In this document: piece after piece, positions 1-64,000 of the stretch
Layout of the letters: each line of letters starts with the position of its first letter
Position numbering within the stretch: the first letter of the stretch is position 1
DNA from: Lentibacillus sp. Marseille-P4043
Lineage (GTDB): Bacteria; Bacillota; Bacilli; Bacillales; Amphibacillaceae
NCBI RefSeq assembly: GCF_900258515.1
Contig: NZ_LT984884.1
Location: 2,267,353 to 2,331,352 of the forward strand
DNA length: 64,000 bases
Direction: 5' to 3'
The notes under the pieces: model-generated
The model's input: only the letters and a program-made list of their open reading frames with translations
Database searches by the model: none
What the model was told of the DNA's origin: nothing
Made by a program: the position numbers and the translations under genes

Positions 1-927
1 GATATGCTGAATCATCTTGTCGATCATAATGAAGGCCCATTTGAAAATTCTACAGTAGAGCATATTTTCAAGGAGATTTTTAAGGCAAGTCTGGAATTAC
101 AAGAAGATGACCATCGTAAGGCATTGCTTGTTTCAAGGAAAAAGAAACCGGATGATACTGTCATCGACATTAAAGGGGAGAAGATTGGTGATGGGCAAAC
201 CCATTTTGTTTTCGGTCCCTGTGCCGTAGAAAGCTACGAACAAGTTGCACATGTAGCAGAAGCGGTGAAAAAACGAGGAGTTAAGTTATTGCGTGGTGGT
301 GCTTTTAAACCGAGAACATCCCCATATGATTTCCAAGGGCTCGGTGTTGAAGGGTTGAAGATTTTAAAACGGGTGGCGGACGAATACGATTTGGCAGTTG
401 TAAGTGAGATCGTTAATCCTGCACATATCGAAGCTGCTGTTGATTATGTTGATGTTATTCAAATCGGCGCTCGTAATATGCAAAACTTTGAATTACTGAA
501 GGCGGCTGGTGATGTTGATAAACCAGTATTACTGAAACGGGGGATGTCAGCAACGATATCTGAATTTATCAATGCTGCAGAATATATTATTTCTCGTGGA
601 AACGGAAATATTATCCTTTGTGAACGCGGCATACGAACATATGAGAAAGCTACACGGAATACCCTTGACATTTCGGCAGTGCCAATTTTGAAACAAGAAA
701 CACACTTGCCTGTTATGGTTGATGTGACACACTCAACAGGCCGCAGGGATCTGTTACTGCCAACAGCAAAAGCCGCTTTAGCGATTGGAGCGGACGGGGT
801 AATGGCTGAAGTGCATCCAGATCCTGCTGTAGCATTATCAGATTCAGCGCAGCAAATGGATATACCAATGTTCGAAACGTTTATGAATGAGTTGGAAAAG
901 CATATAAAAACTTCTACCCATTCTTAG
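1..927 (+). CDS. aroA: 3-deoxy-7-phosphoheptulonate synthase with chorismate mutase domain, 5' partial
   Basis: The reading frame is open at base 1, so the start lies outside the window; 308 residues are present. The Bacillus bifunctional protein is about 358 residues, so roughly 50 N-terminal residues of the AroQ-type chorismate mutase are missing. The end of that domain is visible (HIFKEIF). The class I-beta DAHP synthase barrel follows with [53 protein letters not shown] and [17 protein letters not shown], all diagnostic metal- and phosphate-binding segments. It condenses PEP and erythrose 4-phosphate, the first step of the shikimate pathway in the cytoplasm; the mutase domain normally senses chorismate or prephenate. 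It sits directly upstream of ccpA, as in B. subtilis, with a terminator between them. Confidence 0.97.
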
Positions 928-933
928 AAGTTT

Positions 934-970
934 AAGGCTGATCATATCCTTGATCAGCCTTTTTATTTTT
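934..970 (+). terminator. Rho-independent terminator after aroA
   Basis: An 11-bp stem, AAGGCTGATCA (934-944) with TGATCAGCCTT (951-961), has a 6-nt loop and is followed by a T-rich tail. It separates aroA from ccpA transcription. Confidence 0.9.
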
Positions 971-994
971 TAAACCATCATTTTGTGGTAAAGT

Positions 995-1010
995 ATGATA
1001 TATATATCAT
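995..1010. promoter_or_regulatory. 16-bp perfect palindrome upstream of ccpA
   Basis: ATGATATATATATCAT reads the same on both strands and lies 40 bp upstream of the ccpA start, in the probable promoter region. It may hold the -10 element or be an operator. It does not match the CcpA (cre) consensus. No function is assigned. Confidence 0.4.
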
Positions 1011-1049
1011 GTGAACGTATCACGTTTAATTTTAGGAGGAAATGCACAA

Positions 1050-2051
1050 ATGAATATAACAATATATGATGTGGCAAGGGAAGCGAATGTTTCCATGGCA
1101 ACTGTATCACGAGTTGTCAATGGAAACCCAAATGTAAAACCAGTAACACGAAAAAAAGTATTGGCAACAATTGAACGGTTAGGGTATCGCCCGAACGCTG
1201 TTGCCCGTGGATTGGCAAGCAAAAAAACAACGACAGTGGGAGCAATAATTCCAGATATATCAAGTATTTTCTTCGCTGAATTAGCTAGGGGAATTGAAGA
1301 CATTGCAACGATGTATAAGTACAACATCATTTTAAGCAATTCCGACCAAAATAAAGATAAGGAATTGCAACTGATCAATACAATGCTTGAAAAACAGGTT
1401 GATGGTATTTTGTTTATGGGTGGTAATATTACGGAAGAACATGTCAATCAATTTAAAACGTCTTCTGTTCCGGTCGTCCTAGCAGCAACATATGACGAAA
1501 CGGAGACAATACCATCTGTAAATATTGATTATGAAGTTGCCGCTTTTGAAGCAACAAAGTTTTTAATCGAGCAAGGCCATAAACATCCTGCTTTTGTTTC
1601 CGGTCAAGATGGAACAAATATTAATCAGCAAAAATATGAAGGCTTCAGAAGAGCGTTGAAGGAGTCTGGAATCGAATTCAACGACAACTATATGGTAAAG
1701 GGTGATTATTCCTATGATTCAGGGATAGAAGCTATAGAGCAGCTTTTGGCACTTTCTGAACAGCCAACTGCTATCTTTGTAGCCTCTGATGAAATGGCAT
1801 TAGGTGTTATCCATGGTGCACAGGATAAAGGTTATCATGTACCAGAGGATCTTGAAGTTTTTGGATTTGATAATACAAGACTTGCAACAATGGTACGTCC
1901 AACACTATCAACTATCGTACAACCAATGTATGATATTGGAGCCGTTGCAATGCGACTATTGACAAAATACATGAACAAAGAAGAAGTAACCGAGAAAAAA
2001 GTTGTTTTACCACATCGAATTATCGAAAGAGACTCAACAAAACAAAAATAA
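1050..2051 (+). CDS. ccpA: Catabolite control protein A, LacI family
   Basis: This is the global carbon catabolite regulator: with HPr(Ser-P) it binds cre sites to repress or activate carbon genes. The 333 residues match the family length (334 in B. subtilis). The N-terminus shows the LacI helix-turn-helix ([22 protein letters not shown]) and the hinge helix ([18 protein letters not shown]), then a periplasmic-binding-protein-like effector domain with [24 protein letters not shown]. The ATG at 1050 is chosen because AGGAGGA at 1034-1040 is well spaced before it; a GTG at 1011 is in frame but lacks a ribosome site. Likely targets in this window are the cre-like sites before ald and citZ. Confidence 0.97.
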
Positions 2052-2060
2052 TGCCGATAT
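2034..2060 (+). promoter_or_regulatory. Sigma-D-type (flagellar) promoter for motPS
   Basis: GCCGATAT at 2053-2060 is an exact match to the sigma-D -10 element of Bacillus. Exactly 15 bp upstream, TCAA (2034-2037) matches the -35 consensus TAAA at 3 of 4 bases. The promoter overlaps the ccpA stop codon and precedes motP by about 50 bp, which fits expression of stator genes with the motility regulon. Confidence 0.8.
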
Positions 2061-2111
2061 AAAGAGTAAGTATAGAACTGACTTATTCATCTGGATTTGG
2101 GGAGATAGAGT

Positions 2112-2936
2112 ATGAGAAAAAGAGATATATTAACTCCAATTGGCATTACGTTAGGATTTATCATGATTATGCTCGCTATTTTGACAAAAGGCGGGAGTCA
2201 AGGAGCGATTACATTTCTTGATGTTTCTTCCATTTTCATTGTGATTGGTGGATTAATTGCCTCGTTAATGATCAATTTTAAAATGGAACAAATGAAATTA
2301 GCGAGAAAAGTGTTAAAAGAAGCATTTCGTCAAAATAATCAACAACTTCCGGAATTAATCAAGCTCTTTGTACGATTATCGGAACGGGCAAGACGGGAAG
2401 GTATACTGGCGTTGGAAAATGAGTTGGATGAGGTAGATAATCCGTTCATTAAAAAAGGTGTACTGCTTGCGGTCGATGGGATTGAACCAGAAGTTATTAA
2501 TGATATTATGAATGCAGAAATTACAGCAATGGAAGAACGTCATTATAAAGGACGAGCAATCATCGAAAAAGCGGGTGAATATGCACCTGCATGGGGAATG
2601 ATCGGAACACTAGTCGGGTTAGTTTTAATGCTGAATAACTTGCAGGATCCGGCTACATTAGGACCTTCTATGGCTGTAGCATTACTTACAACGCTTTACG
2701 GAACAATACTTGCCAATTTAGTATTTATCCCAATGGCAAGTAAATTAGAGGGTAAAACAGAAGAAGAGGTTTTTATAAAACAAATTATTATCGAGGGGAT
2801 TATTGGTGTCCAATCCGGACAAAATCCGAGAATCTTAGAAGAAAAGCTCAGTGCTTTTCTTCCCAGCGAATCGAAACAAATAGATGAGCAGGAAGATGAA
2901 TCTGCGTTCGTGGAGGAGAGCGTTCATGAAGCGTAG
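2112..2936 (+). CDS. motP: Flagellar motor stator protein MotP (MotA-type, sodium-coupled family)
   Basis: MotP is the A-subunit of the MotPS stator, which converts ion flow into torque on the flagellar rotor. The 274 residues compare with about 272 in B. subtilis MotP (YtxD). Four membrane segments are visible near residues 6-27, 32-55, 155-177 and 185-208, with a large cytoplasmic loop between 2 and 3 carrying the conserved RREGILALENE segment that contacts FliG. The pattern EYAPAWGMIGTLVGLVLML is typical of the family. A ribosome site (GGGGAGAT) precedes the ATG. The 3' end overlaps motS, implying translational coupling and equimolar synthesis. Confidence 0.95.
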   Translation: MRKRDILTPIGITLGFIMIMLAILTKGGSQGAITFLDVSSIFIVIGGLIASLMINFKMEQMKLARKVLKEAFRQNNQQLPELIKLFVRLSERARREGILALENELDEVDNPFIKKGVLLAVDGIEPEVINDIMNAEITAMEERHYKGRAIIEKAGEYAPAWGMIGTLVGLVLMLNNLQDPATLGPSMAVALLTTLYGTILANLVFIPMASKLEGKTEEEVFIKQIIIEGIIGVQSGQNPRILEEKLSAFLPSESKQIDEQEDESAFVEESVHEA

Positions 2937-3717
2937 ACAAATAAAGAAAAGTAAGAATAATGGTGCACCGAAATGGATGGTGACTTATTCAGATATGGTT
3001 ACCCTAATCCTTGTCTTTTTTATTCTACTATTCTCTATGTCACAGGTTGATTCTGCTAAATTTGATGCTATTTCTGAATCCTTTCGTAATCGGATGATTT
3101 TTGATTTTTACCCATCACCGGTACCGATGGATAATCCAACTGAAAACACGAGTGATCAGGAAAGTGGTAAGAATTCGAATGAATTTGAGAATCCGACACA
3201 GTTAGAAAATAAAAATGATCGGGATGACGAAGGTTCTCAAAAAGAGGATTCGTTGAGCAACTTAATGAAAGATGTTGAGGAATATTTAGACAAAAACAAG
3301 CTAAATAATGTCATATCAGCAAGCAGAACAGAACGTGGTGTTGTTTTGGTACTACAGGAGCGTATTCTATTTGATTCCGGTGAAGCAGCCATTCTTGATT
3401 CTGGTAAACCCTTTTTAAATAAAATTGGGACGCTTTTAAAAAGGATTCCTAACCATGTTAAAGTAGAAGGTCATACAGATAGTCGGCCTATTTCTAATTT
3501 CCGTTATCCATCAAATTGGGAATTATCTGGTGCTAGGGCAAGTAGTGTTATTCGATACTTGATTAAACAAAATAATTTTGATGAATCACGGTTTTCTTTT
3601 GTTGGTTATGGTGATACAAAACCAATTGTACCAAATGATTCCGAAAAGAATTGGAGCAAAAATAGACGCGTTGAAATTGTAATATTGGAAAACGATGCGG
3701 AACAGAAGGATGAATAA
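2926..3717 (+). CDS. motS: Flagellar motor stator protein MotS (MotB-type, sodium-coupled family)
   Basis: The B-subunit of the MotPS stator anchors it to peptidoglycan and carries the ion-binding Asp. In 263 residues there is one N-terminal membrane segment starting at WMVTYSDMVTLILVFF, with the key Asp at residue 23, then an acidic linker, then an OmpA-like peptidoglycan-binding domain (VEGHTDSRPI, NWELSGARASSVIRYL, GYGDTKP, NRRVEI). Leu at Asp+11 (FILLFSMSQ) is the residue linked to sodium use in MotS; proton-type MotB usually has Val there. The start at 2926 has GGAGGAG 8 bp upstream and overlaps the motP end by 11 bp. The linker is longer than in B. subtilis MotS (242 residues). Confidence 0.94.
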   Translation: MKRRQIKKSKNNGAPKWMVTYSDMVTLILVFFILLFSMSQVDSAKFDAISESFRNRMIFDFYPSPVPMDNPTENTSDQESGKNSNEFENPTQLENKNDRDDEGSQKEDSLSNLMKDVEEYLDKNKLNNVISASRTERGVVLVLQERILFDSGEAAILDSGKPFLNKIGTLLKRIPNHVKVEGHTDSRPISNFRYPSNWELSGARASSVIRYLIKQNNFDESRFSFVGYGDTKPIVPNDSEKNWSKNRRVEIVILENDAEQKDE

Positions 3718-3751
3718 ACGGGAGATGACCCGAACTAGTCATCTCCCGTTT
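3716..3751. terminator. Bidirectional terminator between motS and acuC
   Basis: A 14-bp perfect stem (3716-3729 with 3738-3751), A-rich on the left and T-rich on the right, lies between the convergent motS and acuC stop codons and can serve both strands. Confidence 0.92.
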
Positions 3752-3755
3752 GTAT

Positions 3756-4922
3756 TTATCTATGCTTTTGTTGATTTCTCGTATATTTCATCGCACTAAG
3801 CAGAAACTTCGCATTTTTTTCCGTGATTTCTGCTTTTCTCGGTATTTCCGGTACAATACTTTTGCTGTCGTGCCAAGTTTTTGGTAGTGTTACAGGTGCT
3901 TGCGCTTGCCATTTGGATAGCCATGTAGTTGGAATGTAGTCTATTTGTGGCTTACCTGTTTTCATGATATTCCAAATCTGCGCCCATGCCCGTGGGACAA
4001 CACGCCAAATATCATAGCCGCCACCACCTAACGCAATCCACTTTCCACCACAGTACTCGTGGGCCAATTTATGTGCCAACATTGGTATCTTTTCATAAAT
4101 AGCCATTGTCCCGCAAAGATGTGTCAATGGATCATAAACATGGGCATCCGCACCATTTTGTGTTACGATCACATCTGGCTTAAAATAGTCGCAGATTTCC
4201 CTGAAAGCGGATTCATAGACTTGTAAAAATGACTCATCCTCCGTGAAGGCATCGATAGGTATGTTAAAGGTATATCCATGTCCTGCTTTTATGCCGCGTT
4301 CATTAACATTACCTGTGCCGGGGAAAAGATATCGTCCTGTTTCATGGATGGAGAATGTGCAAACGTTTGGATCTTCGTAAAATGCCCATTGTACCCCATC
4401 CCCGTGATGTGCATCTGTATCAACGTATAAAATTTTTGCATCATATTTTTGTTGAATGTACTTCATTGCAACTGCACCATCATTGTAAATGCAGAATCCA
4501 GATGCTTTTCGTTTAAATCCGTGATGAAGCCCGCCACCTAAGTTAAGTGCATGAAGGGATCTACCCTCTAGTACGGCATCAACAGCATTTAACGTGCCAC
4601 CAACAAGGAAACTGGATGCTTCATGCATATTGGTAAACATTGGTGTATCCTCGGTGCCAAGCCCAAATTCCAGACCTTCATCTTCGGTTAGTTTTCCAAT
4701 ACTAGCCTTTTTTACAGCCTGAATAAATGCTTTGTCATGGAACAATGCTAGTTCATCATCTGTTGCTTCTCGTGGCTTGATTATATCGTTTTGATCAAGT
4801 GTGTTCGCTTCCTCTAGTAATTCTTTTGTCAATACCACTCGCTTTTGGTTGAAAGGATGATCCGAATGAAAGTGATAATCTAAATAGGCATCAGAAAAAA
4901 CAAACGAGGACTTGCATGTCAT
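3756..4922 (-). CDS. acuC: AcuC, protein deacetylase of the histone deacetylase family
   Basis: A zinc-dependent deacetylase that, in B. subtilis, reactivates acetyl-CoA synthetase by removing the acetyl group added by AcuA. The 388 residues match the family (387). HDAC-fold motifs are visible: ALNLGGGLHHGF, YVDTDAHHGDGVQWAFYEDP (His pair and metal Asp), FSIHETGRYLFPGTG and ALGGGGYDIW. The ATG at 4922 is chosen because it forms an ATGA overlap with the acuB stop and has GGGGA 9 bp upstream; an in-frame ATG 30 bp earlier would lie deep inside acuB. It is the last gene of acuABC. Confidence 0.95.
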   Translation of the reverse strand: MTCKSSFVFSDAYLDYHFHSDHPFNQKRVVLTKELLEEANTLDQNDIIKPREATDDELALFHDKAFIQAVKKASIGKLTEDEGLEFGLGTEDTPMFTNMHEASSFLVGGTLNAVDAVLEGRSLHALNLGGGLHHGFKRKASGFCIYNDGAVAMKYIQQKYDAKILYVDTDAHHGDGVQWAFYEDPNVCTFSIHETGRYLFPGTGNVNERGIKAGHGYTFNIPIDAFTEDESFLQVYESAFREICDYFKPDVIVTQNGADAHVYDPLTHLCGTMAIYEKIPMLAHKLAHEYCGGKWIALGGGGYDIWRVVPRAWAQIWNIMKTGKPQIDYIPTTWLSKWQAQAPVTLPKTWHDSKSIVPEIPRKAEITEKNAKFLLSAMKYTRNQQKHR

Positions 4923-5569
4923 GATTGTGTCCCCAATTGATCGTTTGGCCATATCAGTTCATAACCAGCTTCGCGCAAATCTTGAATTACTGGCAAAGGA
5001 TTCATGGTCTGAATACGAAAAACTAATATTTTATAGTTTGGATCATCCTTATAGGGATAGACAAGAACAGAAACAATGTTTGTTTTGCGTTTTCCAAATA
5101 TTGCGGTCACCTCAGGCAATATTCCAGGTTTGTGTGGTGCCTTAATTTCGATATGTGAACTTTGTACATTTGTTCCGGTTAATTGGATTAATGTATGAAG
5201 CATATCTTTTTCCGTAACAATGCCAATTAGCTTATTGTTACTAACAACAGGAAGACAAGCAAACTCCTCCTCATAAAAAATACTAGCTATTTCTTCAACA
5301 AAATCAAGTGGGTGAATGGTTACAACTGGTTGACTCATAATCGTCTGAATTTCATTTTTTAACTCATGTGGTTGCGAGTTTTTACTGAAAATGGATGGAC
5401 TAGCATCACGAACATCACGATCAGAGACAATCCCAATTACTTGTTCTTTTGCATCGATAATTGGGATATGTCGGATGCGGTTTTTTTGCAATAGTTGCAA
5501 TGCCTCAGCAATTGTTGCAGTTGGCGGTAACGTCTGAACTTCTGTTTTCATTATTTTTTCTACAAGCAT
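4919..5569 (-). CDS. acuB: AcuB, CBS-ACT domain regulatory protein
   Basis: Member of the acuABC operon. The 216 residues hold two CBS domains (MLVEKIMKTEVQTLPPTATI from residue 1; IMSQPVVTIHPLDFVEEIASIF from about 77), followed by an ACT domain near 138-210 (HIEIKAPHKPGILPEVTAIFG). CBS pairs commonly bind adenine nucleotides and ACT domains small metabolites, so a sensing role in acetate or acetoin use is plausible; the exact function of AcuB is not settled. TAATG overlap with acuA and ATGA overlap with acuC show translational coupling of all three genes. Confidence 0.93.
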   Translation of the reverse strand: MLVEKIMKTEVQTLPPTATIAEALQLLQKNRIRHIPIIDAKEQVIGIVSDRDVRDASPSIFSKNSQPHELKNEIQTIMSQPVVTIHPLDFVEEIASIFYEEEFACLPVVSNNKLIGIVTEKDMLHTLIQLTGTNVQSSHIEIKAPHKPGILPEVTAIFGKRKTNIVSVLVYPYKDDPNYKILVFRIQTMNPLPVIQDLREAGYELIWPNDQLGTQS

Positions 5570-6222
5570 TACAATCCCTCCCTCATATTTCGATAATGGT
5601 GCCTTTGTAAAAATCGTAATGTATCAAATTGGTTAATTGAATCGTCAGGCACATGCTTACCAATTCGCACCATTAGGCAGTTGGCGGGATGAGAAATAAT
5701 TTCGGGATCGTCGGTTGGGGCAGGGGATAGTCCTCCGGCTGCCATCATTTTTTCCATCACCTTACGATAATCCCAGACACTTAGTTTTGTGCCATTTAAA
5801 TCCCAATGCCAGTAATACTCAGTCGATATCACAATATAATTTTCCATATAGTCATCCATCATGGAAACCTGTAACAAACCAGAGGCGATCTTTGCACTTC
5901 GATATTTTGGGATAACTTCGATAGCACCTAATTCAATAAGGTCGTCCATCTTAAATTCGGACCATCTCTCCAGTGGATCCGGATGTAAATATGTGACATA
6001 ACCGATAATGGTATCGTTTGTCCTGGCAACAATAAGTCGACCTTCCGGAAAGTCAGCAATTCCTAAAATAGCCTCAAATTGCTTAGGGGCAGGACGAAAA
6101 GCTGTTAAATCCTCATGAAAATGATAGTTTTTAAGTTCAGTTGATGATAGGGGACCTTCAATGATAACGGGTCCTTGAATTGTGTCACGTGTTATCGTAT
6201 GATAGGTTTTCGTATGGTTCAT
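5569..6222 (-). CDS. acuA: AcuA, protein acetyltransferase (GNAT)
   Basis: GNAT-fold acetyltransferase that, in B. subtilis, acetylates and switches off acetyl-CoA synthetase AcsA. The 217 residues are close to the 210 of B. subtilis. The region IELGAIEVIPKYRSAKIASGLLQVSMMDD fits the GNAT acetyl-CoA-binding segment, and IIGYVTYLHPDPLERW fits the family. A ribosome site AGGTGGTG precedes the ATG. First gene of acuABC. In B. subtilis the divergent neighbour is acsA; here the upstream gene is a penicillin-binding protein on the same strand. Confidence 0.94.
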   Translation of the reverse strand: MNHTKTYHTITRDTIQGPVIIEGPLSSTELKNYHFHEDLTAFRPAPKQFEAILGIADFPEGRLIVARTNDTIIGYVTYLHPDPLERWSEFKMDDLIELGAIEVIPKYRSAKIASGLLQVSMMDDYMENYIVISTEYYWHWDLNGTKLSVWDYRKVMEKMMAAGGLSPAPTDDPEIISHPANCLMVRIGKHVPDDSINQFDTLRFLQRHHYRNMREGL

Positions 6223-6265
6223 TTATTCACCACCTATTAGTTGATTAACAATACAATACAAGTTC

Positions 6266-6271
6266 ATTATA
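6266..6271 (-). promoter_or_regulatory. Candidate -10 element for acuABC
   Basis: TATAAT on the minus strand, about 45 bp upstream of acuA. No convincing -35 or cre site was found beside it. Confidence 0.35.
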
Positions 6272-6328
6272 CAGGATTGTAGTCTGGATTTTTAGTGAAA
6301 GGCTGAAAACTTTGGGCAAAAATTTAAC

Positions 6329-6360
6329 AAAAAAAGAAGGGAACCATCCCTTCTTTTTTT
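6329..6360 (-). terminator. Terminator of the penicillin-binding protein gene
   Basis: Stem AGAAGGGA/TCCCTTCT with a 4-nt loop, extended by seven A and seven T on the two sides, overlapping the stop codon of the PBP gene. On the minus strand it ends in a run of T. Confidence 0.85.
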
Positions 6361-9313
6361 AGCTATCTTCTTCTTCGGAATTATTAGCAGTATCTTCTGG
6401 GTTATCTGCAGTGCCTTCATTGTTTTCCTCATCAGCACCATTATCTGTGTTTTCTGTATCATCAGTACTTGCATCATTCTCTTTTGGCTCTTCTTTATTT
6501 TGTTTATCTTTGCTAGTTTCATTGTCAGGATCAGAAACATTTCCAAGTTCAACTTGATTTGAAGCAGCAGATTCTAATCCAAAATAATCAACTGCTTTGA
6601 CAACATACACTGTACCGTTGTTTGGCACCGAATACCCCGTAGATGTTGTGCTCCCAACAAGTGAGAATGCTCCACCGGATTTAGCTGCCTGATAGACTCG
6701 ATAACCGACAACATCCGCACTGCTTGATTTTGCCCACGTTATTTTGTTTCCAGAGCTTGAAACAGATGATGGCGCTCCAGGTTGTTTGCCATCATTGTTA
6801 ATCGTGCTGCTACTCACGCCTGAGCTTGTTGTACTTATTTTCTCCCATAGATCTCGATTTGTGCGAGGGAATAAAACAGATAAATCACTATATTGGTCAT
6901 AACCTTCACGTTTTAAAAATGTTGGATTAAATGCGAGACCACTTCCACTTGTAAACTCTTTTGGTGTTTTTGGTCCGGCGGCTACCGTTTTCCCATTAAC
7001 TTGCACTAAACTTCCACTACCTATAAGACTATCATCTGTTTTGGTAGGAACATATTTTGCGTTAAATAAATCTGATCTAATTAATCCTGCCTTTTGACAC
7101 AATTCTGATGGCAGCATCCCAGAAATAGCACAGTAGCTGCGGGAAACAATACCATCTGGACGTTTGAAATTGTTCCCTGGTCCGATTAAATCAGGGTTAA
7201 GTTCAGTAGCTTTGTTAATAAGTTTTGCCCATAAGTTAATATTGCGATTACTATAACTCAACGAACATCCGCCACACCTGAGACTTTTCGGGGTATCATA
7301 GCCCATCCATGTACCAAATGTTACATTCGGATTTGTGGCAACAAACCATGTATCCTTCCAGTCTTGGGATGTTCCTGTTTTACCAGCCCAGTCCACACTG
7401 GGATTCTGTAATTGGGAATTGAGATATCCCCCTGTACCACTACGAATAACGTCGCGCATCATATCAAGTGTTAGATAATTTGTTTGCGGTGTAAATACTT
7501 CCACTGGTTCAGCTTTATGTTCATAAATCACATCGCCATCTCTTGTCTCTATTTTATCGATCATATAAGCATCGACAAAGTTACCATTATTACCAATGGT
7601 AGCAAACGCATTCACATTTTCCTCAACAGTCAACCCATATTTTGGTTGGCCAAGTGCTAAAGAACGGTTGTAATGATCCCCCTCTGTCAACGTAGTAATA
7701 CCCATTTTTTCCAAATAGTGTGATACTGGGTCATTATTGATAATTCTACTATATACGTTAACTGCAGGGATGTTATAGGATTGTGCCAATGCTTGTCGTG
7801 CAGACACAATGCCGTGATATCCACCTGCATAGTTTCCCGGTGTATAGCCGCCAGCAAAAGTAGTTTTATAATCTAAAATAGGTGATCCTGGTTGAACAGC
7901 ACCTGCCTCCATTGCGGGTCCATATACAAGTATTGGCTTCATCGTACTACCATTAGGTCGTTCCGCATCTGTTGCATAGTTTAGCTGACTATTATCAGAG
8001 TAACCACGTCCACCGACAAAGCTAAGAATTTTTCCGGTTTTATTTTCTATTAAAATACCACCTGTTTGGACAGGTTCCATTATTTCTTCCTTTTCACCTT
8101 TTTCATTTTCAATCGTTTCGGGACGGTCAGGGCCATAACCCTTATAGTTTTTTGCTATTTTTTGGAACGCATCATACGTTTTCTTATCAATAGTTGAGTG
8201 TATTTCATAGCCATTTTGTCGTAATTCCCGATCTGCAAGAATTTTATATTCTTCTTTTAAGTCCTGATCATTTTCTATATCATCTACTGTATACCCATCA
8301 TCCTTAGCTAATTGTTTGGCAAGGATTTCTGTTGCTCGTTTTTCAAGCTCAAAAGTTAAATATGGGTATTTTTCGAGTGAAGAATCGGTAGCCTCTTTAA
8401 AATCTGCTATAATATCGTATGCAAGTGCTTTGGTGTATTCCTCTTTTGTAATGTATTCTTCATCATACATTCGTTCTAAGACAGACTTCATACGATTTAT
8501 TCCAGGTTGTAAATCGGCTTCATCTTTTAATCCGCCATTATTAAGAAACGGTGTATAATAGGAAGGGCTTTGAGGTAACCCCGCTAAATATGCTGCTTGT
8601 GACAAATTTAGATCTTTCGCGTCAACATCAAATATCCCACTAGCGGCGGTCTGGATCCCGGCAATGTTTTGTCCAGATGCATCGCGCCCATAAGGAATAA
8701 TATTTAAGTAGGCTTCTAGAATTTGATCTTTCTCAAAGAATTGTTCTAATCGCAATGACAATAGTATTTCTTTTGCTTTTCGCTCAAAGGAAACTTCATT
8801 TGTCAATATTTGGTTTTTGATTAGTTGCTGTGTTAATGTACTGCCACCCGTTTTCACATCAGCGTTTGTTGCTTCTTGAACAATGGCGCGAACGATTGCT
8901 TTGGGTACAATCCCCTTATGTTCTCTGAAACTTTCGTCCTCTGTTGCAATAACGGCATGTATTAAATTATCAGATACATTTTTTAGGGCAACTTCTTCTC
9001 TATGTAAATCAGATCGGATATTTCCTATGTATTTATCCTCGGCAAAATACAGTTTCGACGTTTCTTCATAATTATAAATAGATTTTTCCATACTGGTGTA
9101 ACTTCTGATTGGTTCATCTTTTACCAGGGAAGCAAAATAGCCCGCACCCACACCACAAGCAAAGAAGATACCAACTGCACCAACAATAATAAAAAATAAA
9201 ATAATATTCCAGGAAACATCGTAGGTAACACGAGAAGAACGCTGGATCTTCCCAGTTTCCCATATTTTTTTAAACTTTTGGAAATATTTATGAAGCATTT
9301 GTTTCATGTTCAA
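6359..9313 (-). CDS. Class A penicillin-binding protein with C-terminal fibronectin type III domain
   Basis: Bifunctional peptidoglycan synthase, membrane-anchored outside the cell. In 984 residues: cytoplasmic tail; one membrane segment about 36-60; glycosyltransferase family 51 domain with ATEDESFREHKG (catalytic Glu125) and GGSTLTQQLIKN; transpeptidase domain with STMK (Ser456), SYN (512-514) and KTGT (645-648). About 840-925 is a fibronectin III repeat (ITWAKSSSADVVGYRVY ... VVKAVDYFG). The last 60 residues are acidic low complexity. The start is TTG: AGGAGG lies 8 bp before TTG at 9313, whereas the ATG two codons later would be 14 bp away. It stands alone between acuA and tyrS. PBP1A/2C-like; the exact paralogue is not resolved. 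Confidence 0.93.
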   Translation of the reverse strand: MNMKQMLHKYFQKFKKIWETGKIQRSSRVTYDVSWNIILFFIIVGAVGIFFACGVGAGYFASLVKDEPIRSYTSMEKSIYNYEETSKLYFAEDKYIGNIRSDLHREEVALKNVSDNLIHAVIATEDESFREHKGIVPKAIVRAIVQEATNADVKTGGSTLTQQLIKNQILTNEVSFERKAKEILLSLRLEQFFEKDQILEAYLNIIPYGRDASGQNIAGIQTAASGIFDVDAKDLNLSQAAYLAGLPQSPSYYTPFLNNGGLKDEADLQPGINRMKSVLERMYDEEYITKEEYTKALAYDIIADFKEATDSSLEKYPYLTFELEKRATEILAKQLAKDDGYTVDDIENDQDLKEEYKILADRELRQNGYEIHSTIDKKTYDAFQKIAKNYKGYGPDRPETIENEKGEKEEIMEPVQTGGILIENKTGKILSFVGGRGYSDNSQLNYATDAERPNGSTMKPILVYGPAMEAGAVQPGSPILDYKTTFAGGYTPGNYAGGYHGIVSARQALAQSYNIPAVNVYSRIINNDPVSHYLEKMGITTLTEGDHYNRSLALGQPKYGLTVEENVNAFATIGNNGNFVDAYMIDKIETRDGDVIYEHKAEPVEVFTPQTNYLTLDMMRDVIRSGTGGYLNSQLQNPSVDWAGKTGTSQDWKDTWFVATNPNVTFGTWMGYDTPKSLRCGGCSLSYSNRNINLWAKLINKATELNPDLIGPGNNFKRPDGIVSRSYCAISGMLPSELCQKAGLIRSDLFNAKYVPTKTDDSLIGSGSLVQVNGKTVAAGPKTPKEFTSGSGLAFNPTFLKREGYDQYSDLSVLFPRTNRDLWEKISTTSSGVSSSTINNDGKQPGAPSSVSSSGNKITWAKSSSADVVGYRVYQAAKSGGAFSLVGSTTSTGYSVPNNGTVYVVKAVDYFGLESAASNQVELGNVSDPDNETSKDKQNKEEPKENDASTDDTENTDNGADEENNEGTADNPEDTANNSEEEDS

Positions 9314-9342
9314 AATAAAAACCTCCTAAAATTCCATACTAT

Positions 9343-9348
9343 ATTATA
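9343..9348 (-). promoter_or_regulatory. Candidate -10 element for the PBP gene
   Basis: TATAAT on the minus strand about 30 bp upstream of the TTG start. No good -35 is visible. Confidence 0.35.
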
Positions 9349-9477
9349 GCATAAGTGCGATTTCTGTAGTATAGGAAATAGTATAGTTTTTAAGCCATTA
9401 TGCAGTCTAAAGGATTTTACTGTTGCATTTTATCTGAATGTATGGTAACAATTAATAATAATCTTATATAAAATTGG

Positions 9478-9740
9478 CTTTGAAGGATCGAAGTAGATTT
9501 GCATTTCCCTGTTTAAGAGAGCTGGCGGCGGGTGGAAGCTGGTATATATTTGCAAACGAATTACAATCTGGAGCTTTTTCTTTTTTCATGATAGACAAGA
9601 CAAGTTTAGGACTCTAACTGTTGTCTTCCGAAGAAAACGGTGTGATCATCGTTAACAACCCCAGAGTGGCATATTTATGCAACAAGGGTGGTACCGCGAA
9701 TAAAATCTCGTCCCTTTTAACTTAAGGGATGAGGTTTTTT
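9478..9740 (+). promoter_or_regulatory. T-box riboswitch of tyrS (tyrosine-specific)
   Basis: The 554-bp gap between the PBP gene and tyrS holds a T-box leader. Visible elements: Stem I with the AGAGAGCTGG...GGGTGG region near 9516-9540; a specifier loop with codon TAC (9562-9564) for tRNA-Tyr; the T-box sequence AAGGGTGGTACCGCG (9684-9698); and a terminator stem CTCGTCCCTT (9707-9716) with AAGGGATGAG (9724-9733) followed by six T. Uncharged tRNA-Tyr pairing with the GGTA part of the T-box would stabilise the antiterminator and allow tyrS transcription. A weak -10-like TATAAA lies at 9467-9472. The rest of the gap shows no other feature. Confidence 0.95.
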
Positions 9741-9867
9741 ATTTTGCACTTTAAGAAAGTATAAAATTTTATAGGATTAAGCTATAAGGAAAAATTTCGG
9801 AAGCGGCTATAGGTGAGGCGAATGCCGAGTTTTTCTAACAAATTATCTACAATGGAGTGTGAAGTGA

Positions 9868-11139
9868 ATGAATATTTTACAGGATCTGAAACATCGTGGA
9901 TTGGTTCATCAAACAACTGATAATGATGGTTTGGAAGAATACTTACAAAATAATCAGGTTACATTATATGCAGGTTTTGATCCAACGGCAGATAGTTTGC
10001 ACATTGGCCATTTAGTTCCTGTATTAATGCTAAAAAGATTTCAAAAAGCCGGTCATAAACCAATCGCTTTGATTGGCGGTGGAACGGGAATGATTGGTGA
10101 TCCGAGTGGTCGATCAACTGAACGTTCGTTAAATGATGCTGCTGTTGTCAAAGGATTCAGCGAGAAAATTAAACAGCAATTAGCGCATATACTTGATTTT
10201 GATCATGGAGAGAATGCTGCGGTTGCCCGCAATAATCATGATTGGTTGGCAAGTATGACGATTATCGACTTTTTACGTGATGCCGGTAAGCATTTCGGGA
10301 TTAATTACATGCTTGCTAAAGAATCGGTTTCAGCACGAATCGAACAAGGTATCTCTTTTACAGAATTCAGTTACATGATTTTACAATCACTTGATTTTCT
10401 CAAACTGTATGAACAAGAAAATTGTACATTGCAAATCGGTGGTAGTGATCAATGGGGTAATATTACTGCTGGAATGGAACTGATTCGCCGGACAAATGCA
10501 CAACCGGATGAAGAAATTAAAGTATACGGATTAACTGTTCCACTTATTACCAAAGCAGACGGTACGAAATTCGGCAAAACTGCTGGCGGGGCTATTTGGT
10601 TGGATCCAGAAAAAACGACCCCATATGAATTTTACCAGTTCTGGATCAATACAGATGATCGTGATGTCATCAAGTTTTTGCATTACTTTACGTTTTTGGA
10701 ACAAGATGTATTGGGGCAATTGCAAGAGGAAGTAGAAAATCATCCGGAAAAACGGCTGGCACAAAAGCGATTGGCAGAGGAAGTCACTCGAATGGTTCAT
10801 AGTCAAGAAGCACTTGATCAGGCGCAAAAAATATCTGCTTCGTTATTCAGTGGTGATGTCAAGCAACTGTCTGCAGATGATATTGAGCAAGGATTCAAAG
10901 ATGTTCCAACGTATAAAATAGGAAAAGAGGAAATTGGACTAATTGACTTGCTGGTGAATGCTTCCATTTCCTCATCTAAACGGCAGGCAAGAGAAGATAT
11001 CAAGAACGGTGCGATTTACATCAACGGTGAACGTAATCAAGATTTACAATACACTGTCACTTCTGATGACCGAATTGAGGATAAATTTACGGTTATCCGA
11101 AGAGGGAAGAAGAAGTACTTTTTAATTCGTTATGCATAA
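9868..11139 (+). CDS. tyrS: Tyrosyl-tRNA synthetase
   Basis: Charges tRNA-Tyr with tyrosine in the cytoplasm; class I synthetase. The 423 residues equal the usual bacterial TyrS length (422 in B. subtilis). Visible motifs: HIGH signature at residues 45-48 (DSLHIGHLVP), GGGTGMIGDPSGRSTER, IGGSDQWGNITAG, and the KMSKS-like loop KFGKTAGG. The C-terminal S4-like RNA-binding domain is at about 355-420 (SSSKRQAREDIKNGAIYINGE). Its control by a TAC-specifier T-box leader confirms the amino acid. A GGAGTG ribosome site precedes the ATG. Confidence 0.97.
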   Translation: MNILQDLKHRGLVHQTTDNDGLEEYLQNNQVTLYAGFDPTADSLHIGHLVPVLMLKRFQKAGHKPIALIGGGTGMIGDPSGRSTERSLNDAAVVKGFSEKIKQQLAHILDFDHGENAAVARNNHDWLASMTIIDFLRDAGKHFGINYMLAKESVSARIEQGISFTEFSYMILQSLDFLKLYEQENCTLQIGGSDQWGNITAGMELIRRTNAQPDEEIKVYGLTVPLITKADGTKFGKTAGGAIWLDPEKTTPYEFYQFWINTDDRDVIKFLHYFTFLEQDVLGQLQEEVENHPEKRLAQKRLAEEVTRMVHSQEALDQAQKISASLFSGDVKQLSADDIEQGFKDVPTYKIGKEEIGLIDLLVNASISSSKRQAREDIKNGAIYINGERNQDLQYTVTSDDRIEDKFTVIRRGKKKYFLIRYA

Positions 11140-11140
11140 A

Positions 11141-11181
11141 AATAAAACGGGTATCCGGAGTAACGGGATACCCGTTTTATT
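11141..11181 (+). terminator. Strong terminator after tyrS
   Basis: A 16-bp perfect stem, 11141-11156 with 11166-11181, GC-rich centre (CGGGTATCC) and A/T flanks, directly after the tyrS stop. Confidence 0.94.
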
Positions 11182-11215
11182 TTACTTTAACATCAAACGA
11201 TAGGTGAATTGACTA

Positions 11216-11565
11216 TTATCATTTCGTAATGTTTGTTGCTTTTTAAATTTCGTAGTTGATAGAAAAAGCGACGTAATTAGGAAATTGCTCTCCCGCCGCA
11301 GTCTTGATCGGGTTGATGTTTCCACGCACCGGTCGATGTTCCCACGCTCGGGCTGATGTTTCCGCGATTCCGGTCGATGTTCTCGCACTCGGGCTGATGT
11401 TCTCGTATTCGGGTTGATGTTCCCGCGCTCGGGCTGATGTTTCCAGAGATCAGAGTCAGCCACTCAACCCACATTAGAGTGAGAGAAAGCGTCACAAAAA
11501 GAATTATCACTACATCGCATTTTATATCTTTTGTGTCAAAAACCACCATCTATTAGAAAACAGCT
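11216..11565 (+). mobile_element. Interspersed element copy 1 (ends A left, B right; tandem-repeat interior)
   Basis: The left 85 bp match, with few changes, the left end of copy 3 (60177 on) and the reverse complement of the right end of copy 2. Shared landmarks are GTTTGTTGCTT, ATTTCGTAG, GATA, GCGAC, AGGAAATTGCTCTCCCGCCG. The right end (reverse strand AGCTGTTTTCTAATAGAT and AGATATAAAATGCGAT) matches the B ends of copies 2 and 3, with about 30 bp missing near the tip. Between the ends, this copy carries a 20-bp tandem repeat in place of the GC-rich arms. No protein gene is credible inside it. It lies between the tyrS and rpsD terminators. The left boundary is approximate, and no clear target duplication was found for this copy. 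Confidence 0.7.
11302..11446. repeat. Degenerate 20-bp tandem repeat, about seven units
   Basis: GATGTT recurs at 11315, 11335, 11355, 11376, 11396, 11416 and 11436, i.e. spacings of 20, 20, 21, 20, 20 and 20 bp. A typical unit is GGGCTGATGTTCCCGCGCTC. Units differ mainly at CTG/TCG/TTG and in the CCGCG segment. Because 20 is not a multiple of 3, no single protein repeat is preserved. The array is the interior of interspersed element copy 1. Confidence 0.9.
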
Positions 11566-11571
11566 TAATAC

Positions 11572-11605
11572 AAAAAGCCTCTAGAAAGATTTCTAGAGGC
11601 TTTTT
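11572..11605. terminator. Terminator of rpsD
   Basis: AAAAAGCCTCTAGAAA (11572-11587) pairs with 11590-11605, giving a long symmetrical stem just downstream of the rpsD stop on the minus strand, flanked by A/T runs. Confidence 0.9.
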
Positions 11606-11618
11606 GATGGTATTCAGC

Positions 11619-12221
11619 TTAACGAGAGTAGAACTCGACGATAAGTGCTTCGTTAATTTCAGCTGGAAGCTCAGAACGCTCAGGGTAGCGAGTATAAGTA
11701 CCTTCTAATTTATCTGCATCAAATGAAACATATTCAGGTACGAAATTATTCACTTCAATAGCTTCTTTAACGATATCTAGGTTACGTGAACGCTCACGTA
11801 GACCGATAACTTGACCTGGTTTTAGACGATATGATGGGATGTCCACACGTTTACCATCTACAGTCACATGACCATGGTTTACCAACTGACGTGCTTGTCG
11901 ACGTGTACGAGCAAGACCAAAACGATAAACAAGGTTATCCAAACGTGATTCAAGTAAAATCATGAAGTTTTCACCATGGATACCTTTCATTTTACCAGCT
12001 TCATTAAACGTGTTTTTGTATTGACGTTCGTTTAAACCGTACATGAAGCGAAGTTTTTGTTTTTCTTGTTGTTGCAAGCCATATTCAGAAATTTTCTTGC
12101 GTTGGTTTGGGCCATGTTGCCCGGGAGCGTAAGGACGTTTATCTAATTCCTTACCAGTTCCAGTTAATGAAATGCCAAGACGACGGGATTTCTTCCATAC
12201 GGATCCAGTATATCGTGCCAT
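11619..12221 (-). CDS. rpsD: 30S ribosomal protein S4
   Basis: Primary 16S rRNA-binding protein that nucleates 30S assembly. The 200 residues match B. subtilis S4. N-terminus [26 protein letters not shown], then the S4 RNA-binding domain at about 92-155 ([32 protein letters not shown]), and the C-terminal [18 protein letters not shown], all highly conserved. It stands alone, as in Bacillus, with its own promoter, a long leader suited to S4 autoregulation, and a terminator. A strong GGAGGA ribosome site precedes the ATG. Confidence 0.98.
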
Positions 12222-12408
12222 AAGACATTTCCTCCTTTATATTTTATTTGCATAAAAATAAAAACCGTGTTCCAGCAGCTTGTTCATTTTGTTTTCATGT
12301 ACCATCGCTCCAGCAGCAGAGAGTTACACGATACACCTCATAAAAAATAATGAAGAGGAACAAAATGATCTCAAACGCAGTTCACTTAGGCCGCTTTTAT
12401 TTTACACA
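12222..12408 (-). promoter_or_regulatory. Probable S4-autoregulatory leader of rpsD
   Basis: About 187 nt of untranslated RNA lie between the predicted start site and rpsD. In Firmicutes, S4 represses its own gene by binding a structured leader that mimics its rRNA site. On the minus strand the leader contains two copies of CTGCTGGA (near 12310 and 12268) and several complementary segments, but I could not verify the full fold. The identification rests mainly on position. Confidence 0.55.
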
Positions 12409-12414
12409 ACGATT

Positions 12415-12443
12415 AGTATATAAGTTTTAACAATGAAAGTCAA
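12415..12443 (-). promoter_or_regulatory. Sigma-A promoter of rpsD
   Basis: On the minus strand, TTGACT (12443-12438), a 17-bp spacer and TATACT (12420-12415). This is a near-consensus vegetative promoter pointing toward rpsD. Confidence 0.85.
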
Positions 12444-12569
12444 TAATTTCATCGTAAACTATAAAATTTGAACAAATAAAGATTATTATATAGGAAAATG
12501 TATCTAGATCCGATATAATAAAAATTAAAGAGAAGGACGTTCTAAATTATCCTTATGATAGGTGATAAT

Positions 12570-14444
12570 ATGATAGCAAATGATAGGCAACAAGAAAAGT
12601 TACGCGGCATATTTTATGAACTCATTTTAAGTAGTCCGAATCATTCCTATGATAATCTGCTTTCCATTCTTACGTTGAAGTTACAGGAACTATTTCATTT
12701 TTCACATGTCGCTATTTATGTTTATAATAATTGGAACAAATCATATGAGCTAACAGGTGGACACACGGAGGGGGTGTTCAAAACACTTCTTTTTAACGAT
12801 GATGAATTTAAGACCTATGATCATTCCATTATTCAGGTGAACGGGGAGCGGGTACTTCAGGAGACACCGGATTTATCAAATTCATTCGTCATTCCATTAA
12901 GACCAAATAATGAACACACTAGTATTATATTTGTATCCATCCCGATACATGGTGAATTAGTCTCAGTTGAATTACTCAACTCATTGAAAAAACAACTCGA
13001 ACAATTTCTTCGCGTTATTCATTACCATAATAGGAATGAAGAAAACAGTAAAAAGGATAAATTCCTGTTTGATTTGACATCGCGTTTTTATGCTTTAACA
13101 AATAAACAGGATATTTTGACAGAAATTACGAATGCGTTAAAAAAACTTTATCCAGACTTTACCTTTTACTTGCTACTGTCACAAGACTACGATGTAGAAG
13201 GTTCTTTACCGGTTAGAACAATCGAATACAGTGACGATGCGACAAAACGTGTTAGTACACAAGCGTTTATGACTGGAGAAGTACAATTGGAAGATAGAAT
13301 GCATACGAAAAACACTTGCCTATATGCGCCGTTGAAAGGGAATCAGGGTGTTTATGGTGTGTTGCAAATTATCACCCCACAAATTGTCAATTTTCCAGAA
13401 GAAGAGATTACGTTTATAATGCAATTCGCAAGCGTTGCTGGGAAAGCAATCGAGAATGTTACGCTTTATTTGCATTCTAAACACTTGGTTACTGATTTGA
13501 AAATGATTAATGATGTGACACATAAATTAAATTCTAATTTAAAGCGCTCCGAGATCACTGCAATTGTCAAGCAAAAAATTGTGGATGTTTGTAGCGCATC
13601 ACAAGTTGGTTTTGCCTATTATCAAGAAGAAAAGGGAAATAACTTTGATATGTTATCCGGCAGTACAGACTTTTTTTATTCTAAAGAAGGCTTCGATTTT
13701 ACAGAACACATTCTTGATAAAATGAAGTCCAATAAAGAGCCCATTTTTAGTGGTGATTATACAAATGTGGTAATAGAATTGCCATTTCGTTCTGTAATGG
13801 CAATTCCTATGCTCCATTCCGGCATGATACATGGTGTTATTATTATTATGCACGAAGAAGGCTACTTTTTCTCGTTTGATAACTTTAAATTAATGCAATC
13901 ATTGATTCAGCATTCTACTTTAGCATTGGCAAATTCAATTTTGAAAGATAGGCTAGAGAGTGCAGTAATTACTGATTATCTTACAAAACTGTATTCTAGA
14001 AATTATTTGGATGAAAAGATTCAAGAACATATTACAACAGGTGAAAAAGGTGCGTTAATTTTATTTGATATTGATGATTTTAAAAAGGTTAACGACCGGT
14101 ATGGGCATTATATAGGGGATGAGGTAATTAAACAAGTTGCTAAAATTATCAAAATGCATTTAGGGAAAAATGATATCCCTGCCAGGTGGGGCGGAGAGGA
14201 ATTGGCAATTTATCTACCAAACGCAAGCATTGATGATGGCGTTAAAATGGCTAGTCAAATTAGAAAACAGGCGGAACATGATACAGACCCGATGATTACG
14301 TTATCTTGTGGTGTTTCAACGTGGTCCGATAAATCAAATGATTCTGTTCAAGCTGTTTTTATCCAGGCTGATAAGGCCCTGTACGAAGCGAAAAGCATAG
14401 GAAAAAATTGTGTTGTTAATGAGAATGTGTTGATAAAAGATTAG
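12570..14444 (+). CDS. dgcP: GAF-GGDEF protein, probable diguanylate cyclase (DgcP/YtrP-type)
   Basis: Likely makes the second messenger c-di-GMP. In 624 residues: GAF-type sensor regions near 1-150, 165-300 and 315-460 (for example VCSASQVGFAYYQEEKGNNFD), then a GGDEF domain from about 460 with LTKLYSRNYLDEKI, ALILFDIDDFKKVNDRYGH and the active-site variant GGEEL. Glu in the third position is seen in active cyclases. No membrane segment, so cytoplasmic. The ATG at 12570 is preferred because AGGTGAT lies just before it; an ATG 15 bp earlier has a poorly placed ribosome site. It occupies the same place after rpsD as B. subtilis ytrP (dgcP). A -10-like TATAAT is at 12514-12519. Confidence 0.88.
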   Translation: MIANDRQQEKLRGIFYELILSSPNHSYDNLLSILTLKLQELFHFSHVAIYVYNNWNKSYELTGGHTEGVFKTLLFNDDEFKTYDHSIIQVNGERVLQETPDLSNSFVIPLRPNNEHTSIIFVSIPIHGELVSVELLNSLKKQLEQFLRVIHYHNRNEENSKKDKFLFDLTSRFYALTNKQDILTEITNALKKLYPDFTFYLLLSQDYDVEGSLPVRTIEYSDDATKRVSTQAFMTGEVQLEDRMHTKNTCLYAPLKGNQGVYGVLQIITPQIVNFPEEEITFIMQFASVAGKAIENVTLYLHSKHLVTDLKMINDVTHKLNSNLKRSEITAIVKQKIVDVCSASQVGFAYYQEEKGNNFDMLSGSTDFFYSKEGFDFTEHILDKMKSNKEPIFSGDYTNVVIELPFRSVMAIPMLHSGMIHGVIIIMHEEGYFFSFDNFKLMQSLIQHSTLALANSILKDRLESAVITDYLTKLYSRNYLDEKIQEHITTGEKGALILFDIDDFKKVNDRYGHYIGDEVIKQVAKIIKMHLGKNDIPARWGGEELAIYLPNASIDDGVKMASQIRKQAEHDTDPMITLSCGVSTWSDKSNDSVQAVFIQADKALYEAKSIGKNCVVNENVLIKD

Positions 14445-14447
14445 AAG

Positions 14448-14491
14448 ACACGAAATGTTGCGTTTTAACAAAGAACGCAACATTTGTGTTT
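14448..14491 (+). terminator. Terminator after the GGDEF gene
   Basis: AAATGTTGCGTT (14453-14464) pairs with AACGCAACATTT (14474-14485); flanking ACAC/GTGT extends the stem. A T-rich tail follows. Confidence 0.85.
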
Positions 14492-14543
14492 GTATAAGTA
14501 AGCATGTCTGTTTATGAAAGATTGCTGTTTTTTGCACAATAGA

Positions 14544-15026
14544 TTAACTCAAAAAGTCTTCTACAATTCGAGCGTACTTCTCAATGTAAACTTCGTCTGT
14601 TTCATCGAAGCGATTTGTACTTGGACTATCAATATCAAGGACACCATATATTTCATCATTTACAATCAGTGGTACAACAATTTCGGATCTGCTGGCACTG
14701 TCACAAGCAATATGTCCAGAGAACTGATTGACGTCGGCTACCCGCTGCGTTTTTCGGTCGCTTATGGCTGTTCCGCAAACTCCTTTACCATACGGGATTC
14801 GGATGCATGCAGGTAGGCCTTGAAATGGTCCGAGAACTAACTCATCTTCTTTCCAGATATAAAACCCAACCCAATTGACATCTTCCAAGAATTGATTTAA
14901 TAATGCTGAGGCGTTAGATAATATAGCAATGGAATCTGGTTCGCCATCTAGTAGTGCTTTTAACTGTTTTAAAACCAACTCGTAATCATCCACTTTGTTT
15001 CCAGAATAATTTTTTACATGAAACAT
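14544..15026 (-). CDS. msrC: Free methionine-(R)-sulfoxide reductase, GAF-type
   Basis: Reduces free L-methionine-(R)-sulfoxide in oxidative damage repair. The 160 residues form a single GAF domain typical of fRMsr (B. subtilis YtsP). The three family cysteines are present: LPACIRIPYGKGVCGTAIS and GHIACDSASRSEIVVPL. DVNQFSGHIACD and VLDIDSP are also signatures. The start MFHVKNY has AGGAAA upstream. Divergent from refZ, as in B. subtilis, sharing a 115-bp intergenic region with an inverted repeat. Confidence in the family is high; the symbol follows E. coli use. Confidence 0.9.
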   Translation of the reverse strand: MFHVKNYSGNKVDDYELVLKQLKALLDGEPDSIAILSNASALLNQFLEDVNWVGFYIWKEDELVLGPFQGLPACIRIPYGKGVCGTAISDRKTQRVADVNQFSGHIACDSASRSEIVVPLIVNDEIYGVLDIDSPSTNRFDETDEVYIEKYARIVEDFLS

Positions 15027-15054
15027 AGTACATTTTCCTTTCTGTAGATGAATT

Positions 15055-15081
15055 TCGACAACTGTATGCAGTTAATGTCGA
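15055..15081. promoter_or_regulatory. Inverted repeat in the msrC-refZ divergent region
   Basis: TCGACA (15055-15060) and TGTCGA (15076-15081) form an outer dyad. An inner dyad AACTG-TATG-CAGTT (15060-15073) lies within it, with a slightly different centre. A candidate operator, possibly for the TetR-family RefZ itself. Confidence 0.45.
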
Positions 15082-15141
15082 GAAGAACTTGCAGGATAAT
15101 TGTCCACTTTGTCGTAAATATGAAGTAAGGAGATGAAAATA

Positions 15142-15744
15142 GTGAAAAATAATCCCTCAAAACAAAAAGTAATTGACGCAGCATCCGCTCTGTTTTACCA
15201 AAAGGGGTTTGACGGTACATCAGTGCGCGATATAGCTGATAAAGCATGTGTTAACGTTTCATTAATCAGCTATTATTTTAAAAGCAAGCAAGGCCTTTTA
15301 GAACATGGTGTAACGCAATATTATGAAACCTACCTTAAAACGGTTGAAGAAACATTGCAACTATCAAAGGCGGATTCAAAGCTTGAAAGACTAAAGAAGG
15401 TAGTGGAGACAATTATACAATATAGACAAAATAATCACCAATTTTCTTGCTTTATTTTACGTGAACTCTCCCTTGATTCCGTTTTTGTCCGGGAAATGGC
15501 AGTTACATATATAGCAAAAGAAAATTATTATTTGAGCAATGCATTTTTTTCGATATTGGAAGAAAAGCAAGTGCAATATATGGATCGGGAATTTTTGTTT
15601 ATGCAATTAAAAGGAATGTTAATTACACCATATGTTTTGCAAAATGAATGGAAAAATCAAGTGATCGGTGAGCAATCACATCATATGTTTGTGAAAAAGT
15701 ATGTAAGAACGATACATAAATGGCTGGATTTTATCGTTTCATAG
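15142..15744 (+). CDS. refZ: TetR-family DNA-binding regulator RefZ
   Basis: In B. subtilis RefZ (YttP) binds motifs around the origin and tunes FtsZ ring placement and chromosome capture at sporulation onset. The 200 residues hold an N-terminal TetR HTH (KVIDAASALFYQKGFDGTSVRDIADKACVNVSLISYYFKSKQGLLEHGV), and the rest fits the RefZ dimer domain (IIQYRQNNHQFSCFILRELSLDSVFVREM). The GTG at 15142 is preferred: AGGAG (15128-15132) is 9 bp upstream, whereas the in-frame ATG at 15133 abuts the ribosome site. Its place between msrC and ezrA matches yttP. Eight G residues (15744-15751) follow the stop. Confidence 0.88.
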   Translation: MKNNPSKQKVIDAASALFYQKGFDGTSVRDIADKACVNVSLISYYFKSKQGLLEHGVTQYYETYLKTVEETLQLSKADSKLERLKKVVETIIQYRQNNHQFSCFILRELSLDSVFVREMAVTYIAKENYYLSNAFFSILEEKQVQYMDREFLFMQLKGMLITPYVLQNEWKNQVIGEQSHHMFVKKYVRTIHKWLDFIVS

Positions 15745-15752
15745 GGGGGGGA

Positions 15753-15795
15753 TGAGAGAAATTGGCTTGCATATTGGGGCCATTCTCTTTTTTTT
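15753..15795 (+). terminator. Terminator after refZ
   Basis: An imperfect stem, AGAGAAATTGGC with GCCATTCTCT, is followed by a run of T. Confidence 0.7.
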
Positions 15796-15854
15796 GCAAT
15801 AACAGATAAAAAATTTGTCAAATCGTTAATTTATTTGAATTTTTTTAGCCAAAA

Positions 15855-15884
15855 TTGTTGTATACATGGTATCATAAATATAAT
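15855..15884 (+). promoter_or_regulatory. Candidate sigma-A promoter of ezrA
   Basis: TTGTTG (15855-15860), an 18-bp spacer and TATAAT (15879-15884), about 110 bp upstream of ezrA. Confidence 0.6.
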
Positions 15885-15993
15885 AATGATAGAGTCGACA
15901 TTTTTTAAAATAGAATAGATACCTGTTTTTAAAAATAGAGTCTAAGGGGAATTAATCCTCTTATACAGGAAGGAATAAGTTAGGGGGCTTTTT

Positions 15994-17691
15994 ATGGCAT
16001 ATATCATTGGAACTATACTAGTTATAATCGCATTAATTATTGTTGGCCTTATTTTACGAAAACGGGTATATGATGTTGTTGATCGGCAAGAAAGCTGGAA
16101 AATGGATATTATGAACCGGAATATTGCTTCCGAACTGCAACGAATTAAAAATCTAAATTTATCAGGCGAGACACAAGTTAAGTTTGAAACCTGGAAAGAA
16201 CGCTGGGAGTACATTATAACCCGCGAATTGCCAGACATTGAAGAGTACTTATTAGATGCGGAAGAAGCTGCAGACAGATATCGTTTCTCAACAGCTAAGA
16301 AAATTTTACGTAAGGCTGATCAAACATTACAATCGATCGAAAGTGATATTGAAAACATATTGCAGGAATTAGATCAACTGCTGGAGTCAGAAGAAACGAG
16401 TCGATTAGAAATAGAGCAAATTCAACCGGAAATGAAGGAACTTAGAAAGAAGCTTTCCCAGCATCGTTATCAATATGGCAAGGCTGATGCTCATTTTGAT
16501 AATGCTATTGATGAACTTGAAAAGCGGTTGAAACAATATCATGAATTTACTCAATCGGGCGATTATCATGAAGCACAACAACTTGTTGACGAATTAAAGG
16601 TGGAGTTTGCGACGATTCGGCAGCAAATTAATGATTTTCCTACTATTTATAAGTCATGTAAACACGACTTACCGGCACAACTAGATGAGTTACTTACAGG
16701 AATTAAAGGTATGAAAGATGATGGATATCGTGTTGAACATCTTGGTTTTGAAAAAGAAATACATAACTACCAACGACGTTTGTCAGATTGTGTTACTTCT
16801 TTAGATAAAGGTGATTTAGAAGATGCGAGACAAATTATTCCTGAACTGGAAGAAAGAATAAAAGAAATGTATGTGCTGCTGGAAAAAGAAGCCATCGCTA
16901 AAAACTATATTGAAACACAAATTCCGAGTTATCGTCATTTGTTGGATGAGTTAAGTACATCTTTTCACGAGACAAAAATTGAAGTTGAGGAATTAAAACA
17001 AGCCTATTATTTTGAAGATGGGGATATGGAAAAATACTTAACATTAGACAAAGCGATTTCCCAACTGAGAAAACAATTTGATGAATTATCAATAGAAATC
17101 GAGAATGAAGATACGTCTCATATGGAATTGCGTGAAATGATTGAAGCAGGTTTTAAACAAATAGAATCATTACAAGCGGAACTTGAAGCATTTAAAAAAC
17201 GTATTCGTGCTTTGCGAAAAGATGAATTGGAAGCTAAAGAGAAGTTATCAGAAGTGAAAAACCAGCTTAATGACACGTTGCGAAAACTGAATAAGAGTAA
17301 TATCCCGGGTGTACCAACGTTTATTTGGAATTTGTCTGAAACGGCAAACGAAAAAAATGCCCAAGTTTTGAAGACTTTAGAAAAAAAACCACTGGATATT
17401 ACCGAAGTGCAACATGCAATAACCGAAGCGGAGAAGGCAATTGATACTGTCGTTGAACAAACAGATATGATGCTTGACCAGGCCTATTTAACGGAGCAAG
17501 TAATTCAATATGCTAACCGATATCGTAGTCAATACCCTCTTCTAGCAGCTAAGTTAGCTGAATCTGAACGTTTATTTCGATCATATGAATATGAATTATC
17601 ACTTGAACAGGCGGCTAAGGCATTAGAAGAAATTGAGCCCGGTGCATTAAAACGAATTGAAGCATTCCAGGAAGAAGAGGTTTTAAACTAA
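15994..17691 (+). CDS. ezrA: Septation ring formation regulator EzrA
   Basis: Membrane-anchored negative regulator of FtsZ ring assembly that also links division with cell-wall synthesis. The 565 residues match B. subtilis (562). There is one N-terminal membrane segment (AYIIGTILVIIALIIVGLIL, residues 2-21), short extracellular end, then a long cytoplasmic region of spectrin-like helices rich in Glu, Lys and Leu. IEEYLLDAEEAADRYRFSTAKKILRKAD near 80 is a family signature. The ATG follows TAGGGGGC. In B. subtilis ezrA lies directly before nifZ-thiI; here a mobile-type element separates them. Confidence 0.96.
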   Translation: MAYIIGTILVIIALIIVGLILRKRVYDVVDRQESWKMDIMNRNIASELQRIKNLNLSGETQVKFETWKERWEYIITRELPDIEEYLLDAEEAADRYRFSTAKKILRKADQTLQSIESDIENILQELDQLLESEETSRLEIEQIQPEMKELRKKLSQHRYQYGKADAHFDNAIDELEKRLKQYHEFTQSGDYHEAQQLVDELKVEFATIRQQINDFPTIYKSCKHDLPAQLDELLTGIKGMKDDGYRVEHLGFEKEIHNYQRRLSDCVTSLDKGDLEDARQIIPELEERIKEMYVLLEKEAIAKNYIETQIPSYRHLLDELSTSFHETKIEVEELKQAYYFEDGDMEKYLTLDKAISQLRKQFDELSIEIENEDTSHMELREMIEAGFKQIESLQAELEAFKKRIRALRKDELEAKEKLSEVKNQLNDTLRKLNKSNIPGVPTFIWNLSETANEKNAQVLKTLEKKPLDITEVQHAITEAEKAIDTVVEQTDMMLDQAYLTEQVIQYANRYRSQYPLLAAKLAESERLFRSYEYELSLEQAAKALEEIEPGALKRIEAFQEEEVLN

Positions 17692-17715
17692 CATAGAGAA
17701 AAAAGATCTACTTTT

Positions 17716-17764
17716 AGGCTGTCTTACGGAGTAGGATTCAAATATCCTTTCCTTAAGTCAGCCT
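17716..17764 (+). terminator. Possible terminator after ezrA
   Basis: AGGCTGTCTTA (17716-17726) pairs with TAAGTCAGCCT (17754-17764), 10 of 11 bases, over a 27-nt loop. There is little T tail, so strength is uncertain. Confidence 0.5.
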
Positions 17765-17790
17765 TGCTTATTGATCGAGTTTTAGTATAT

Positions 17791-18354
17791 GGCTGTTTTC
17801 CAAAAGATTGGGACTGCGATCACTCGCCTCATCGAAAACATTTGTTGTTTGTTACACATTAGATATAAACTGCGACATAGATTGAGATGACGGACTGCCG
17901 TTCCGGAAATACACTTCGCTTTCCGCGGGCGGCTGCTGAGCCTCCTCGTGCTACGCACTGCGGGGTCTCACCTAGGCCTCTCTTCCCGCAGGAGTCTCCG
18001 CGTATTTCCTCCACTGGTATTACATTTACTACCAGTAGCGGTAAGTGTTCTATAATTATTCCTACCACTTCACTAGTCCGGGTGAGTGGAGGGTGGTGAC
18101 TCCTGCGGGAACAATGGTTTTCGGTGGGGCGAGTTAGCGCAGCCCCAGCACGTGTCCGAAGACCCCGCAGGAAGTGGTTTTCTTCCGAGGAGGCTGAGGC
18201 CGTGCCCATGGAAAGCGGAGTATTCTGACGAAGCGAATCCAAGCACTCTTATACCATTGGAACGGGAAGAAAGTGTCACCAAAGAGAACTTCATTACGTC
18301 GCAGTTTATATCAACTACGAAATTTAAAAAGCAACAAACATTATGAAAAGAGCC
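17791..18354 (-). mobile_element. Interspersed element copy 2 (ends B left, A right; GC-rich inverted arms)
   Basis: A 564-bp element bounded by GGCTGTTTTC (17791-17800) and GAAAAGAGCC (18345-18354), which are 9/10 inverted repeats. Flanks TAGTATAT and TAGTAAGT match at 6 of 8 and may be a decayed target duplication. Subterminally, both ends carry GATATAAACTGCGAC facing inward. The interior holds two GC-rich arms in inverted orientation: about 17898-18022 (CACTTCGCTTTCCGCGGGC ... GCGGGGTCTCACC ... CCGCAGGAGTC) and about 18099-18235. No gene is credible; the reading frames present are by-products of GC-rich repeat DNA. Right end lies 31 bp before nifZ. Confidence 0.8.
17898..18235. repeat. GC-rich inverted arms inside element copy 2
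   Basis: The left arm (about 17898-18022) and right arm (about 18099-18235) share, in opposite orientation, TTTCC(G/A)CGGGC, GCCTCCTCG, TGCGGGGTCT and CCGCAGGAGTC. The RNA from this region could fold into a long hairpin. Confidence 0.75.
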
Positions 18355-18385
18355 TAGTAAGTATAACAAGTTAGGAGTCAAATGA

Positions 18386-19525
18386 ATGATTTATTTAGAT
18401 AATAGTGCTACAACAAAACCACATCCAGAAGTATTAAAGAGTTTTCAGCAAGTATCTGAAACTTATTTCGCTAATCCTTCATCCATCCATCAATTTGGTG
18501 GTGAGGCGGAAAAACTGTTATTAACAGCAAAAGAACAGGTAGCACAAATATTGCAGGTAGAATCGAATGAGGTTATATTTACTTCTGGTGGCACAGAAGG
18601 CAATAATACCGCAATTAAAGGAATTGCTTTGCAGTATCAAACTCGAGGTAAACATATTATTACAACAACGATTGAACATCCATCCGTAATGGAAGCATGC
18701 CAAGCTTTAGAGACATTAGGTTTTGAGGTAACCTATTTACCTGTTAACCAAAATGGTGTAGTATCAGTTAAGGATTTAACTCATGCTATTCGCGAAGATA
18801 CAATTTTGATTAGTATCATGCATGTGAATAATGAACTTGGATCTGTTCAACCAATTGAGGAAATTGGCTTAATTGCTAAAGAGCATCCAAAACTGTTCTT
18901 TCATGTCGATAATGTACAAGGTTTAGGTAAACTGCCATTGAATTTATCTGAAAGTGGGATTGATTTATGTACGATGTCAGGACATAAAATCCATGGTTTA
19001 AAGGGAACGGGCATATTATATGTAAATAAACGGGTTAAACTTTTTTCTTTGCTTCATGGTGGTAATCAAGAACAAGGTATTCGGTCTGGAACGGAAAATT
19101 TAGCTGGCGCCGTCGCGATGGCAAAAGCATTACGATTAATTACAGATAGGCAAAAAAACGATGGGACTGCAATGTTGAAATTGAGTAACTATCTTTGTAA
19201 TGAGTTAGTTAACATGGATGGTGTTGAAGTAAATACACCAAAAGCTGCAGCGTCACATATTATCAACTTTTCTGTTCCTGGAATAAAACCTGAGGTAGTG
19301 ATTCATATATTGGGTGAACAGCATATTTATATTTCAACCAAATCTGCTTGTTCATCAAAACAAACAGATGAAAGTAAAATTTTAGCAGCTTGTGGATTTA
19401 ATCAAGCAAGAACCACCTCGGCCCTTAGAGTAAGTTTATCTTATGATTCCACGAAAGAAGAAATAAATATATTTTTAAATGCGTTAAAACAAGCAATTCA
19501 TCAATTTAAAGAAGTTATGGAGTAG
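18386..19525 (+). CDS. nifZ: Cysteine desulfurase (NifZ/IscS family) for tRNA thiolation
   Basis: PLP enzyme that removes sulfur from cysteine and passes the persulfide to ThiI for 4-thiouridine in tRNA. The 379 residues fit class V aminotransferases: LDNSATTKPHPEV, TSGGTEGNN, IEHPSV, HVDNVQ, SGHKIHGLKGTG (PLP Lys201), GGNQEQGIRSGTEN, and the sulfur-carrying Cys322 in STKSACSS. AGGAG lies 8 bp before the ATG at 18386. It is 6 bp upstream of thiI, as in B. subtilis. Any promoter of its own must lie inside or beyond the element that ends 31 bp upstream. Confidence 0.94.
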   Translation: MIYLDNSATTKPHPEVLKSFQQVSETYFANPSSIHQFGGEAEKLLLTAKEQVAQILQVESNEVIFTSGGTEGNNTAIKGIALQYQTRGKHIITTTIEHPSVMEACQALETLGFEVTYLPVNQNGVVSVKDLTHAIREDTILISIMHVNNELGSVQPIEEIGLIAKEHPKLFFHVDNVQGLGKLPLNLSESGIDLCTMSGHKIHGLKGTGILYVNKRVKLFSLLHGGNQEQGIRSGTENLAGAVAMAKALRLITDRQKNDGTAMLKLSNYLCNELVNMDGVEVNTPKAAASHIINFSVPGIKPEVVIHILGEQHIYISTKSACSSKQTDESKILAACGFNQARTTSALRVSLSYDSTKEEINIFLNALKQAIHQFKEVME

Positions 19526-19531
19526 ATACAA

Positions 19532-20734
19532 ATGGAATTTGATCATATATTAATCCGATACGGTGAAATGGCTTTGAAAGGAAAAAACAGAAAAAAATTC
19601 ATCGTTCAGTTACAAAACAATGTAAGACGAAAATTAAAAGAATTTCCGAATGTAACGGTTAAACGAACACAGGGAAGAATGTTTGTCCTCTTGAACGGTG
19701 AAGCACCGGAACCTGTTATGGCAAAGTGTCAAGAAGTATTTGGTATTCAAAGTCTTAGCCTAGCGGTTAAAGTAAAAAATGATGAACAGGCGATAAAAGA
19801 TGCAGCATTATACGCACTTCAGGACAACGGAACTGTTCGTACATTTAAGGTGTCTGTCAAACGAATCGATAAAGATTTTCCGATTCGGTCACAAGAGATG
19901 AATCAAGTAATCGGTGGATATCTGTTAAGCAATACTTCAGGGTATAAAGTGGATGTACACCATCCAGATTTGGAAATTAAAATAGAAATTCGTACAGAAG
20001 CAACTTATATAACTTCCAGTAAAGTTCCTGGTTTGGGTGGGTTGCCTGTGGGAACTTCGGGAAAAACGTTACTTATGCTTTCTGGTGGAATTGATAGTCC
20101 TGTAGCCGGATTTTTAGCAATGAAACGCGGTGTGGAAATCGAAGCAATTCATTTTCATTCTCCACCTTTTACGAGCGAACGTGCGAAGCAAAAAGTTCTG
20201 GACCTAGCAACAAGCTTAACTGAATATGGAAATACTGTGAAAGTGCATATTGTGCCGTTTACGAAATTGCAACAGACAGTATTTCGCGAAATGCCTGATG
20301 GATATGCAATGACAATTATGCGTCGGATGATGTTTCGAATTAGTGAGATGGTTTGTAACAAGGAAAATATCTTATCGATTACGACCGGTGAAAGCTTGGG
20401 ACAGGTTGCTAGCCAAACGATGGAGAGCATGAACACGATCAATGAAGTAACAACAATTCCGATTATCAGACCATTAGTCGCTATGGATAAAAACGATATT
20501 ATTAAGGTATCGCGTACCATTAATACGTATGATATTTCCATCAGGCCATACGAAGATTGCTGTACGATTTTTGTACCGAAATCACCGAAGACAAGACCAA
20601 GACGAGAAAAAGTGAATTACTTTGAAAATCAAGTGGATTTTACGGATTTACTGGAAGAAGCCGTCGAAGGGATTGAAATTGTAAAGTTAACAAACAACCG
20701 TGACAATGTGCAAAAATTTGCGGGTTTATTGTAA
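19532..20734 (+). CDS. thiI: tRNA 4-thiouridine synthase ThiI
   Basis: Transfers sulfur to U8 of tRNA using ATP. The 400 residues show an N-terminal ferredoxin-like region and THUMP domain (about 60-165), then the PP-loop ATP pyrophosphatase domain with LLMLSGGIDSPVAGFLAMKRG near 180 and the later TGESLGQVASQTMESM. There is no C-terminal rhodanese domain, as is usual in Bacillus; the neighbouring NifZ supplies the sulfur. A short GGAG ribosome site precedes the ATG. Co-transcribed with nifZ. Confidence 0.96.
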   Translation: MEFDHILIRYGEMALKGKNRKKFIVQLQNNVRRKLKEFPNVTVKRTQGRMFVLLNGEAPEPVMAKCQEVFGIQSLSLAVKVKNDEQAIKDAALYALQDNGTVRTFKVSVKRIDKDFPIRSQEMNQVIGGYLLSNTSGYKVDVHHPDLEIKIEIRTEATYITSSKVPGLGGLPVGTSGKTLLMLSGGIDSPVAGFLAMKRGVEIEAIHFHSPPFTSERAKQKVLDLATSLTEYGNTVKVHIVPFTKLQQTVFREMPDGYAMTIMRRMMFRISEMVCNKENILSITTGESLGQVASQTMESMNTINEVTTIPIIRPLVAMDKNDIIKVSRTINTYDISIRPYEDCCTIFVPKSPKTRPRREKVNYFENQVDFTDLLEEAVEGIEIVKLTNNRDNVQKFAGLL

Positions 20735-20774
20735 AAAACGTCTGTAACTAACAAGAACTACCAATAGAAAAAGT

Positions 20775-20804
20775 GTATGTTTACCCTCCATGTTACACAT
20801 TATA
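20775..20804 (+). promoter_or_regulatory. Sigma-G-type promoter of sspA
   Basis: GTATG (20775-20779), an 18-bp spacer and CATTATA (20798-20804) match the forespore sigma-G consensus at every conserved base. It lies 26 bp before the SASP start codon. Confidence 0.85.
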
Positions 20805-20829
20805 TGAGTACCAAGGAGGTGATGAACAC

Positions 20830-21030
20830 ATGGCTTCAAACAATAATTCAAACCAATTAGTTGTACCTGGAGTACAGCAAGCATTGGATCAAATGAAGTT
20901 TGAAATTGCTCAAGAGTTTGGCGTTTCACTTGGTGCGGATACTACTTCACGAGCAAACGGTTCAGTTGGTGGAGAAATTACGAAACGACTCGTTACAATG
21001 GCTGAACAACAATTCGGCGGATATCAATAA
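20830..21030 (+). CDS. sspA: Small acid-soluble spore protein, alpha/beta type
   Basis: Coats and protects spore DNA. The 66 residues include the family core: [46 protein letters not shown], containing the GPR protease site region (FEIAQEFGV) and the DNA-binding [15 protein letters not shown] segment. The ATG at 20830 follows AAGGAGGTGATG; a longer in-frame ATG upstream overlaps the promoter and is not used. A sigma-G-type promoter precedes it and a hairpin follows. Confidence 0.97.
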
Positions 21031-21057
21031 TAACAACAAAATTAAAAATTAATGGCT

Positions 21058-21086
21058 AAGGGCTGCCACACATAGGGGCAGCCCTT
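21058..21086. terminator. Terminator between convergent sspA and nadK
   Basis: AAGGGCTGCC (21058-21067) pairs with GGCAGCCCTT (21077-21086). The T tail is better on the minus strand, so it may serve both genes. Confidence 0.8.
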
Positions 21087-21094
21087 CACTTGTT

Positions 21095-21895
21095 CTATAA
21101 AAAAGTTCTTTTCACACGATCCCAGTATGAATTATTTTTAAGTTTTACTGTTTTAATTACTTTTTCACTGAGTGTTACGTTAATGGTTTTAATATTCTTG
21201 ATCGGAAATGCTTCATTATCCAAACCAATGATAGGATGGTCATTTCCATCTTGAATAATTTCCAATGTTAATTTTCGATCATGATGCAATACAAACGAGG
21301 AACCAAGTGTACGGTACCGATTGTTGTTAAGTGAAGCTAGTTCTGAAACTTGGAAGCAAGGGATTTTTGGATCGATCACAGCCCCGTTTGTTGATTTGTT
21401 ATAGCCCGTACTTCCTGTAGGGGTTGCAACAATTAGTCCATCACCACGAAACGTCTCGAAATATTGTTCATCTATTAATACATCCATGGCAATTGTTTTT
21501 ATAATCGTCGATCGGATACTGACTTCGTTTAAGCAATAAGACAATGTTTCATTATTAACCATAACATTTATGACAGGGAACTTGCGAACTTCCATTTCCT
21601 CATTCTCCATCGAGTACAGCATTTCATCAAAGGTATCCATATTAAAGTCGCAGTATAAACCAGTTTCGTTTGATCGTGTTATTCCTGAATATAAACAATC
21701 CTGACGAAATCCTGTTTTTCGGACTGCCTGTAAAAATGCACCATCACCGCCAACACTTATAATAATACTAGCATCTTCTGGGTGATCAACAATTGTAAAT
21801 CCATTCCTTTTGGCTAAAGCAAATAAAGGTTCAAGTTCCTTCTCTAATTCGGCTTCTTGTTTGTAATAAAAGTAAATATTTTTACGGTTTGGCAT
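21095..21895 (-). CDS. nadK: NAD kinase 2
   Basis: Phosphorylates NAD to NADP. The 266 residues match the second Bacillus NAD kinase (YtdI/NadK2, 267). ISVGGDGAFLQAVRKTGF is the ATP-NAD kinase signature (GGDG; the next residue is Ala rather than the more usual Thr). Also visible: LNEVSIRSTIIKTIAMDVLID, FRGDGLIVATPTGSTGYNKS and VSELASLNNNRYRTLGS. The ATG at 21895 is chosen by alignment (MPNRKNIYF) and GGAGG 11 bp upstream; a TTG two codons earlier is possible, and an ATG at 21913 has no ribosome site. Confidence 0.93.
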   Translation of the reverse strand: MPNRKNIYFYYKQEAELEKELEPLFALAKRNGFTIVDHPEDASIIISVGGDGAFLQAVRKTGFRQDCLYSGITRSNETGLYCDFNMDTFDEMLYSMENEEMEVRKFPVINVMVNNETLSYCLNEVSIRSTIIKTIAMDVLIDEQYFETFRGDGLIVATPTGSTGYNKSTNGAVIDPKIPCFQVSELASLNNNRYRTLGSSFVLHHDRKLTLEIIQDGNDHPIIGLDNEAFPIKNIKTINVTLSEKVIKTVKLKNNSYWDRVKRTFL

Positions 21896-22093
21896 TGTCA
21901 ACGCTGCCTCCATTATTGAAATAATTTTAAACTCCTATGATAAGTTTATCATTTTTTCTGTTTAGTTGCGATTTTTGGTTAAAAATAGCATAGAAGTAAC
22001 AGAATAGGAAGGAATTGTTTTACTTTTTTACATTTTAGGGAATTCTTTTAAAGTGCTTAAGTATAAAGGGTAAAGTCAGCATTCGTTAAAACA

Positions 22094-22729
22094 GTGGCAA
22101 TGCTGGGTTCCTCTATGGAGTTGATAGTCTTGATTTGGATTATAATTTCTTTATTTATTATCATTTGCATTGTACTTATTCTGTCAAGAGTATATATAGT
22201 AGTTTCACTTGAATATCTTGAGGATAAACAAATACTTCATGCCTATATAAAGCTGTACGGAATTCGAATATTTAAAAGAAGAATTGATCTGTCAGAGTTG
22301 GATACCTCGAATTCGTGGAAGGATACATTTAAAGATAAAAACTTTAAAGAAAGCCTCGAATACATTTATCATGCTGTCCAAAACTTTTTTGAAATGGTAA
22401 ATGATGTCGTGATGGCGACCCGGATTTTTTTAAATCGTCTATCTGTACATAACATAGAATGGTATACCGATTTTGGTACTGGGGAGGCAAGCGGAACTGG
22501 GATAGCAGCTGGTGGAATATGGACAGTAAAGGGATTTATGATTGGATTACTAGACAATTTAAGTCAGATAAAATGTACACCGGATTTGCAAGTTACTCCC
22601 TATTTTCAAGGTAAATTTATTTATTCAAAATTTGATTGTATGGTATCGATTAGAATAGGACAAGCTATACACGCACTTATTAAAGTGATACGGAAATCAT
22701 CGTTTCGAAAAAAAGAAGCATTGATTTAA
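22094..22729 (+). CDS. ytfI: DUF2953 membrane protein (YtfI-type)
   Basis: Function unknown. N-terminal hydrophobic segment (VLIWIIISLFIIICIVLIL) followed by a soluble part; the order DUF2953 gene then ytfJ matches B. subtilis ytfI-ytfJ. The start is uncertain: GTG at 22094, ATG at 22100 and 22115, and TTG at 22130 are all in frame. None has a clear ribosome site, though GGAG at 22117-22120 is 9 bp before the TTG. Ends 19 bp before ytfJ, so probably co-transcribed. Confidence 0.75.
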   Translation: MAMLGSSMELIVLIWIIISLFIIICIVLILSRVYIVVSLEYLEDKQILHAYIKLYGIRIFKRRIDLSELDTSNSWKDTFKDKNFKESLEYIYHAVQNFFEMVNDVVMATRIFLNRLSVHNIEWYTDFGTGEASGTGIAAGGIWTVKGFMIGLLDNLSQIKCTPDLQVTPYFQGKFIYSKFDCMVSIRIGQAIHALIKVIRKSSFRKKEALI

Positions 22730-22748
22730 AGGAGGATCAAAAATCAAA

Positions 22749-23222
22749 ATGAGTGAACATCCAATACAAGGATTAATGACGACGGCAATGGAAAATTTGA
22801 AAGATATGATTGAAGTAAACACTATTATTGGTGATCCAGTTGAATCACCAGATGGAAGTGTGATCATTCCAGTTTCAAAAGTTGGTTTTGGTTTTGCTGC
22901 CGGTGGAAGTGATTTTAGTGGAAAAAAGAAAGGGTCTGACCAAGGTGGCAGCGAGCAAAAAGGGATGCCATTTGGTGGAGGTAGTGGTGGTGGTGTATCC
23001 ATAACTCCGGTTGCATTTTTAATTGTAAGTGCCAAAGGAATAAAAATGGTGCACCTTGATGGGAATACCCATTTGGTGGAAAAAATGTTGGATTTTGCTC
23101 CTCAGGTAGTGGAAAAAATACAGCAAATGTTAAAAGAATCCGGACAATCAAAGAAACCAAAAAAGCAAAATAAAGAAAAAGAAGACGAAGATAAAGAGCA
23201 ACAATCAATTTATGATATATAA
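22749..23222 (+). CDS. ytfJ: GerW-family spore protein YtfJ
   Basis: Needed in B. subtilis for normal germination with L-alanine. The 157 residues (151 in B. subtilis) show the family pattern: GLMTTAMENLKDMIEVNTIIGDPV, VIIPVSKVGFGFAAGGSDF, a Gly-rich loop GGGSGGGVSITPVAFLIV, and a Lys/Glu-rich tail. AAAGGAGG precedes the ATG. Lies directly behind ytfI. Confidence 0.93.
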   Translation: MSEHPIQGLMTTAMENLKDMIEVNTIIGDPVESPDGSVIIPVSKVGFGFAAGGSDFSGKKKGSDQGGSEQKGMPFGGGSGGGVSITPVAFLIVSAKGIKMVHLDGNTHLVEKMLDFAPQVVEKIQQMLKESGQSKKPKKQNKEKEDEDKEQQSIYDI

Positions 23223-23354
23223 AACGGAACTACATTTAAAATTATGACCGTTCACAAAACTGTTACAACTTTTAGGGGCATGATAATGGACACTTGCTGG
23301 CAGATTATTCATAATAAGAAGTGAAGATAAAGAAAAATAGGAGGAATGATTCGT

Positions 23355-23855
23355 ATGGCAAATGTTACATTCAATCAAGATCCTGTCACACTTCTTGGCA
23401 CAGAAATCAAAGTAGGGGATAGTGCACCAAACTTTACGGTATTATCAAATGAACTTAATGAAGTATCATTGGATAAATATCAAGGTAAAGTGAAATTAAT
23501 TGCAGCTGTACCTTCTGTAGATACTGGCGTTTGTGCAGAAGAAACAAGACGTTTTAATGAAGAAGCTGAGAAGATTCCTGGGGTTCAGGTGTTAACCATA
23601 AGTATGGATTTACCATTCGCGCAAACACGCTGGTGTGCAGCAAACGGTATTAAAAACCTTGATACGTTGTCAGACCATCGTGACGCTGATTTTGGTGAAA
23701 AGTATGGTGTTTTAATTAAAGAATTACGACTGCTTGCCCGAGCCGTTTTTGTGGTTGATTCAAACGATAAGGTTACATATGTTGAATATGTAGACGAAGT
23801 AACGAATCATCCAGATTATCAAAAAGCACTTGAAGCAGCTAAAAGCGCTAAATAG
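23355..23855 (+). CDS. tpx: Thiol peroxidase (2-Cys peroxiredoxin Tpx)
   Basis: Reduces peroxides using thioredoxin. The 166 residues match the family. Peroxidatic Cys in SVDTGVCAEETRRF and resolving Cys in FAQTRWCAANG are both present; DHRDADFGEKYGV and LLARAVFVVD are conserved. The ATG at 23355 is used because AGGAGGA (23340-23345) touches the earlier in-frame ATG at 23346. Its own terminator follows. Confidence 0.96.
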   Translation: MANVTFNQDPVTLLGTEIKVGDSAPNFTVLSNELNEVSLDKYQGKVKLIAAVPSVDTGVCAEETRRFNEEAEKIPGVQVLTISMDLPFAQTRWCAANGIKNLDTLSDHRDADFGEKYGVLIKELRLLARAVFVVDSNDKVTYVEYVDEVTNHPDYQKALEAAKSAK

Positions 23856-23862
23856 TTAAATT

Positions 23863-23901
23863 AAAGTCTCTCTTGCTTTTAAATAGTAAGGGAGGCTTTT
23901 T
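23863..23901 (+). terminator. Terminator after tpx
   Basis: AAGTCTCTCTTGC pairs with GTAAGGGAGGCTT (three G-U pairs), then five T. Confidence 0.82.
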
Positions 23902-24010
23902 GTTTATTTCCACTAAATAAGTTTCTCTAATTACCAGGTTCATTAATTTGTACAGACGCACCCATCTTTTGTTACAATGATAAAGCTTAGATGGAACGGA
24001 GGATGGACAG

Positions 24011-24994
24011 ATGGAAAAAACAAATGTAGAAAAACTTTTCGACTGGATTGATCAGACATCATTAATGATCCAGCAAAATAAAAATGAACCATACTTAGAT
24101 AGTTTAGCAACCACACTGGAATGTCTTTTTTACCAGGATATAACCGATGATGTGGATGATATAGTAGCGCAAAAAATCCAGCATGCGTTAAAGAATTTGT
24201 CGTTTCATTCCTTTGAGACGGAAGAGATTCGTAAGGCAATCCAACTGGCTATTTTAAAAGGGATGAAAGATTCGACACAGCAACAACATTTGATGACACC
24301 TGAAACAGTAGCATTATTAATCGGATATCTTGCTGAAAAAGTAACGAAAGGACACGAAAAACTTCGCGTATTTGATCCCGCTTGCGGTACAGGAAGCTTA
24401 TTGACAACTATTGTAAAACAATTAAAGCAACCAACAGAAGCTTTTGGTAGTGAAGTGGATCCAACGCTAATTAAGCTTTCGTTATTAAATGCTAATTTAC
24501 AAAAAGCAAATATTGAATTTTTTCATCAGGATAGCTTAAGTCCGTTTTTGTTAGATCCGGTTGACTTAGTCATCGCTGATTTGCCTGTTGGATATTATCC
24601 GGATGATATACGCGCAAATGATTATGAATTATCAGCGAACGAAGGGCATTCTTATGCGCATCATTTGTTTATTGAACAAAGTATGAATTATACAAATGAT
24701 GGTGGATATTTAATTTTTGTCATTCCAGATTTTCTATTCAATAGTGATCAAGCGGATAAACTTCATGCTTATCTACAGAAAAATGCTCATATAATTGGGG
24801 TTTTACGTCTACCAGAAAGTGCGTTTAAATCAGAGAAGAGTGCAAAAAGTATTCTTGTGTTACAAAAAAAGGGCAACCAAACAAGTTCACCGAAACAACC
24901 ATTGCTAGTACAACTACCATCGTTAAAAAATGCGAAGGCAATGAATGATATTTTAGATCAAATGAACAGTTGGTTTGCAAATTATTTAGTGTGA
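24011..24994 (+). CDS. ytxK: YtxK, SAM-dependent methyltransferase related to N6-adenine type I methylases
   Basis: Substrate unknown. In 327 residues, a helical N-terminal part is followed by a Rossmann methyltransferase domain with motif I VFDPACGTGSLLTTIV near 119-134 and QDSLSPF. The catalytic motif IV, NPPF in true adenine methylases, reads ADLPVGYYP here, so DNA methylation is doubtful. No restriction or specificity subunits are nearby. It precedes ackA by 14 bp, as in B. subtilis, and is likely in the same operon. GGAGGATGG is the ribosome site. Confidence 0.9.
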   Translation: MEKTNVEKLFDWIDQTSLMIQQNKNEPYLDSLATTLECLFYQDITDDVDDIVAQKIQHALKNLSFHSFETEEIRKAIQLAILKGMKDSTQQQHLMTPETVALLIGYLAEKVTKGHEKLRVFDPACGTGSLLTTIVKQLKQPTEAFGSEVDPTLIKLSLLNANLQKANIEFFHQDSLSPFLLDPVDLVIADLPVGYYPDDIRANDYELSANEGHSYAHHLFIEQSMNYTNDGGYLIFVIPDFLFNSDQADKLHAYLQKNAHIIGVLRLPESAFKSEKSAKSILVLQKKGNQTSSPKQPLLVQLPSLKNAKAMNDILDQMNSWFANYLV

Positions 24995-25008
24995 GAGGTT
25001 GAATCAAA

Positions 25009-26193
25009 ATGCGTAATATTTTAGCTATAAATGCAGGGAGTTCCTCATTAAAATTTCAATTGATTCAAATGCCTGATGAGAAGGTATTAGCAAAAGGCGT
25101 ATTTGAACGAATTGGGCTAGAGAGTCCTATTTTCACCATTACGGTCAATGGAGAAAAGGAGAGTCTGGAAGCAGATATACCTAGTCATGAAGCAGCGGTC
25201 AAAAGGTTATTAGAACGGCTAAAAACTTCAGGGGTTATTCACTCATTGGATGAAATTAGTGCCGTTGGTCACCGTGTTGTCCATGGAGGGGAACGTTTTA
25301 CCGATTCTGTTAAATTAACGGATGAGGTTATTCACGAAATTGAAGAAGTATCTGAATTGGCTCCACTCCATAATCCAGCAAACTTAACAGGTATTCAAGC
25401 ATTTCAGGAAGTTTTGCCAAACGTCCCAATGGTTGCTGTTTTTGATACAGCGTTTCACCAAACCATGCCAGAAAAATCGTATTTGTACAGCCTGCCGTAT
25501 GAATATTATGAAGAATATGGTATACGAAAATATGGATTTCACGGTACATCACATAAATACGTATCACAACGGGCTGCGGAAATGCTGGAAATTCCACTTG
25601 ATCAACTACGCTTGATTTCTTGTCATTTAGGAAATGGTGCAAGTATCGCAGCTATTGAACACGGGAAATCAATTGATACGTCAATGGGTTTTACACCACT
25701 TGCAGGAGTGACAATGGGAACGCGATCCGGCAATATTGACCCAGCTTTAATCCCGTATATTATGGAGAAAACAGGACAATCTGCAGATGATGTTATTAAT
25801 GTATTAAATAAGCAAAGTGGTATGCTAGCGTTATCTGGTTTTTCTAGCGATTTACGGGATATTGAAGAACAGGCAGACGTGAATGATCGCGCGGAACTAG
25901 CTTTGGAAGTCTTTGCAGCCCGCATTCACAAATATTTAGGATCCTATGCAGCAAGAATGTCAGGAGTAGATGCGATTATTTTTACCGCGGGTGTCGGAGA
26001 AAATAGTGCAACAATCCGGGAAAAAGTGTTAACAGGGTTAGAATTTATGGGTGTATACTGGGATCAATCATTAAATAATGTTCATGGTAAGGAAATGTTT
26101 ATTAATTATCCACATTCCCCTGTAAAGGTAATGGTAATCCCAACAAATGAAGAAGTGATGATTGCCCGTGATACAGTGCGTCTAACATCATAA
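25009..26193 (+). CDS. ackA: Acetate kinase
   Basis: Converts acetyl phosphate and ADP to acetate and ATP in overflow metabolism. The 394 residues match B. subtilis AckA (395). Motifs: [15 protein letters not shown] at the N-terminus, [55 protein letters not shown] and [15 protein letters not shown] ribosome site before ATG. In B. subtilis ackA is CcpA-activated through an upstream cre; I see no clear cre before ytxK-ackA here. Confidence 0.97.
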
Positions 26194-26217
26194 CTAAAAG
26201 AGAGGAGCTGTGTGTTT

Positions 26218-26727
26218 ATGGTACATCATGTTACACATCGTTCCGTAAATTGTATGGTAATCACAATTAGTGACACAAGAACAAAGGATACCGATAAAAG
26301 CGGAAGATTAATGATGGAATTCCTTGAGCAATCGGGACATCATGTTGAGGCAGCAGAAATTGTTCCGGATGAAAGCGCGGCAATTCAAGAAATGATTAAA
26401 ATTGGTTCTGAGAATCCAGCTGTTGATGTAATTTTAACAAATGGTGGTACAGGGATTTCCTTTCGTGATGTAACAATAGAAACAGTTAAAAGCATGCTTG
26501 ATAAGGAAATGACTGGTTTTGGCGAAATTTTTCGGATGCTCAGTTATCAAGAAGATATTGGATCAGCAGCGATTCTTTCCCGTGCTATTGCTGGAGTAAT
26601 TAGTCATACTGCGATATTTGCAACACCAGGTTCATCTGGTGCTGTTAAATTGGCTATGGAGAAGTTAATTCTTCCTGAACTGTCACACGTTGTACAGGAA
26701 ATAACAAAAGATTTGGATAAACACTAA
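26218..26727 (+). CDS. moaB: Molybdenum cofactor biosynthesis protein B family
   Basis: MoaB/Mog-fold protein (MPT adenylyltransferase-like). The 169 residues include VITISDTRTKDTDKSG, ILTNGGTGISFRDVT and SRAIAGVISHTAIFATPGSSGAVKLAMEKLILPEL, all family signatures. The ATG at 26218 is chosen with GGAG 10 bp upstream; a GTG at 26212 is also in frame. Located right after ackA, away from other moa genes, as in B. subtilis. Its operon partners do not suggest a molybdenum role. Confidence 0.93.
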   Translation: MVHHVTHRSVNCMVITISDTRTKDTDKSGRLMMEFLEQSGHHVEAAEIVPDESAAIQEMIKIGSENPAVDVILTNGGTGISFRDVTIETVKSMLDKEMTGFGEIFRMLSYQEDIGSAAILSRAIAGVISHTAIFATPGSSGAVKLAMEKLILPELSHVVQEITKDLDKH

Positions 26728-26760
26728 AAGCGCCGCCTTCAATAAAAAGGAGGCGCTTTT
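26726..26760. terminator. Terminator between convergent moaB and usp
   Basis: AAAAGCGCC (26726-26734) pairs with GGCGCTTTT (26752-26760), overlapping the moaB stop codon. Confidence 0.9.
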
Positions 26761-26764
26761 GTAC

Positions 26765-27199
26765 TTACCTGACTACCAACACGTCACAATTAGCATAACG
26801 AGTTATACTTTCCGATACGCTACCAATTAAAAACCGCTCAACAGCATTCATCCCAGTCGCACCACAAATAATCAAATCTGCTTGAAAGCTATTTGCCACA
26901 TCCTTCGCAATTTTAACTTTTGGAGAACCGTACTCTACACAACGGACAATATCATCAATACCTGCTAACGTTGCTTTTTTCATATATCCATCCAATAATT
27001 CCTTCGCATAAGTTTCGGAGCGTTCTGCTAATGTACGATCGTATGCTTCGGCAGTTGCAAATGTCCTGGAATCAACAATATGGGTGAGAATCAGCCTTGC
27101 TTTATTTCGTTTCGCAATATCTAATGATTTGTTAAACGCAGCTTCTGATGCTTTAGATCCATCAACGGCAACGACAATATTTTTGTATTCAAAGTTCAT
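26765..27199 (-). CDS. Universal stress protein, UspA family
   Basis: ATP-binding stress protein of about 144 residues. IVVAVDGSKASEAAF is the N-terminal strand and loop; the nucleotide-binding motif G-2x-G-9x-G-S is present as GATGMNAVERFLIGSVSESI near the C-terminus. GGGGAG precedes the ATG. Stands alone with a short intergenic region upstream. Precise stress role cannot be read from sequence. Confidence 0.92.
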   Translation of the reverse strand: MNFEYKNIVVAVDGSKASEAAFNKSLDIAKRNKARLILTHIVDSRTFATAEAYDRTLAERSETYAKELLDGYMKKATLAGIDDIVRCVEYGSPKVKIAKDVANSFQADLIICGATGMNAVERFLIGSVSESITRYANCDVLVVR

Positions 27200-27328
27200 T
27201 TTGCATCTCCCCTTTTTAATTTATTTACCCTTTGTTACAACACTATAATCTACTTGTTAAAACTGGAAAGAAAAACCGCTTTTTTGTTACAGTTTTGTGT
27301 ACATACTAAGTCTTACGGAGGTGATAGC

Positions 27329-27481
27329 TTGACGAAGAAAAACATTCCTTTTGAAGACAAAAAAGGCGTTGAATCGGTAAAAAATCAATTAATAGAAAGT
27401 TATCAAAGTGGTGTTATAGAAGATAAAGAAAATTTATCTAATAACAGAAGTATTCACACATTTAATAATCAAAAAAAATAA
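27329..27481 (+). CDS. Small hydrophilic protein of unknown function
   Basis: Not recognised. A 50-residue frame starts with TTG at 27329, preceded by the strong ribosome site GGAGGTGAT 7 bp upstream, and is followed by a terminator. The product is charged and Asn-rich (MTKKNIPFEDKKGVESVKNQ ... NNRSIHTFNNQ) with no membrane segment or cysteine. The -10-like CATACTA upstream resembles a sporulation promoter, but no matching -35 was found. The translation signals make it a credible gene. Confidence 0.6.
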   Translation: MTKKNIPFEDKKGVESVKNQLIESYQSGVIEDKENLSNNRSIHTFNNQKK

Positions 27482-27490
27482 TGGCCCATC

Positions 27491-27530
27491 TAATCCATCC
27501 CAGTAATATGGGGTGGATTAATATTTTGTT
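27491..27530 (+). terminator. Terminator after the 50-residue gene
   Basis: TAATCCATCCC (27491-27501) pairs with GGGGTGGATTA (27510-27520) with one G-U pair, then a T-rich tail. Confidence 0.85.
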
Positions 27531-27556
27531 TCCTTCTTTAATTTAGTATATTATGG

Positions 27557-27562
27557 TATAAT
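27557..27562 (+). promoter_or_regulatory. Candidate -10 element for the SDR gene
   Basis: TATAAT 55 bp upstream of the start; a poor -35 (TTCTTT) lies 17 bp before it. Confidence 0.4.
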
Positions 27563-27616
27563 TCCATTCATGATAAGTGGTTCACTTCCTTAGATTTTTT
27601 GTAGAGGAGGAACAAA

Positions 27617-28375
27617 ATGGGACATGCACTAATAACGGCAGGGACATCTGGATTAGGAAGGATGGTTACCGAGGCTTTTTTGCGGGCAGGACATAGCGTC
27701 ACAACCACGTATAGAAATAATTATGATAAAGCCAATGAGGTAAAGAATGAATTGGCTGCCTATCGTGATTCGTTATCAATTGTTCAAGCGGATGTAACGA
27801 AGAAACATGACATTGGAAATTTAGTAAATGAGGCAGTGAAAAATTACGGTGGGATCGATTATTTGATTAATAATGCAGGGCCGTTTATATTTGAACGGAA
27901 AAAATTACTTGATTATACGGAAGATGAATGGCATGACATGATTGGTGGGAACCTGGATGCGGTATTTTATTTATTAAAATTGACGATTCCGTTCATGCGC
28001 GAGCAACATTTCGGACGTATTATCAACTATGGATTTCAAGGTGCAAATAGTGCTTCTGGCTGGCTATACCGTTCTGCTTTTGCCGCAGCTAAAAGTGGTT
28101 TGGTTTCGTTAACAAAGACAATTGCTTTTGAGGAAGCGGAATATCAAATTACTTCAAACATGGTGTGTCCAGGTAATATTGTTGGGGAAATGAAAGAATC
28201 ACGTATTGCAGAAAGCCGAAAACAACACGATGATTCAACACCAATAGGCAGACCGGGAACAGGGGAGGATATTGCACGGACTATCCTATTTTTATGTGAT
28301 AAGGATTCTGATATGATTACAGGTTCTATTTTTGAAATAACTGGTGGACTGGACGTGATTAATCGGTATCGTTAA
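27617..28375 (+). CDS. Short-chain dehydrogenase/reductase family protein lacking the usual catalytic Tyr
   Basis: A Rossmann-fold SDR of 252 residues, similar in context to B. subtilis ytkK. Cofactor motif is TAGTSGLG near 7-14; structural NNAG at 85-88; Asn112 conserved. The YxxxK motif reads FAAAK (Phe155, Lys159), and the position of the catalytic Ser about 13 residues earlier is occupied by the unusual NYGFQGANS segment. A Tyr lies four residues before the Phe. So either a non-classical active site or a non-enzymatic NAD(P)-binding protein. Strong AGAGGAGG ribosome site; monocistronic. Confidence 0.85.
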   Translation: MGHALITAGTSGLGRMVTEAFLRAGHSVTTTYRNNYDKANEVKNELAAYRDSLSIVQADVTKKHDIGNLVNEAVKNYGGIDYLINNAGPFIFERKKLLDYTEDEWHDMIGGNLDAVFYLLKLTIPFMREQHFGRIINYGFQGANSASGWLYRSAFAAAKSGLVSLTKTIAFEEAEYQITSNMVCPGNIVGEMKESRIAESRKQHDDSTPIGRPGTGEDIARTILFLCDKDSDMITGSIFEITGGLDVINRYR

Positions 28376-28412
28376 TAAAGAAACTTTTGATGCAATTTCA
28401 GAAAAACTTTGT

Positions 28413-28431
28413 TACAATGAAAGTGCTTTCA
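28413..28431 (+). promoter_or_regulatory. CcpA-binding (cre) site over the ald promoter
   Basis: TGAAAGTGCTTTCA (28418-28431) differs from the ideal palindromic cre TGAAAGCGCTTTCA by one central base. It overlaps the likely -10 TACAAT (28413-28418) and the expected start of transcription, a position that gives repression. The -35 is not convincing. Confidence 0.8.
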
Positions 28432-28495
28432 GGACAGTAGTGAAGTTCCCGATAACTTGGGATAGAAAATAGGAAATCCAGGGGAGGTAGTTGAA

Positions 28496-29614
28496 ATGAA
28501 AATAGGGGTACCAAAGGAAATAAAAAATAACGAAAACAGGGTTGCAATGACGCCAGCTGGAGTTTTATCGCTAAAAAGCGCAGGTCATGATGTATATGTG
28601 GAAACCGGTGCTGGATTGGGATCAAGCTTTACGGATGAACAGTATAAAGATGCAGGTGCAATTATCACACCGACTGCAAAGGAAGCCTGGTCACAAGAAA
28701 TGGTTATGAAAGTAAAGGAACCATTACCAGAGGAATATGATTATTTTTATGAAGGCCTTATCTTATTTACATATTTACATTTAGCAAATGAACCAGAATT
28801 AACAAAAGCAATGATTGACAAAAAAGTAGTTGGGATCGCTTATGAAACTGTACAACTCCCGGACCGCTCATTGCCACTATTAACGCCAATGAGTGAAGTA
28901 GCAGGAAGAATGTCAGCGCAAATTGGTGCACAATTCCTAGAAAAATCCAAAGGTGGCAAAGGGATTCTGCTTGCAGGTATTCCTGGTGTGAAACGCGGAA
29001 AAGTTACCGTTATTGGCGGTGGTGTTGTTGGTACAAATGCAGCGAAAATAGCTGTTGGTCTAGGTGCTGATGTGACGATTATCGATTTAAGCCCGCAACG
29101 TTTAAGGGAGCTAGATGATTTATTCGGATCATCTGTTAATACGGTGATGTCAAATCCAATGAATATTAGTGAAGCAGTTGCAGAATCTGATCTTGTTATT
29201 GGTGCGGTATTAATTCCTGGAGCAAAAGCACCCAAATTAGTGAAAGAAGAAATGGTACAAACGATGCGTGATGGATCCGTAATTGTCGACGTAGCGATTG
29301 ATCAAGGTGGAATAGTTGAAACAAGTGATCATGTCACAACCCATGATGATCCGACATATACGAAGCATGGTGTTCTTCACTATGCAGTAGCAAATATGCC
29401 TGGTGCTGTTCCGCGTACATCGACAATCGGATTAACAAATGTTACCGTCCCATATGCATTGCAATTGGCAAACAAAGGTTATAAACAAGCATGCATAGAT
29501 AATCAAGCATTACGGAAGGGAATTAATACATTAGATGGTTATGTGACATATCAAGCTGTCGCAGAATCACATGGCTTGCATTATGATACAACAGAATCGT
29601 TATTGGAAAAATAA
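28496..29614 (+). CDS. ald: Alanine dehydrogenase
   Basis: NAD-dependent oxidative deamination of L-alanine to pyruvate; important for using alanine as carbon and nitrogen source and in sporulation. The 372 residues show [77 protein letters not shown] (NAD-binding) and [22 protein letters not shown] ribosome site. Likely repressed by CcpA through the cre site over its promoter. Monocistronic, with a terminator. Confidence 0.97.
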
Positions 29615-29625
29615 TGCTGTTATAA

Positions 29626-29662
29626 AAAATGAGGCTAACCCTAATAGGGAAAGCCTCATTTT
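29626..29662 (+). terminator. Terminator after ald
   Basis: AAAATGAGGCT (29626-29636) pairs with AGCCTCATTTT (29652-29662). Confidence 0.88.
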
Positions 29663-29730
29663 CTTAAAATATAAAATTTGTGGCGCTATTATGCTCACGC
29701 TCTTAGTCTGTAAGGGCGCTTGCGCTTTTC

Positions 29731-30828
29731 TTATTCAATAATTTGTAATTCTTTTGGTGATTTGGTTAGCTGTTCTGGCCCTTTGGCTGTCATGTAAATC
29801 ATATCTTCAATACGGACACCGCCAGTATTTGGAACATAAATCCCTGGTTCGATAGTATAGCACATACCTTCTTTTAAGGTTAATTCATTATTGCTATGCA
29901 TGGATGGGTATTCATGCGTTTCGATTCCTAATCCATGTCCAATCCGATGGGTAAAATATTTTCCATAACCGGCTTGATCGATATGATTCCGTGCAGCTAA
30001 ATCAATTTTTCCAACAGCAGTACCTAATTGTGATGCTTCAATTGCTTTTTGTTCTGCTGCGAGTACCGTGTTGTATATGGTCCGTTGCTCATCTGTAATA
30101 GATTTATAAGCAACCGTTCTTGTGGTATCGGAACAGTACCCTTCAAAAATAACGCCAAGGTCGAATAATACAAGGTCACCTTTTTCAATCTTTTTCATTC
30201 CGGGTGTCCCGTGTGGGGAGGCAGTTTGGGTGCCGGAAAGAGCCATTGTTGAAAATGACATTCCTTGAATCCCTTGTTTTTTCAATTCGTATTCGATTGT
30301 CGCAATCACTTCTAATTCACTTACGCCCTCTTGGATTGCCTTTATCCCTGTTTCCACTCCGAAGTCAGCTAATTGGGCTGCTTGTTTCAATAATGTATAC
30401 TCTTTCTTGCTTTTAATTACACGTAAGTTGGCAAGTATCTCTTGGACGTTAACAATGGATGCTTGCGGCAAAATTTGTTTAATTTCATTGAAGCGTTCCA
30501 GTGTGATTTGATCATACTCGATTCCAATTGACTGTGGCATGTTGTTTGTTTTTTTCAAAAATGACTGAAATAATTGCCACGGGTTTTCATTGTCACTATA
30601 ACCGAGAATTTCAAATTTCCAACCAGCCCTTTTCGCATCTTCTTCCTCCATCGCCGGCACAATTAACAATGGATCATGAAAACGGCTTAAGTAAACAGCA
30701 ATCACCCTTTCATGTGGGTCTGTATAATAGTTACTTAAATAATAAAAATTAGCTGTTGACGTTACAAACATACTATCTAAATTATTTCTCTTCATCTCTG
30801 CTGCAAGTGTTTCGATACGATTTGTCAT
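29731..30828 (-). CDS. M24 family aminopeptidase, Xaa-Pro dipeptidase type
   Basis: Metal-dependent peptidase with the pita-bread fold. The 365 residues divide into a creatinase N-terminal domain (about 1-125) and the catalytic domain. Metal ligands are present: Asp pair in LFDLGVIFEGYCSDTTRTV, His in RIGHGLGIETHE, Glu in YTIEPGIYVP and Glu in GGVRIEDM. The ATG at 30828 has GAGGTGA upstream; the longer in-frame start is not supported. Similar to B. subtilis YkvY/PepQ. Stands between ald and the PspA cluster on the opposite strand. Confidence 0.93.
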   Translation of the reverse strand: MTNRIETLAAEMKRNNLDSMFVTSTANFYYLSNYYTDPHERVIAVYLSRFHDPLLIVPAMEEEDAKRAGWKFEILGYSDNENPWQLFQSFLKKTNNMPQSIGIEYDQITLERFNEIKQILPQASIVNVQEILANLRVIKSKKEYTLLKQAAQLADFGVETGIKAIQEGVSELEVIATIEYELKKQGIQGMSFSTMALSGTQTASPHGTPGMKKIEKGDLVLFDLGVIFEGYCSDTTRTVAYKSITDEQRTIYNTVLAAEQKAIEASQLGTAVGKIDLAARNHIDQAGYGKYFTHRIGHGLGIETHEYPSMHSNNELTLKEGMCYTIEPGIYVPNTGGVRIEDMIYMTAKGPEQLTKSPKELQIIE

Positions 30829-30922
30829 TGAATTCACCTCATATGTAGAATATCTCCAGTATAACAAAGTTTAATTTCTTTTCATAAAGGAATGATGCTA
30901 CTAAAATAAAATTGAAAAAAAG

Positions 30923-30948
30923 TGAAACCTAAATTTAATTAGGTCGTA
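30923..30948 (+). promoter_or_regulatory. ECF sigma (sigma-W type) promoter of the PspA cluster
   Basis: TGAAAC (30923-30928), a 16-bp spacer and CGTA (30945-30948) match the Bacillus sigma-W consensus exactly in both boxes and spacing. It lies 46 bp before the first gene of the cluster. B. subtilis pspA is itself a sigma-W gene. Confidence 0.8.
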
Positions 30949-30993
30949 TTACATAGAGAATACTATATTTTTAAAGAGACAAGAGGTGACTAT

Positions 30994-31503
30994 GTGGGGC
31001 TGTTTGGTAATCTATTTTCAAAAAAACAAACGAAACCTGCACCAAAAGAACGAACAGTATTATCCATTCAGATTGGTGATATCGTAACATATGATCTAAG
31101 GGACTATGAGGTTGTTGGTAAAATTACTTACCGTGATGGTGGTTACGAATGGTTTGGTTATCAATTACTTGAAGGGCATGATACAATTTGGTTATCAGCC
31201 GAAATGGATGATGAATTAGAGGTAGGGATGTATAAAAAGATACAGTTGCCTGTTTCAAAGCCATATCCAAAAGAATTAGTATATGATAATAAACGGTATT
31301 ATTTAGAGGAGCGCGGGACTGCCAGAGTAGTTGGTGAGGGAAGAAGTGCAAATCTCCGCGGTACCGAAACAGACTATGCTGATTATAGTGATGAGGATGA
31401 AGAACATTTCTTAAGTCTTGAATCATGGGGTACGGAAATTGAAGTGAGTTATGGCTATCCAATTGAATCATATGAATTAAAAATTTTAGCTGGATCAGAA
31501 TAA
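30994..31503 (+). CDS. DUF4178 domain protein
   Basis: Function unknown; first gene of the PspA cluster. In 169 residues: basic N-terminus (GLFGNLFSKKQTK), then a beta-rich DUF4178-like domain (LSIQIGDIVTYDLRDYEVVGKITYRDGGYEWFGYQLLEGHDTIWLSAEMDD). C-terminal part is acidic. No signal or membrane segment, so cytoplasmic, possibly membrane-associated via the basic start. The GTG at 30994 has AGAGGTGA upstream. It is 15 bp before pspA. Confidence 0.87.
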   Translation: MGLFGNLFSKKQTKPAPKERTVLSIQIGDIVTYDLRDYEVVGKITYRDGGYEWFGYQLLEGHDTIWLSAEMDDELEVGMYKKIQLPVSKPYPKELVYDNKRYYLEERGTARVVGEGRSANLRGTETDYADYSDEDEEHFLSLESWGTEIEVSYGYPIESYELKILAGSE

Positions 31504-31518
31504 AGGAGGAATATTTAA

Positions 31519-32190
31519 ATGTTTAAATTTTTTAAACGAGTAACAACGGTGGTAAGTTCGGAATTGAATTCTTTGCTTGATAAGGCAGAAGACCCGGTAA
31601 AAATGTTGGATCAATTCATGCGGGACATGGCCGAAGATATTCGTGAGGTAGAATCTTCTGTTGCCAAACAAGTTGCTAATGAAAAAATGTTAAAACGCAA
31701 GGCTGATGATGCACAGGCAATGGTCGACAAACGACAAAAACAGGCGGAGCAAGCAATTGAATCAGGGAACGAAGATTTAGCTCGTCGTGCATTACAGGAT
31801 AAAAATGACCATGAAAGTCAAGCGCAAATGTTAAAAGAATCTTGGGAACGCGCAAAAAATGATGCTGATGTATCACGAGAAAAATTAGATGAAATGAAAA
31901 AAGAATACCAGGAAATGAAATTGAAAAAAGATTCATTAAAAGCACGTGCTGAATCAGCTAAGACACGTACTAAAATGAATAGAACGATGTCATCTATTGG
32001 CGGTGATGAATCAAAACAGGGATTCGAGCGTATGGAAGAAAAAGTAATGCAATTTGAAGCAGAAGCAGAAACAAGTGAAGATCTATCAAAATCCAGTCGT
32101 ACATTAGACGATGAATTTGAAGAGTTAGAAAAAAATAGTGTTGATGATGAGCTAGCTGCACTCAAAAAGAAAATGGGTAAAGATGAATAA
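31519..32190 (+). CDS. pspA: PspA/IM30 family membrane-protecting protein
   Basis: Peripheral membrane protein of the ESCRT-III-like PspA/Vipp1 superfamily that assembles on damaged membranes. The 223 residues are nearly all helical coiled coil: MFKFFKRVTTVVSSELNSLLDKAEDPVKMLDQFMRDMAEDIREVESSVAKQVA contains the amphipathic N-terminal helix and family signature. Strong AAAGGAGG ribosome site. The adjacent DUF4178, DUF350 and DUF4247 genes are recurrent PspA partners in bacterial genomes. Confidence 0.94.
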   Translation: MFKFFKRVTTVVSSELNSLLDKAEDPVKMLDQFMRDMAEDIREVESSVAKQVANEKMLKRKADDAQAMVDKRQKQAEQAIESGNEDLARRALQDKNDHESQAQMLKESWERAKNDADVSREKLDEMKKEYQEMKLKKDSLKARAESAKTRTKMNRTMSSIGGDESKQGFERMEEKVMQFEAEAETSEDLSKSSRTLDDEFEELEKNSVDDELAALKKKMGKDE

Positions 32191-32250
32191 AGGTTGTTCA
32201 AATAGATTCAAGTGATGAATTTCTTTGGACATACATGAATAGAATGAAAC

Positions 32251-32283
32251 AGGGGACAGAACCTTTGTTAAAAGGCTGTCCCT
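32251..32283 (+). promoter_or_regulatory. Hairpin between pspA and the DUF4247 gene
   Basis: GGGGACAG (32252-32259) pairs with CTGTCCC (32276-32282); AGAATGA and TCATTCT outside extend the fold. It may trim expression of downstream genes (partial terminator or RNA-processing site), since the cluster continues 29 bp later. Confidence 0.6.
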
Positions 32284-32311
32284 CATTCTTGAATAGAAAG
32301 GGGGATCCTGT

Positions 32312-32977
32312 TTGTTAAGAAAATGGAGTGTATTCATAGGTTTATTATTCATAATGGTAATAGCTGCCTCTTGTTCATCCCCTTACCAGCAATTCTCAGA
32401 AAGAGGCATGTCAGATGAAGTATCGATTACAGCAGATGATATTCCAGAAGAGCCGGATAAGCAAGAACTTATAGATAAAATTGAAGGGAATACAAGCAAT
32501 CAAGTTGATGACATTATTGAAGCCAACTTCCCCCTAATGGATGTAGTATCAGGTGAAGGTAATCAACAAGCTGAAGTTTTTGCAACTAATCGATTTGAAC
32601 TTGACGAATTAGCATCCGTACTTACTACTGCAATGGAACCGGATAAAACAAGTGAAGTAAAAGATAATCAGCAGATATTCATTTATCCAAATCATTTTGT
32701 TACCTTAAAGGAAAGTGAAGATGATCGTGATGTGCTTTTAATTGAAGTTGCAGCGGATGAATTCGTACGCAGAAATTATTCACCTAGTTTTTTAGGTACA
32801 TATTTTACATTTAGGCTTTTGGATGGCATGTTTGGTAACAATTGGAGCAGCAGAAGGGCACAAACTTGTCAATCAGGAGGATGTTATGGAGGCTATACTG
32901 GAAAAGAATACCACCCGGACGGACAGCGTCGTGGAAGAACGTCATTCAGAGGTGGCGGGCCAGGAGCAGGAAAATAA
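32312..32977 (+). CDS. DUF4247 lipoprotein
   Basis: Predicted lipoprotein of 221 residues with signal sequence FIGLLFIMVIAASC and lipobox Cys21, so tethered to the outer face of the membrane. The mature part contains DDIIEANFPLMDVVSG and RRNYSPSFLGTYFTFRLLDGMFGNNW; the C-terminus is basic and Gly-rich (QRRGRTSFRGGGPGAGK) with a Cys pair (TCQSGGCYGG). Start is TTG at 32312 with AAAGGGGG about 8 bp upstream. Third gene of the PspA cluster; function unknown. Confidence 0.87.
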   Translation: MLRKWSVFIGLLFIMVIAASCSSPYQQFSERGMSDEVSITADDIPEEPDKQELIDKIEGNTSNQVDDIIEANFPLMDVVSGEGNQQAEVFATNRFELDELASVLTTAMEPDKTSEVKDNQQIFIYPNHFVTLKESEDDRDVLLIEVAADEFVRRNYSPSFLGTYFTFRLLDGMFGNNWSSRRAQTCQSGGCYGGYTGKEYHPDGQRRGRTSFRGGGPGAGK

Positions 32978-32992
32978 AAGGAGTGTGAGAGA

Positions 32993-33388
32993 ATGGGACC
33001 GTTTGTAGCAACATTTGTTTATTTTGTACTATCAATTGTGATTGTAATGATCGGTTTAGCTATATTTGAATTTATGACAAGAAAATACAAAGATATGGAT
33101 GAGGTTCTCAAAGGTAACCATGCAGTCGCATTATCAATCGCCGGAAAAATAATCGGTATCTGTATCATTTTAGCATTTGCGATTTACCATAGCACTGTAA
33201 TTTATGAAACCCTTATATGGGGAGCATATGGTGTTCTATTACAAATGATTGCATATTTATTATATGACTTGTTCACAAGGAAATTTTCAGTCGAGGAACA
33301 ATTGCTTAAAAATAATATTGCTGTGGGGATAATCTCTATGAGTGTTTCGGTTGGACTTGGTTTTGTAATTGGTGCATCCATTACATAA
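32993..33388 (+). CDS. DUF350 membrane protein
   Basis: Small integral membrane protein of 131 residues with four hydrophobic segments (about 4-26, 45-65, 70-92, 108-130), matching the DUF350/YjfL family. In E. coli the relative YjfL also sits with a PspA homologue (YjfJ). GGAGTGTGAG ribosome site, 15 bp after the lipoprotein gene. Function unknown. Confidence 0.87.
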   Translation: MGPFVATFVYFVLSIVIVMIGLAIFEFMTRKYKDMDEVLKGNHAVALSIAGKIIGICIILAFAIYHSTVIYETLIWGAYGVLLQMIAYLLYDLFTRKFSVEEQLLKNNIAVGIISMSVSVGLGFVIGASIT

Positions 33389-33419
33389 AGAAAAAGAAAA
33401 TGAAATAACAGAAATAGTA

Positions 33420-33445
33420 GCGGTCAGCCATATGTGCTTGACCGC
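33420..33445 (+). promoter_or_regulatory. Hairpin between the DUF350 and aminopropyltransferase genes
   Basis: GCGGTCA (33420-33426) pairs with TGACCGC (33439-33445), 30 bp before the next start. Lacks a strong T tail; possible attenuator or mRNA-stability element. Confidence 0.5.
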
Positions 33446-33475
33446 ATCGTTATTTATGGGTATGGAGTGGGATAG

Positions 33476-35026
33476 ATGGACGAGCAAGCAATCAGGAAAA
33501 GTAAGTTTATTTACTGGGCATCAGGAATTGTATCAATTTGTGGGATTATTTTTGAAGTGTTATTCGGAGCATTAGGATCGTACATATTGGGTGACGGGGT
33601 AAAACAATACACACTGACCATTTCCTTGTTTTTAACTGGTATGGGTATTGGGGCAAGCCTCAGTGAACGTGTGATGAAAAATTTAATTCTTGCCTTTGTT
33701 TGGATTGAGTTCGGTGTGGCCATTATTGGCGGTTTTTCCAGTTTTACGATGTTTGGAATTACCGCTTTTGCACCAGCTGGAACGGATGCTTTTTATTTAT
33801 ATTTGATTACGTTTCTCGTTGGTGCTTTAACGGGGGTTGAGTTACCAATCCTTATTCGGAAGGCAAATGAAATAGGTGTGACACTAAATAAAAGTACTGC
33901 ACGTGTGTTATTCTCTGACTATGCTGGTGGACTTGTTGGTGGAGTATTATTTGCGTTTTTTTTACGACCCCAAATGGGTATGGTGAAGTCAGCGTTCTTC
34001 GTTGGTTGCATAAACCTTGTTGTAGCCATGATTGTTTTGTGGTTGTTTCGCAAAGAGATTCGGCACTTTTTTGTACATGTCGTTATTGGACTATGTATCG
34101 GAGTTTTATTAGTTGTAGGTTTATTTTTTGGAGAAGAAATGGCCTTCACGTTTGAACAAAAATTGTATAAGGATCCAATTGTTCATATGGAAGAAAGTCA
34201 GTATCAAAAGATCATTTTAACCAAAGACCAAGAAGATACAAGATTGTATTTGGATGGGTCACTGCAACTTAGCTCAACTGATGAATACAGGTATCATGAA
34301 GTACTCATTCATCCAACAATGAGTGCTGCTACATCACATGATCATATTTTGGTTCTGGGTGGTGGTGATGGCGTCGCTGCTAAAGAAATTTTGAAATATG
34401 ATGATGTAGAGGACATAACACTTGTTGATCTTGACCCGGCAGTTATTGAATTAGCAAATACAAATCCGCAAATGCTTGAGCTTAATGAGGGTTCACTGAA
34501 AAATGCAAAGTTGGACATTTTTAACGAAGATGCTTTTCAATTTTTAGAGGATAGTGACGCGTGGTATGATGTCATCATTATTGATCTTCCTGACCCAAAT
34601 AACGAGAGCCTAAACAAGCTTTATACGAAAGAATTTTATTCACTTGTACGTAATCACTTATCACCAGACGGTGCAGCGATGATTCAATCAACAAGTCCTG
34701 TTTTTGCTACAAAAGTATATTGGACGATATCAAAAACGGTGGAGTCAACAGGATTACAGGTAAATAATCTTCATGTCGACGTTCCCAGCTTTGGAAATTG
34801 GGGCTTTGTAATGGCAAGTAGAAAGGAAATTAATTTAGATACGATTGATATCACTGTTCCCACGAGGTTTTTAACAACCGATGTACTGTCTAACTTAACT
34901 AAATTTGGAAAAGATGAAGATAAGGTAATTAAAAATGAGGACGGTGACACGATTGATTTAAAACAAAACACACTTATCGATCCAAACTTGATTCAACTAT
35001 ATGAAAAAGCATGGAAAAACTACTAA
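33476..35026 (+). CDS. Membrane-anchored polyamine aminopropyltransferase (spermidine synthase-like)
   Basis: A 516-residue protein with about six membrane segments in residues 10-222, then a spermidine-synthase-type domain. Catalytic-domain motifs are well kept: LYLDGSLQLSSTDEYRYHEVLIHP, HILVLGGGDGVAAKEILKY (decarboxy-SAM binding), TLVDLDPAVIELA and DVIIIDLPDPNNESLNKLYTKEFYSLV (acidic catalytic loop). It probably transfers aminopropyl groups to a polyamine-like acceptor at the inner membrane face; the acceptor is unknown. Last gene of the PspA/DUF350 cluster. GGAGTGGG ribosome site. Confidence 0.9.
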   Translation: MDEQAIRKSKFIYWASGIVSICGIIFEVLFGALGSYILGDGVKQYTLTISLFLTGMGIGASLSERVMKNLILAFVWIEFGVAIIGGFSSFTMFGITAFAPAGTDAFYLYLITFLVGALTGVELPILIRKANEIGVTLNKSTARVLFSDYAGGLVGGVLFAFFLRPQMGMVKSAFFVGCINLVVAMIVLWLFRKEIRHFFVHVVIGLCIGVLLVVGLFFGEEMAFTFEQKLYKDPIVHMEESQYQKIILTKDQEDTRLYLDGSLQLSSTDEYRYHEVLIHPTMSAATSHDHILVLGGGDGVAAKEILKYDDVEDITLVDLDPAVIELANTNPQMLELNEGSLKNAKLDIFNEDAFQFLEDSDAWYDVIIIDLPDPNNESLNKLYTKEFYSLVRNHLSPDGAAMIQSTSPVFATKVYWTISKTVESTGLQVNNLHVDVPSFGNWGFVMASRKEINLDTIDITVPTRFLTTDVLSNLTKFGKDEDKVIKNEDGDTIDLKQNTLIDPNLIQLYEKAWKNY

Positions 35027-35099
35027 ACGGGTAAAGGAAATAGGAAAGTTTTATCGAATGTATTAATGTAGGAGATTTTTAGGAAAGGGAGCGATTTTA

Positions 35100-35780
35100 A
35101 TGAACGTATCATTTCATGGACAGTCAGTCGTAAAAGTGGAAACAAATAAACATACGATTTTATTTGATCCGTTTATTTCGGGGAATGAGAAGTGTGATTT
35201 GAATGCTGACACTATCAAAGCAGATGTTATTTTGCTTACACATGGACACAATGATCATGTTGGGGATACCGTTGAAATAGCCAAACGAAATGATGCATTA
35301 GTGGTTGCGCCAAATGAACTGGCTAATTACTTAGGTGGAAAAGGATTAAACACACATCCAATGCATATTGGTGGTGCACATGAATTCGACTTTGGTAAAG
35401 TGAAGTTTACGCAAGCATTTCATGGATCTTCTTATACCGAGGAAGATGGAACTATTATATATACTGGGATGCCTGCTGGAATATTGTTAACCGTTGAAGG
35501 GAAGACAATTTATCATGTCGGAGATACGGGGTTATTTAGTGATTTAAAATTAATCGGTGACATGAATGATATTGATGTTGCATTCGTGCCAATCGGTGAT
35601 AATTTTACAATGGGACCAGAAGACGCCCTCATTGCGGCAGACTGGATTCAAGCCGACACTGTCGTACCAATACATTATAATACATTCCCGGTGATTGAAC
35701 AGGATCCAGATGATTTTGCTCAGAAAGTTAAGACTGGAAAGGGAAAAGCATTAAAAATTGGAGAAGCGATGGAATTATAA
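35100..35780 (+). CDS. ytkL: UPF0173 metal-dependent hydrolase (YtkL-type)
   Basis: Metallo-beta-lactamase-fold hydrolase of 226 residues. The HxHxDH motif is present as [13 protein letters not shown]; further ligands in [14 protein letters not shown] and VPIHYNTFP. Cytoplasmic; natural substrate unknown. GGGAGCG ribosome site. In B. subtilis ytkL also lies in this chromosome region. Marks the left edge of the inserted pilus locus. Confidence 0.92.
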
Positions 35781-36219
35781 GAAAAACGTGAGCTGAGTTA
35801 GCTCGAATAGTCAGATAACGCGGAGAAATATAAGGAATAACGCGAAAGACAGCATATCAATTGGTATGCTGTTTTTTTGTATAACAGCATGTATATATTT
35901 AAACAACAAAACATCATAATAACTAATACACCTATGCTAAAAGGACTGCTATCTTATGCTAACTAAGAACCGTTTTTCTCACATAGTTTGTTGCTATTGA
36001 TAGAAACTGCTACCTACTTTACTGTGACTTCCTCTAATCCTTATAAGGTAAGGGCTAATCCAGTGATAAGGAAAAATACTCGCTTACCATGAAGATGCTT
36101 CAGCAGCATTTCATCGCACGAGCATATATTCTAAAAATAGAAGTGTTAAAACCATTTTATACTCTATTCGCATTGTTAAGTACAGTTTTCTTTACAAATG
36201 CTGTACTACTTAGATTTGC
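35781..36219. other. Intergenic region with a terminator and a possible element relic
   Basis: No gene is visible in these 439 bp. A terminator for ytkL is at 35849-35878. At 35986-36010, GTTTGTTGCT followed by TTGATAGAAACTGC resembles the A end of the interspersed elements with about 16 bp deleted, and may be a relic. A weak hairpin (TACAG.../CTGTA near 36180-36206) lies just beyond the divergent prepilin gene's stop. Confidence 0.6.
35849..35878 (+). terminator. Terminator after ytkL
   Basis: ACAGCATA (35849-35856) pairs with TATGCTGT (35865-35872), followed by seven T. Confidence 0.88.
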
Positions 36220-36963
36220 TCACGTCTTTTTCTTACACTGTAACGTAGATTTTTTGTGATCACGAATTTCTTGATTGCCACAAAGGGCTTTTCCGTCAAC
36301 TTGGATGCTCCCGCTTGTTATGACCTTGGCTTTATTATATAGGTTAATATTCTTGTTAAAGTGTGCAGCACCGGATATTTTAAGTTTGACATTCTCCTCT
36401 ACAATGGTGTTATTTCTTACTACTAGAGATCCTATTATCTCATAGTAATTGTTGCAATTTCCTTTTTTTAAGATTAGCTTATCCAGCACAATAGATCCTC
36501 TAAATTTGCATGGGACATTTTCACTTTCTTCTTTACCAGCATCAATATATAAGTCGTGATCATCTTTATGATTCCAAGTAGTTTCCAAAGAAAAATTATT
36601 TCCTGAATTATTAGTTGTTGTTATTTTTACCGATAAAGGTTTATTATAATCAAGGTTTTTGACACAGTGATTAATCGTCTTGAGCGGCTCCTCACCGTTA
36701 GATATAGTTAAATGGGTTATGGTTAAATTATCTTTTCCATTAAAACAAAGTTCATCACCGGAAAGATATTTTCCTCTCATTGTATTAATTAAAACGTTTG
36801 TGTCCTGTTTTAATGAAATATTTTCACTTGCTTCTTTTTGGTTATTGAACATTTCCATGACTAGAGTTGATGATAGTGTAATAACGATAATAAATAAACT
36901 AAGTGCAGCTAACAACTCTACTAATGTCATTCCGTGTTCGTTTTTATATTGTCGAAAATTCAT
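36220..36963 (-). CDS. Prepilin-like protein with Cys-rich, beta-helix-like C-terminal part
   Basis: Minor pilin candidate of 247 residues. N-terminus has a short basic leader and the type III signal HGMTLVELLAALSLFIIVITLSS, cleaved after Gly by PilD. The body has six Cys (LCFN, NHCV, VPCK, GNCN, ALCG, LQCK). From about residue 165 it shows short alternating beta strands with turns (GSLVVRNNTIVEENVKLKIS, AKVITSGSIQVDG), resembling bactofilin or beta-helix repeats. Divergent from the rest of the pilus locus. The ATG at 36963 is chosen; the ribosome site is weak (GGATGTGAAG). Confidence 0.78.
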   Translation of the reverse strand: MNFRQYKNEHGMTLVELLAALSLFIIVITLSSTLVMEMFNNQKEASENISLKQDTNVLINTMRGKYLSGDELCFNGKDNLTITHLTISNGEEPLKTINHCVKNLDYNKPLSVKITTTNNSGNNFSLETTWNHKDDHDLYIDAGKEESENVPCKFRGSIVLDKLILKKGNCNNYYEIIGSLVVRNNTIVEENVKLKISGAAHFNKNINLYNKAKVITSGSIQVDGKALCGNQEIRDHKKSTLQCKKKT

Positions 36964-37026
36964 GTTCTTCACATCCAATAAGATGATATAATAAGAAAAA
37001 AGCCACAATGAAAGGAGTGAGCTCTT

Positions 37027-37473
37027 TTGACTAGAAAAATTGATAGAAAAAGTAATAGTGGGTTTACTCTTATTGAAATTATAGCATCAATTGCGATTTT
37101 GGGAATGGTAATTGCAGTTTTTTTGCCGATTTTCCCACAAATTATGAAATGGACAGTTAACACGGATAATGAATTAGTGGCTAGTAATCTACTAGGACAA
37201 GTGGCCTATGATGTGAAAAATGCAAGCATCATTGATCAGAAGACAGGAACGATTTCTATTTGTCCTACGTATTCGTCAATTAAAAAGAGTTCATTAGGTA
37301 ATCTTTCATCCTATACGTTGAATGATAACGACTACTCCGTAAAATTACATATATGTAAAGAAAAAGATGTGGACTTATACCGGACAAATATTCAGATTTA
37401 TACCGCTACTAATAAAAAGGTCAGTGAATCATATACGTATATTTCGGGCCATTCAGGTGATGTAGATGAATAA
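37027..37473 (+). CDS. Prepilin-like protein (minor pilin)
   Basis: A 148-residue protein with basic leader and signal NSGFTLIEIIASIAILGMVIAVFLP, the type IV prepilin pattern with Glu at +5. The globular part has no recognised domain and two Cys. Starts with TTG at 37027; AAAGGAGTGAG is 7 bp upstream. First gene of the forward-strand pilus operon, overlapping the next gene by 8 bp. Confidence 0.88.
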   Translation: MTRKIDRKSNSGFTLIEIIASIAILGMVIAVFLPIFPQIMKWTVNTDNELVASNLLGQVAYDVKNASIIDQKTGTISICPTYSSIKKSSLGNLSSYTLNDNDYSVKLHICKEKDVDLYRTNIQIYTATNKKVSESYTYISGHSGDVDE

Positions 37474-37882
37474 TTTTAAAAATCAGCGTGGAGCAGCATT
37501 CGTTATTACATTAATGATCATTACACTATTTCTCTTGTTTATTTTAACTCAGTTTCATCAAGTTACAAACACAACAAAACAGGTAACAATAGTAGAGAAA
37601 ACGCTTGATGCACAGCTTATTGCTGAAATGGGAGTTGATTACTATCGTGAATTGGTAGACAAGTATATACAAGATGAGGAGATTAAAGATCCAAATAAAA
37701 TAACACTTCCAGAGCCAAATCCCCCCACAATTGATTCAAATCATGCGTATCAAATTTCAGCTTACAAAATGATAGAGAAATCTGATACAAAGGTGATAAT
37801 TACTTTTAGAAGTACCGGTATAGCCTTTGATAAGGAAAAACAGATTGATGATAAAATTACCATTCATTTTGCAGAGGAGTGA
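37466..37882 (+). CDS. PilX-like minor pilus protein
   Basis: A 138-residue protein with N-terminal NQRGAAFVITLMIITLFLLFILTQ, one membrane segment. The leader ends in RGAAF, without Glu at +5, similar to PilX/GspK-type atypical pilins. The rest is hydrophilic. Overlaps the preceding prepilin by 8 bp and precedes pilB by 5 bp, so translationally coupled. Assignment rests on position and the N-terminal helix. Confidence 0.72.
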   Translation: MNNFKNQRGAAFVITLMIITLFLLFILTQFHQVTNTTKQVTIVEKTLDAQLIAEMGVDYYRELVDKYIQDEEIKDPNKITLPEPNPPTIDSNHAYQISAYKMIEKSDTKVIITFRSTGIAFDKEKQIDDKITIHFAEE

Positions 37883-37887
37883 TTGCC

Positions 37888-39513
37888 GTGAAAACACGCA
37901 AACGTTTAGGAGACTTACTTCAAGATGCGGGTCTAATAACGAATGATCAACTAAATGAAGCACTAGAAAATAAACGAAACGATCAAAAGTTAGGAGATGC
38001 ATTGCTTGAGCGTGGATACATTACAGAGCGACAACTAATCGAAGTGTTGGAATTCCAATTAGGGATTCCCCATGTTTCGTTATATCGTTATCCAGTTGAT
38101 GAACATGTTTTAGGACTTGTCTCAAAAGAAGTCGCTCAAAAAAATTACATTATGCCATTAAAAATTCAAGATAATACACTACTTCTTGCGATGAAAGACC
38201 CCATGGATTATTACATTATCGATGACTTGGAATTGGGAACAGGTTTTAGTATATCGCCAGTAATTGCAGCAAAAGATGATATTTTGTATGCGATCAATAA
38301 ATTTTACTTTAAAAATGAATCAGAAATGGTAATTGATCAAACAAATGAAAATGATGAAGCACCAGTTATTCGTCTGTTGGATCAGCTACTAAATACAGGA
38401 ATTCAATTAAAGGCAAGTGATATCCATATTGATCCACAAGAAACAAACGTTCACGTACGTTACCGGATTGACGGTAAATTACAGACTGAAAAAATAATTC
38501 CAAAGCAAATGCAGAATTCTTTAGTTGCCCGGATTAAGATTCTAGCAGATTTAAATATTACCCAAACAAGGCTTCCACAAGATGGACGAATTAAAACTAC
38601 TGTAGGTGTCACACCAGTAGACTTACGGATATCCTGCCTGCCAACGGTTCATGGCGAAAAAGTTGTTGTCCGTATCTTAGATTTAAACAATGCCTTAATG
38701 CACTTAAATGAGTTAAACTTTTCAGAGGAAAATCGTAAAAAGTACAAACAATTAATAACGAATCCGTCCGGCCTTGTATTATTAACAGGTCCAACAGGAT
38801 CAGGAAAAACATCAACATTATATGCTTCAATCAACCAGTTGAATACAGAAAACGTTAATATTATTACAGTTGAAGATCCAGTTGAATATCAGTTAGAGGG
38901 AATTAACCAAGTCCAAGTTAATAGTGCAATCGGGCTTACGTTTGCTAGTGGTTTGCGTTCTATTTTGCGACAAGACCCAAATATTATCATGGTTGGGGAA
39001 ATTCGTGACCAGGAAACAGCCGAAATTGCAATTCGAGCGTCTTTAACAGGGCACTTAGTGTTTAGTACATTGCATACTAATAGTGCCATTGATACTGTTC
39101 CACGATTAATTGATATGGGAATTGAACCCTATTTAGTTGTCTCCTCATTGACTGGTATCGTAGCCCAGCGTTTAGTCCGTAAAATCTGTCGGGACTGTGC
39201 GACAAAGCGGGAACCAACCAAAATGGAAGCAGAGATTTTTTCGAAAAATTGTGTGGATGTAGAGCATGTCTATTATGGAAAAGGCTGCAGTAGCTGTCAC
39301 CAGCGTGGTTACCGGGGCAGATTAGCAGTTCAAGAAGTATTGGTGGTTGATGAAACAATAAAAAGTATGTTGTTGAATAACAAATCAATCACTGATATTC
39401 GATCCTATGTAAAAGAACAGGGGATGGCATTTTTAATTCAGGATGGGTTAGACAAGATTAAACAAGGGTTAACAACAATGGAAGAAATTTTGCAGGTTTC
39501 GATTAGGGTGTAA
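37888..39513 (+). CDS. pilB: Type IV pilus assembly ATPase PilB with MshEN-type N-terminus
   Basis: Hexameric ATPase that powers pilus extension at the inner membrane. In 541 residues: N-terminal MshEN-like domain with two repeats, RLGDLLQDAGLITNDQLNEA and KLGDALLERGYITERQLIEV, a fold that binds c-di-GMP in relatives; then a secretion ATPase core with Walker A GPTGSGKTS (301-308), Asp and His boxes (EDPVEYQ, LHTNSA) and Walker B-type VGEIRDQETAEIA. A zinc tetracysteine CRDC...GCSSC follows near 435-475. The GTG at 37888 is 9 bp after GAGGAG; the earlier GTG at 37879 touches it. Confidence 0.95.
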   Translation: MKTRKRLGDLLQDAGLITNDQLNEALENKRNDQKLGDALLERGYITERQLIEVLEFQLGIPHVSLYRYPVDEHVLGLVSKEVAQKNYIMPLKIQDNTLLLAMKDPMDYYIIDDLELGTGFSISPVIAAKDDILYAINKFYFKNESEMVIDQTNENDEAPVIRLLDQLLNTGIQLKASDIHIDPQETNVHVRYRIDGKLQTEKIIPKQMQNSLVARIKILADLNITQTRLPQDGRIKTTVGVTPVDLRISCLPTVHGEKVVVRILDLNNALMHLNELNFSEENRKKYKQLITNPSGLVLLTGPTGSGKTSTLYASINQLNTENVNIITVEDPVEYQLEGINQVQVNSAIGLTFASGLRSILRQDPNIIMVGEIRDQETAEIAIRASLTGHLVFSTLHTNSAIDTVPRLIDMGIEPYLVVSSLTGIVAQRLVRKICRDCATKREPTKMEAEIFSKNCVDVEHVYYGKGCSSCHQRGYRGRLAVQEVLVVDETIKSMLLNNKSITDIRSYVKEQGMAFLIQDGLDKIKQGLTTMEEILQVSIRV

Positions 39514-39525
39514 GGGGGTAAAAGA

Positions 39526-40569
39526 ATGAAAGAGCAGTTTGATAGATGGTTAATTGATGCATGTCAAAAAAAAGCATCTGATGTGCATTTAACGGTTGGA
39601 AAGGCCCCTATTTTTCGAATAAATGGACAGTTGACGGAGCAAGCTACAAAAAAATTGGAACCGTCTGACACGGAACAAATTGTCAAAGCGATCATTCCTG
39701 ATAACCAATGGTCTCAATTGGAGCAACAGCGTGAATTGGATTTCTCCTATGGAATTAGTCATGTATCACGGTTTCGAATCAATACATTTTATCAAAGAGG
39801 TGCATTGTCACTTGCTATCCGGATCGTCCCGACGGAAATTCCGTCAATTGATGAATTGCATTTACCGTCGATTATGAAAGAAATAATTTATCAGCCACAA
39901 GGGTTAATACTTGTAACCGGTCCTACAGGAAGTGGGAAAAGTACAACCCTAGCTTCGATGATCGATTACATGAACAAAACATTAAAAAAGCATATTATTA
40001 CGCTTGAAGACCCGATTGAATATATGCATGAACATGATCAATCTATTATTGATCAACGTGAAATTGGTTTTGATGCTAATAGTTTTCAGGGTGCACTTGT
40101 AGCGTGTTTGCGTCAAGACCCTGACGTTATTCTCGTTGGGGAGATGCGTGATTTAGAAACAATTTCAACAGCGATTACAGCTGCAGAGACTGGACATTTA
40201 GTATTAGGAACTTTACACACGCAAGACGCTGTATCAACAATCGAACGAATTATTGATGTCTTCCCAGCGGAACAGCAAACTCAAGTGCGAATTCAATTAT
40301 CGACGGTCTTAAAAGCCGTTATTTCGCAACGGCTCTTAATGAAAAAAGACAATATGAGACGGATTGTTGCTACAGAAGTTTTAATCAATACGTCAGCAGT
40401 GAAAAATTTAATTCGTAATGAAAAGCTGTTTCAAGTCCAAAATGTGTTGCAAACGTCGAGAGAACTAGGAATGCACACACTTGAGATGGATCTAAAACGG
40501 TTGCTTCAAGAAGATAAAATCGCTTATGAAACAGCTGCTCCTTTTATGCAGGAGAGGGGTTTGTATTAG
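39526..40569 (+). CDS. pilT: Twitching motility retraction ATPase PilT
   Basis: Hexameric ATPase that disassembles the pilus, giving retraction and twitching. The 347 residues fit PilT: KASDVHLTVGKAPIFRINGQL at the start, Walker A GPTGSGKSTT (132-141), ITLEDPIEYMHEHDQSIIDQREIG, LRQDPDVILVGEMRDLETI (Walker B), TAAETGHLVLGTLHTQDA, and the C-terminal region after. No zinc motif, unlike PilB. Presence of PilT marks this as a retractile pilus system and not only the competence pseudopilus. Ends directly before pilC. Confidence 0.95.
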   Translation: MKEQFDRWLIDACQKKASDVHLTVGKAPIFRINGQLTEQATKKLEPSDTEQIVKAIIPDNQWSQLEQQRELDFSYGISHVSRFRINTFYQRGALSLAIRIVPTEIPSIDELHLPSIMKEIIYQPQGLILVTGPTGSGKSTTLASMIDYMNKTLKKHIITLEDPIEYMHEHDQSIIDQREIGFDANSFQGALVACLRQDPDVILVGEMRDLETISTAITAAETGHLVLGTLHTQDAVSTIERIIDVFPAEQQTQVRIQLSTVLKAVISQRLLMKKDNMRRIVATEVLINTSAVKNLIRNEKLFQVQNVLQTSRELGMHTLEMDLKRLLQEDKIAYETAAPFMQERGLY

Positions 40570-41769
40570 ATGAACTATCAATATACTGGCAAACGAATTT
40601 CGGGGCAAAAAATAACAGGGAAAATTGAAGCGGATTCCAAAAAAGCTGCACTGTTTCAACTGGAGAAAAACGGGTTGATCATTTTTGCTATCGATGAAAC
40701 CAAACCATGGAACAAAGACATTATTTTAAATAAAAAGATCAAAAATAAGGATTTTGTTATCTTTCTTCGGCAATATGCTACGTTAATTCATGCAGGGATT
40801 TCTATTTCAGACGCTACCAAAACGATGATGATGCAAACGGAAAATTATTCATTAAAAAACGCGCTTACAGATATTAACAAGCAGCTTGAGCAGGGACAAG
40901 CCCTTTCCCAAGCTGTAGAACGTCATCCAAAAGTTTTCCCAACACTACTTGTTAACATGATCCGTGCAGGAGAAGCTAGTGGAAAGTTAGATGAAATTTT
41001 AAATCAAATGGCTGATTATTATGAGAAAGCGTACCGAAACAAACAAAAGGTTATTTCTGCGCTATTGTATCCAAGTGTTGTTGGTGTTATAACACTTTTA
41101 CTTAGTTTATTTTTATTAGTATTTGTCGTACCACGATTTGTTAGTATGTTTCATTCCTTTGGCGGGGAAATACCAGCTTTCACGCAATTCGTTATGACCT
41201 TAAGTGATTGGGCAGGTTCTTATTGGTGGTTATTGTTCGTTTTAGTTGTACTTTGCTTACTAGTATATAAGTATCTTATGCAATATAATGCTTTCATTTA
41301 TCGTATTGATGTGATAAAAATGAAACTCCCCTTTCTTGGTGTACTCGTGCATAAAGGGGCATTAGTCCGTATGACACAAACACTGAGTACGTTGGTTAAT
41401 AGTTCCGTACCCATCTTACAATCTGTTGAAATAACTGAAAAGGTTGTTGGAAACCGTGTCATGCAAGATGTGCTTGAAAAGGCACGTAAATCCCTTGAAG
41501 TAGGCGAATCGATTACAAAACCAATGAAAAAGCATTGGGCCTTTCCTGCACTAGTCATCCAAATGATTCAAATTGGGGAGAGAACCGGGACTTTAGACCA
41601 TATGTTGTCAAAGGCTGCAGAATTTTACGAAGAAGAAGTGGAACAATTGTCCAATCGAATCAAAACATTAATCGAACCAATTATGATTATTATCCTGACC
41701 GTAATTGTCGGCAGTATTATTGCGGCAGTGGTTATTCCGATGTTTTCGCTGTTTGGAAATATTCAATAG
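40570..41769 (+). CDS. pilC: Type IV pilus inner-membrane platform protein PilC
   Basis: GspF-family platform on which PilB and PilT act. The 399 residues contain two repeated GspF domains with ILRQYATLIHAGISISDA-type N-terminal halves, KVISALLYPSVVGVITLLLSLFLLVFVVPRFVSMF (membrane segment about 160-190), another about 215-240, and the C-terminal RIKTLIEPIMIIILTVIVGSIIAAVVIPMF. Starts 0 bp after the pilT stop; its ribosome site is inside pilT (CAGGAGAGG). Confidence 0.95.
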   Translation: MNYQYTGKRISGQKITGKIEADSKKAALFQLEKNGLIIFAIDETKPWNKDIILNKKIKNKDFVIFLRQYATLIHAGISISDATKTMMMQTENYSLKNALTDINKQLEQGQALSQAVERHPKVFPTLLVNMIRAGEASGKLDEILNQMADYYEKAYRNKQKVISALLYPSVVGVITLLLSLFLLVFVVPRFVSMFHSFGGEIPAFTQFVMTLSDWAGSYWWLLFVLVVLCLLVYKYLMQYNAFIYRIDVIKMKLPFLGVLVHKGALVRMTQTLSTLVNSSVPILQSVEITEKVVGNRVMQDVLEKARKSLEVGESITKPMKKHWAFPALVIQMIQIGERTGTLDHMLSKAAEFYEEEVEQLSNRIKTLIEPIMIIILTVIVGSIIAAVVIPMFSLFGNIQ

Positions 41770-41799
41770 AATAATATAGATTTTTGTCTAGTAATCAAT

Positions 41800-41805
41800 T
41801 ATAAT
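41800..41805 (+). promoter_or_regulatory. Candidate -10 element of pilA
   Basis: TATAAT about 135 bp upstream of pilA, with no convincing -35. It would start transcription just before the structured leader. Confidence 0.4.
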
Positions 41806-41811
41806 CTTAAT

Positions 41812-41932
41812 AGGACTAAAGTAGGGCGCGATGATAGACTATCTTTAATCTGGGCACTTTGGATAGTCAGGAGTGAGTAGTGCAACCGACTAATTAAGTT
41901 CTCATAGCTTTCTATCATTATAAAAAGGTGGG
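41812..41932 (+). promoter_or_regulatory. Structured untranslated leader of pilA, unassigned
   Basis: A closing stem ATGATAGA (41831-41838) with TCTATCAT (41911-41918) encloses two hairpins: CTATC (41839-41843) with GATAG (41862-41866), and TCAGG (41867-41871) with CCGA (41886-41889) by way of a bulged A. The result would be a three-way junction ending just before the ribosome site AGGTGGGG (41925-41932). Hallmark sequences of known c-di-GMP riboswitches are absent, so no ligand is proposed. Confidence 0.5.
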
Positions 41933-41939
41933 GATTTTT

Positions 41940-42314
41940 GTGTTTGCACGAATGAAGAAAATATTGAAAAAGGAAAAAGGATTTACGTTGGTAGAGTTAC
42001 TAGCAGTCATCGTTATTTTGGGAATTATTTTAGCGATTGCGATTCCAGCAGTTGGGAACGTTATCAGTAAATCAGAAAACGATGCTAAACAAGCCAATAT
42101 TGATTTAATATTAAATGCTGCAAGGTTGGCTGATGTTAATGGTGAGTTTAGTGATGATATGAAGGTTTCTGAATTAAAAGATGAAGGTTATTTAGAAGAA
42201 ATTCCAGAAGTTCCTGGTGAAGAAGAAGAAACATATGGTGAGGGTACTGTAAAGAAAAATGAAGATGGAACATTCGAATACACAAGTGATATTGGAAAGC
42301 CATCCGAAGATTAA
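41940..42314 (+). CDS. pilA: Major type IV prepilin PilA
   Basis: Probable main pilus subunit, 124 residues. Short leader ending KKEKG, then FTLVELLAVIVILGIILAIAIPAVGNVISK, the classical type IVa N-terminal helix with Glu at +5. The C-terminal part is short and strongly acidic (VPGEEEETYGEGTV), with no Cys pair. GTG at 41940 is 7 bp from AGGTGGGG; an ATG four codons later is 19 bp away. It has its own leader and terminator, so it can be expressed more strongly than the operon. Confidence 0.9.
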   Translation: MFARMKKILKKEKGFTLVELLAVIVILGIILAIAIPAVGNVISKSENDAKQANIDLILNAARLADVNGEFSDDMKVSELKDEGYLEEIPEVPGEEEETYGEGTVKKNEDGTFEYTSDIGKPSED

Positions 42315-42346
42315 CACTAATTAACGAATCGTAATCATAATATTTT

Positions 42347-42382
42347 AACGCCTTGCACCGACTGTGACAGGGCGTTTTATTC
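42347..42382 (+). terminator. Terminator after pilA
   Basis: AACGCCTTG (42347-42355) pairs with CAGGGCGTT (42368-42376) with one G-U pair, then TTTATT. Confidence 0.82.
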
Positions 42383-42409
42383 ACTATATTATTGCAAGGA
42401 GAACTGTGA

Positions 42410-43162
42410 ATGGACACTTCGCTAATTTTTTTATTCTTCCTATTGGGCTTAATCTTCGGTTCATTTTTTAACGTCGTTGGTCTACGTTTACCCACGAAAC
42501 AGCCTTTTGCAAATGATCGCTCAATCTGTCCACAATGCAAACAAACGCTTTCCTGGTATGAGCTTATCCCTGTATTATCATTCCTACTGCAGCTAGGGAA
42601 ATGTCGGCATTGTCAGGTAAAAATATCCCCGATTTATCCCATAATCGAGATAGCAACTGGATTTCTGTTTGCATGTAGTTACGTTTTATTTGGTTTGCAT
42701 TTGGAGTTAATCATGGCATTATTATTGATGTCGATGTTGATCATTATTTTCGTTTCTGATATTACATACATGTTGATCCCCGATAAGCTATTACTGTTCT
42801 TTTTACCACTTTTTATCGTGATGCGATACGTTGAACCCCTTGATCCGTGGTGGTCAGCAATTGTTGGAGCCTTAATTGGTTTTGCTGTTATTGCGATTGT
42901 AATCCTTGTTAGCCGTGGCGGTATGGGAGCGGGGGATATGAAATTGTTTGGAGTTCTAGGAATTGTGTTGGGAATGCAAAAGGTGTTACTAGCGTTTTTC
43001 CTCGCTTGTGTGATTGGTGCGTTTATCGGCATGCTGTTGCTCCTATTTAAGGTGATTGAACGTAAACAGCCTATTCCATTTGGGCCATATATAGTTGTGG
43101 CGGCAATTGTAACCTATTTTTACGGTGACTCTCTATTAAACTGGTATTTAAATCTTTTATAA
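42410..43162 (+). CDS. pilD: Prepilin peptidase / N-methyltransferase PilD
   Basis: Cleaves prepilin leaders and methylates the new N-terminus. In 250 residues: N-terminal GSFFNVVGLRLP, two CxxC pairs (CPQCKQ, CRHCQV) typical of the bifunctional enzyme, multiple membrane segments, and the two active-site Asp in VSDITYMLIPDKLLL and GMGAGDMKLFG. A ribosome site (GGAGAACTG) precedes the ATG. First gene after the pilA terminator. Confidence 0.95.
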   Translation: MDTSLIFLFFLLGLIFGSFFNVVGLRLPTKQPFANDRSICPQCKQTLSWYELIPVLSFLLQLGKCRHCQVKISPIYPIIEIATGFLFACSYVLFGLHLELIMALLLMSMLIIIFVSDITYMLIPDKLLLFFLPLFIVMRYVEPLDPWWSAIVGALIGFAVIAIVILVSRGGMGAGDMKLFGVLGIVLGMQKVLLAFFLACVIGAFIGMLLLLFKVIERKQPIPFGPYIVVAAIVTYFYGDSLLNWYLNLL

Positions 43163-43174
43163 GCAGGTGACAAC

Positions 43175-44080
43175 ATGGGTTTGATGAATAATGGCAGAGT
43201 AAATATGGTTATCACAAATCATTCGTTACGTTATACATTTCATAAAAATGCTTCCAGCAGTGGTTTAGTTACATATGGGGAAGTAGAATTGCCAAACGGT
43301 ACAATAAAAGACGGAACAATTGCTAACAAATCTGCTTTCTTAGAAGCGGTAAATCTTCTTGTACATCAGCAAAAATGGAAGCGAAAAAAGCTGTATTTTT
43401 CGCTTCCAGACGATACTGTAGTTGTTCGGAAATTACAGATTCCTGCAGCATTATCCAAAGAAGAAGCAATGGGATATGTAAATACACAAATTGGTAATAG
43501 CTTGTATTTACCATTTGCAAATCCTGCTTTAGCAATTGAATTTTTGGACAATGATAGGGAAAATAGAGAGATTTTATTATTTGCGTATCCCAAAGAGAAA
43601 ATAACGGCCTTTGTAGCTATTTTTGAAGAAGTTGGACTGAAACCAGTAGTTGCGGATCTTACATCGCTAGCGGTTTACCGATATTATTATTTGCATCAGC
43701 CGGATGAAAAGGAGCACATCCTACTTATCCACTGGGATCGCGATGCACTTGTATTAACGGTTTTCCAGCAACATAAAGCCATTTTTACAAGGCATATGAA
43801 AATAGAAATGGTTGAAACGCCAAGTGAAGATAAAGCGATGGATACTATTAATGAATATATAACTGAAATCAATCGTATTATTGATTTTTACCAATATTCG
43901 ATTACGAAAGGGGAGGAACGGATTAATAAGTTGCTTTTATCTGGGGACTTCCCGTTTTTATCTGCTGTTCAAACGGCACTAATGAATACAGTAACTATAC
44001 CAATCCATTACTTTCAAAATGAAGAATTGCCGAAAAAATATATCGATGTTCTTGGTCTAGCACTAAAACAAGATGTGTGA
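43175..44080 (+). CDS. pilM: PilM-like actin-fold pilus assembly protein
   Basis: Cytoplasmic component that pairs with PilN. The 301 residues have the weakly conserved PilM pattern: KKLYFSLPDDTVVVRKLQIPAALSKEEAMGYV and LKPVVADLTSLAVYRYYY, then VLTVFQQHKAIFTRHMKIE and LLLSGDFPFLSAV. Identification relies on these plus position between pilD and pilN. AGCAGGTGAC ribosome site. Nucleotide-binding residues are not obvious. Confidence 0.82.
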   Translation: MGLMNNGRVNMVITNHSLRYTFHKNASSSGLVTYGEVELPNGTIKDGTIANKSAFLEAVNLLVHQQKWKRKKLYFSLPDDTVVVRKLQIPAALSKEEAMGYVNTQIGNSLYLPFANPALAIEFLDNDRENREILLFAYPKEKITAFVAIFEEVGLKPVVADLTSLAVYRYYYLHQPDEKEHILLIHWDRDALVLTVFQQHKAIFTRHMKIEMVETPSEDKAMDTINEYITEINRIIDFYQYSITKGEERINKLLLSGDFPFLSAVQTALMNTVTIPIHYFQNEELPKKYIDVLGLALKQDV

Positions 44081-44092
44081 AAAAGGGGAGCA

Positions 44093-44635
44093 ATGATGAA
44101 TACGGAGATTAACTTTTTAACCAAACAGCCAAAGAAATATGTTGCTCCACTTGTATTAGTGATCGTGTTTGTAGTTTTAATGGTATGTATTGCTGCGGTG
44201 TTGTTATTTCAAAAGGATCAATATGCTGAGAAAATCGACAACCAACAAACAAAACGTGATCAGTTTGCAACCGCATTAAAGAAACATCATGAACAAGTAG
44301 CTGACGAACAACAGCTGCAGGAAATGGAGCAAAATAGTTCGACTATACAATCTGAATCGACACCAAATGTTGCGTTATATAGTCATATTCTTGGACTTTT
44401 ACCAAGTTCAAACCAGTTTATTCATTATGAAAATAAGGCTAACCAACTTGTTATCGAAGCAAAGTTTGCGACACTTGATGATACGGCGGCATATGTTTCG
44501 ACACTTTTGAAACAGACGTTTATCCAAGATACGCAATTGACAAATGTCCAAAAGGTTGAATCTGCCTATCAAGCAACGCTAACTACAACATTCGATAAGG
44601 AACTTTTAATAGAGGAGCTTGATAGCGATGAGTAA
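44093..44635 (+). CDS. pilN: PilN-like pilus assembly protein
   Basis: Bitopic membrane protein. The 180 residues begin with the PilN hallmark INFLTKQPKK, which binds the PilM groove in known systems, then one membrane segment (APLVLVIVFVVLMVCIAAVLLF), a coiled-coil stretch and a small C-terminal domain. GGGGAG ribosome site. Overlaps pilO by 8 bp. Confidence 0.87.
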   Translation: MMNTEINFLTKQPKKYVAPLVLVIVFVVLMVCIAAVLLFQKDQYAEKIDNQQTKRDQFATALKKHHEQVADEQQLQEMEQNSSTIQSESTPNVALYSHILGLLPSSNQFIHYENKANQLVIEAKFATLDDTAAYVSTLLKQTFIQDTQLTNVQKVESAYQATLTTTFDKELLIEELDSDE

Positions 44636-45164
44636 ACAGTGGTCAAAGCTTCATACGATTATTCTAATTGGACTTGTGTGTGCAGCCCTTATCATATATG
44701 GAATTACGTATTTAAATATTATTAGGCCAATGAAAGCTGATTTAGAGGCAGCAAAAAAAGAAGTGGCGATGTTTGAAAAGCAATATGAGAAAATAGCTGA
44801 CCAACCGACAGGTGATACTGTTGAAGGTAATCAAACAACAGAAGAACTAAAAATACCCTTTCAAAAAGAACCGGATAACCTGCTGAAAAACGTACAAATA
44901 ATGGCAGATGAAGCAAATGTCACCATTCAGTTGCTCCAGACGGTAGATACCTCGAATGAAGAGGGAAACCAATTACCGAGTGGTGTGGGAAGTACCACGT
45001 TTTCTTTAGAGGCAGAAAGTAATCAGCTAGATCAGATGAATGCATTTTTAACTGCTATAAAAGGTAGTAAACGATTGATTACAATTAATACCTTGAATTT
45101 AGATAAAAACGCGAATGGGGTTTATCTGATTGTTACGCTCACAACGTACTATGTAGAAGAATAG
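44628..45164 (+). CDS. pilO: PilO-like pilus assembly protein
   Basis: Bitopic partner of PilN. The 178 residues have one N-terminal membrane segment (LHTIILIGLVCAALIIYGITYL), then a coiled coil (MKADLEAAKKEVAMFEKQYEKIA) and a ferredoxin-like domain (TTFSLEAESNQLDQMNAFLTAIKGSKRLITINTLNLD). The ATG at 44628 follows GAGGAG. Last recognisable pilus gene; no PilP or PilQ, as expected without an outer membrane. Confidence 0.87.
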   Translation: MSKQWSKLHTIILIGLVCAALIIYGITYLNIIRPMKADLEAAKKEVAMFEKQYEKIADQPTGDTVEGNQTTEELKIPFQKEPDNLLKNVQIMADEANVTIQLLQTVDTSNEEGNQLPSGVGSTTFSLEAESNQLDQMNAFLTAIKGSKRLITINTLNLDKNANGVYLIVTLTTYYVEE

Positions 45165-45235
45165 ACGCTTATCCCGATAACGATACGCATGAAATAATTT
45201 CACCGATCATAAATTAAATTATGGAGGTGCTAATG

Positions 45236-45463
45236 ATGCGTCATTATGCTTTTTTACGTTTGCTATTAGCGTGTTTCTTTCTTTATTTTGCTTGGCCGCT
45301 CATACCACAAGCGACCACACAATTAGAGGGTGTTTTTTGGGGAGCTTGGCTTATTCTGTTTCTGCTTGTAATTGGTGCGAATCTTTCTACACTATTACGC
45401 ATGACCAAACCGCCAGTTATGGAACAGGAACGTGAACGACTTAGACAAACCCATAATCATTGA
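45236..45463 (+). CDS. Small two-span membrane protein of unknown function
   Basis: Not recognised. A 75-residue protein with two hydrophobic segments (YAFLRLLLACFFLYFAWPLI and GAWLILFLLVIGANLSTLL) and a charged C-terminus (QERERLRQTHNH). GGAGGTG is well placed for ATG at 45236 (ATG at 45233 is also possible). It lies 71 bp after pilO and may belong to the pilus operon or be an ordinary neighbour of ytoI. Confidence 0.7.
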   Translation: MRHYAFLRLLLACFFLYFAWPLIPQATTQLEGVFWGAWLILFLLVIGANLSTLLRMTKPPVMEQERERLRQTHNH

Positions 45464-45488
45464 GGTTACATCGAATCAACTGTATAAT
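45460..45488 (+). promoter_or_regulatory. Sigma-A promoter of ytoI
   Basis: TTGAGG (45460-45465), a 17-bp spacer and TATAAT (45483-45488), overlapping the stop codon of the small membrane protein gene. Confidence 0.75.
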
Positions 45489-45517
45489 AAAGTTAATTAT
45501 AAAGACTAGTACAGTTG
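45477..45517. promoter_or_regulatory. Inverted repeat over the ytoI promoter
   Basis: CAACTGTA (45477-45484) and TACAGTTG (45510-45517) are perfect inverted 8-mers flanking the -10 and start-site region. A natural candidate operator for autoregulation by YtoI, which has a helix-turn-helix. Confidence 0.5.
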
Positions 45518-45534
45518 AAAGTCGGTGAGCAAAG

Positions 45535-46842
45535 ATGGCAACAAAGCACGAACAGATATTACAACATATTTTATCACTAGGTATCGGGAATAAGATTTCG
45601 GTACGGCAGATTGCGAAAGATTTAAATGTAAGTGAGGGTACAGCTTACCGCGCCATTAAAGAAGCCGAAAATCAAGGGTTGGTCAGTACGATTGAACGTG
45701 TTGGCACAATTAGGATTGAGCGTAAGAAAAAGGAAAACTTTGAACGATTAACATTTGCCGAGGTTATTAACATCGTGGATGGACAAGTTTTGGGTGGTCG
45801 CGGAGGATTACACAAGACCTTAAATAAATTTGTTATAGGTGCGATGCAACTTGAGGCGATGATGCGTTATACAGAAGCAAATTCACTTTTAATTGTTGGA
45901 AATCGGGTTAAAGCACATGAATTAGCTTTAAATGAAGGTGCATCCGTGTTAATAACAGGCGGATTTGATACGGCCGATCATATTAAACACTTGGCAGATG
46001 AAAAGCAAATTCCAATCATGTCGACAAGTTATGATACGTTTACAGTTGCCGCAATGATTAACAGGGCCATATATGATCAGCTGATTAAAAAAGAAATTAT
46101 TTTTGTTGATGATATTTCGACACCGTATGATGAAGCTTTTTATCTGAATGAAAAAGATCCGCTAGAAAAATGGTATCAATTGAATGAGAAATCCACTCAT
46201 ACAAGATTCCCGGTAGTTGATGAAAAAAAACGTGTGGTTGGGATGGTAACTTCGAGGGATATCATAGGTAAGGATCAGAAAATGGCAATGGAAAAAGTGA
46301 TGACAAAGAACCCTTTAGTCGTTCAAGCTAAAACGTCATTAGCTTATGTAGCGCATATGATGGTCTGGGAAGGGATTGAGGTTGTTCCTATTGTTGATCA
46401 AGCGTATGAATTACAAGGACTTGTTTCTCGTCAAGATGTGTTAAAGGCACTGCAACAAATCCAACGCCAGCCACAAGTGGGGGAAACAATTGATGATATT
46501 GTTTCGTCAAATATTTATGCACTTGAAGAAGATCAGACTGTTTTCCAAACGGAAGTAACACCGCAAATGACCAATCAGCTGGGAACATTATCAAATGGAG
46601 TATTTACATCACTAGTGACTGAAGCAAGCAGCCGGTTGCTATTACAGGCTAAAAAAGGTGACCTCGTTGTAGAAAATATAACAGTATACTTTATTAAACC
46701 GGTCCAGATTGATAGTAAATTAATCATTAAACCGAAACTATTAGATATCGGAAGAATTTACGCTAAAATCGATGTAGAAGTCTTTCAAGAACGGAAATTA
46801 GTTGGAAAAGGGTTGTTAATGGCACAATTAATTGATCGATAA
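45535..46842 (+). CDS. ytoI: YtoI, HTH-DRTGG-CBS-hotdog regulatory protein
   Basis: Likely ligand-responsive transcription regulator. In 435 residues: winged HTH (KISVRQIAKDLNVSEGTAYRAIKEAENQGLVS, about 20-52), DRTGG domain (about 70-180), two CBS domains (about 195-310; MEKVMTKNPLVVQAKTSLAYVAHMM), and a thioesterase-like hotdog fold at the C-terminus (about 330-430). Length fits B. subtilis YtoI. The CBS pair suggests nucleotide sensing. Function is unknown. Confidence 0.92.
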   Translation: MATKHEQILQHILSLGIGNKISVRQIAKDLNVSEGTAYRAIKEAENQGLVSTIERVGTIRIERKKKENFERLTFAEVINIVDGQVLGGRGGLHKTLNKFVIGAMQLEAMMRYTEANSLLIVGNRVKAHELALNEGASVLITGGFDTADHIKHLADEKQIPIMSTSYDTFTVAAMINRAIYDQLIKKEIIFVDDISTPYDEAFYLNEKDPLEKWYQLNEKSTHTRFPVVDEKKRVVGMVTSRDIIGKDQKMAMEKVMTKNPLVVQAKTSLAYVAHMMVWEGIEVVPIVDQAYELQGLVSRQDVLKALQQIQRQPQVGETIDDIVSSNIYALEEDQTVFQTEVTPQMTNQLGTLSNGVFTSLVTEASSRLLLQAKKGDLVVENITVYFIKPVQIDSKLIIKPKLLDIGRIYAKIDVEVFQERKLVGKGLLMAQLIDR

Positions 46843-46892
46843 AAACGTAGATGTTCTAAGTGTCGGAGGCGGATATGTCAAAACAAATGAAA

Positions 46893-46918
46893 AGCTGACT
46901 ATCCTAAGGTAGTCAGCT
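46893..46918. terminator. Shared terminator of ytoI and ytpI
   Basis: AGCTGACTA (46893-46901) pairs with TAGTCAGCT (46910-46918), between convergent genes and overlapping the ytpI stop. Confidence 0.85.
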
Positions 46919-47216
46919 ATTTCTCTGCCGGATTTAAACGTCTCCACTCTTTTCGGTAGTGCTTTGTTTCCTTAAAGCCCAGGTTAAACTGCATACCGCC
47001 GAGAATCACAAAGACAATTCCAATAAATAATGATAGTTTTGTTTGATAATATAAATATTGGTTAATGCCAAAAAACAATACAAAAACACCAAGACATATT
47101 CGTGATTTAGCGTTAAAATAGCTTTGTGTTAATTTGTCTTTGCTTCTCAATATAGATACTTTATAGTAAATATATAGAACAAGTGCCAGAACAATTATAA
47201 TCGGGAATATTACCAT
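46917..47216 (-). CDS. ytpI: YtpI family membrane protein
   Basis: Small protein of about 99 residues with three hydrophobic segments (IIIVLALVLYIYY, GVFVLFFGINQYLY, LFIGIVFVILGGMQF). IYYKV and SRICLGVFVLFFGINQ fit the YtpI family. The ATG at 47216 has GGAG 9 bp upstream; a longer start at 47243 is less likely. Function unknown. Confidence 0.85.
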   Translation of the reverse strand: MVIFPIIIVLALVLYIYYKVSILRSKDKLTQSYFNAKSRICLGVFVLFFGINQYLYYQTKLSLFIGIVFVILGGMQFNLGFKETKHYRKEWRRLNPAEK

Positions 47217-47332
47217 AAACACTCTCTCCTGTAACAGATTCATGTGAAAATAAAATGATTCACTACCTATTGTAGCTTGTTTTAACCAATTAATCTAGAA
47301 GAAACCACTATTTGATAGTTAGGAGAAATAAA

Positions 47333-48277
47333 ATGAACTTCGATAAAATTATCCAAGCAATTCATAAATTTGAAACAATTATTATCCATCGTCATGTTCG
47401 TCCAGATCCGGATGCATATGGCTCACAGGTGGGTTTAAGTGAACTAATTAAACAGACATTTCCAATGAAAAAAGTGTATGTGGTTGGCGAAGAGGATCCT
47501 TCCTTACATTTTCTAGCACGCATGGATACAATCGATGACAGCGTATATAATGGAGCTCTCGTAATTGTATGTGATACGGCTAATGCAGCCCGTATCGATG
47601 ATGACCGTTATGACATGGGGGATATGCTGATTAAAATTGATCACCATCCCAATGTTGATATGTATGGGGACATGATGTGGGTGGATACACAAGCAAGCTC
47701 AACGAGTGAAATAATTTATGATTTATATTTATATGCAAAAGAAAAAGGGTTTCACATGAACGACGAGGCGGCAAGGCTAATTTATGGTGGGATCGTTGGA
47801 GATACAGGCAGATTTTTATTTCCGAGTACAACGAAAAAAACCTTTCAATATGCGGCAGAACTTGTGACATATAATTTTGATCGTACGAGTCTATACGATG
47901 GTATCTATCAGATCAACGATAATATCGCTAGGTTAAGAGGCTATATTTTACAAAACTTTACCCTTACTGAATCAGGGATGAGTACAATTAAACTAACAAA
48001 AGGTTTATTGAATAAATATAATATCGAACCGATGGAGACAGGGCAGTTAGTCGGGGTGTTAGGTGATGTTGACGGAATTAAAGCTTGGGTCATTTTTATT
48101 GAAGAAGATGATCAAATTCGTGTAAGACTGAGATCTAAAGGCCCTGTAATTAACACAATAGCAGCAAAATACGATGGTGGCGGACATCCAATGGCAGCGG
48201 GAGCATCTGTATTAACCTGGGAAGATACTGAACAGGTTGTGCGAGACCTTGATGAGGTGTGTAAGTCATACAAGTAA
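47333..48277 (+). CDS. nrnA: NrnA, nanoRNase and pAp phosphatase (DHH family)
   Basis: Degrades 2-5-nt RNAs and 3'-phosphoadenosine 5'-phosphate. The 314 residues match B. subtilis NrnA/YtqI (313). DHH motifs: IIIHRHVRPDPDAYGSQVGL, IVCDTANAARID, LIKIDHHPNVD, YGGIVGDTGRF, and the DHHA1 signature KYDGGGHPMAAGAS. NrnA also clears pGpG, linking it loosely to c-di-GMP turnover. TTAGGAGAA is the ribosome site for ATG 47333. Confidence 0.96.
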   Translation: MNFDKIIQAIHKFETIIIHRHVRPDPDAYGSQVGLSELIKQTFPMKKVYVVGEEDPSLHFLARMDTIDDSVYNGALVIVCDTANAARIDDDRYDMGDMLIKIDHHPNVDMYGDMMWVDTQASSTSEIIYDLYLYAKEKGFHMNDEAARLIYGGIVGDTGRFLFPSTTKKTFQYAAELVTYNFDRTSLYDGIYQINDNIARLRGYILQNFTLTESGMSTIKLTKGLLNKYNIEPMETGQLVGVLGDVDGIKAWVIFIEEDDQIRVRLRSKGPVINTIAAKYDGGGHPMAAGASVLTWEDTEQVVRDLDEVCKSYK

Positions 48278-48332
48278 CGTGAAAACAGTTCAAGCAGATT
48301 TTGTGGCTTGTCACTATAGGATAAAAAAACGG

Positions 48333-48366
48333 AAGTGCTGATATATGTAAAAATCAGCACTTTTCT
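48333..48366 (+). terminator. Terminator after nrnA
   Basis: AAGTGCTGAT (48333-48342) pairs with ATCAGCACTT (48353-48362), then a T-rich tail. Confidence 0.85.
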
Positions 48367-48379
48367 GCTATGTGTATAC

Positions 48380-48577
48380 TTAACTGCTAATTTGTTCGTG
48401 AAGTGGAATGAACCAGCATCCAGTGTTTGTTTGATCACAATGTACGTGTAAATCAAGTTTCATAATATCGCGTTTTATTAACCGGATAAGTTCATCTGAC
48501 TCAGCGTATGCCGTTTGCCCAGATTTTAATTGTTTGATCTTTTCATCTCTAATTTGCCTTTGTGGCATGATTAACAT
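48380..48577 (-). CDS. Small hydrophilic protein of unknown function
   Basis: Not recognised. A 65-residue frame with GGGAG 8 bp before its ATG. Sequence is charged and helical at first (QRQIRDEKIKQLKSGQTAYAESDELIRLIKRDI), then has two Cys and two His (LHVHCDQTNTGCWFIPLHEQ). The pattern suggests a folded mini-protein, possibly metal-binding. The preceding 256 bp up to ytrI hold no convincing gene. Confidence 0.68.
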   Translation of the reverse strand: MLIMPQRQIRDEKIKQLKSGQTAYAESDELIRLIKRDIMKLDLHVHCDQTNTGCWFIPLHEQISS

Positions 48578-48833
48578 ATAAACCGCTCCCTTCCAGAATG
48601 TTCGATGTATAAGTCATGACGAAATGAAACGACACAACCCGTGAATGTGGGATAAAAATAGTGTATGAAAGTTGATCTTATAGTGTGTTTAAAAAGTCCC
48701 AAATTAGAAGCAAGCCAACGAAGTGTTTTACCGTTATCATTTGGTGCCTTTTTGAACAATCTCTTATTATAGATTAAGTTTAACGAAAATAATTTAATTC
48801 CACCACAGATTTTTAGAAAATTTCATAAAATGT

Positions 48834-49343
48834 TCATGTTTGGCTGGAAATTTTACCCTCTACTTCAATTTTAACCGTTTGCGCAAATGCTAACTTTTTT
48901 ACTTCAAAAAAATACGTAAAATCGTCAATTGGAAATTCTTTATTCTCAATGGTAGCGGTTAAAAGTTTGTCACTTTCTGCGATAATACTGACATCCTGGC
49001 CAATTATATCTTCAATTTCTTCCTTGATCATTTCTTCTAATTGATGGGTTACCAATCGATCTAAATCTAGTTCTTTTGGATTCGTAACGGTTATTTCAAT
49101 TGAATCTATCGTTAATTTTTCTTTGGATTTCTCATTTAAATCCTGTTTATCTTTCTTTAGTGCTTCGTTATAATTTTTTAATTCGGTTACTTCCGACTGT
49201 AGATCAAGGTTTTTTTCAAGCAACCGTTCATACATAGAATTGTACATATATGCAAACATACAATAAGCAACAACCGCCCCTATCATCGCACCAACGAAAA
49301 AACGCTGCCAGCTTGCTCTTTTATGGTATGGTGGGATATGCAT
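48834..49343 (-). CDS. ytrI: Sporulation membrane protein YtrI
   Basis: Needed for efficient sporulation in B. subtilis. The 169 residues have one membrane segment (FFVGAMIGAVVAYCMFAYMY), then a coiled coil (NLDLQSEVTELKNYNEALKKDKQDLNEKS) and a small domain. TAATG overlap with ytrH shows coupling; the pair shares a sigma-E-type promoter. Confidence 0.92.
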   Translation of the reverse strand: MHIPPYHKRASWQRFFVGAMIGAVVAYCMFAYMYNSMYERLLEKNLDLQSEVTELKNYNEALKKDKQDLNEKSKEKLTIDSIEITVTNPKELDLDRLVTHQLEEMIKEEIEDIIGQDVSIIAESDKLLTATIENKEFPIDDFTYFFEVKKLAFAQTVKIEVEGKISSQT

Positions 49344-49675
49344 TAGGTAACATCCTCCTGAATAAGCCAGCCAATTAGGATAATTGCTGATTTTACGCCG
49401 CCCATTGCCGATAAAATTAATAATATTTGCTTGAAAACATCGATTGGTTGTCCATCTAAGAGTCCTTTTTCGAAATTAGCAATTGCATCGAATGTTCCTC
49501 CGATTGCTGCAACGATGGCCCAGATACGTAACCCCTTAGCAATTCTGCTCATAGCTGGTAACGGGGCATCACCTGTTGCAAAAGAACCAATGCTTCCAAT
49601 AATTGATCCACCAATAATGACACCAAAGGCAATAAAAAAACAATGTATGAATGATGCAACAAACCGTTCTTCCAT
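49343..49675 (-). CDS. ytrH: Sporulation membrane protein YtrH
   Basis: A 110-residue membrane protein with three hydrophobic segments (HCFFIAFGVIIGGSIIGSIGSFA, LRIWAIVAAIGGTFDAI, ILLILSAMGGVKSAIILIGWLI), matching YtrH, which is made in the mother cell and supports sporulation. GGGGAGAG ribosome site. First gene of ytrHI. Confidence 0.94.
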   Translation of the reverse strand: MEERFVASFIHCFFIAFGVIIGGSIIGSIGSFATGDAPLPAMSRIAKGLRIWAIVAAIGGTFDAIANFEKGLLDGQPIDVFKQILLILSAMGGVKSAIILIGWLIQEDVT

Positions 49676-49707
49676 CCTAACGCTCTCCCCTTAGGCATAC
49701 TTCCTTC

Positions 49708-49736
49708 ATTGTATGCGCTACAAGGACAAGATATGT
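49708..49736 (-). promoter_or_regulatory. Sigma-E-type promoter of ytrHI
   Basis: On the minus strand, ACATATC (49736-49730), 14-bp spacer, CATACAAT (49715-49708). The -10 fits the mother-cell sigma-E consensus cATAcaNT exactly. Confidence 0.82.
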
Positions 49737-49780
49737 TTCTAGTATGATAGTTCGTACATGCATCCCATTCTTATGTTAGC

Positions 49781-49786
49781 TATAAT
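49781..49786 (+). promoter_or_regulatory. Candidate -10 element of dnaE
   Basis: TATAAT 27 bp before the dnaE start; -35 not clear. Confidence 0.4.
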
Positions 49787-49812
49787 AAGAAGTAGAAAAG
49801 GCGGGATATTAT

Positions 49813-52800
49813 ATGTCATCATTTACCCATTTGCAGGTGAGAAGTGGATACAGCTTAATGAATAGCACCATAACCATTGACAAATTAGTGGAAAAAGCTA
49901 AAGATTTGGGTTTTCAAGCACTTGCTTTGACGGATGAGCAAGTTTTGTACGGGGCTATCTCATTTTATCAAGCATGCAAAGAACAGGGAATAAAACCGAT
50001 TATCGGTATGATTGTAAATGTGAAAACTGCAGACGGGGCAATAGACACTTGTATCCTATTGGCAAAAAATAACCAAGGATATCAGAAGCTTGTATCGTTA
50101 TCCACTTATCTTCAAACGAATCACTATGATGCCATTGAGAAAGAAAACTTGATTAACTTTACAACAGGAGTTATCGGTATTTTACCAACATCACAAAATT
50201 CGATATCGTCAATATTACAACAGGAAACACTGGAAAAAACGAAAGAATACATTGACACATGGAGCGCTTCCTTTGATAGTGATGATTTTTACTTGGGTGT
50301 TGAGAAACATGGGCTAGTAAGTGAAAAAGTGGACTTCACTTCACTTAAGAAACTTCATGCTACCTATCAAATTCCCGTTGTAGCCATTAACGATGTTCGT
50401 TATCTGAATGAGACTGATGATATTGCTTATGACTGCTTACAAGCAATGAAGAATGGGAAAGAATGGCCATTAAGGATGACCAATCCTGCCATGAAGCAGC
50501 ATCATTTACGATCCGAATCAGAAATGACGGCATTGTTTCAAGCGTGGCCGGAAGTAGTATATATGACGGAACAAATTTGTGGAAAGTGTACGGTAACATT
50601 TGATTTAGGAGCGCGTATGCTTCCTTCGTTTCCGATTCCTGAACAGTTGGATGCCCATACCTATTTAGCAAAGGTATGTTGGAATAAGGTGGAACAGAGA
50701 TATGATACGGTAACAAGTGAAATTTACGACCGTTTGCAATATGAATTGGCTGTTATAAAATCCATGCAGTTTAGCGATTATTTTCTTATTGTCTGGGACT
50801 TTGTTGCTTATGCAAAAGCGAACCATATTATGGTCGGGCCTGGGCGAGGATCTGCAGCGGGCTCGCTCGTTGCCTATGTTCTAGGAATAACGGATGTGGA
50901 TCCAATTAAATATAATTTATTATTTGAGCGATTCCTGAACCCAGAACGAATTACAATGCCGGATATTGATATTGATTTCTCCGATCATCGACGGGATGAG
51001 GTAATTGAATATGTGCGAAATAAATATGGAGCTGATCATGTAGCGCAAATTATTACGTTCGGCACATTTGCAGCCCGTTCCGTAGTAAGGGAATTGATTA
51101 AAACAATTGGAATCGATAAACAGGATGCACAATTCATTTTACGGGAAATTCCTGTCCAGGCAAAAAAAACACTTGTAGAATATGTACATGAATCAGAAGA
51201 CTTAAAGCAATATATTAAACAATCAGAGAAATTAAAGGCGTTATTTAAGATAGCAACTATATTAGAAGGTCTACCACGGCATATTTCCACACATGCAGCT
51301 GGTGTCGTAATTAGTGAGAAACCGTTTGAGGAACATGTGCCACTAACAGTCGGAGCGAATGATATCTATTTAACACAGTTTTCAATGAATCATTTGGAAA
51401 CAATTGGCTTATTAAAAATGGACTTCTTAGGGTTGCGCAACTTAACCCTATTGGAACGAATAGTTCAAACCATTTATTATAGAACAAAGAAAGTAGTTGA
51501 TTTAAATCAGCTCCCAGAAAATGATGCAAAGACTTTTTCTCTATTACAAAAAGGAAAAACAAATGGGATATTTCAATTAGAATCACAAGGCATGAAACAG
51601 GTTCTGACAAGATTAAGACCAACAGCATTCGAGGATATTGTTGCTGTTAATGCACTGTATCGCCCAGGGCCAATGGAATATATTTCAACTTATATTGCCC
51701 GTAAGCATAAACAGGAGAAAATTATTTATCCGCATCCAGACTTAGCATCAATCTTGGAAAAAACATATGGCGTTCTAGTTTACCAAGAACAAATTATGCA
51801 AATCGCACACAAAATTGCTGGGTTTTCATTGGGAGAGGCTGATATTTTACGACGTGCTGTCAGTAAAAAGCAGCAGGGAGTAATGGATGAACAGAAGGCA
51901 ACGTTTATTAAGGGATGCCTGGCGAATGGTTATAATCAGACGGTTGCCGAAGAGATTTTTGCGTGGATTGTCAAATTTTCCAATTATGGATTCAACCGGA
52001 GTCATGCCGTTGCCTATAGTATGATTACGTACCAGCTGGCATATTTAAAAGCACATTATCCAGCTAGCTTTTTTACACAAATTTTGAATGCCGTAGTTAA
52101 TCAACAGGAAAAAGTACACATTTATATGAAGGAAGCTAAAGTATTTGATTTATCTGTATTACCACCGTCAATTAACAAAAGCTTTGGAATGTTTTCCGTT
52201 GATGGTAAAAACATTCGCATGGGACTATTATCGATAAAAGGTATCGGAAATCAGGTTGTTAATGAAATAGCTCATGCTCGAAAACAAGGACCATTTAAAA
52301 ATCTATTTGACTTTTGTATGCGTGTCTCTTTAAGTATTGTAAACCGCCAAGTATTGGAAGTGTTGATTCTATCAGGAGCCTTTGACGAGATATATAAGAA
52401 TAGAGCAAGCATGCTGGCATCAATCGACCAAGCGATGGAGCAAGGCGATCTGTTTCGGGAGTTTAATGATGAAGCATCATTATTCCAAGATAAGCTCGAG
52501 CTTGAAGCAACTTATATTAAAATGGAAGACCTTGATATAATGGAGAAATTAGCTAATGAAAAAGAATTATTAGGTGTTTATGTTTCCAGTCACCCCTTAG
52601 CAACCTATCGCAAAGCACTTGTTTACTACGGTTATGTTCCAATGAGTAGGGCACAACAGTTGATTGGCAAGCGAAAGATCAAGAGTGCGGTCATTGTTCA
52701 ATCTAGTAAGACAATCCGTACAAAACGTGGCGATCCGATGGCATTTTTAACAATTAGTGATGAAACAGGGGATATGGAAGCAGTAGTATTCCCTGATGTC

Positions 52801-53172
52801 TTTCGATCAATTAGAGCGTTGCTTGAGCAGGAAAAACTTATTTTTATAACGGGGAAAATAGAATCAAGAAATAATCGAGTGCAATGGATTGTTCAGGAAG
52901 CATACCCATTCGAAGAGGTGAAAATAACAGAAGAACAGCATGAACGACTATTCATTAAACTCAGTGAACAAAATAGTGAAGAAGCATTACGTAATGTAAA
53001 AGAAACTGCTAATTTATTCCCAGGAAGTACGCCGATAATTATTTATACACTGGAAACGAAAAAAACGTATCAATTAGCAAGTATGTACGACATTAATCCG
53101 GTTAATGAATGTATTTATAAATTACGAGACTATTTTGGTCAAGAAAATGTAGCGCTGGATAAACAAAAATAA
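49813..53172 (+). CDS. dnaE: DNA polymerase III alpha subunit, DnaE type
   Basis: Replicative polymerase used in Firmicutes for primer extension alongside PolC, and in repair. The 1119 residues match B. subtilis DnaE (1115). N-terminal PHP domain (FTHLQVRSGYSLMNSTITIDKL); polymerase active site MVGPGRGSAAGSLVAY and MPDIDIDFSDHRRDEVIEYV with the catalytic Asp pair; finger region QLESQGMKQVLTRLRP and YRPGPMEYI; helix-hairpin-helix (SIKGIGNQVVNEI) near 800; C-terminal OB fold (FLTISDETGDMEAVVFPDVF). GGCGGGAT ribosome site. Confidence 0.97.
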   Translation: MSSFTHLQVRSGYSLMNSTITIDKLVEKAKDLGFQALALTDEQVLYGAISFYQACKEQGIKPIIGMIVNVKTADGAIDTCILLAKNNQGYQKLVSLSTYLQTNHYDAIEKENLINFTTGVIGILPTSQNSISSILQQETLEKTKEYIDTWSASFDSDDFYLGVEKHGLVSEKVDFTSLKKLHATYQIPVVAINDVRYLNETDDIAYDCLQAMKNGKEWPLRMTNPAMKQHHLRSESEMTALFQAWPEVVYMTEQICGKCTVTFDLGARMLPSFPIPEQLDAHTYLAKVCWNKVEQRYDTVTSEIYDRLQYELAVIKSMQFSDYFLIVWDFVAYAKANHIMVGPGRGSAAGSLVAYVLGITDVDPIKYNLLFERFLNPERITMPDIDIDFSDHRRDEVIEYVRNKYGADHVAQIITFGTFAARSVVRELIKTIGIDKQDAQFILREIPVQAKKTLVEYVHESEDLKQYIKQSEKLKALFKIATILEGLPRHISTHAAGVVISEKPFEEHVPLTVGANDIYLTQFSMNHLETIGLLKMDFLGLRNLTLLERIVQTIYYRTKKVVDLNQLPENDAKTFSLLQKGKTNGIFQLESQGMKQVLTRLRPTAFEDIVAVNALYRPGPMEYISTYIARKHKQEKIIYPHPDLASILEKTYGVLVYQEQIMQIAHKIAGFSLGEADILRRAVSKKQQGVMDEQKATFIKGCLANGYNQTVAEEIFAWIVKFSNYGFNRSHAVAYSMITYQLAYLKAHYPASFFTQILNAVVNQQEKVHIYMKEAKVFDLSVLPPSINKSFGMFSVDGKNIRMGLLSIKGIGNQVVNEIAHARKQGPFKNLFDFCMRVSLSIVNRQVLEVLILSGAFDEIYKNRASMLASIDQAMEQGDLFREFNDEASLFQDKLELEATYIKMEDLDIMEKLANEKELLGVYVSSHPLATYRKALVYYGYVPMSRAQQLIGKRKIKSAVIVQSSKTIRTKRGDPMAFLTISDETGDMEAVVFPDVFRSIRALLEQEKLIFITGKIESRNNRVQWIVQEAYPFEEVKITEEQHERLFIKLSEQNSEEALRNVKETANLFPGSTPIIIYTLETKKTYQLASMYDINPVNECIYKLRDYFGQENVALDKQK

Positions 53173-53194
53173 GTTGTTCGTCCATATACAATAC

Positions 53195-53222
53195 TTTACA
53201 CAGCTATGGCATCTGTTATAAT
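53195..53222 (+). promoter_or_regulatory. Sigma-A promoter of the malic enzyme operon
   Basis: TTTACA (53195-53200), 16-bp spacer, TATAAT (53217-53222). Confidence 0.75.
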
Positions 53223-53234
53223 GAAATAATCAAG

Positions 53235-53245
53235 TGGTCAGACCA
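53235..53245. promoter_or_regulatory. GntR/FadR-type operator downstream of the malic enzyme promoter
   Basis: TGGTCAGACCA is a perfect 11-bp palindrome with odd centre and the TGGTnnnACCA form recognised by FadR-subfamily GntR regulators such as PdhR and LldR. It lies about 6 bp after the predicted transcription start, where a bound repressor would block elongation. The second gene of the operon encodes such a regulator. Confidence 0.75.
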
Positions 53246-53295
53246 ATTTGTAAATTCTTTCACAATACTTTAATGCTTAAAGGAGCGGATAATCT

Positions 53296-54531
53296 GTGGC
53301 AAATTTAAGGGAAGAAGCACTACATATGCATAAAAAGAATAAAGGGAAATTATCTACAGAATCCAAGGTTTCGGTACGTAATGCCAGAGATTTAAGCCTT
53401 GCGTATTCACCATGGGTTGCAGAACCCTGTAAAGAAATCCATGATCGTAAAGAATCGGTTTATGATTATACGATGAAGGGTAATATGGTTGCGGTTGTCA
53501 GTGACGGATCTGCTGTATTAGGTCTGGGTAATATAGGCCCGGAAGCAGCTTTGCCTGTTATGGAAGGGAAAGCTGTACTATTTAAAAACTTTGCTGGTGT
53601 TGATTCTTTTCCAATCTGTTTAGACAGCCATGATATTGATGAAATTGTCCAAACAGTAAAATTAATGGAACCTACATTTGGTGGTGTCAACTTAGAAGAT
53701 ATTGCGGCTCCAAATTGTTTTATCATTGAAGAGAAATTGAAAAAGGAAACGAACATACCAATTTTTCATGATGATCAGCATGGAACTGCGATTGTTACAG
53801 TCGCCGGATTAATTAACGCATTAAAACTAGTTGGAAAATCATTTTCCGATATTAGAGTTGTTGCGAATGGAGCCGGTGCTGCAGGAATTGCAATTATTAA
53901 GCTATTATATAACTTTGGCGTTCGTGAAATGATCATGTGTGACTCAAAGGGTGCTATTTTTGAAGGAAGATCATATGGCATGAATGACGTGAAAGATCGC
54001 ATTGCTAAAATGACAAATAAAGAAAAAAGAGAAGGAAATTTAGAAGAGGTACTAGAAGGTGCCGACGTATTTATTGGGGTTTCCGTTGGTGGTTTATTGT
54101 CTAAAGATATGGTTGGCAAAATGAATGATAACCCAATTATTTTTGCAATGGCAAACCCTGAACCGGAAATAATGCCGGAGGATGCAAAAGAAGCTGGTGC
54201 AGGAGTAATCGGTACGGGAAGATCTGACTTTCCGAATCAAGTTAATAATGTATTGGCCTTTCCTGGGATTTTCCGTGGTGCGCTTGATGTACGAGCAACA
54301 CGGATTAATGAAAAAATGAAGGTAGCTGCAGCAGAAGCAATTGCATCACTTATTACAGAAGAAGAACTAAATGAAGATTATGTTATTCCAGCTCCATTTG
54401 ATTCTCGGGTAGCACCATTAGTTGCATCAAGTGTCGCAAAAGCCGCAATGGAATCTGGTGTAGCGAGAATTCAAGTTGATCCAGAAGATGTCGCCGACAA
54501 GACGAGGCAATTAACGGCGATTGACGATTGA
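53296..54531 (+). CDS. ytsJ: NADP-type malic enzyme (YtsJ)
   Basis: Decarboxylates malate to pyruvate; YtsJ is the main NADPH-producing malic enzyme of B. subtilis. The 411 residues match (410). Motifs: NARDLSLAYSPWVAEPC, VVSDGSAVLGLGNIGPEAALPVMEGKAVLFK, FHDDQHGTAIV, VVANGAGAAGIAI (cofactor fold) and FAMANPEPEIMP. Starts with GTG at 53296 after AAAGGAG. Leads an operon with the GntR regulator and probably accDA; NADPH and pyruvate both feed fatty-acid synthesis. Confidence 0.95.
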   Translation: MANLREEALHMHKKNKGKLSTESKVSVRNARDLSLAYSPWVAEPCKEIHDRKESVYDYTMKGNMVAVVSDGSAVLGLGNIGPEAALPVMEGKAVLFKNFAGVDSFPICLDSHDIDEIVQTVKLMEPTFGGVNLEDIAAPNCFIIEEKLKKETNIPIFHDDQHGTAIVTVAGLINALKLVGKSFSDIRVVANGAGAAGIAIIKLLYNFGVREMIMCDSKGAIFEGRSYGMNDVKDRIAKMTNKEKREGNLEEVLEGADVFIGVSVGGLLSKDMVGKMNDNPIIFAMANPEPEIMPEDAKEAGAGVIGTGRSDFPNQVNNVLAFPGIFRGALDVRATRINEKMKVAAAEAIASLITEEELNEDYVIPAPFDSRVAPLVASSVAKAAMESGVARIQVDPEDVADKTRQLTAIDD

Positions 54532-54559
54532 TTGAGGGTAAAAGGAGTGAAATAGGCTT

Positions 54560-55186
54560 GTGCCAATGTCACCAAAGCAAAAAGTTTATCAAGGTGTATT
54601 ACAAGAGATTCGCAAGTTTATAGATATTAATGATTTGGAGCCTGGTGATAAGCTCCCGTCCGAACGTGAACTAGCCGAAACGCTACAAGCAGGAAGATCG
54701 TCTGTTAGAGAGGCATTAAGGGCTATGGAATTAATAGGTTTAATCGAAACAAGACATGGTGAAGGTACCTATCTAAGCACCTATCGCCCTTACCAAACAG
54801 TAGAACTTTTATCTTCTTTTATACTACGGGAAAATAAAACAAAAGCGGAATTGAAGCTGGCCAAAAAAATCATTGAAAAGGAAGCGGCAAAACTTGCATA
54901 TGAGCATGTGACAACAGCTGATATAAATGAGCTAAGGAAAATAGTACAGGATACCAGTATGGATGATAATACGCAACATTTTACATTTTTTACGTATTTA
55001 TTTGACAAGGTCGAAAATCTTTTGTTAGCCAAAATTTGGTACTTAATGGAGGAATTTTCGTATACGCTTGGAAAGCGTCATTATGATAAAATGTTTTATG
55101 TTGAACTTGTTCAAGCTTATGAAGAGCAGCAATATGAAGCAATTGAAGTATTATTTCTACCGTTATCCAATTCCAGTGAACGGTAA
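54560..55186 (+). CDS. GntR-family regulator, FadR subfamily
   Basis: DNA-binding repressor of 208 residues. Winged HTH about 8-75: KVYQGVLQEIRKFIDINDLEPGDKLPSERELAETLQAGRSSVREALRAMELIGLIETRHGEGTYLS, the classic GntR sequence. The C-terminal helical domain (about 95-208) is short for an FCD domain and lacks an obvious metal-binding His set. Lies between ytsJ and accD. GTG at 54560, AAAGGAGTG upstream. The palindrome at 53235 is its likely operator. B. subtilis has no gene here, but several other Bacillaceae do. Confidence 0.9.
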   Translation: MPMSPKQKVYQGVLQEIRKFIDINDLEPGDKLPSERELAETLQAGRSSVREALRAMELIGLIETRHGEGTYLSTYRPYQTVELLSSFILRENKTKAELKLAKKIIEKEAAKLAYEHVTTADINELRKIVQDTSMDDNTQHFTFFTYLFDKVENLLLAKIWYLMEEFSYTLGKRHYDKMFYVELVQAYEEQQYEAIEVLFLPLSNSSER

Positions 55187-55202
55187 CATTTCATTGCTAA
55201 CC

Positions 55203-55240
55203 TAACGATTTTTTACAATCTTTTTATTTCCGAATCGTTA
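55203..55240. promoter_or_regulatory. Inverted repeat upstream of accD
   Basis: TAACGATT (55203-55210) and AATCGTTA (55233-55240) are perfect inverted 8-mers with a T-rich middle. Could be an operator or a weak hairpin between the regulator gene and accDA. Does not match the FapR consensus. Confidence 0.35.
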
Positions 55241-55316
55241 TATCATACGGCTCAGCCTAGTCCATACGTCGCTAACCGGACGTTATCGCTTTTGGTTTGA
55301 AAAAGGAGGAATAACC

Positions 55317-56177
55317 TTGCTTAAAGATTTTTTTGGCAAGAAAAAGAAATATGCATCCATTCCAAGTGAACAAGGAAAGTTGGACGTTCCAGAGGGATTA
55401 ATGAAAAAATGTGATGGATGTCATAAAATTTATTATCGTAAAGAAATGAGAAAAAATAATTATGTTTGTCCGAATTGCGGGTACCATCATCCATTAAATG
55501 CATGGGAAAGAATTGCCAGTTTGTTTGATGAAGGCACATTTCATGAATGGGACAAGCAACTTGTTTCCGGCAATCCACTGGGCTTTCCAGGATACGAAGA
55601 AAAACTGGAAAAGGACCGTGTTAAAACAGGATTAAATGAAGGTGTTGTAACAGGCGAGGGTATGATCGAAGGCCAAAGAACTGCTTTTAGTGTGATGGAT
55701 TCAAGTTTCAGAATGGGCAGTATGGGCTCAGTAATGGGGGAAAAAATTGCCCGGGCCATTGAAAATGCGAAAAACGATGGATTACCATTCGTCATTTTTA
55801 CTGCTTCTGGTGGTGCTAGAATGCAAGAAGGTGCATTAAGCCTCATGCAAATGGCCAAAACATCTGTTGCGATTGAACGGTTTAGTGATGCGGGTGGTTT
55901 GATGATCTCTGTTATGACCCATCCAACAACTGGTGGTGTATCAGCGAGTTTTGCTTCACTAGGTGATTATAATCTTGCTGAGCCGGGCGCTTTGATCGGG
56001 TTTGCTGGTAGACGTATCATCGAACAGACCATCCGTGAGAAATTACCGAATGATTTCCAAACTGCCGAATTCTTATTCAAACATGGACAACTAGATCAGG
56101 TTGTTCATCGGAATGATCTCAAGCAAATGCTATCAACAATGCTTGCGATGCATCAGAAAGGTGGGGAGCACGCGTGA
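55317..56177 (+). CDS. accD: Acetyl-CoA carboxylase carboxyltransferase subunit beta
   Basis: With AccA transfers carboxyl from biotin to acetyl-CoA, giving malonyl-CoA. The 286 residues show the N-terminal zinc ribbon ([31 protein letters not shown]), then the crotonase-fold: [42 protein letters not shown] and [18 protein letters not shown]. Starts with TTG at 55317 after AAAAGGAGG, the same start codon as in B. subtilis. Overlaps accA by 4 bp. Confidence 0.97.
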
Positions 56178-57133
56178 AACAAGTGCTGGAATTTGAAAAA
56201 CCGATCGTAAACCTAAAGGAAAAAATAGCAGAATTGAAAAATTTCACGAAAGATAGTGAGATAGATTTGTCTGAAGAAATCAGTACTTTAGAGAAACGAT
56301 TAGAAACGTTGGAAAACGACATATATTCGAATTTAAAACCATGGGATCGTGTTCAAATGGCTCGACACCAAGCGCGCCCCACAACACTAGACTATATTGA
56401 TAAATTGTTTACAAATTTCATTGAATTTCACGGTGACCGTTTGTATGGGGATGATGAGGCTATCGTGGCTGGAATTGCCTACCATGAGGGGAAACCAGTT
56501 ACAGTAATTGGTCATCAGCGGGGGAAAGATACAAAGGAAAACATTCGCAGAAATTTTGGAATGCCTCATCCGGAGGGTTATCGTAAGGCTCTACGTCACA
56601 TGAAACAGGCTGAAAAGTTTAATCGACCTATTATCTGTTTTATTGATACAAAAGGTGCTTACCCAGGAAAAGCGGCTGAAGAACGCGGACAAAGTGAAGC
56701 AATCGCTAGAAATTTAATGGAAATGGCCGGTTTAACTGTACCGATTGTCTGTATTGTTATTGGTGAAGGTGGAAGTGGCGGTGCATTGGGTTTAGGTGTC
56801 GGTGATCAGATACATATGTTGGAGAACTCTACTTACTCTGTTATTTCTCCTGAAGGTGCAGCAGCATTATTGTGGAAGGACTCAAATCTTGCACAAAAGG
56901 CTGCAGAAACAATGAAAATCACATCGTATAATTTGAAAGAACTAGGTGTTGTCGATAATATTATTCCAGAACCTAAAGGCGGTGCCCATCGTGATGTGGA
57001 GCAACAAGCACAAAATATTGATCAGGTTCTTAAAACATCATTAGCGACTTTAACTGCATTATCAACTGATGAATTACTGGAAAAAAGATGGGAAAAATAT
57101 AAGCAAATTGGTGATTATAAAGAGACAGAATAG
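56174..57133 (+). CDS. accA: Acetyl-CoA carboxylase carboxyltransferase subunit alpha
   Basis: Partner of AccD. The 319 residues fit: N-terminal helical part ([17 protein letters not shown]), [92 protein letters not shown], and [18 protein letters not shown] start at 56174 shares a GTGA overlap with the accD stop, ensuring balanced synthesis. A terminator follows. Confidence 0.97.
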
Positions 57134-57160
57134 GAAGATATGTTCTTCCAAGTTAATTAT

Positions 57161-57196
57161 GAGATTGACACTTGTCAATCTCTTACTTGTTTTTTA
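57161..57196 (+). terminator. Terminator after accA
   Basis: GAGATTGACA (57161-57170) pairs with TGTCAATCTC (57173-57182) with a tight loop; T-rich tail ends in six T. Confidence 0.88.
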
Positions 57197-57293
57197 AAGA
57201 TCGTTATAATAGTGGAAAATAATTGCTTTCTTCATGTGTTACGATTATCTTTATATAGTAAGATAGCTAGTGTAATTATATTGTACGTTTTGA

Positions 57294-58262
<969 letters not shown>

Positions 58263-58293
58263 TTTTTAACGAATGAATAATGGAGGAAGTAAA

Positions 58294-60054
58294 ATGAGAA
58301 AAACAAAAATCGTATGTACGATTGGACCTGCATCAGAATCAGTAGAAACACTGGAGAAATTGATCGAATCAGGAATGAATGTTGCACGGTTGAATTTTTC
58401 CCATGGCGATTTTGCTGAACATGGAAATCGGATTAAAAACATTAGAGAAGCTGCGGAGAAAACAGGACAAACTGTTGCGATCCTTTTAGATACAAAAGGT
58501 CCGGAAATTAGAACGGGAAATTTCGTGAACGGTGAAGCCGAAATAGTCCAAGGAAATAGTGTATATGTTTCGATGGAAGAAGTTGAAGGTACGGCTGATC
58601 GCTTTTCAATTACGTATCCGGGTTTAATTAACGATGTCCATAAAGGATCAACGATTCTATTAGATGATGGACTAATTGAATTAGAAGTGATGGAAATCGA
58701 TACGACCAAAAATGAACTTAAAACAAAAGCACTTAATTCTGGAACTATAAAAAACAAAAAAGGTGTCAATGTACCTAATGTTCAGGTCAAATTACCTGGG
58801 ATTACAGAAAAGGATGCAAAAGATATTGAATTTGGTATCCAAGAGGGTATCGATTTCATTGCTGCTTCATTTGTTCGCCGTCCCTCTGATGTATTTGAAA
58901 TAAAAGAATTACTGGAAAAACACAATGCAACACACATTCAAATTATCCCTAAAATTGAGAACCAAGAAGGCGTCGATAATATTGATGATATCTTGGAAGT
59001 TAGTGATGGGATTATGGTTGCCCGTGGTGATTTAGGTGTGGAAATTCCTGCTGAAGATGTACCACTCGTACAAAAAGAATTGATTCATAAATGTAACACT
59101 GCTGGTAAAGTTGTTATCACGGCGACACAAATGCTTGATTCGATGCAGCGTAATCCGCGTCCTACACGTGCCGAGGCGTCAGATGTTGCCAATGCAATCT
59201 TTGATGGAACGGATGCGATTATGCTTTCTGGAGAAACAGCAGCAGGTCATTATCCGGTAGAATCCGTAGCAACCATGAACAATATTGCCCGAAAGGCTGA
59301 AACAGCATTAGATCATAAGGTGATTTTAGCCAATCGATCTAAATCAGTTGATATGACGATAACAGATGCGATCAGTCAATCGGTAACACATACGGCAATG
59401 AACTTATCGGTTAGTGCAATCATTACACCGACAGAAAGTGGTCATACAGCACGGATGATCTCTAAATACCGACCAAAAGCGCCGATCGTTGCAGTCACAT
59501 TTTCCGAGCACGTTAACAGGCAATTAGCATTAGTTTGGGGCGTGCATGCTATTATGGGTGGTAAGGCAAACTCCACTGATGAAATGCTTGATGTTGCAAT
59601 TGATCGTGGGCTACAAACGAAATTATTTGAGCGTGGTAGTAGAGTAATTATTACAGCAGGTGTACCTGTAGGCGAATCTGGTACAACAAACTTAATGAAA
59701 ATCCATGTGATTGGTGATGTAGCTGCCAAGGGACAAGGAATTGGCCGACGAAGTGCATATGGAAAAGTCACGGTCGCAAAAAATGCAAATGAAGCTTTAG
59801 CGAACGTTGATGAAGGTAATATTATTGTCACATATGGAACGGATCGAGACATGATGCCAGCGATAGAGAAAGCTGGTGGAATCATCACACAAGAAGGTGG
59901 ATTAACTTCTCATGCTGCAGTGGTCGGATTAAGCCTGGGCATCCCTGTAATTGTTGGTGTGGAAAATGTCTTTGATTTACTAAAAGATGGAGAAGATATT
60001 ACAATGGACTCTGCAAAAGGTGACATTTATAAAGGACATGCGAGTGTATTATAA
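58294..60054 (+). CDS. pyk: Pyruvate kinase
   Basis: Transfers phosphate from PEP to ADP giving pyruvate and ATP. The 586 residues match Bacillus Pyk (585), longer than E. coli owing to a C-terminal PEP-utiliser-type domain (residues 480-586; [21 protein letters not shown]). Motifs: [71 protein letters not shown] (catalytic loop) and [40 protein letters not shown] at 58294 follows GGAGGAAG; an earlier in-frame ATG contains that ribosome site. Confidence 0.97.
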
Positions 60055-60090
60055 ACGAAGATCTTTTTCATTATAGTATGAAGTATAATA

Positions 60091-60123
60091 AAAAAATGAA
60101 GGGAATTATCCCTTCATTTTTTT
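60091..60123 (+). terminator. Terminator after pyk
   Basis: TGAAGGGA (60097-60104) pairs with TCCCTTCA (60109-60116), extended by A and T runs. Confidence 0.9.
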
Positions 60124-60176
60124 CACTAGAGAATATAGTACTATCAACTTATAGGTTTAGCAGCCAACTTTTTTAA

Positions 60177-60767
60177 GGTTTTTTTCGTAACGTTTGTTGC
60201 TTATTAATTTCGTAGTGATAGAAAATGCGACACAGCTAGGAAATTGCTCTCCCGCCGTTCCGGAAATACACTTCGCTTTCCGCGGGCGGCTGGAGAGCCT
60301 CCTCGTGCTAACGCACTGCGGGGTCTCACCTAGGCCTTTCCTCCCGCTGGAGTCTACGTGTATTTCCTCCACTGGTGTCGTGATTTAATAAACTCATTAC
60401 ATTCAGCTATTGCTTAAGTGAATTTCTGTTCAAGGGAGGAAAAGTCCGTGTAACGTTAGAATCCATGGCTTTTCCCCTGTCGATATCAGAGCACCACACT
60501 ACCAGCGGAGGCAGAATACGTAGACTCCTGCGGGAACAGCACGAGTCTGAAGACCCCGCAGGAAGTGGTTTTCTTCCGAGGAGGCTGAAGCCGTGCCCGC
60601 GGAAAGCGAAGTATTCTGCCGGAGCGGAATTCAGGCATTCCATCATCAATGTTACAAAAGGGAATTTTCACTGTGTCGCATTCTATATCGCATTTTATAT
60701 CTAATGTGTAACAAACAACAAATGATTTCGATGGGGCAATCGCAGTCCCAATCTTTTAGAAATAGCC
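60177..60767 (+). mobile_element. Interspersed element copy 3 (ends A left, B right; GC-rich inverted arms)
   Basis: A 591-bp element bounded by GGTTTTTTTC (60177-60186) and AGAAATAGCC (60758-60767). Flanking octamers TTTTTTAA (60169-60176) and TCTTTTAA (60768-60775) agree at 7 of 8 and may be the target duplication. The left end matches copy 1 and the reverse of the right end of copy 2; the right end (CACATTAGATATAAA on the reverse strand) matches the left of copy 2 for about 90 bp. GC-rich arms at about 60255-60385 and 60521-60627 match those of copy 2 in the same orientation, although the ends are swapped. No credible gene inside. Ends 27 bp before fxsA. Confidence 0.8.
60255..60627. repeat. 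GC-rich inverted arms inside element copy 3
   Basis: Left arm CACTTCGCTTTCCGCGGGC ... GCGGGGTCTCACC and right arm GACTCCTGCGGGAACAGC ... GACCCCGCAGGAAG ... CCGAGGAGGCTGAAG are inverted relatives and close copies of the arms in element copy 2. Very similar GC-rich blocks are, from memory, common between genes in Virgibacillus- and Oceanobacillus-like genomes. Confidence 0.75.
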
Positions 60768-60794
60768 TCTTTTAAAAATGAAAGGATGAGCAAT

Positions 60795-61184
60795 ATGCGC
60801 TGGTTATTACTTGCACTATTAATTATCCCTGCACTCGAAATTGGTGTGTTCGTTTGGGCAGGTGGCATTATTGGACCGTGGTGGGTTGTCTTTCTAATTC
60901 TTTTAACAGGTATTGTTGGTGTGACTATCGCTAAACAACAAGGAACAGAGACATGGATGCGTGCTAGACAGCTAATGACCCAAGGGCATGCACCAACCGC
61001 AGAAATTATTGACGGTATATGTATTTTTGTTGGTGCTGTGTTTTTGTTTTCACCTGGATTTATAACAGATACAATCGGCTTTCTGCTCGTATTGCCCTGG
61101 ACAAGAATCCCTTTCAGAAGTTGGTTGCAACGGTTCATAAAGAACAAAATGAACAAAGGAACGATTATTTACCGTAAATGGTAA
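60795..61184 (+). CDS. fxsA: FxsA family membrane protein
   Basis: A 129-residue membrane protein of the FxsA/YtzA family; the E. coli member relieves phage T7 exclusion by F when overproduced, and the native role is unclear. Visible: RWLLLALLIIPALEIGVFVWAGGIIG, WWVVFLILLTGIVGVTIAKQQG and FLFSPGFITDTIGFLLVLPWTR, typical of the family. The ATG at 60795 has AAAGG 11 bp upstream; the ATG at 60786 abuts it. Its promoter must lie within the upstream element or be readthrough from pyk. Confidence 0.9.
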   Translation: MRWLLLALLIIPALEIGVFVWAGGIIGPWWVVFLILLTGIVGVTIAKQQGTETWMRARQLMTQGHAPTAEIIDGICIFVGAVFLFSPGFITDTIGFLLVLPWTRIPFRSWLQRFIKNKMNKGTIIYRKW

Positions 61185-61185
61185 T

Positions 61186-62292
61186 TTAACCTTTGATAAA
61201 ATACCATAACTGATTAAAAACGCCGGATTGATAGAGCACATTTAACAAAACTAACAGTATTGGTGCTAGTAATAATCCGAAAAATCCCCATATTTGCATG
61301 CCAAGGAAAACGGCAATAAGTACGGAGAGTGGACTGACCCCAAGGGATGTTGATAATAATTTTGGCTCCAGAATTTGCCGCCCAATAATAATGATCATAT
61401 AAAGAATTGATATGCTAATGGTCATCATATAATTTGAAACAAGAAAATTATAGACAATCCATGGAATAAAAATGATCCCAGTTCCAATATATGGAAATAA
61501 ATCAACAACAGCAGTGATTAAAGCAATCGTTAGTGCGTGGTCAACATCAAGTATCCGTAACCCAATAAAAATAATTAGTGCAGTTAAACTTATGAGTATT
61601 ATTTGTGCTTTAGCGAAGCCAAATAATGCTCTCTTTAAATGTCTCCAAATGTGTTTGATTGATTCATTTGCAGAAGTAGGAATAAGGTTTGTGCATGTTT
61701 TTTGTAGCGCTGACCAATCCTTTGTCAGGAAAAATGTAGCCAAAATAATAAACGTTAACACAACGAAAGAATTAGGTATTACACTTAGAGCAACAGGGAT
61801 TTTTAACAAAATATTGTTTAAAAACACTGTACCGGATGTGGCAATTTTATTAGTGATTTGCTCTAAATTAAGCTGAATGGTTTTCTGCTGAGATGGGTCT
61901 AATGTATGGAAAAATGAAATGACTTTATGATAAACCGGCAATATCTTTGATTCCATAAATTGCTCTCCATAATGAACTAACGCCTTGAAGTGGGTTGGGA
62001 TAACTTCCGCTAAATATGTTGTTCCTTGGATAAATTCCGTAATTAATAAAATAATACTACCAAGAACGAAAGCAAATACGGATATGATAATGGTTACTGC
62101 AGCTAATGTCCGCGGGAATTTTAATTTCCTTTCTAAAAATGTGACTGCAGGGTTAATCATAAATGAAAATAGGGTGGCAAGGAAAATTGGATAAAGATAC
62201 ATAAAAGTGTATTTTAGAAAGAAAATGATAGATAGGATAATAGCTAAGACAAACAGGGATCTTAATAGTTGAAAAGTGAGTTGCTTGTACAT
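61186..62292 (-). CDS. ytvI: YtvI, AI-2E transporter family membrane protein (sporulation type)
   Basis: A 368-residue protein with about seven to eight membrane segments, of the UPF0118/AI-2E family. The subgroup YtvI is annotated as a sporulation membrane protein in Bacillus. FLTKDWSALQKTC and VDLFPYIGTGIIFIPWIVYNFLVSNYMMTISISILYMIIIIGRQILEPKLLSTSLGVSPLSVLIAVFLGMQIWGFFGLLLAPI match the conserved C-terminal half. GAGGTGAAAG ribosome site. Its stop is 1 bp from that of the convergent fxsA, with no terminator between. Confidence 0.92.
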   Translation of the reverse strand: MYKQLTFQLLRSLFVLAIILSIIFFLKYTFMYLYPIFLATLFSFMINPAVTFLERKLKFPRTLAAVTIIISVFAFVLGSIILLITEFIQGTTYLAEVIPTHFKALVHYGEQFMESKILPVYHKVISFFHTLDPSQQKTIQLNLEQITNKIATSGTVFLNNILLKIPVALSVIPNSFVVLTFIILATFFLTKDWSALQKTCTNLIPTSANESIKHIWRHLKRALFGFAKAQIILISLTALIIFIGLRILDVDHALTIALITAVVDLFPYIGTGIIFIPWIVYNFLVSNYMMTISISILYMIIIIGRQILEPKLLSTSLGVSPLSVLIAVFLGMQIWGFFGLLLAPILLVLLNVLYQSGVFNQLWYFIKG

Positions 62293-62630
62293 TCTTTCAC
62301 CTCATTACAACGTCAATTCGTTTAAACCTTGTACTTATTTACTTATGAATTAATACCGGGAATTAGACGTATGAAAGAGGTTATGTGTCAGTGAATCTGA
62401 TTAACAGTTGTAAACAAATGGATATTTACCCGGTATTTAGTTAAAAAGTGAACGTTTCGTGAAAAATATTGCTGAATTTAATCGCTTTCGATTCACATTG
62501 CTTTCAGATTACTTTATAATTGTTCATGGGGATGACAATGTTGTATTTTTATAAGAAATATTGTAAAACATATTTTATAACGATTTGTCATAAGCGAATG
62601 AGTAAATTATAGAAAAGGAGAGGGTTTGTT
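62293..62630. other. Divergent regulatory region between ytvI and citZ
   Basis: These 338 bp hold no gene. The right half contains the citZ promoter and a cre-like site. A dyad ATAAGAAATAT (62551-62561) with ATATTTTAT (62570-62578) sits downstream of the promoter; in B. subtilis CcpC binds ATAA/TTAT-type dyads at citZ, but the spacing here does not match that site well. The left half near ytvI shows no clear signal. Confidence 0.6.
62477..62520 (+). promoter_or_regulatory. citZ promoter with CcpA (cre)-like site
   Basis: TTCACA (62492-62497), 17-bp spacer and TATAAT (62515-62520) form a good sigma-A promoter. TTTAATCGCTTTCG (62477-62490), just upstream of the -35, fits the cre consensus TGWAANCGNTNWCA except at the second and last base. 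B. subtilis citZ is repressed by CcpA and CcpC. Confidence 0.65.
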
Positions 62631-63749
62631 ATGACAACAACTAAAGGGCTTGAAGGGGTTGTAGCAACTCAATCGTCAATTAGTTCTATTATTGATGATC
62701 AACTTACATATGTTGGTTATAGAATTGATGATCTAGCAGAGAATTCCAGTTTTGAAGAAGTGGTTTATTTATTATGGAATTTAAAACTACCAACTAAAAC
62801 GGAATTGAATGCATTTAAAGCAGATCTTGCTGAAAATATGGAGCTTCCAGAAGCAGTTATTGAACATTTACGCTCTTATGATCTATCCACTGTTCATCCC
62901 ATGGCAGCATTAAGAACAGCTGTATCCATTTTAGGGTTGTATGACGAAGAAGCAGATGTAATGGAAGAAGCTGCAAATAAACGAAAAGCAGTTCGTCTGC
63001 AAGCAAAAATGGCTACAATTGTTGCAGCCTTTGCACGTATTCGTCAAGGAAAAGATCCGGTTAAACCGAAAAAAGAATTAGGTTACGCTGCTAATTTTCT
63101 TTATATGATGAATGGTGAAGAAGCAAAAGACATTGAAGTAGAGGCAGTAAATAAGGCACTTGTGCTACATGCTGATCATGAATTAAATGCATCAACATTT
63201 ACTGCACGTGTCTGTGTCGCAACATTATCAGATGTTTATTCTGGTGTTACTGCAGCAATCGGAGCACTTAAAGGCCCGCTTCATGGTGGAGCCAATGAAC
63301 GTGTAATGAAAATGTTAACGGAAATTGGCGAAGAAGAAAATGCGATTCCATATATTAAAGAGAAAATTGCGAATAAGGAAAAAATCATGGGTATGGGTCA
63401 CCGTGTATACCGCAGTGGCGATCCACGTGCGAAACATTTAAAGAAAATGTCAGAAGAACTAACGAAGATAACAGGTCAACCGAAATGGTATAACATGTCG
63501 GTTAAAATTGAAGAATACATCAAAGAAAATAAAGGTCTTCCTGCTAACGTTGACTTCTATTCAGCATCTGTTTATCACAGTTTAGGAATTGACCACGATC
63601 TATTCACACCAATTTTTGCCACAAGCCGTGTTTCCGGCTGGTTAGCACATATTTTGGAACAATATGCAAATAACCGCTTGATCCGTCCACGTGCTGAATA
63701 TGTTGGACCAAAGACACAAGACTATGTAGCAATTGAAAATCGTAAATAA
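62631..63749 (+). CDS. citZ: Citrate synthase II
   Basis: Condenses acetyl-CoA and oxaloacetate, entry to the TCA cycle. The 372 residues equal B. subtilis CitZ. Active-site segments: GPLHGGANERVMKML (His), MGMGHRVYRSGDPRAKHLKKM (His) and NVDFYSASVYHSLGIDHDLFTPIFATSRVSGWLAHILEQYANNRLIRPRAEYVG (Asp). GGAGAGGG ribosome site. Followed by icd 152 bp later, the usual citZ-icd-mdh order. Confidence 0.97.
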   Translation: MTTTKGLEGVVATQSSISSIIDDQLTYVGYRIDDLAENSSFEEVVYLLWNLKLPTKTELNAFKADLAENMELPEAVIEHLRSYDLSTVHPMAALRTAVSILGLYDEEADVMEEAANKRKAVRLQAKMATIVAAFARIRQGKDPVKPKKELGYAANFLYMMNGEEAKDIEVEAVNKALVLHADHELNASTFTARVCVATLSDVYSGVTAAIGALKGPLHGGANERVMKMLTEIGEEENAIPYIKEKIANKEKIMGMGHRVYRSGDPRAKHLKKMSEELTKITGQPKWYNMSVKIEEYIKENKGLPANVDFYSASVYHSLGIDHDLFTPIFATSRVSGWLAHILEQYANNRLIRPRAEYVGPKTQDYVAIENRK

Positions 63750-63816
63750 CATTTTTAACAGAATAAAGACGTTTTAAACAGCAAAGGTCTATTTAAGTAT
63801 TTTTTATGGCATAAAG

Positions 63817-63837
63817 TAGCCGGTGTGTTGCCGGCTA
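63817..63837 (+). terminator. Hairpin between citZ and icd
   Basis: TAGCCGG (63817-63823) pairs with CCGGCTA (63831-63837). No T tail, so perhaps an mRNA-stability or processing element instead of a full terminator. Confidence 0.5.
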
Positions 63838-63901
63838 TTATCACGTATGAACGAAATATGATAGAATGTAGTTGTACAAGATGAACTAGGAGGTAAATGT
63901 T

Positions 63902-64000
63902 ATGTCACAAGGAGAAAAAATCACAGTTGAGAATGGAAAAATGAACGTTCCAGATCGTCCGATTATCCCATTTATTGAAGGAGATGGAATTGGTCCGGAT
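63902..64000 (+). CDS. icd: Isocitrate dehydrogenase (NADP), 3' partial
   Basis: Only the first 33 residues are inside the window. [20 protein letters not shown] and [10 protein letters not shown] match the N-terminus of Bacillus isocitrate dehydrogenase, including the GDGIGP cofactor-site segment shared with isopropylmalate dehydrogenase. CTAGGAGGT is the ribosome site. Position after citZ supports the call. Confidence 0.95.

Follow-up and report, generated by a model that had tools for sequence, protein, structure and literature searches.

A probable array-bearing member of a MITE-type family with exchangeable interiors in a Lentibacillus chromosome

How can the same two ends come to enclose unrelated DNA? 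This question is raised by three elements in one 64,000-nucleotide stretch of the Lentibacillus sp. Marseille-P4043 chromosome (the window; Table 1). The ends of copy 1 recur in copies 2 and 3, as an earlier note on this DNA had pointed out: positions 11212-11277 are 88% complementary to 18293-18358 in copy 2, 11257-11298 are 88% identical to 60216-60257 in copy 3, and 11510-11546 are 84% identical to 60683-60719, again in copy 3. The interior of copy 1 is a tandem array of period 20 (6.7 copies over 11308-11441/11445 by TRF) and not a pair of GC-rich arms. The likeness to copy 3 on the left stops after CTCTCCCGCCG (11288-11298), where copy 3 goes on with TTCCGGAAATAC. We consider it very probable that copy 1 is a gene-less member of a MITE family, served by a transposase acting in trans, with one end of type LE (left in copy 1), one of type RE (right in copy 1) and an interior that is exchangeable between a hairpin core and a satellite array.

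Copy 1 lies in a 479-bp spacer of a Bacillaceae chromosome, between convergent genes that we take, from their sequence, to be tyrS and rpsD. Among named tyrS loci, those closest to the left neighbour are from Virgibacillus and Lentibacillus, the first six at 80-84% amino-acid identity. On both sides the element is flanked by hairpins followed by T runs that look, by eye, like terminators (about 11147-11185 and 11569-11606). A T-box leader at 9471-9718, 5' of tyrS, and a c-di-GMP-II riboswitch at 41815-41899 were also identified in the window (Rfam). The outermost left terminus of copy 1, GACTATTATC, is degenerate relative to GGCTCTTTTC (3 mismatches in 10), and no 8-bp duplication is recognizable around the element (GGTGAATT / TAATACAA, 1/8). 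Its left junction is composite: the first part is also found in GC-core copy 3, and the TCTTGA end is common to other array elements.

Table 1. Positions in the window of the three elements, the parts of copy 1 and the genes beside it
Feature	Position	Strand	Description
Copy 1, element	11211..11565	+	355 bp, LE>array>RE
Copy 1, LE end	11211..11277	+	inner part TTCGTAATGTTTGTTGC...TTTCGTAGTTGATA...GCGACGTAA
Copy 1, left junction	about 11278..11307	+	GGAAATTGCTCTCCCGCCG then CAGTCTTGA
Copy 1, array	11308..11445	+	seven ~20-bp units, core TCGGGYYGATGTT
Copy 1, right junction	about 11446..11506	+	...CCACTCAACCCACATTAGAGTGAGAGAAAGCGTCACAAAAAGAATTATCAC, common to most array elements
Copy 1, RE end	11507..11565	+	short form; optional ~34-bp segment GGGACTGCGATTACTCGCCCC... 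absent
Copy 2, GC-core element	17791..18354	-	564 bp, duplication 6/8 (TAGTATAT / TAGTAAGT)
Copy 3, GC-core element	60177..60767	+	591 bp, duplication 7/8 (TTTTTTAA / TCTTTTAA)
tyrS, left neighbour	9868..11139	+	related loci at 65-84% identity; T-box upstream
rpsD, convergent right neighbour	11619..12221	-	gene name taken from its sequence

End pairs, target duplications and the mobilizing enzyme

The 85-bp left end has at least 40 matches in its own genome (40 of 134 candidates scored), down to E=2.6e-11, and the right end of copy 3 has at least 40 as well (40 of 113 candidates scored). A 44-bp end pattern gave 12 matches against none for its reversed control, and iterated nhmmer models found 98 left-model matches in 64 merged regions (265,738 bp). 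Mobile ends should recur together, as the earlier note had reasoned, and they do so at 51 places in the sampled genome: inverted pairs numbered 41 at first (16 of the 98 end matches being unpaired in that set), 50 with more regions and 51 with the last regions added, all counts referring to regions chosen by end and array matches and not to a whole-genome census.

LE and RE are alike as inverted repeats only in an outer stretch, GGCT[CG]TTTTC, and an inner one, ATATAAAATGCGACGTAA; their middle parts differ, which makes the terminal inverted repeat imperfect. RE occurs with and without a segment of ~34 bp. When the 51 pairs were classified by LE and RE profiles, built from individual ends of the family, 50 were LE/RE, one had an unclassified end and none was LE/LE or RE/RE; the pairing model favours LE, making LE/LE pairs the easiest and RE/RE pairs the hardest to detect (the latter possibly under-detected), and the 50 LE/RE pairs, being copies related by descent, are not independent.

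Among the 50 pairs of the second set, both termini could be called in 34, those of the other 16 being uncallable. These 34 elements measure 185-813 bp, so that on length alone a full transposase inside them is unlikely. Their 8-bp flanks match at 7/8 or better in 14 cases, nine of them perfect, at 6/8 in two and at less in 18. Where both termini lie within 2 mismatches (n=22), 11 pairs reach at least 7/8, compared with 0.69 on average and never more than 4 in 2000 shuffles of the right flank. The duplications, among them TTATGTAA, TATAATAA and TTTTAATA, are AT-rich. Six array elements have called termini: 418966-419370 (8/8, its left terminus with 3 mismatches) and 380188-380532 (7/8) are duplicated, and the other four stand at 5/8 or less. 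By its end pairs and 8-bp duplications, the family is a non-autonomous MITE-type transposon. Movement is read from these two features, which show it for the family as a whole; for copy 1 it follows from membership only. A transposase supplied in trans would recognize an end of each type and insert the segment between them at AT-rich sites, cutting the target with a stagger of 8 bp.

The ends are also found outside this genome. At E<=1e-3 they occur in 8 of 41 genomes, its own included, and in that search the left end had no match in the congeners G001 and G002. A stricter end pattern (<=2 mismatches), which missed every own-genome copy (0 matches there), gave 22 matches in 14 of 159 genomes of the bacterial family against 0 for the control. 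The order end, core, end was recognized by eye in three relatives' loci (L142, L148, L156), and a further locus (L277) has a perfect duplication, its partner end having been chosen partly by that duplication. In the Virgibacillus indicus copy (L150), a segment like the ~34-bp one of RE appears, by eye, inside LE.

No autonomous element with LE/RE ends was found by the searches made, which covered two transposase domains (PF01610 and PF12762) in the own genome and the open frames at the 22 end-pattern loci of the 159 genomes, and the full-length transposase copy with the same ends that the earlier note had advised seeking did not come to light. Ten frames taken from nine of these 22 loci (L270-L291) begin with 60 residues unlike transposases by eye, which, given the strict pattern, is a weak negative. 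Plasmids gave 129 records with partial matches to the ends (best E 0.06, none convincing), and viral contigs gave 0 matches. An end-like motif ~640 bp from an ISL3 reading frame (L212) lies inside another reading frame and was taken as chance. The IS1595 domain PF12762 is absent from the own genome and present in only one of 11 end-bearing genomes, and this family was set aside as mobilizer. The ISL3 domain PF01610 is likewise absent from the own genome and is found in 0 of 9 end-bearing genomes, some of them with one end match only, compared with 27 of 51 others (60 tested; Fisher p 0.003), and on these grounds ISL3 was rejected as the present mobilizer. A past role is a separate matter: the ends may have begun as ISL3-type ends (GGCTCT..., 8-bp AT-rich duplication), once mobilized by such an enzyme. 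At 8 of 30 ISL3 loci of the bacterial family, termini start with GG[CT]TCT (e.g. GGCTCTATAATATTTGTTGGGG / GGTTCTACGTCAAATGTTGGGG) and the duplications are mostly AT-rich, the terminus finder having demanded an exact 8-bp repeat; in a table of PMC4133298, one ISL3 element is entered with 8 bp, and LE, which starts GGCTCTTTTCGTAATGTTTGTTGC, agrees with ISL3 in its first bases and in duplication length. The likeness to LE is, however, short and loose, and RE fits worse; together with the distribution of PF01610, this leaves an ISL3 origin conceivable but doubtful.

Arrays outside the elements

The 20-bp array is by no means confined to the elements. The sampled own genome contains 52 array loci, 12 with both ends, six with one and 34 with none; six loci found later, all without ends, bring the free arrays to 40, and these counts are lower bounds, as candidates were scored in part (40/80, 40/73 and 40/86). 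Free arrays have more units than ended ones (median 25 vs 13.5, p 0.008). The unit core, G, A, T then T, T, is nearly invariant in free arrays (715-721 of 722 units), a figure to which a search pattern favouring this core may contribute. Examples of free arrays are 1289255-1290163 and 3632823-3633625, and 11 free loci are crowded between 1188806 and 1351820, at about 1.19-1.35 Mb.

Free arrays are oriented with respect to replication. The gene dnaA lies at 853856-854341, and the GC skew of the sampled regions flips sign near 0.8 and 2.8 Mb. Thirty-seven of the 40 free arrays read TCGGGYYGATGTT on the + strand in the left replichore and on the - strand in the right (p 2e-8), a result that is robust to terminus positions from 2.4 to 3.2 Mb (37-38/40). 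The pattern was first noticed in the initial array set, which is therefore no test of it; among the free arrays found afterwards, 10 of 11 agree (p 0.012). Counted by 60-kb clusters, agreement is 13/14 (p 0.002). Ended arrays follow the rule less closely, at 12/18 with copy 1 among the six dissenters (Fisher p 0.02 against free arrays). Crude gene calls place 11 free arrays between convergent genes, and by a hand count 10 of these follow the replichore; gene direction does not fully explain the polarity.

The congener G002 has about 21 array places, of which 20 were examined and 19 hold at least 3 units (regions including L361-L375 and L377-L379). By local GC skew, 17 of these 19 arrays agree with the replichore rule, in the same sign as in the own genome (p 7e-4), several of them being short (3-5 units) and neighbouring ones not independent. 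None of the 19 regions contains an end match. The congener G001 has no match to the 20-bp unit. Other arrays of ~20 bp lie 3' of tyrS in V. indicus (L066) and L. persicus (L065), with units like GACCGGATGAATCGTG... and GGAAATATGTTCCGGAGAGT, and 400 kb of V. indicus (G020) held no other 20-bp array of comparable unit.

Are the free arrays worn-down array elements that have lost their ends, the element being the source of all arrays? One-ended arrays do occur (6 of the 52 loci), an excerpt of PMC4596501 describes partial or missing leaders and tails in the BrickBuilt element, and one free array, 3407690, has an LE-consensus score of 20, where shuffled sequences reach 17 at most. This account is nevertheless unlikely: 32 of the 33 free arrays scored (out of 34) stand at <=14, where the shuffled 95% quantile is 13, compared with 25-48 for 16 of 18 ended arrays; G002 has 19 arrays in regions free of end matches and no match to the left end; and free arrays are the more strictly oriented. 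We favour the opposite direction, in which the array of the elements would have been captured from a satellite that occurs in the genus free of these ends. As a tentative proposal, which we put forward as possible and no more, the arrays may be a replication-polarized satellite: long free arrays would persist or work in one fork orientation only, through a directional protein on GATGTT-core units or through expansion or survival on one strand, and the MITE, having captured the satellite, would carry it to new sites in either orientation. If so, the genus would offer a natural experiment on orientation-dependent array growth. Should the polarity hold, the growth or retention of bacterial minisatellites would be tied to the direction of replication, a link that could be probed with the dozens of arrays present in nature, of which a transposon has moved some into either orientation.

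Interiors between one pair of ends

By simple scores, the 51 pairs enclose a GC-rich hairpin core in 27 cases, a 20-bp array in 11 and other DNA in 13. Each of the two named interiors lies both ways round: LE>array>RE five times and RE>array>LE six times, LE>GC>RE 16 times and RE>GC>LE 11 times, the quasi-palindromic core being the weaker evidence of orientation. The array must have been turned round at least once, and the sample has no LE/LE or RE/RE survivor, which suggests that the transposase may require both end types. The family shows two unrelated interiors being moved by the same unlike pair of ends, so that recognition of the ends is separable from the cargo in a bacterial mini-transposon found in nature, whose interiors lie both ways round while its ends, in this sample, are never alike.

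Folding does not unite the interiors. As single-stranded DNA, copy 3 (60184-60755) folds far better than its shuffles (z -10.2), whereas copy 1 does not, either as DNA (z -0.04) or as RNA (z +0.98), nor does its array as RNA (z +0.60); a hairpin as a requirement of every interior was discarded on these values. The GC core of copy 3 (about 60270-60636) also matches seven Bacillales plasmids (H21-H27), from Radiobacillus, Priestia, Niallia, Bacillus badius and Planococcus, and is, on these matches, widespread in the order.

Alignment of the 18 ended arrays shows that most share ...CTATAGAATTGCTCTCCGCCGGAATCTTGATCGGG before the array and TTCAACCACTCAACCCACATTAGAGTGAGAGAAAGCGTCAC... after it. The exceptions are 380301, 1879178 and 2765103 on the left and 523107, 1329630, 1879178, 2765103 and 3711607 on the right; 1169553 has no end on its left side. 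In 380301, the 71 bp left of the array are 96% identical to the non-array element 3550241, and 69 bp of this side are also 96% identical to the GC-core element 2260456; the left junctions of 1879178 and 2765103 are more distantly like those of core elements 2991000 and 2285143 (76-87%). At least one array element bears a core-element junction, as exchange predicts. In the 199-bp element 2791886-2792084, the right-hand junction is accompanied by one degenerate unit at most, as judged by eye. With inverted end pairs, 8-bp duplications, two kinds of interior and a chimeric junction, the reading of this DNA in the earlier note as modular, non-autonomous and mobile has held.

Could the 20-bp arrays instead have arisen or inserted independently at many element copies, so that array elements were never transposed as units? 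Arrays are abundant outside the elements (the 40 free ones) and could recombine into them, and three ended arrays have left junctions like those of non-array elements. We regard this as very improbable, since in most array elements the junctions to the left and right of the array are shared, and one of them has a perfect duplication and another one of 7/8. On the favoured reading, a MITE family with exchangeable interiors, the array module probably had a single entry, after which transposition spread it and its number of units changed; interiors would likely be exchanged by recombination or replication template switching in the inner ~20 bp of the ends, ATATAAAATGCGACGTAA, and in the shared junctions.

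The spacers of relatives bear on copy 1 itself. The gene rpsD lies beside tyrS in 33 of 80 relatives, the other 47 having no rpsD within the DNA examined, and these tyrS-rpsD spacers vary in length and content. An end-model search of the 80 tyrS loci and 23 others matched a single tyrS locus, that of O. salinisoli (L136), which is not among the 33 and has no rpsD that could be found. There, what seems to be an element of the same end type lies 3' of tyrS (about 4333-4702, far end by eye); it is apparently separate from copy 1. The lack of ends in the relatives' tyrS-rpsD spacers speaks against the ends being parts of a longer conserved intergenic sequence, which the earlier note had named as evidence against its reading, but a precise empty site was not obtained because those spacers are too diverged. 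A reading of the common sequences as regulatory DNA between genes, conserved and not mobile, is exceedingly improbable: the three window copies do all lie between genes (by eye), but the family has target duplications, relatives' tyrS-rpsD spacers vary in both length and content, and a single one of the 80 tyrS loci has an end match.

Comparison with known systems

In the open-licence literature, the top-ranked matches included no paper whose title or abstract start concerns either these Bacillaceae elements or 20-bp arrays oriented by replichore, and the excerpts of PMC9208149 and PMC8024623 have nothing bearing on them. Relative to the literature searched, we did not find described a switch of cargo within one end pair, an interior lying both ways round between unlike ends, or polar free arrays; the polarity of the arrays is the most novel part of the finding. 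The architecture as such has precedents, contrary to the supposition of the earlier note that no described family shares it: both BrickBuilt (PMC4596501) and BOX (PMC3049150) have fixed ends around a tandem array.

Two further groups are more loosely comparable, as far as the partial accounts of them extend. Non-autonomous mosaic elements with Tn3-type ends, thought to be mobilized in trans, are alike in their non-autonomy and mosaicism and differ from the LE/RE family in their ~38-bp ends, 5-6-bp duplications and usually single copy. The Bacillus stem-loop repeats Bant-1, bcr1, Bhal-1 and Bhal-2 are also interspersed in Bacillaceae; they measure 72-167 bp and, in the part of their description drawn on here (PMC2267715), by which alone we set them apart, have no architecture of ends plus cargo.

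In BOX elements of streptococci, boxA-(boxB)n-boxC, modular ends flank a variable tandem array in a MITE-like unit with terminal inverted repeats and target duplication, and in S. suis the same boxB lies between the alternative end modules boxE and boxF (PMC3049150, in excerpt). In that description boxB stays the same between changing end modules, whereas in the LE/RE family it is the interior that changes, between constant ends, a comparison of architecture only. BrickBuilt, a MITE of Porphyromonas gingivalis, consists of a leader and a tail with short inverted ends around a 23-nt minisatellite that has no spacers and varies in copy number; it has 19 intergenic copies, some without leader and/or tail (PMC4596501, likewise in excerpt). 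According to the excerpt, a leader-to-tail form lacking the repeat does not exist, whereas the ends described here also hold an unrelated hairpin core. The terminal inverted repeats of BrickBuilt match IS5-family elements and its duplications differ in length, in contrast to the 8 bp found here, and its GAG(A/C)CC-type termini and 23-nt repeat do not match the GGCT[CG]TTTTC ends and 20-bp unit (PMC4596501). In this chromosome, unlike BrickBuilt, interiors occur both ways round, and free arrays are more numerous than ended ones and oriented by replichore.
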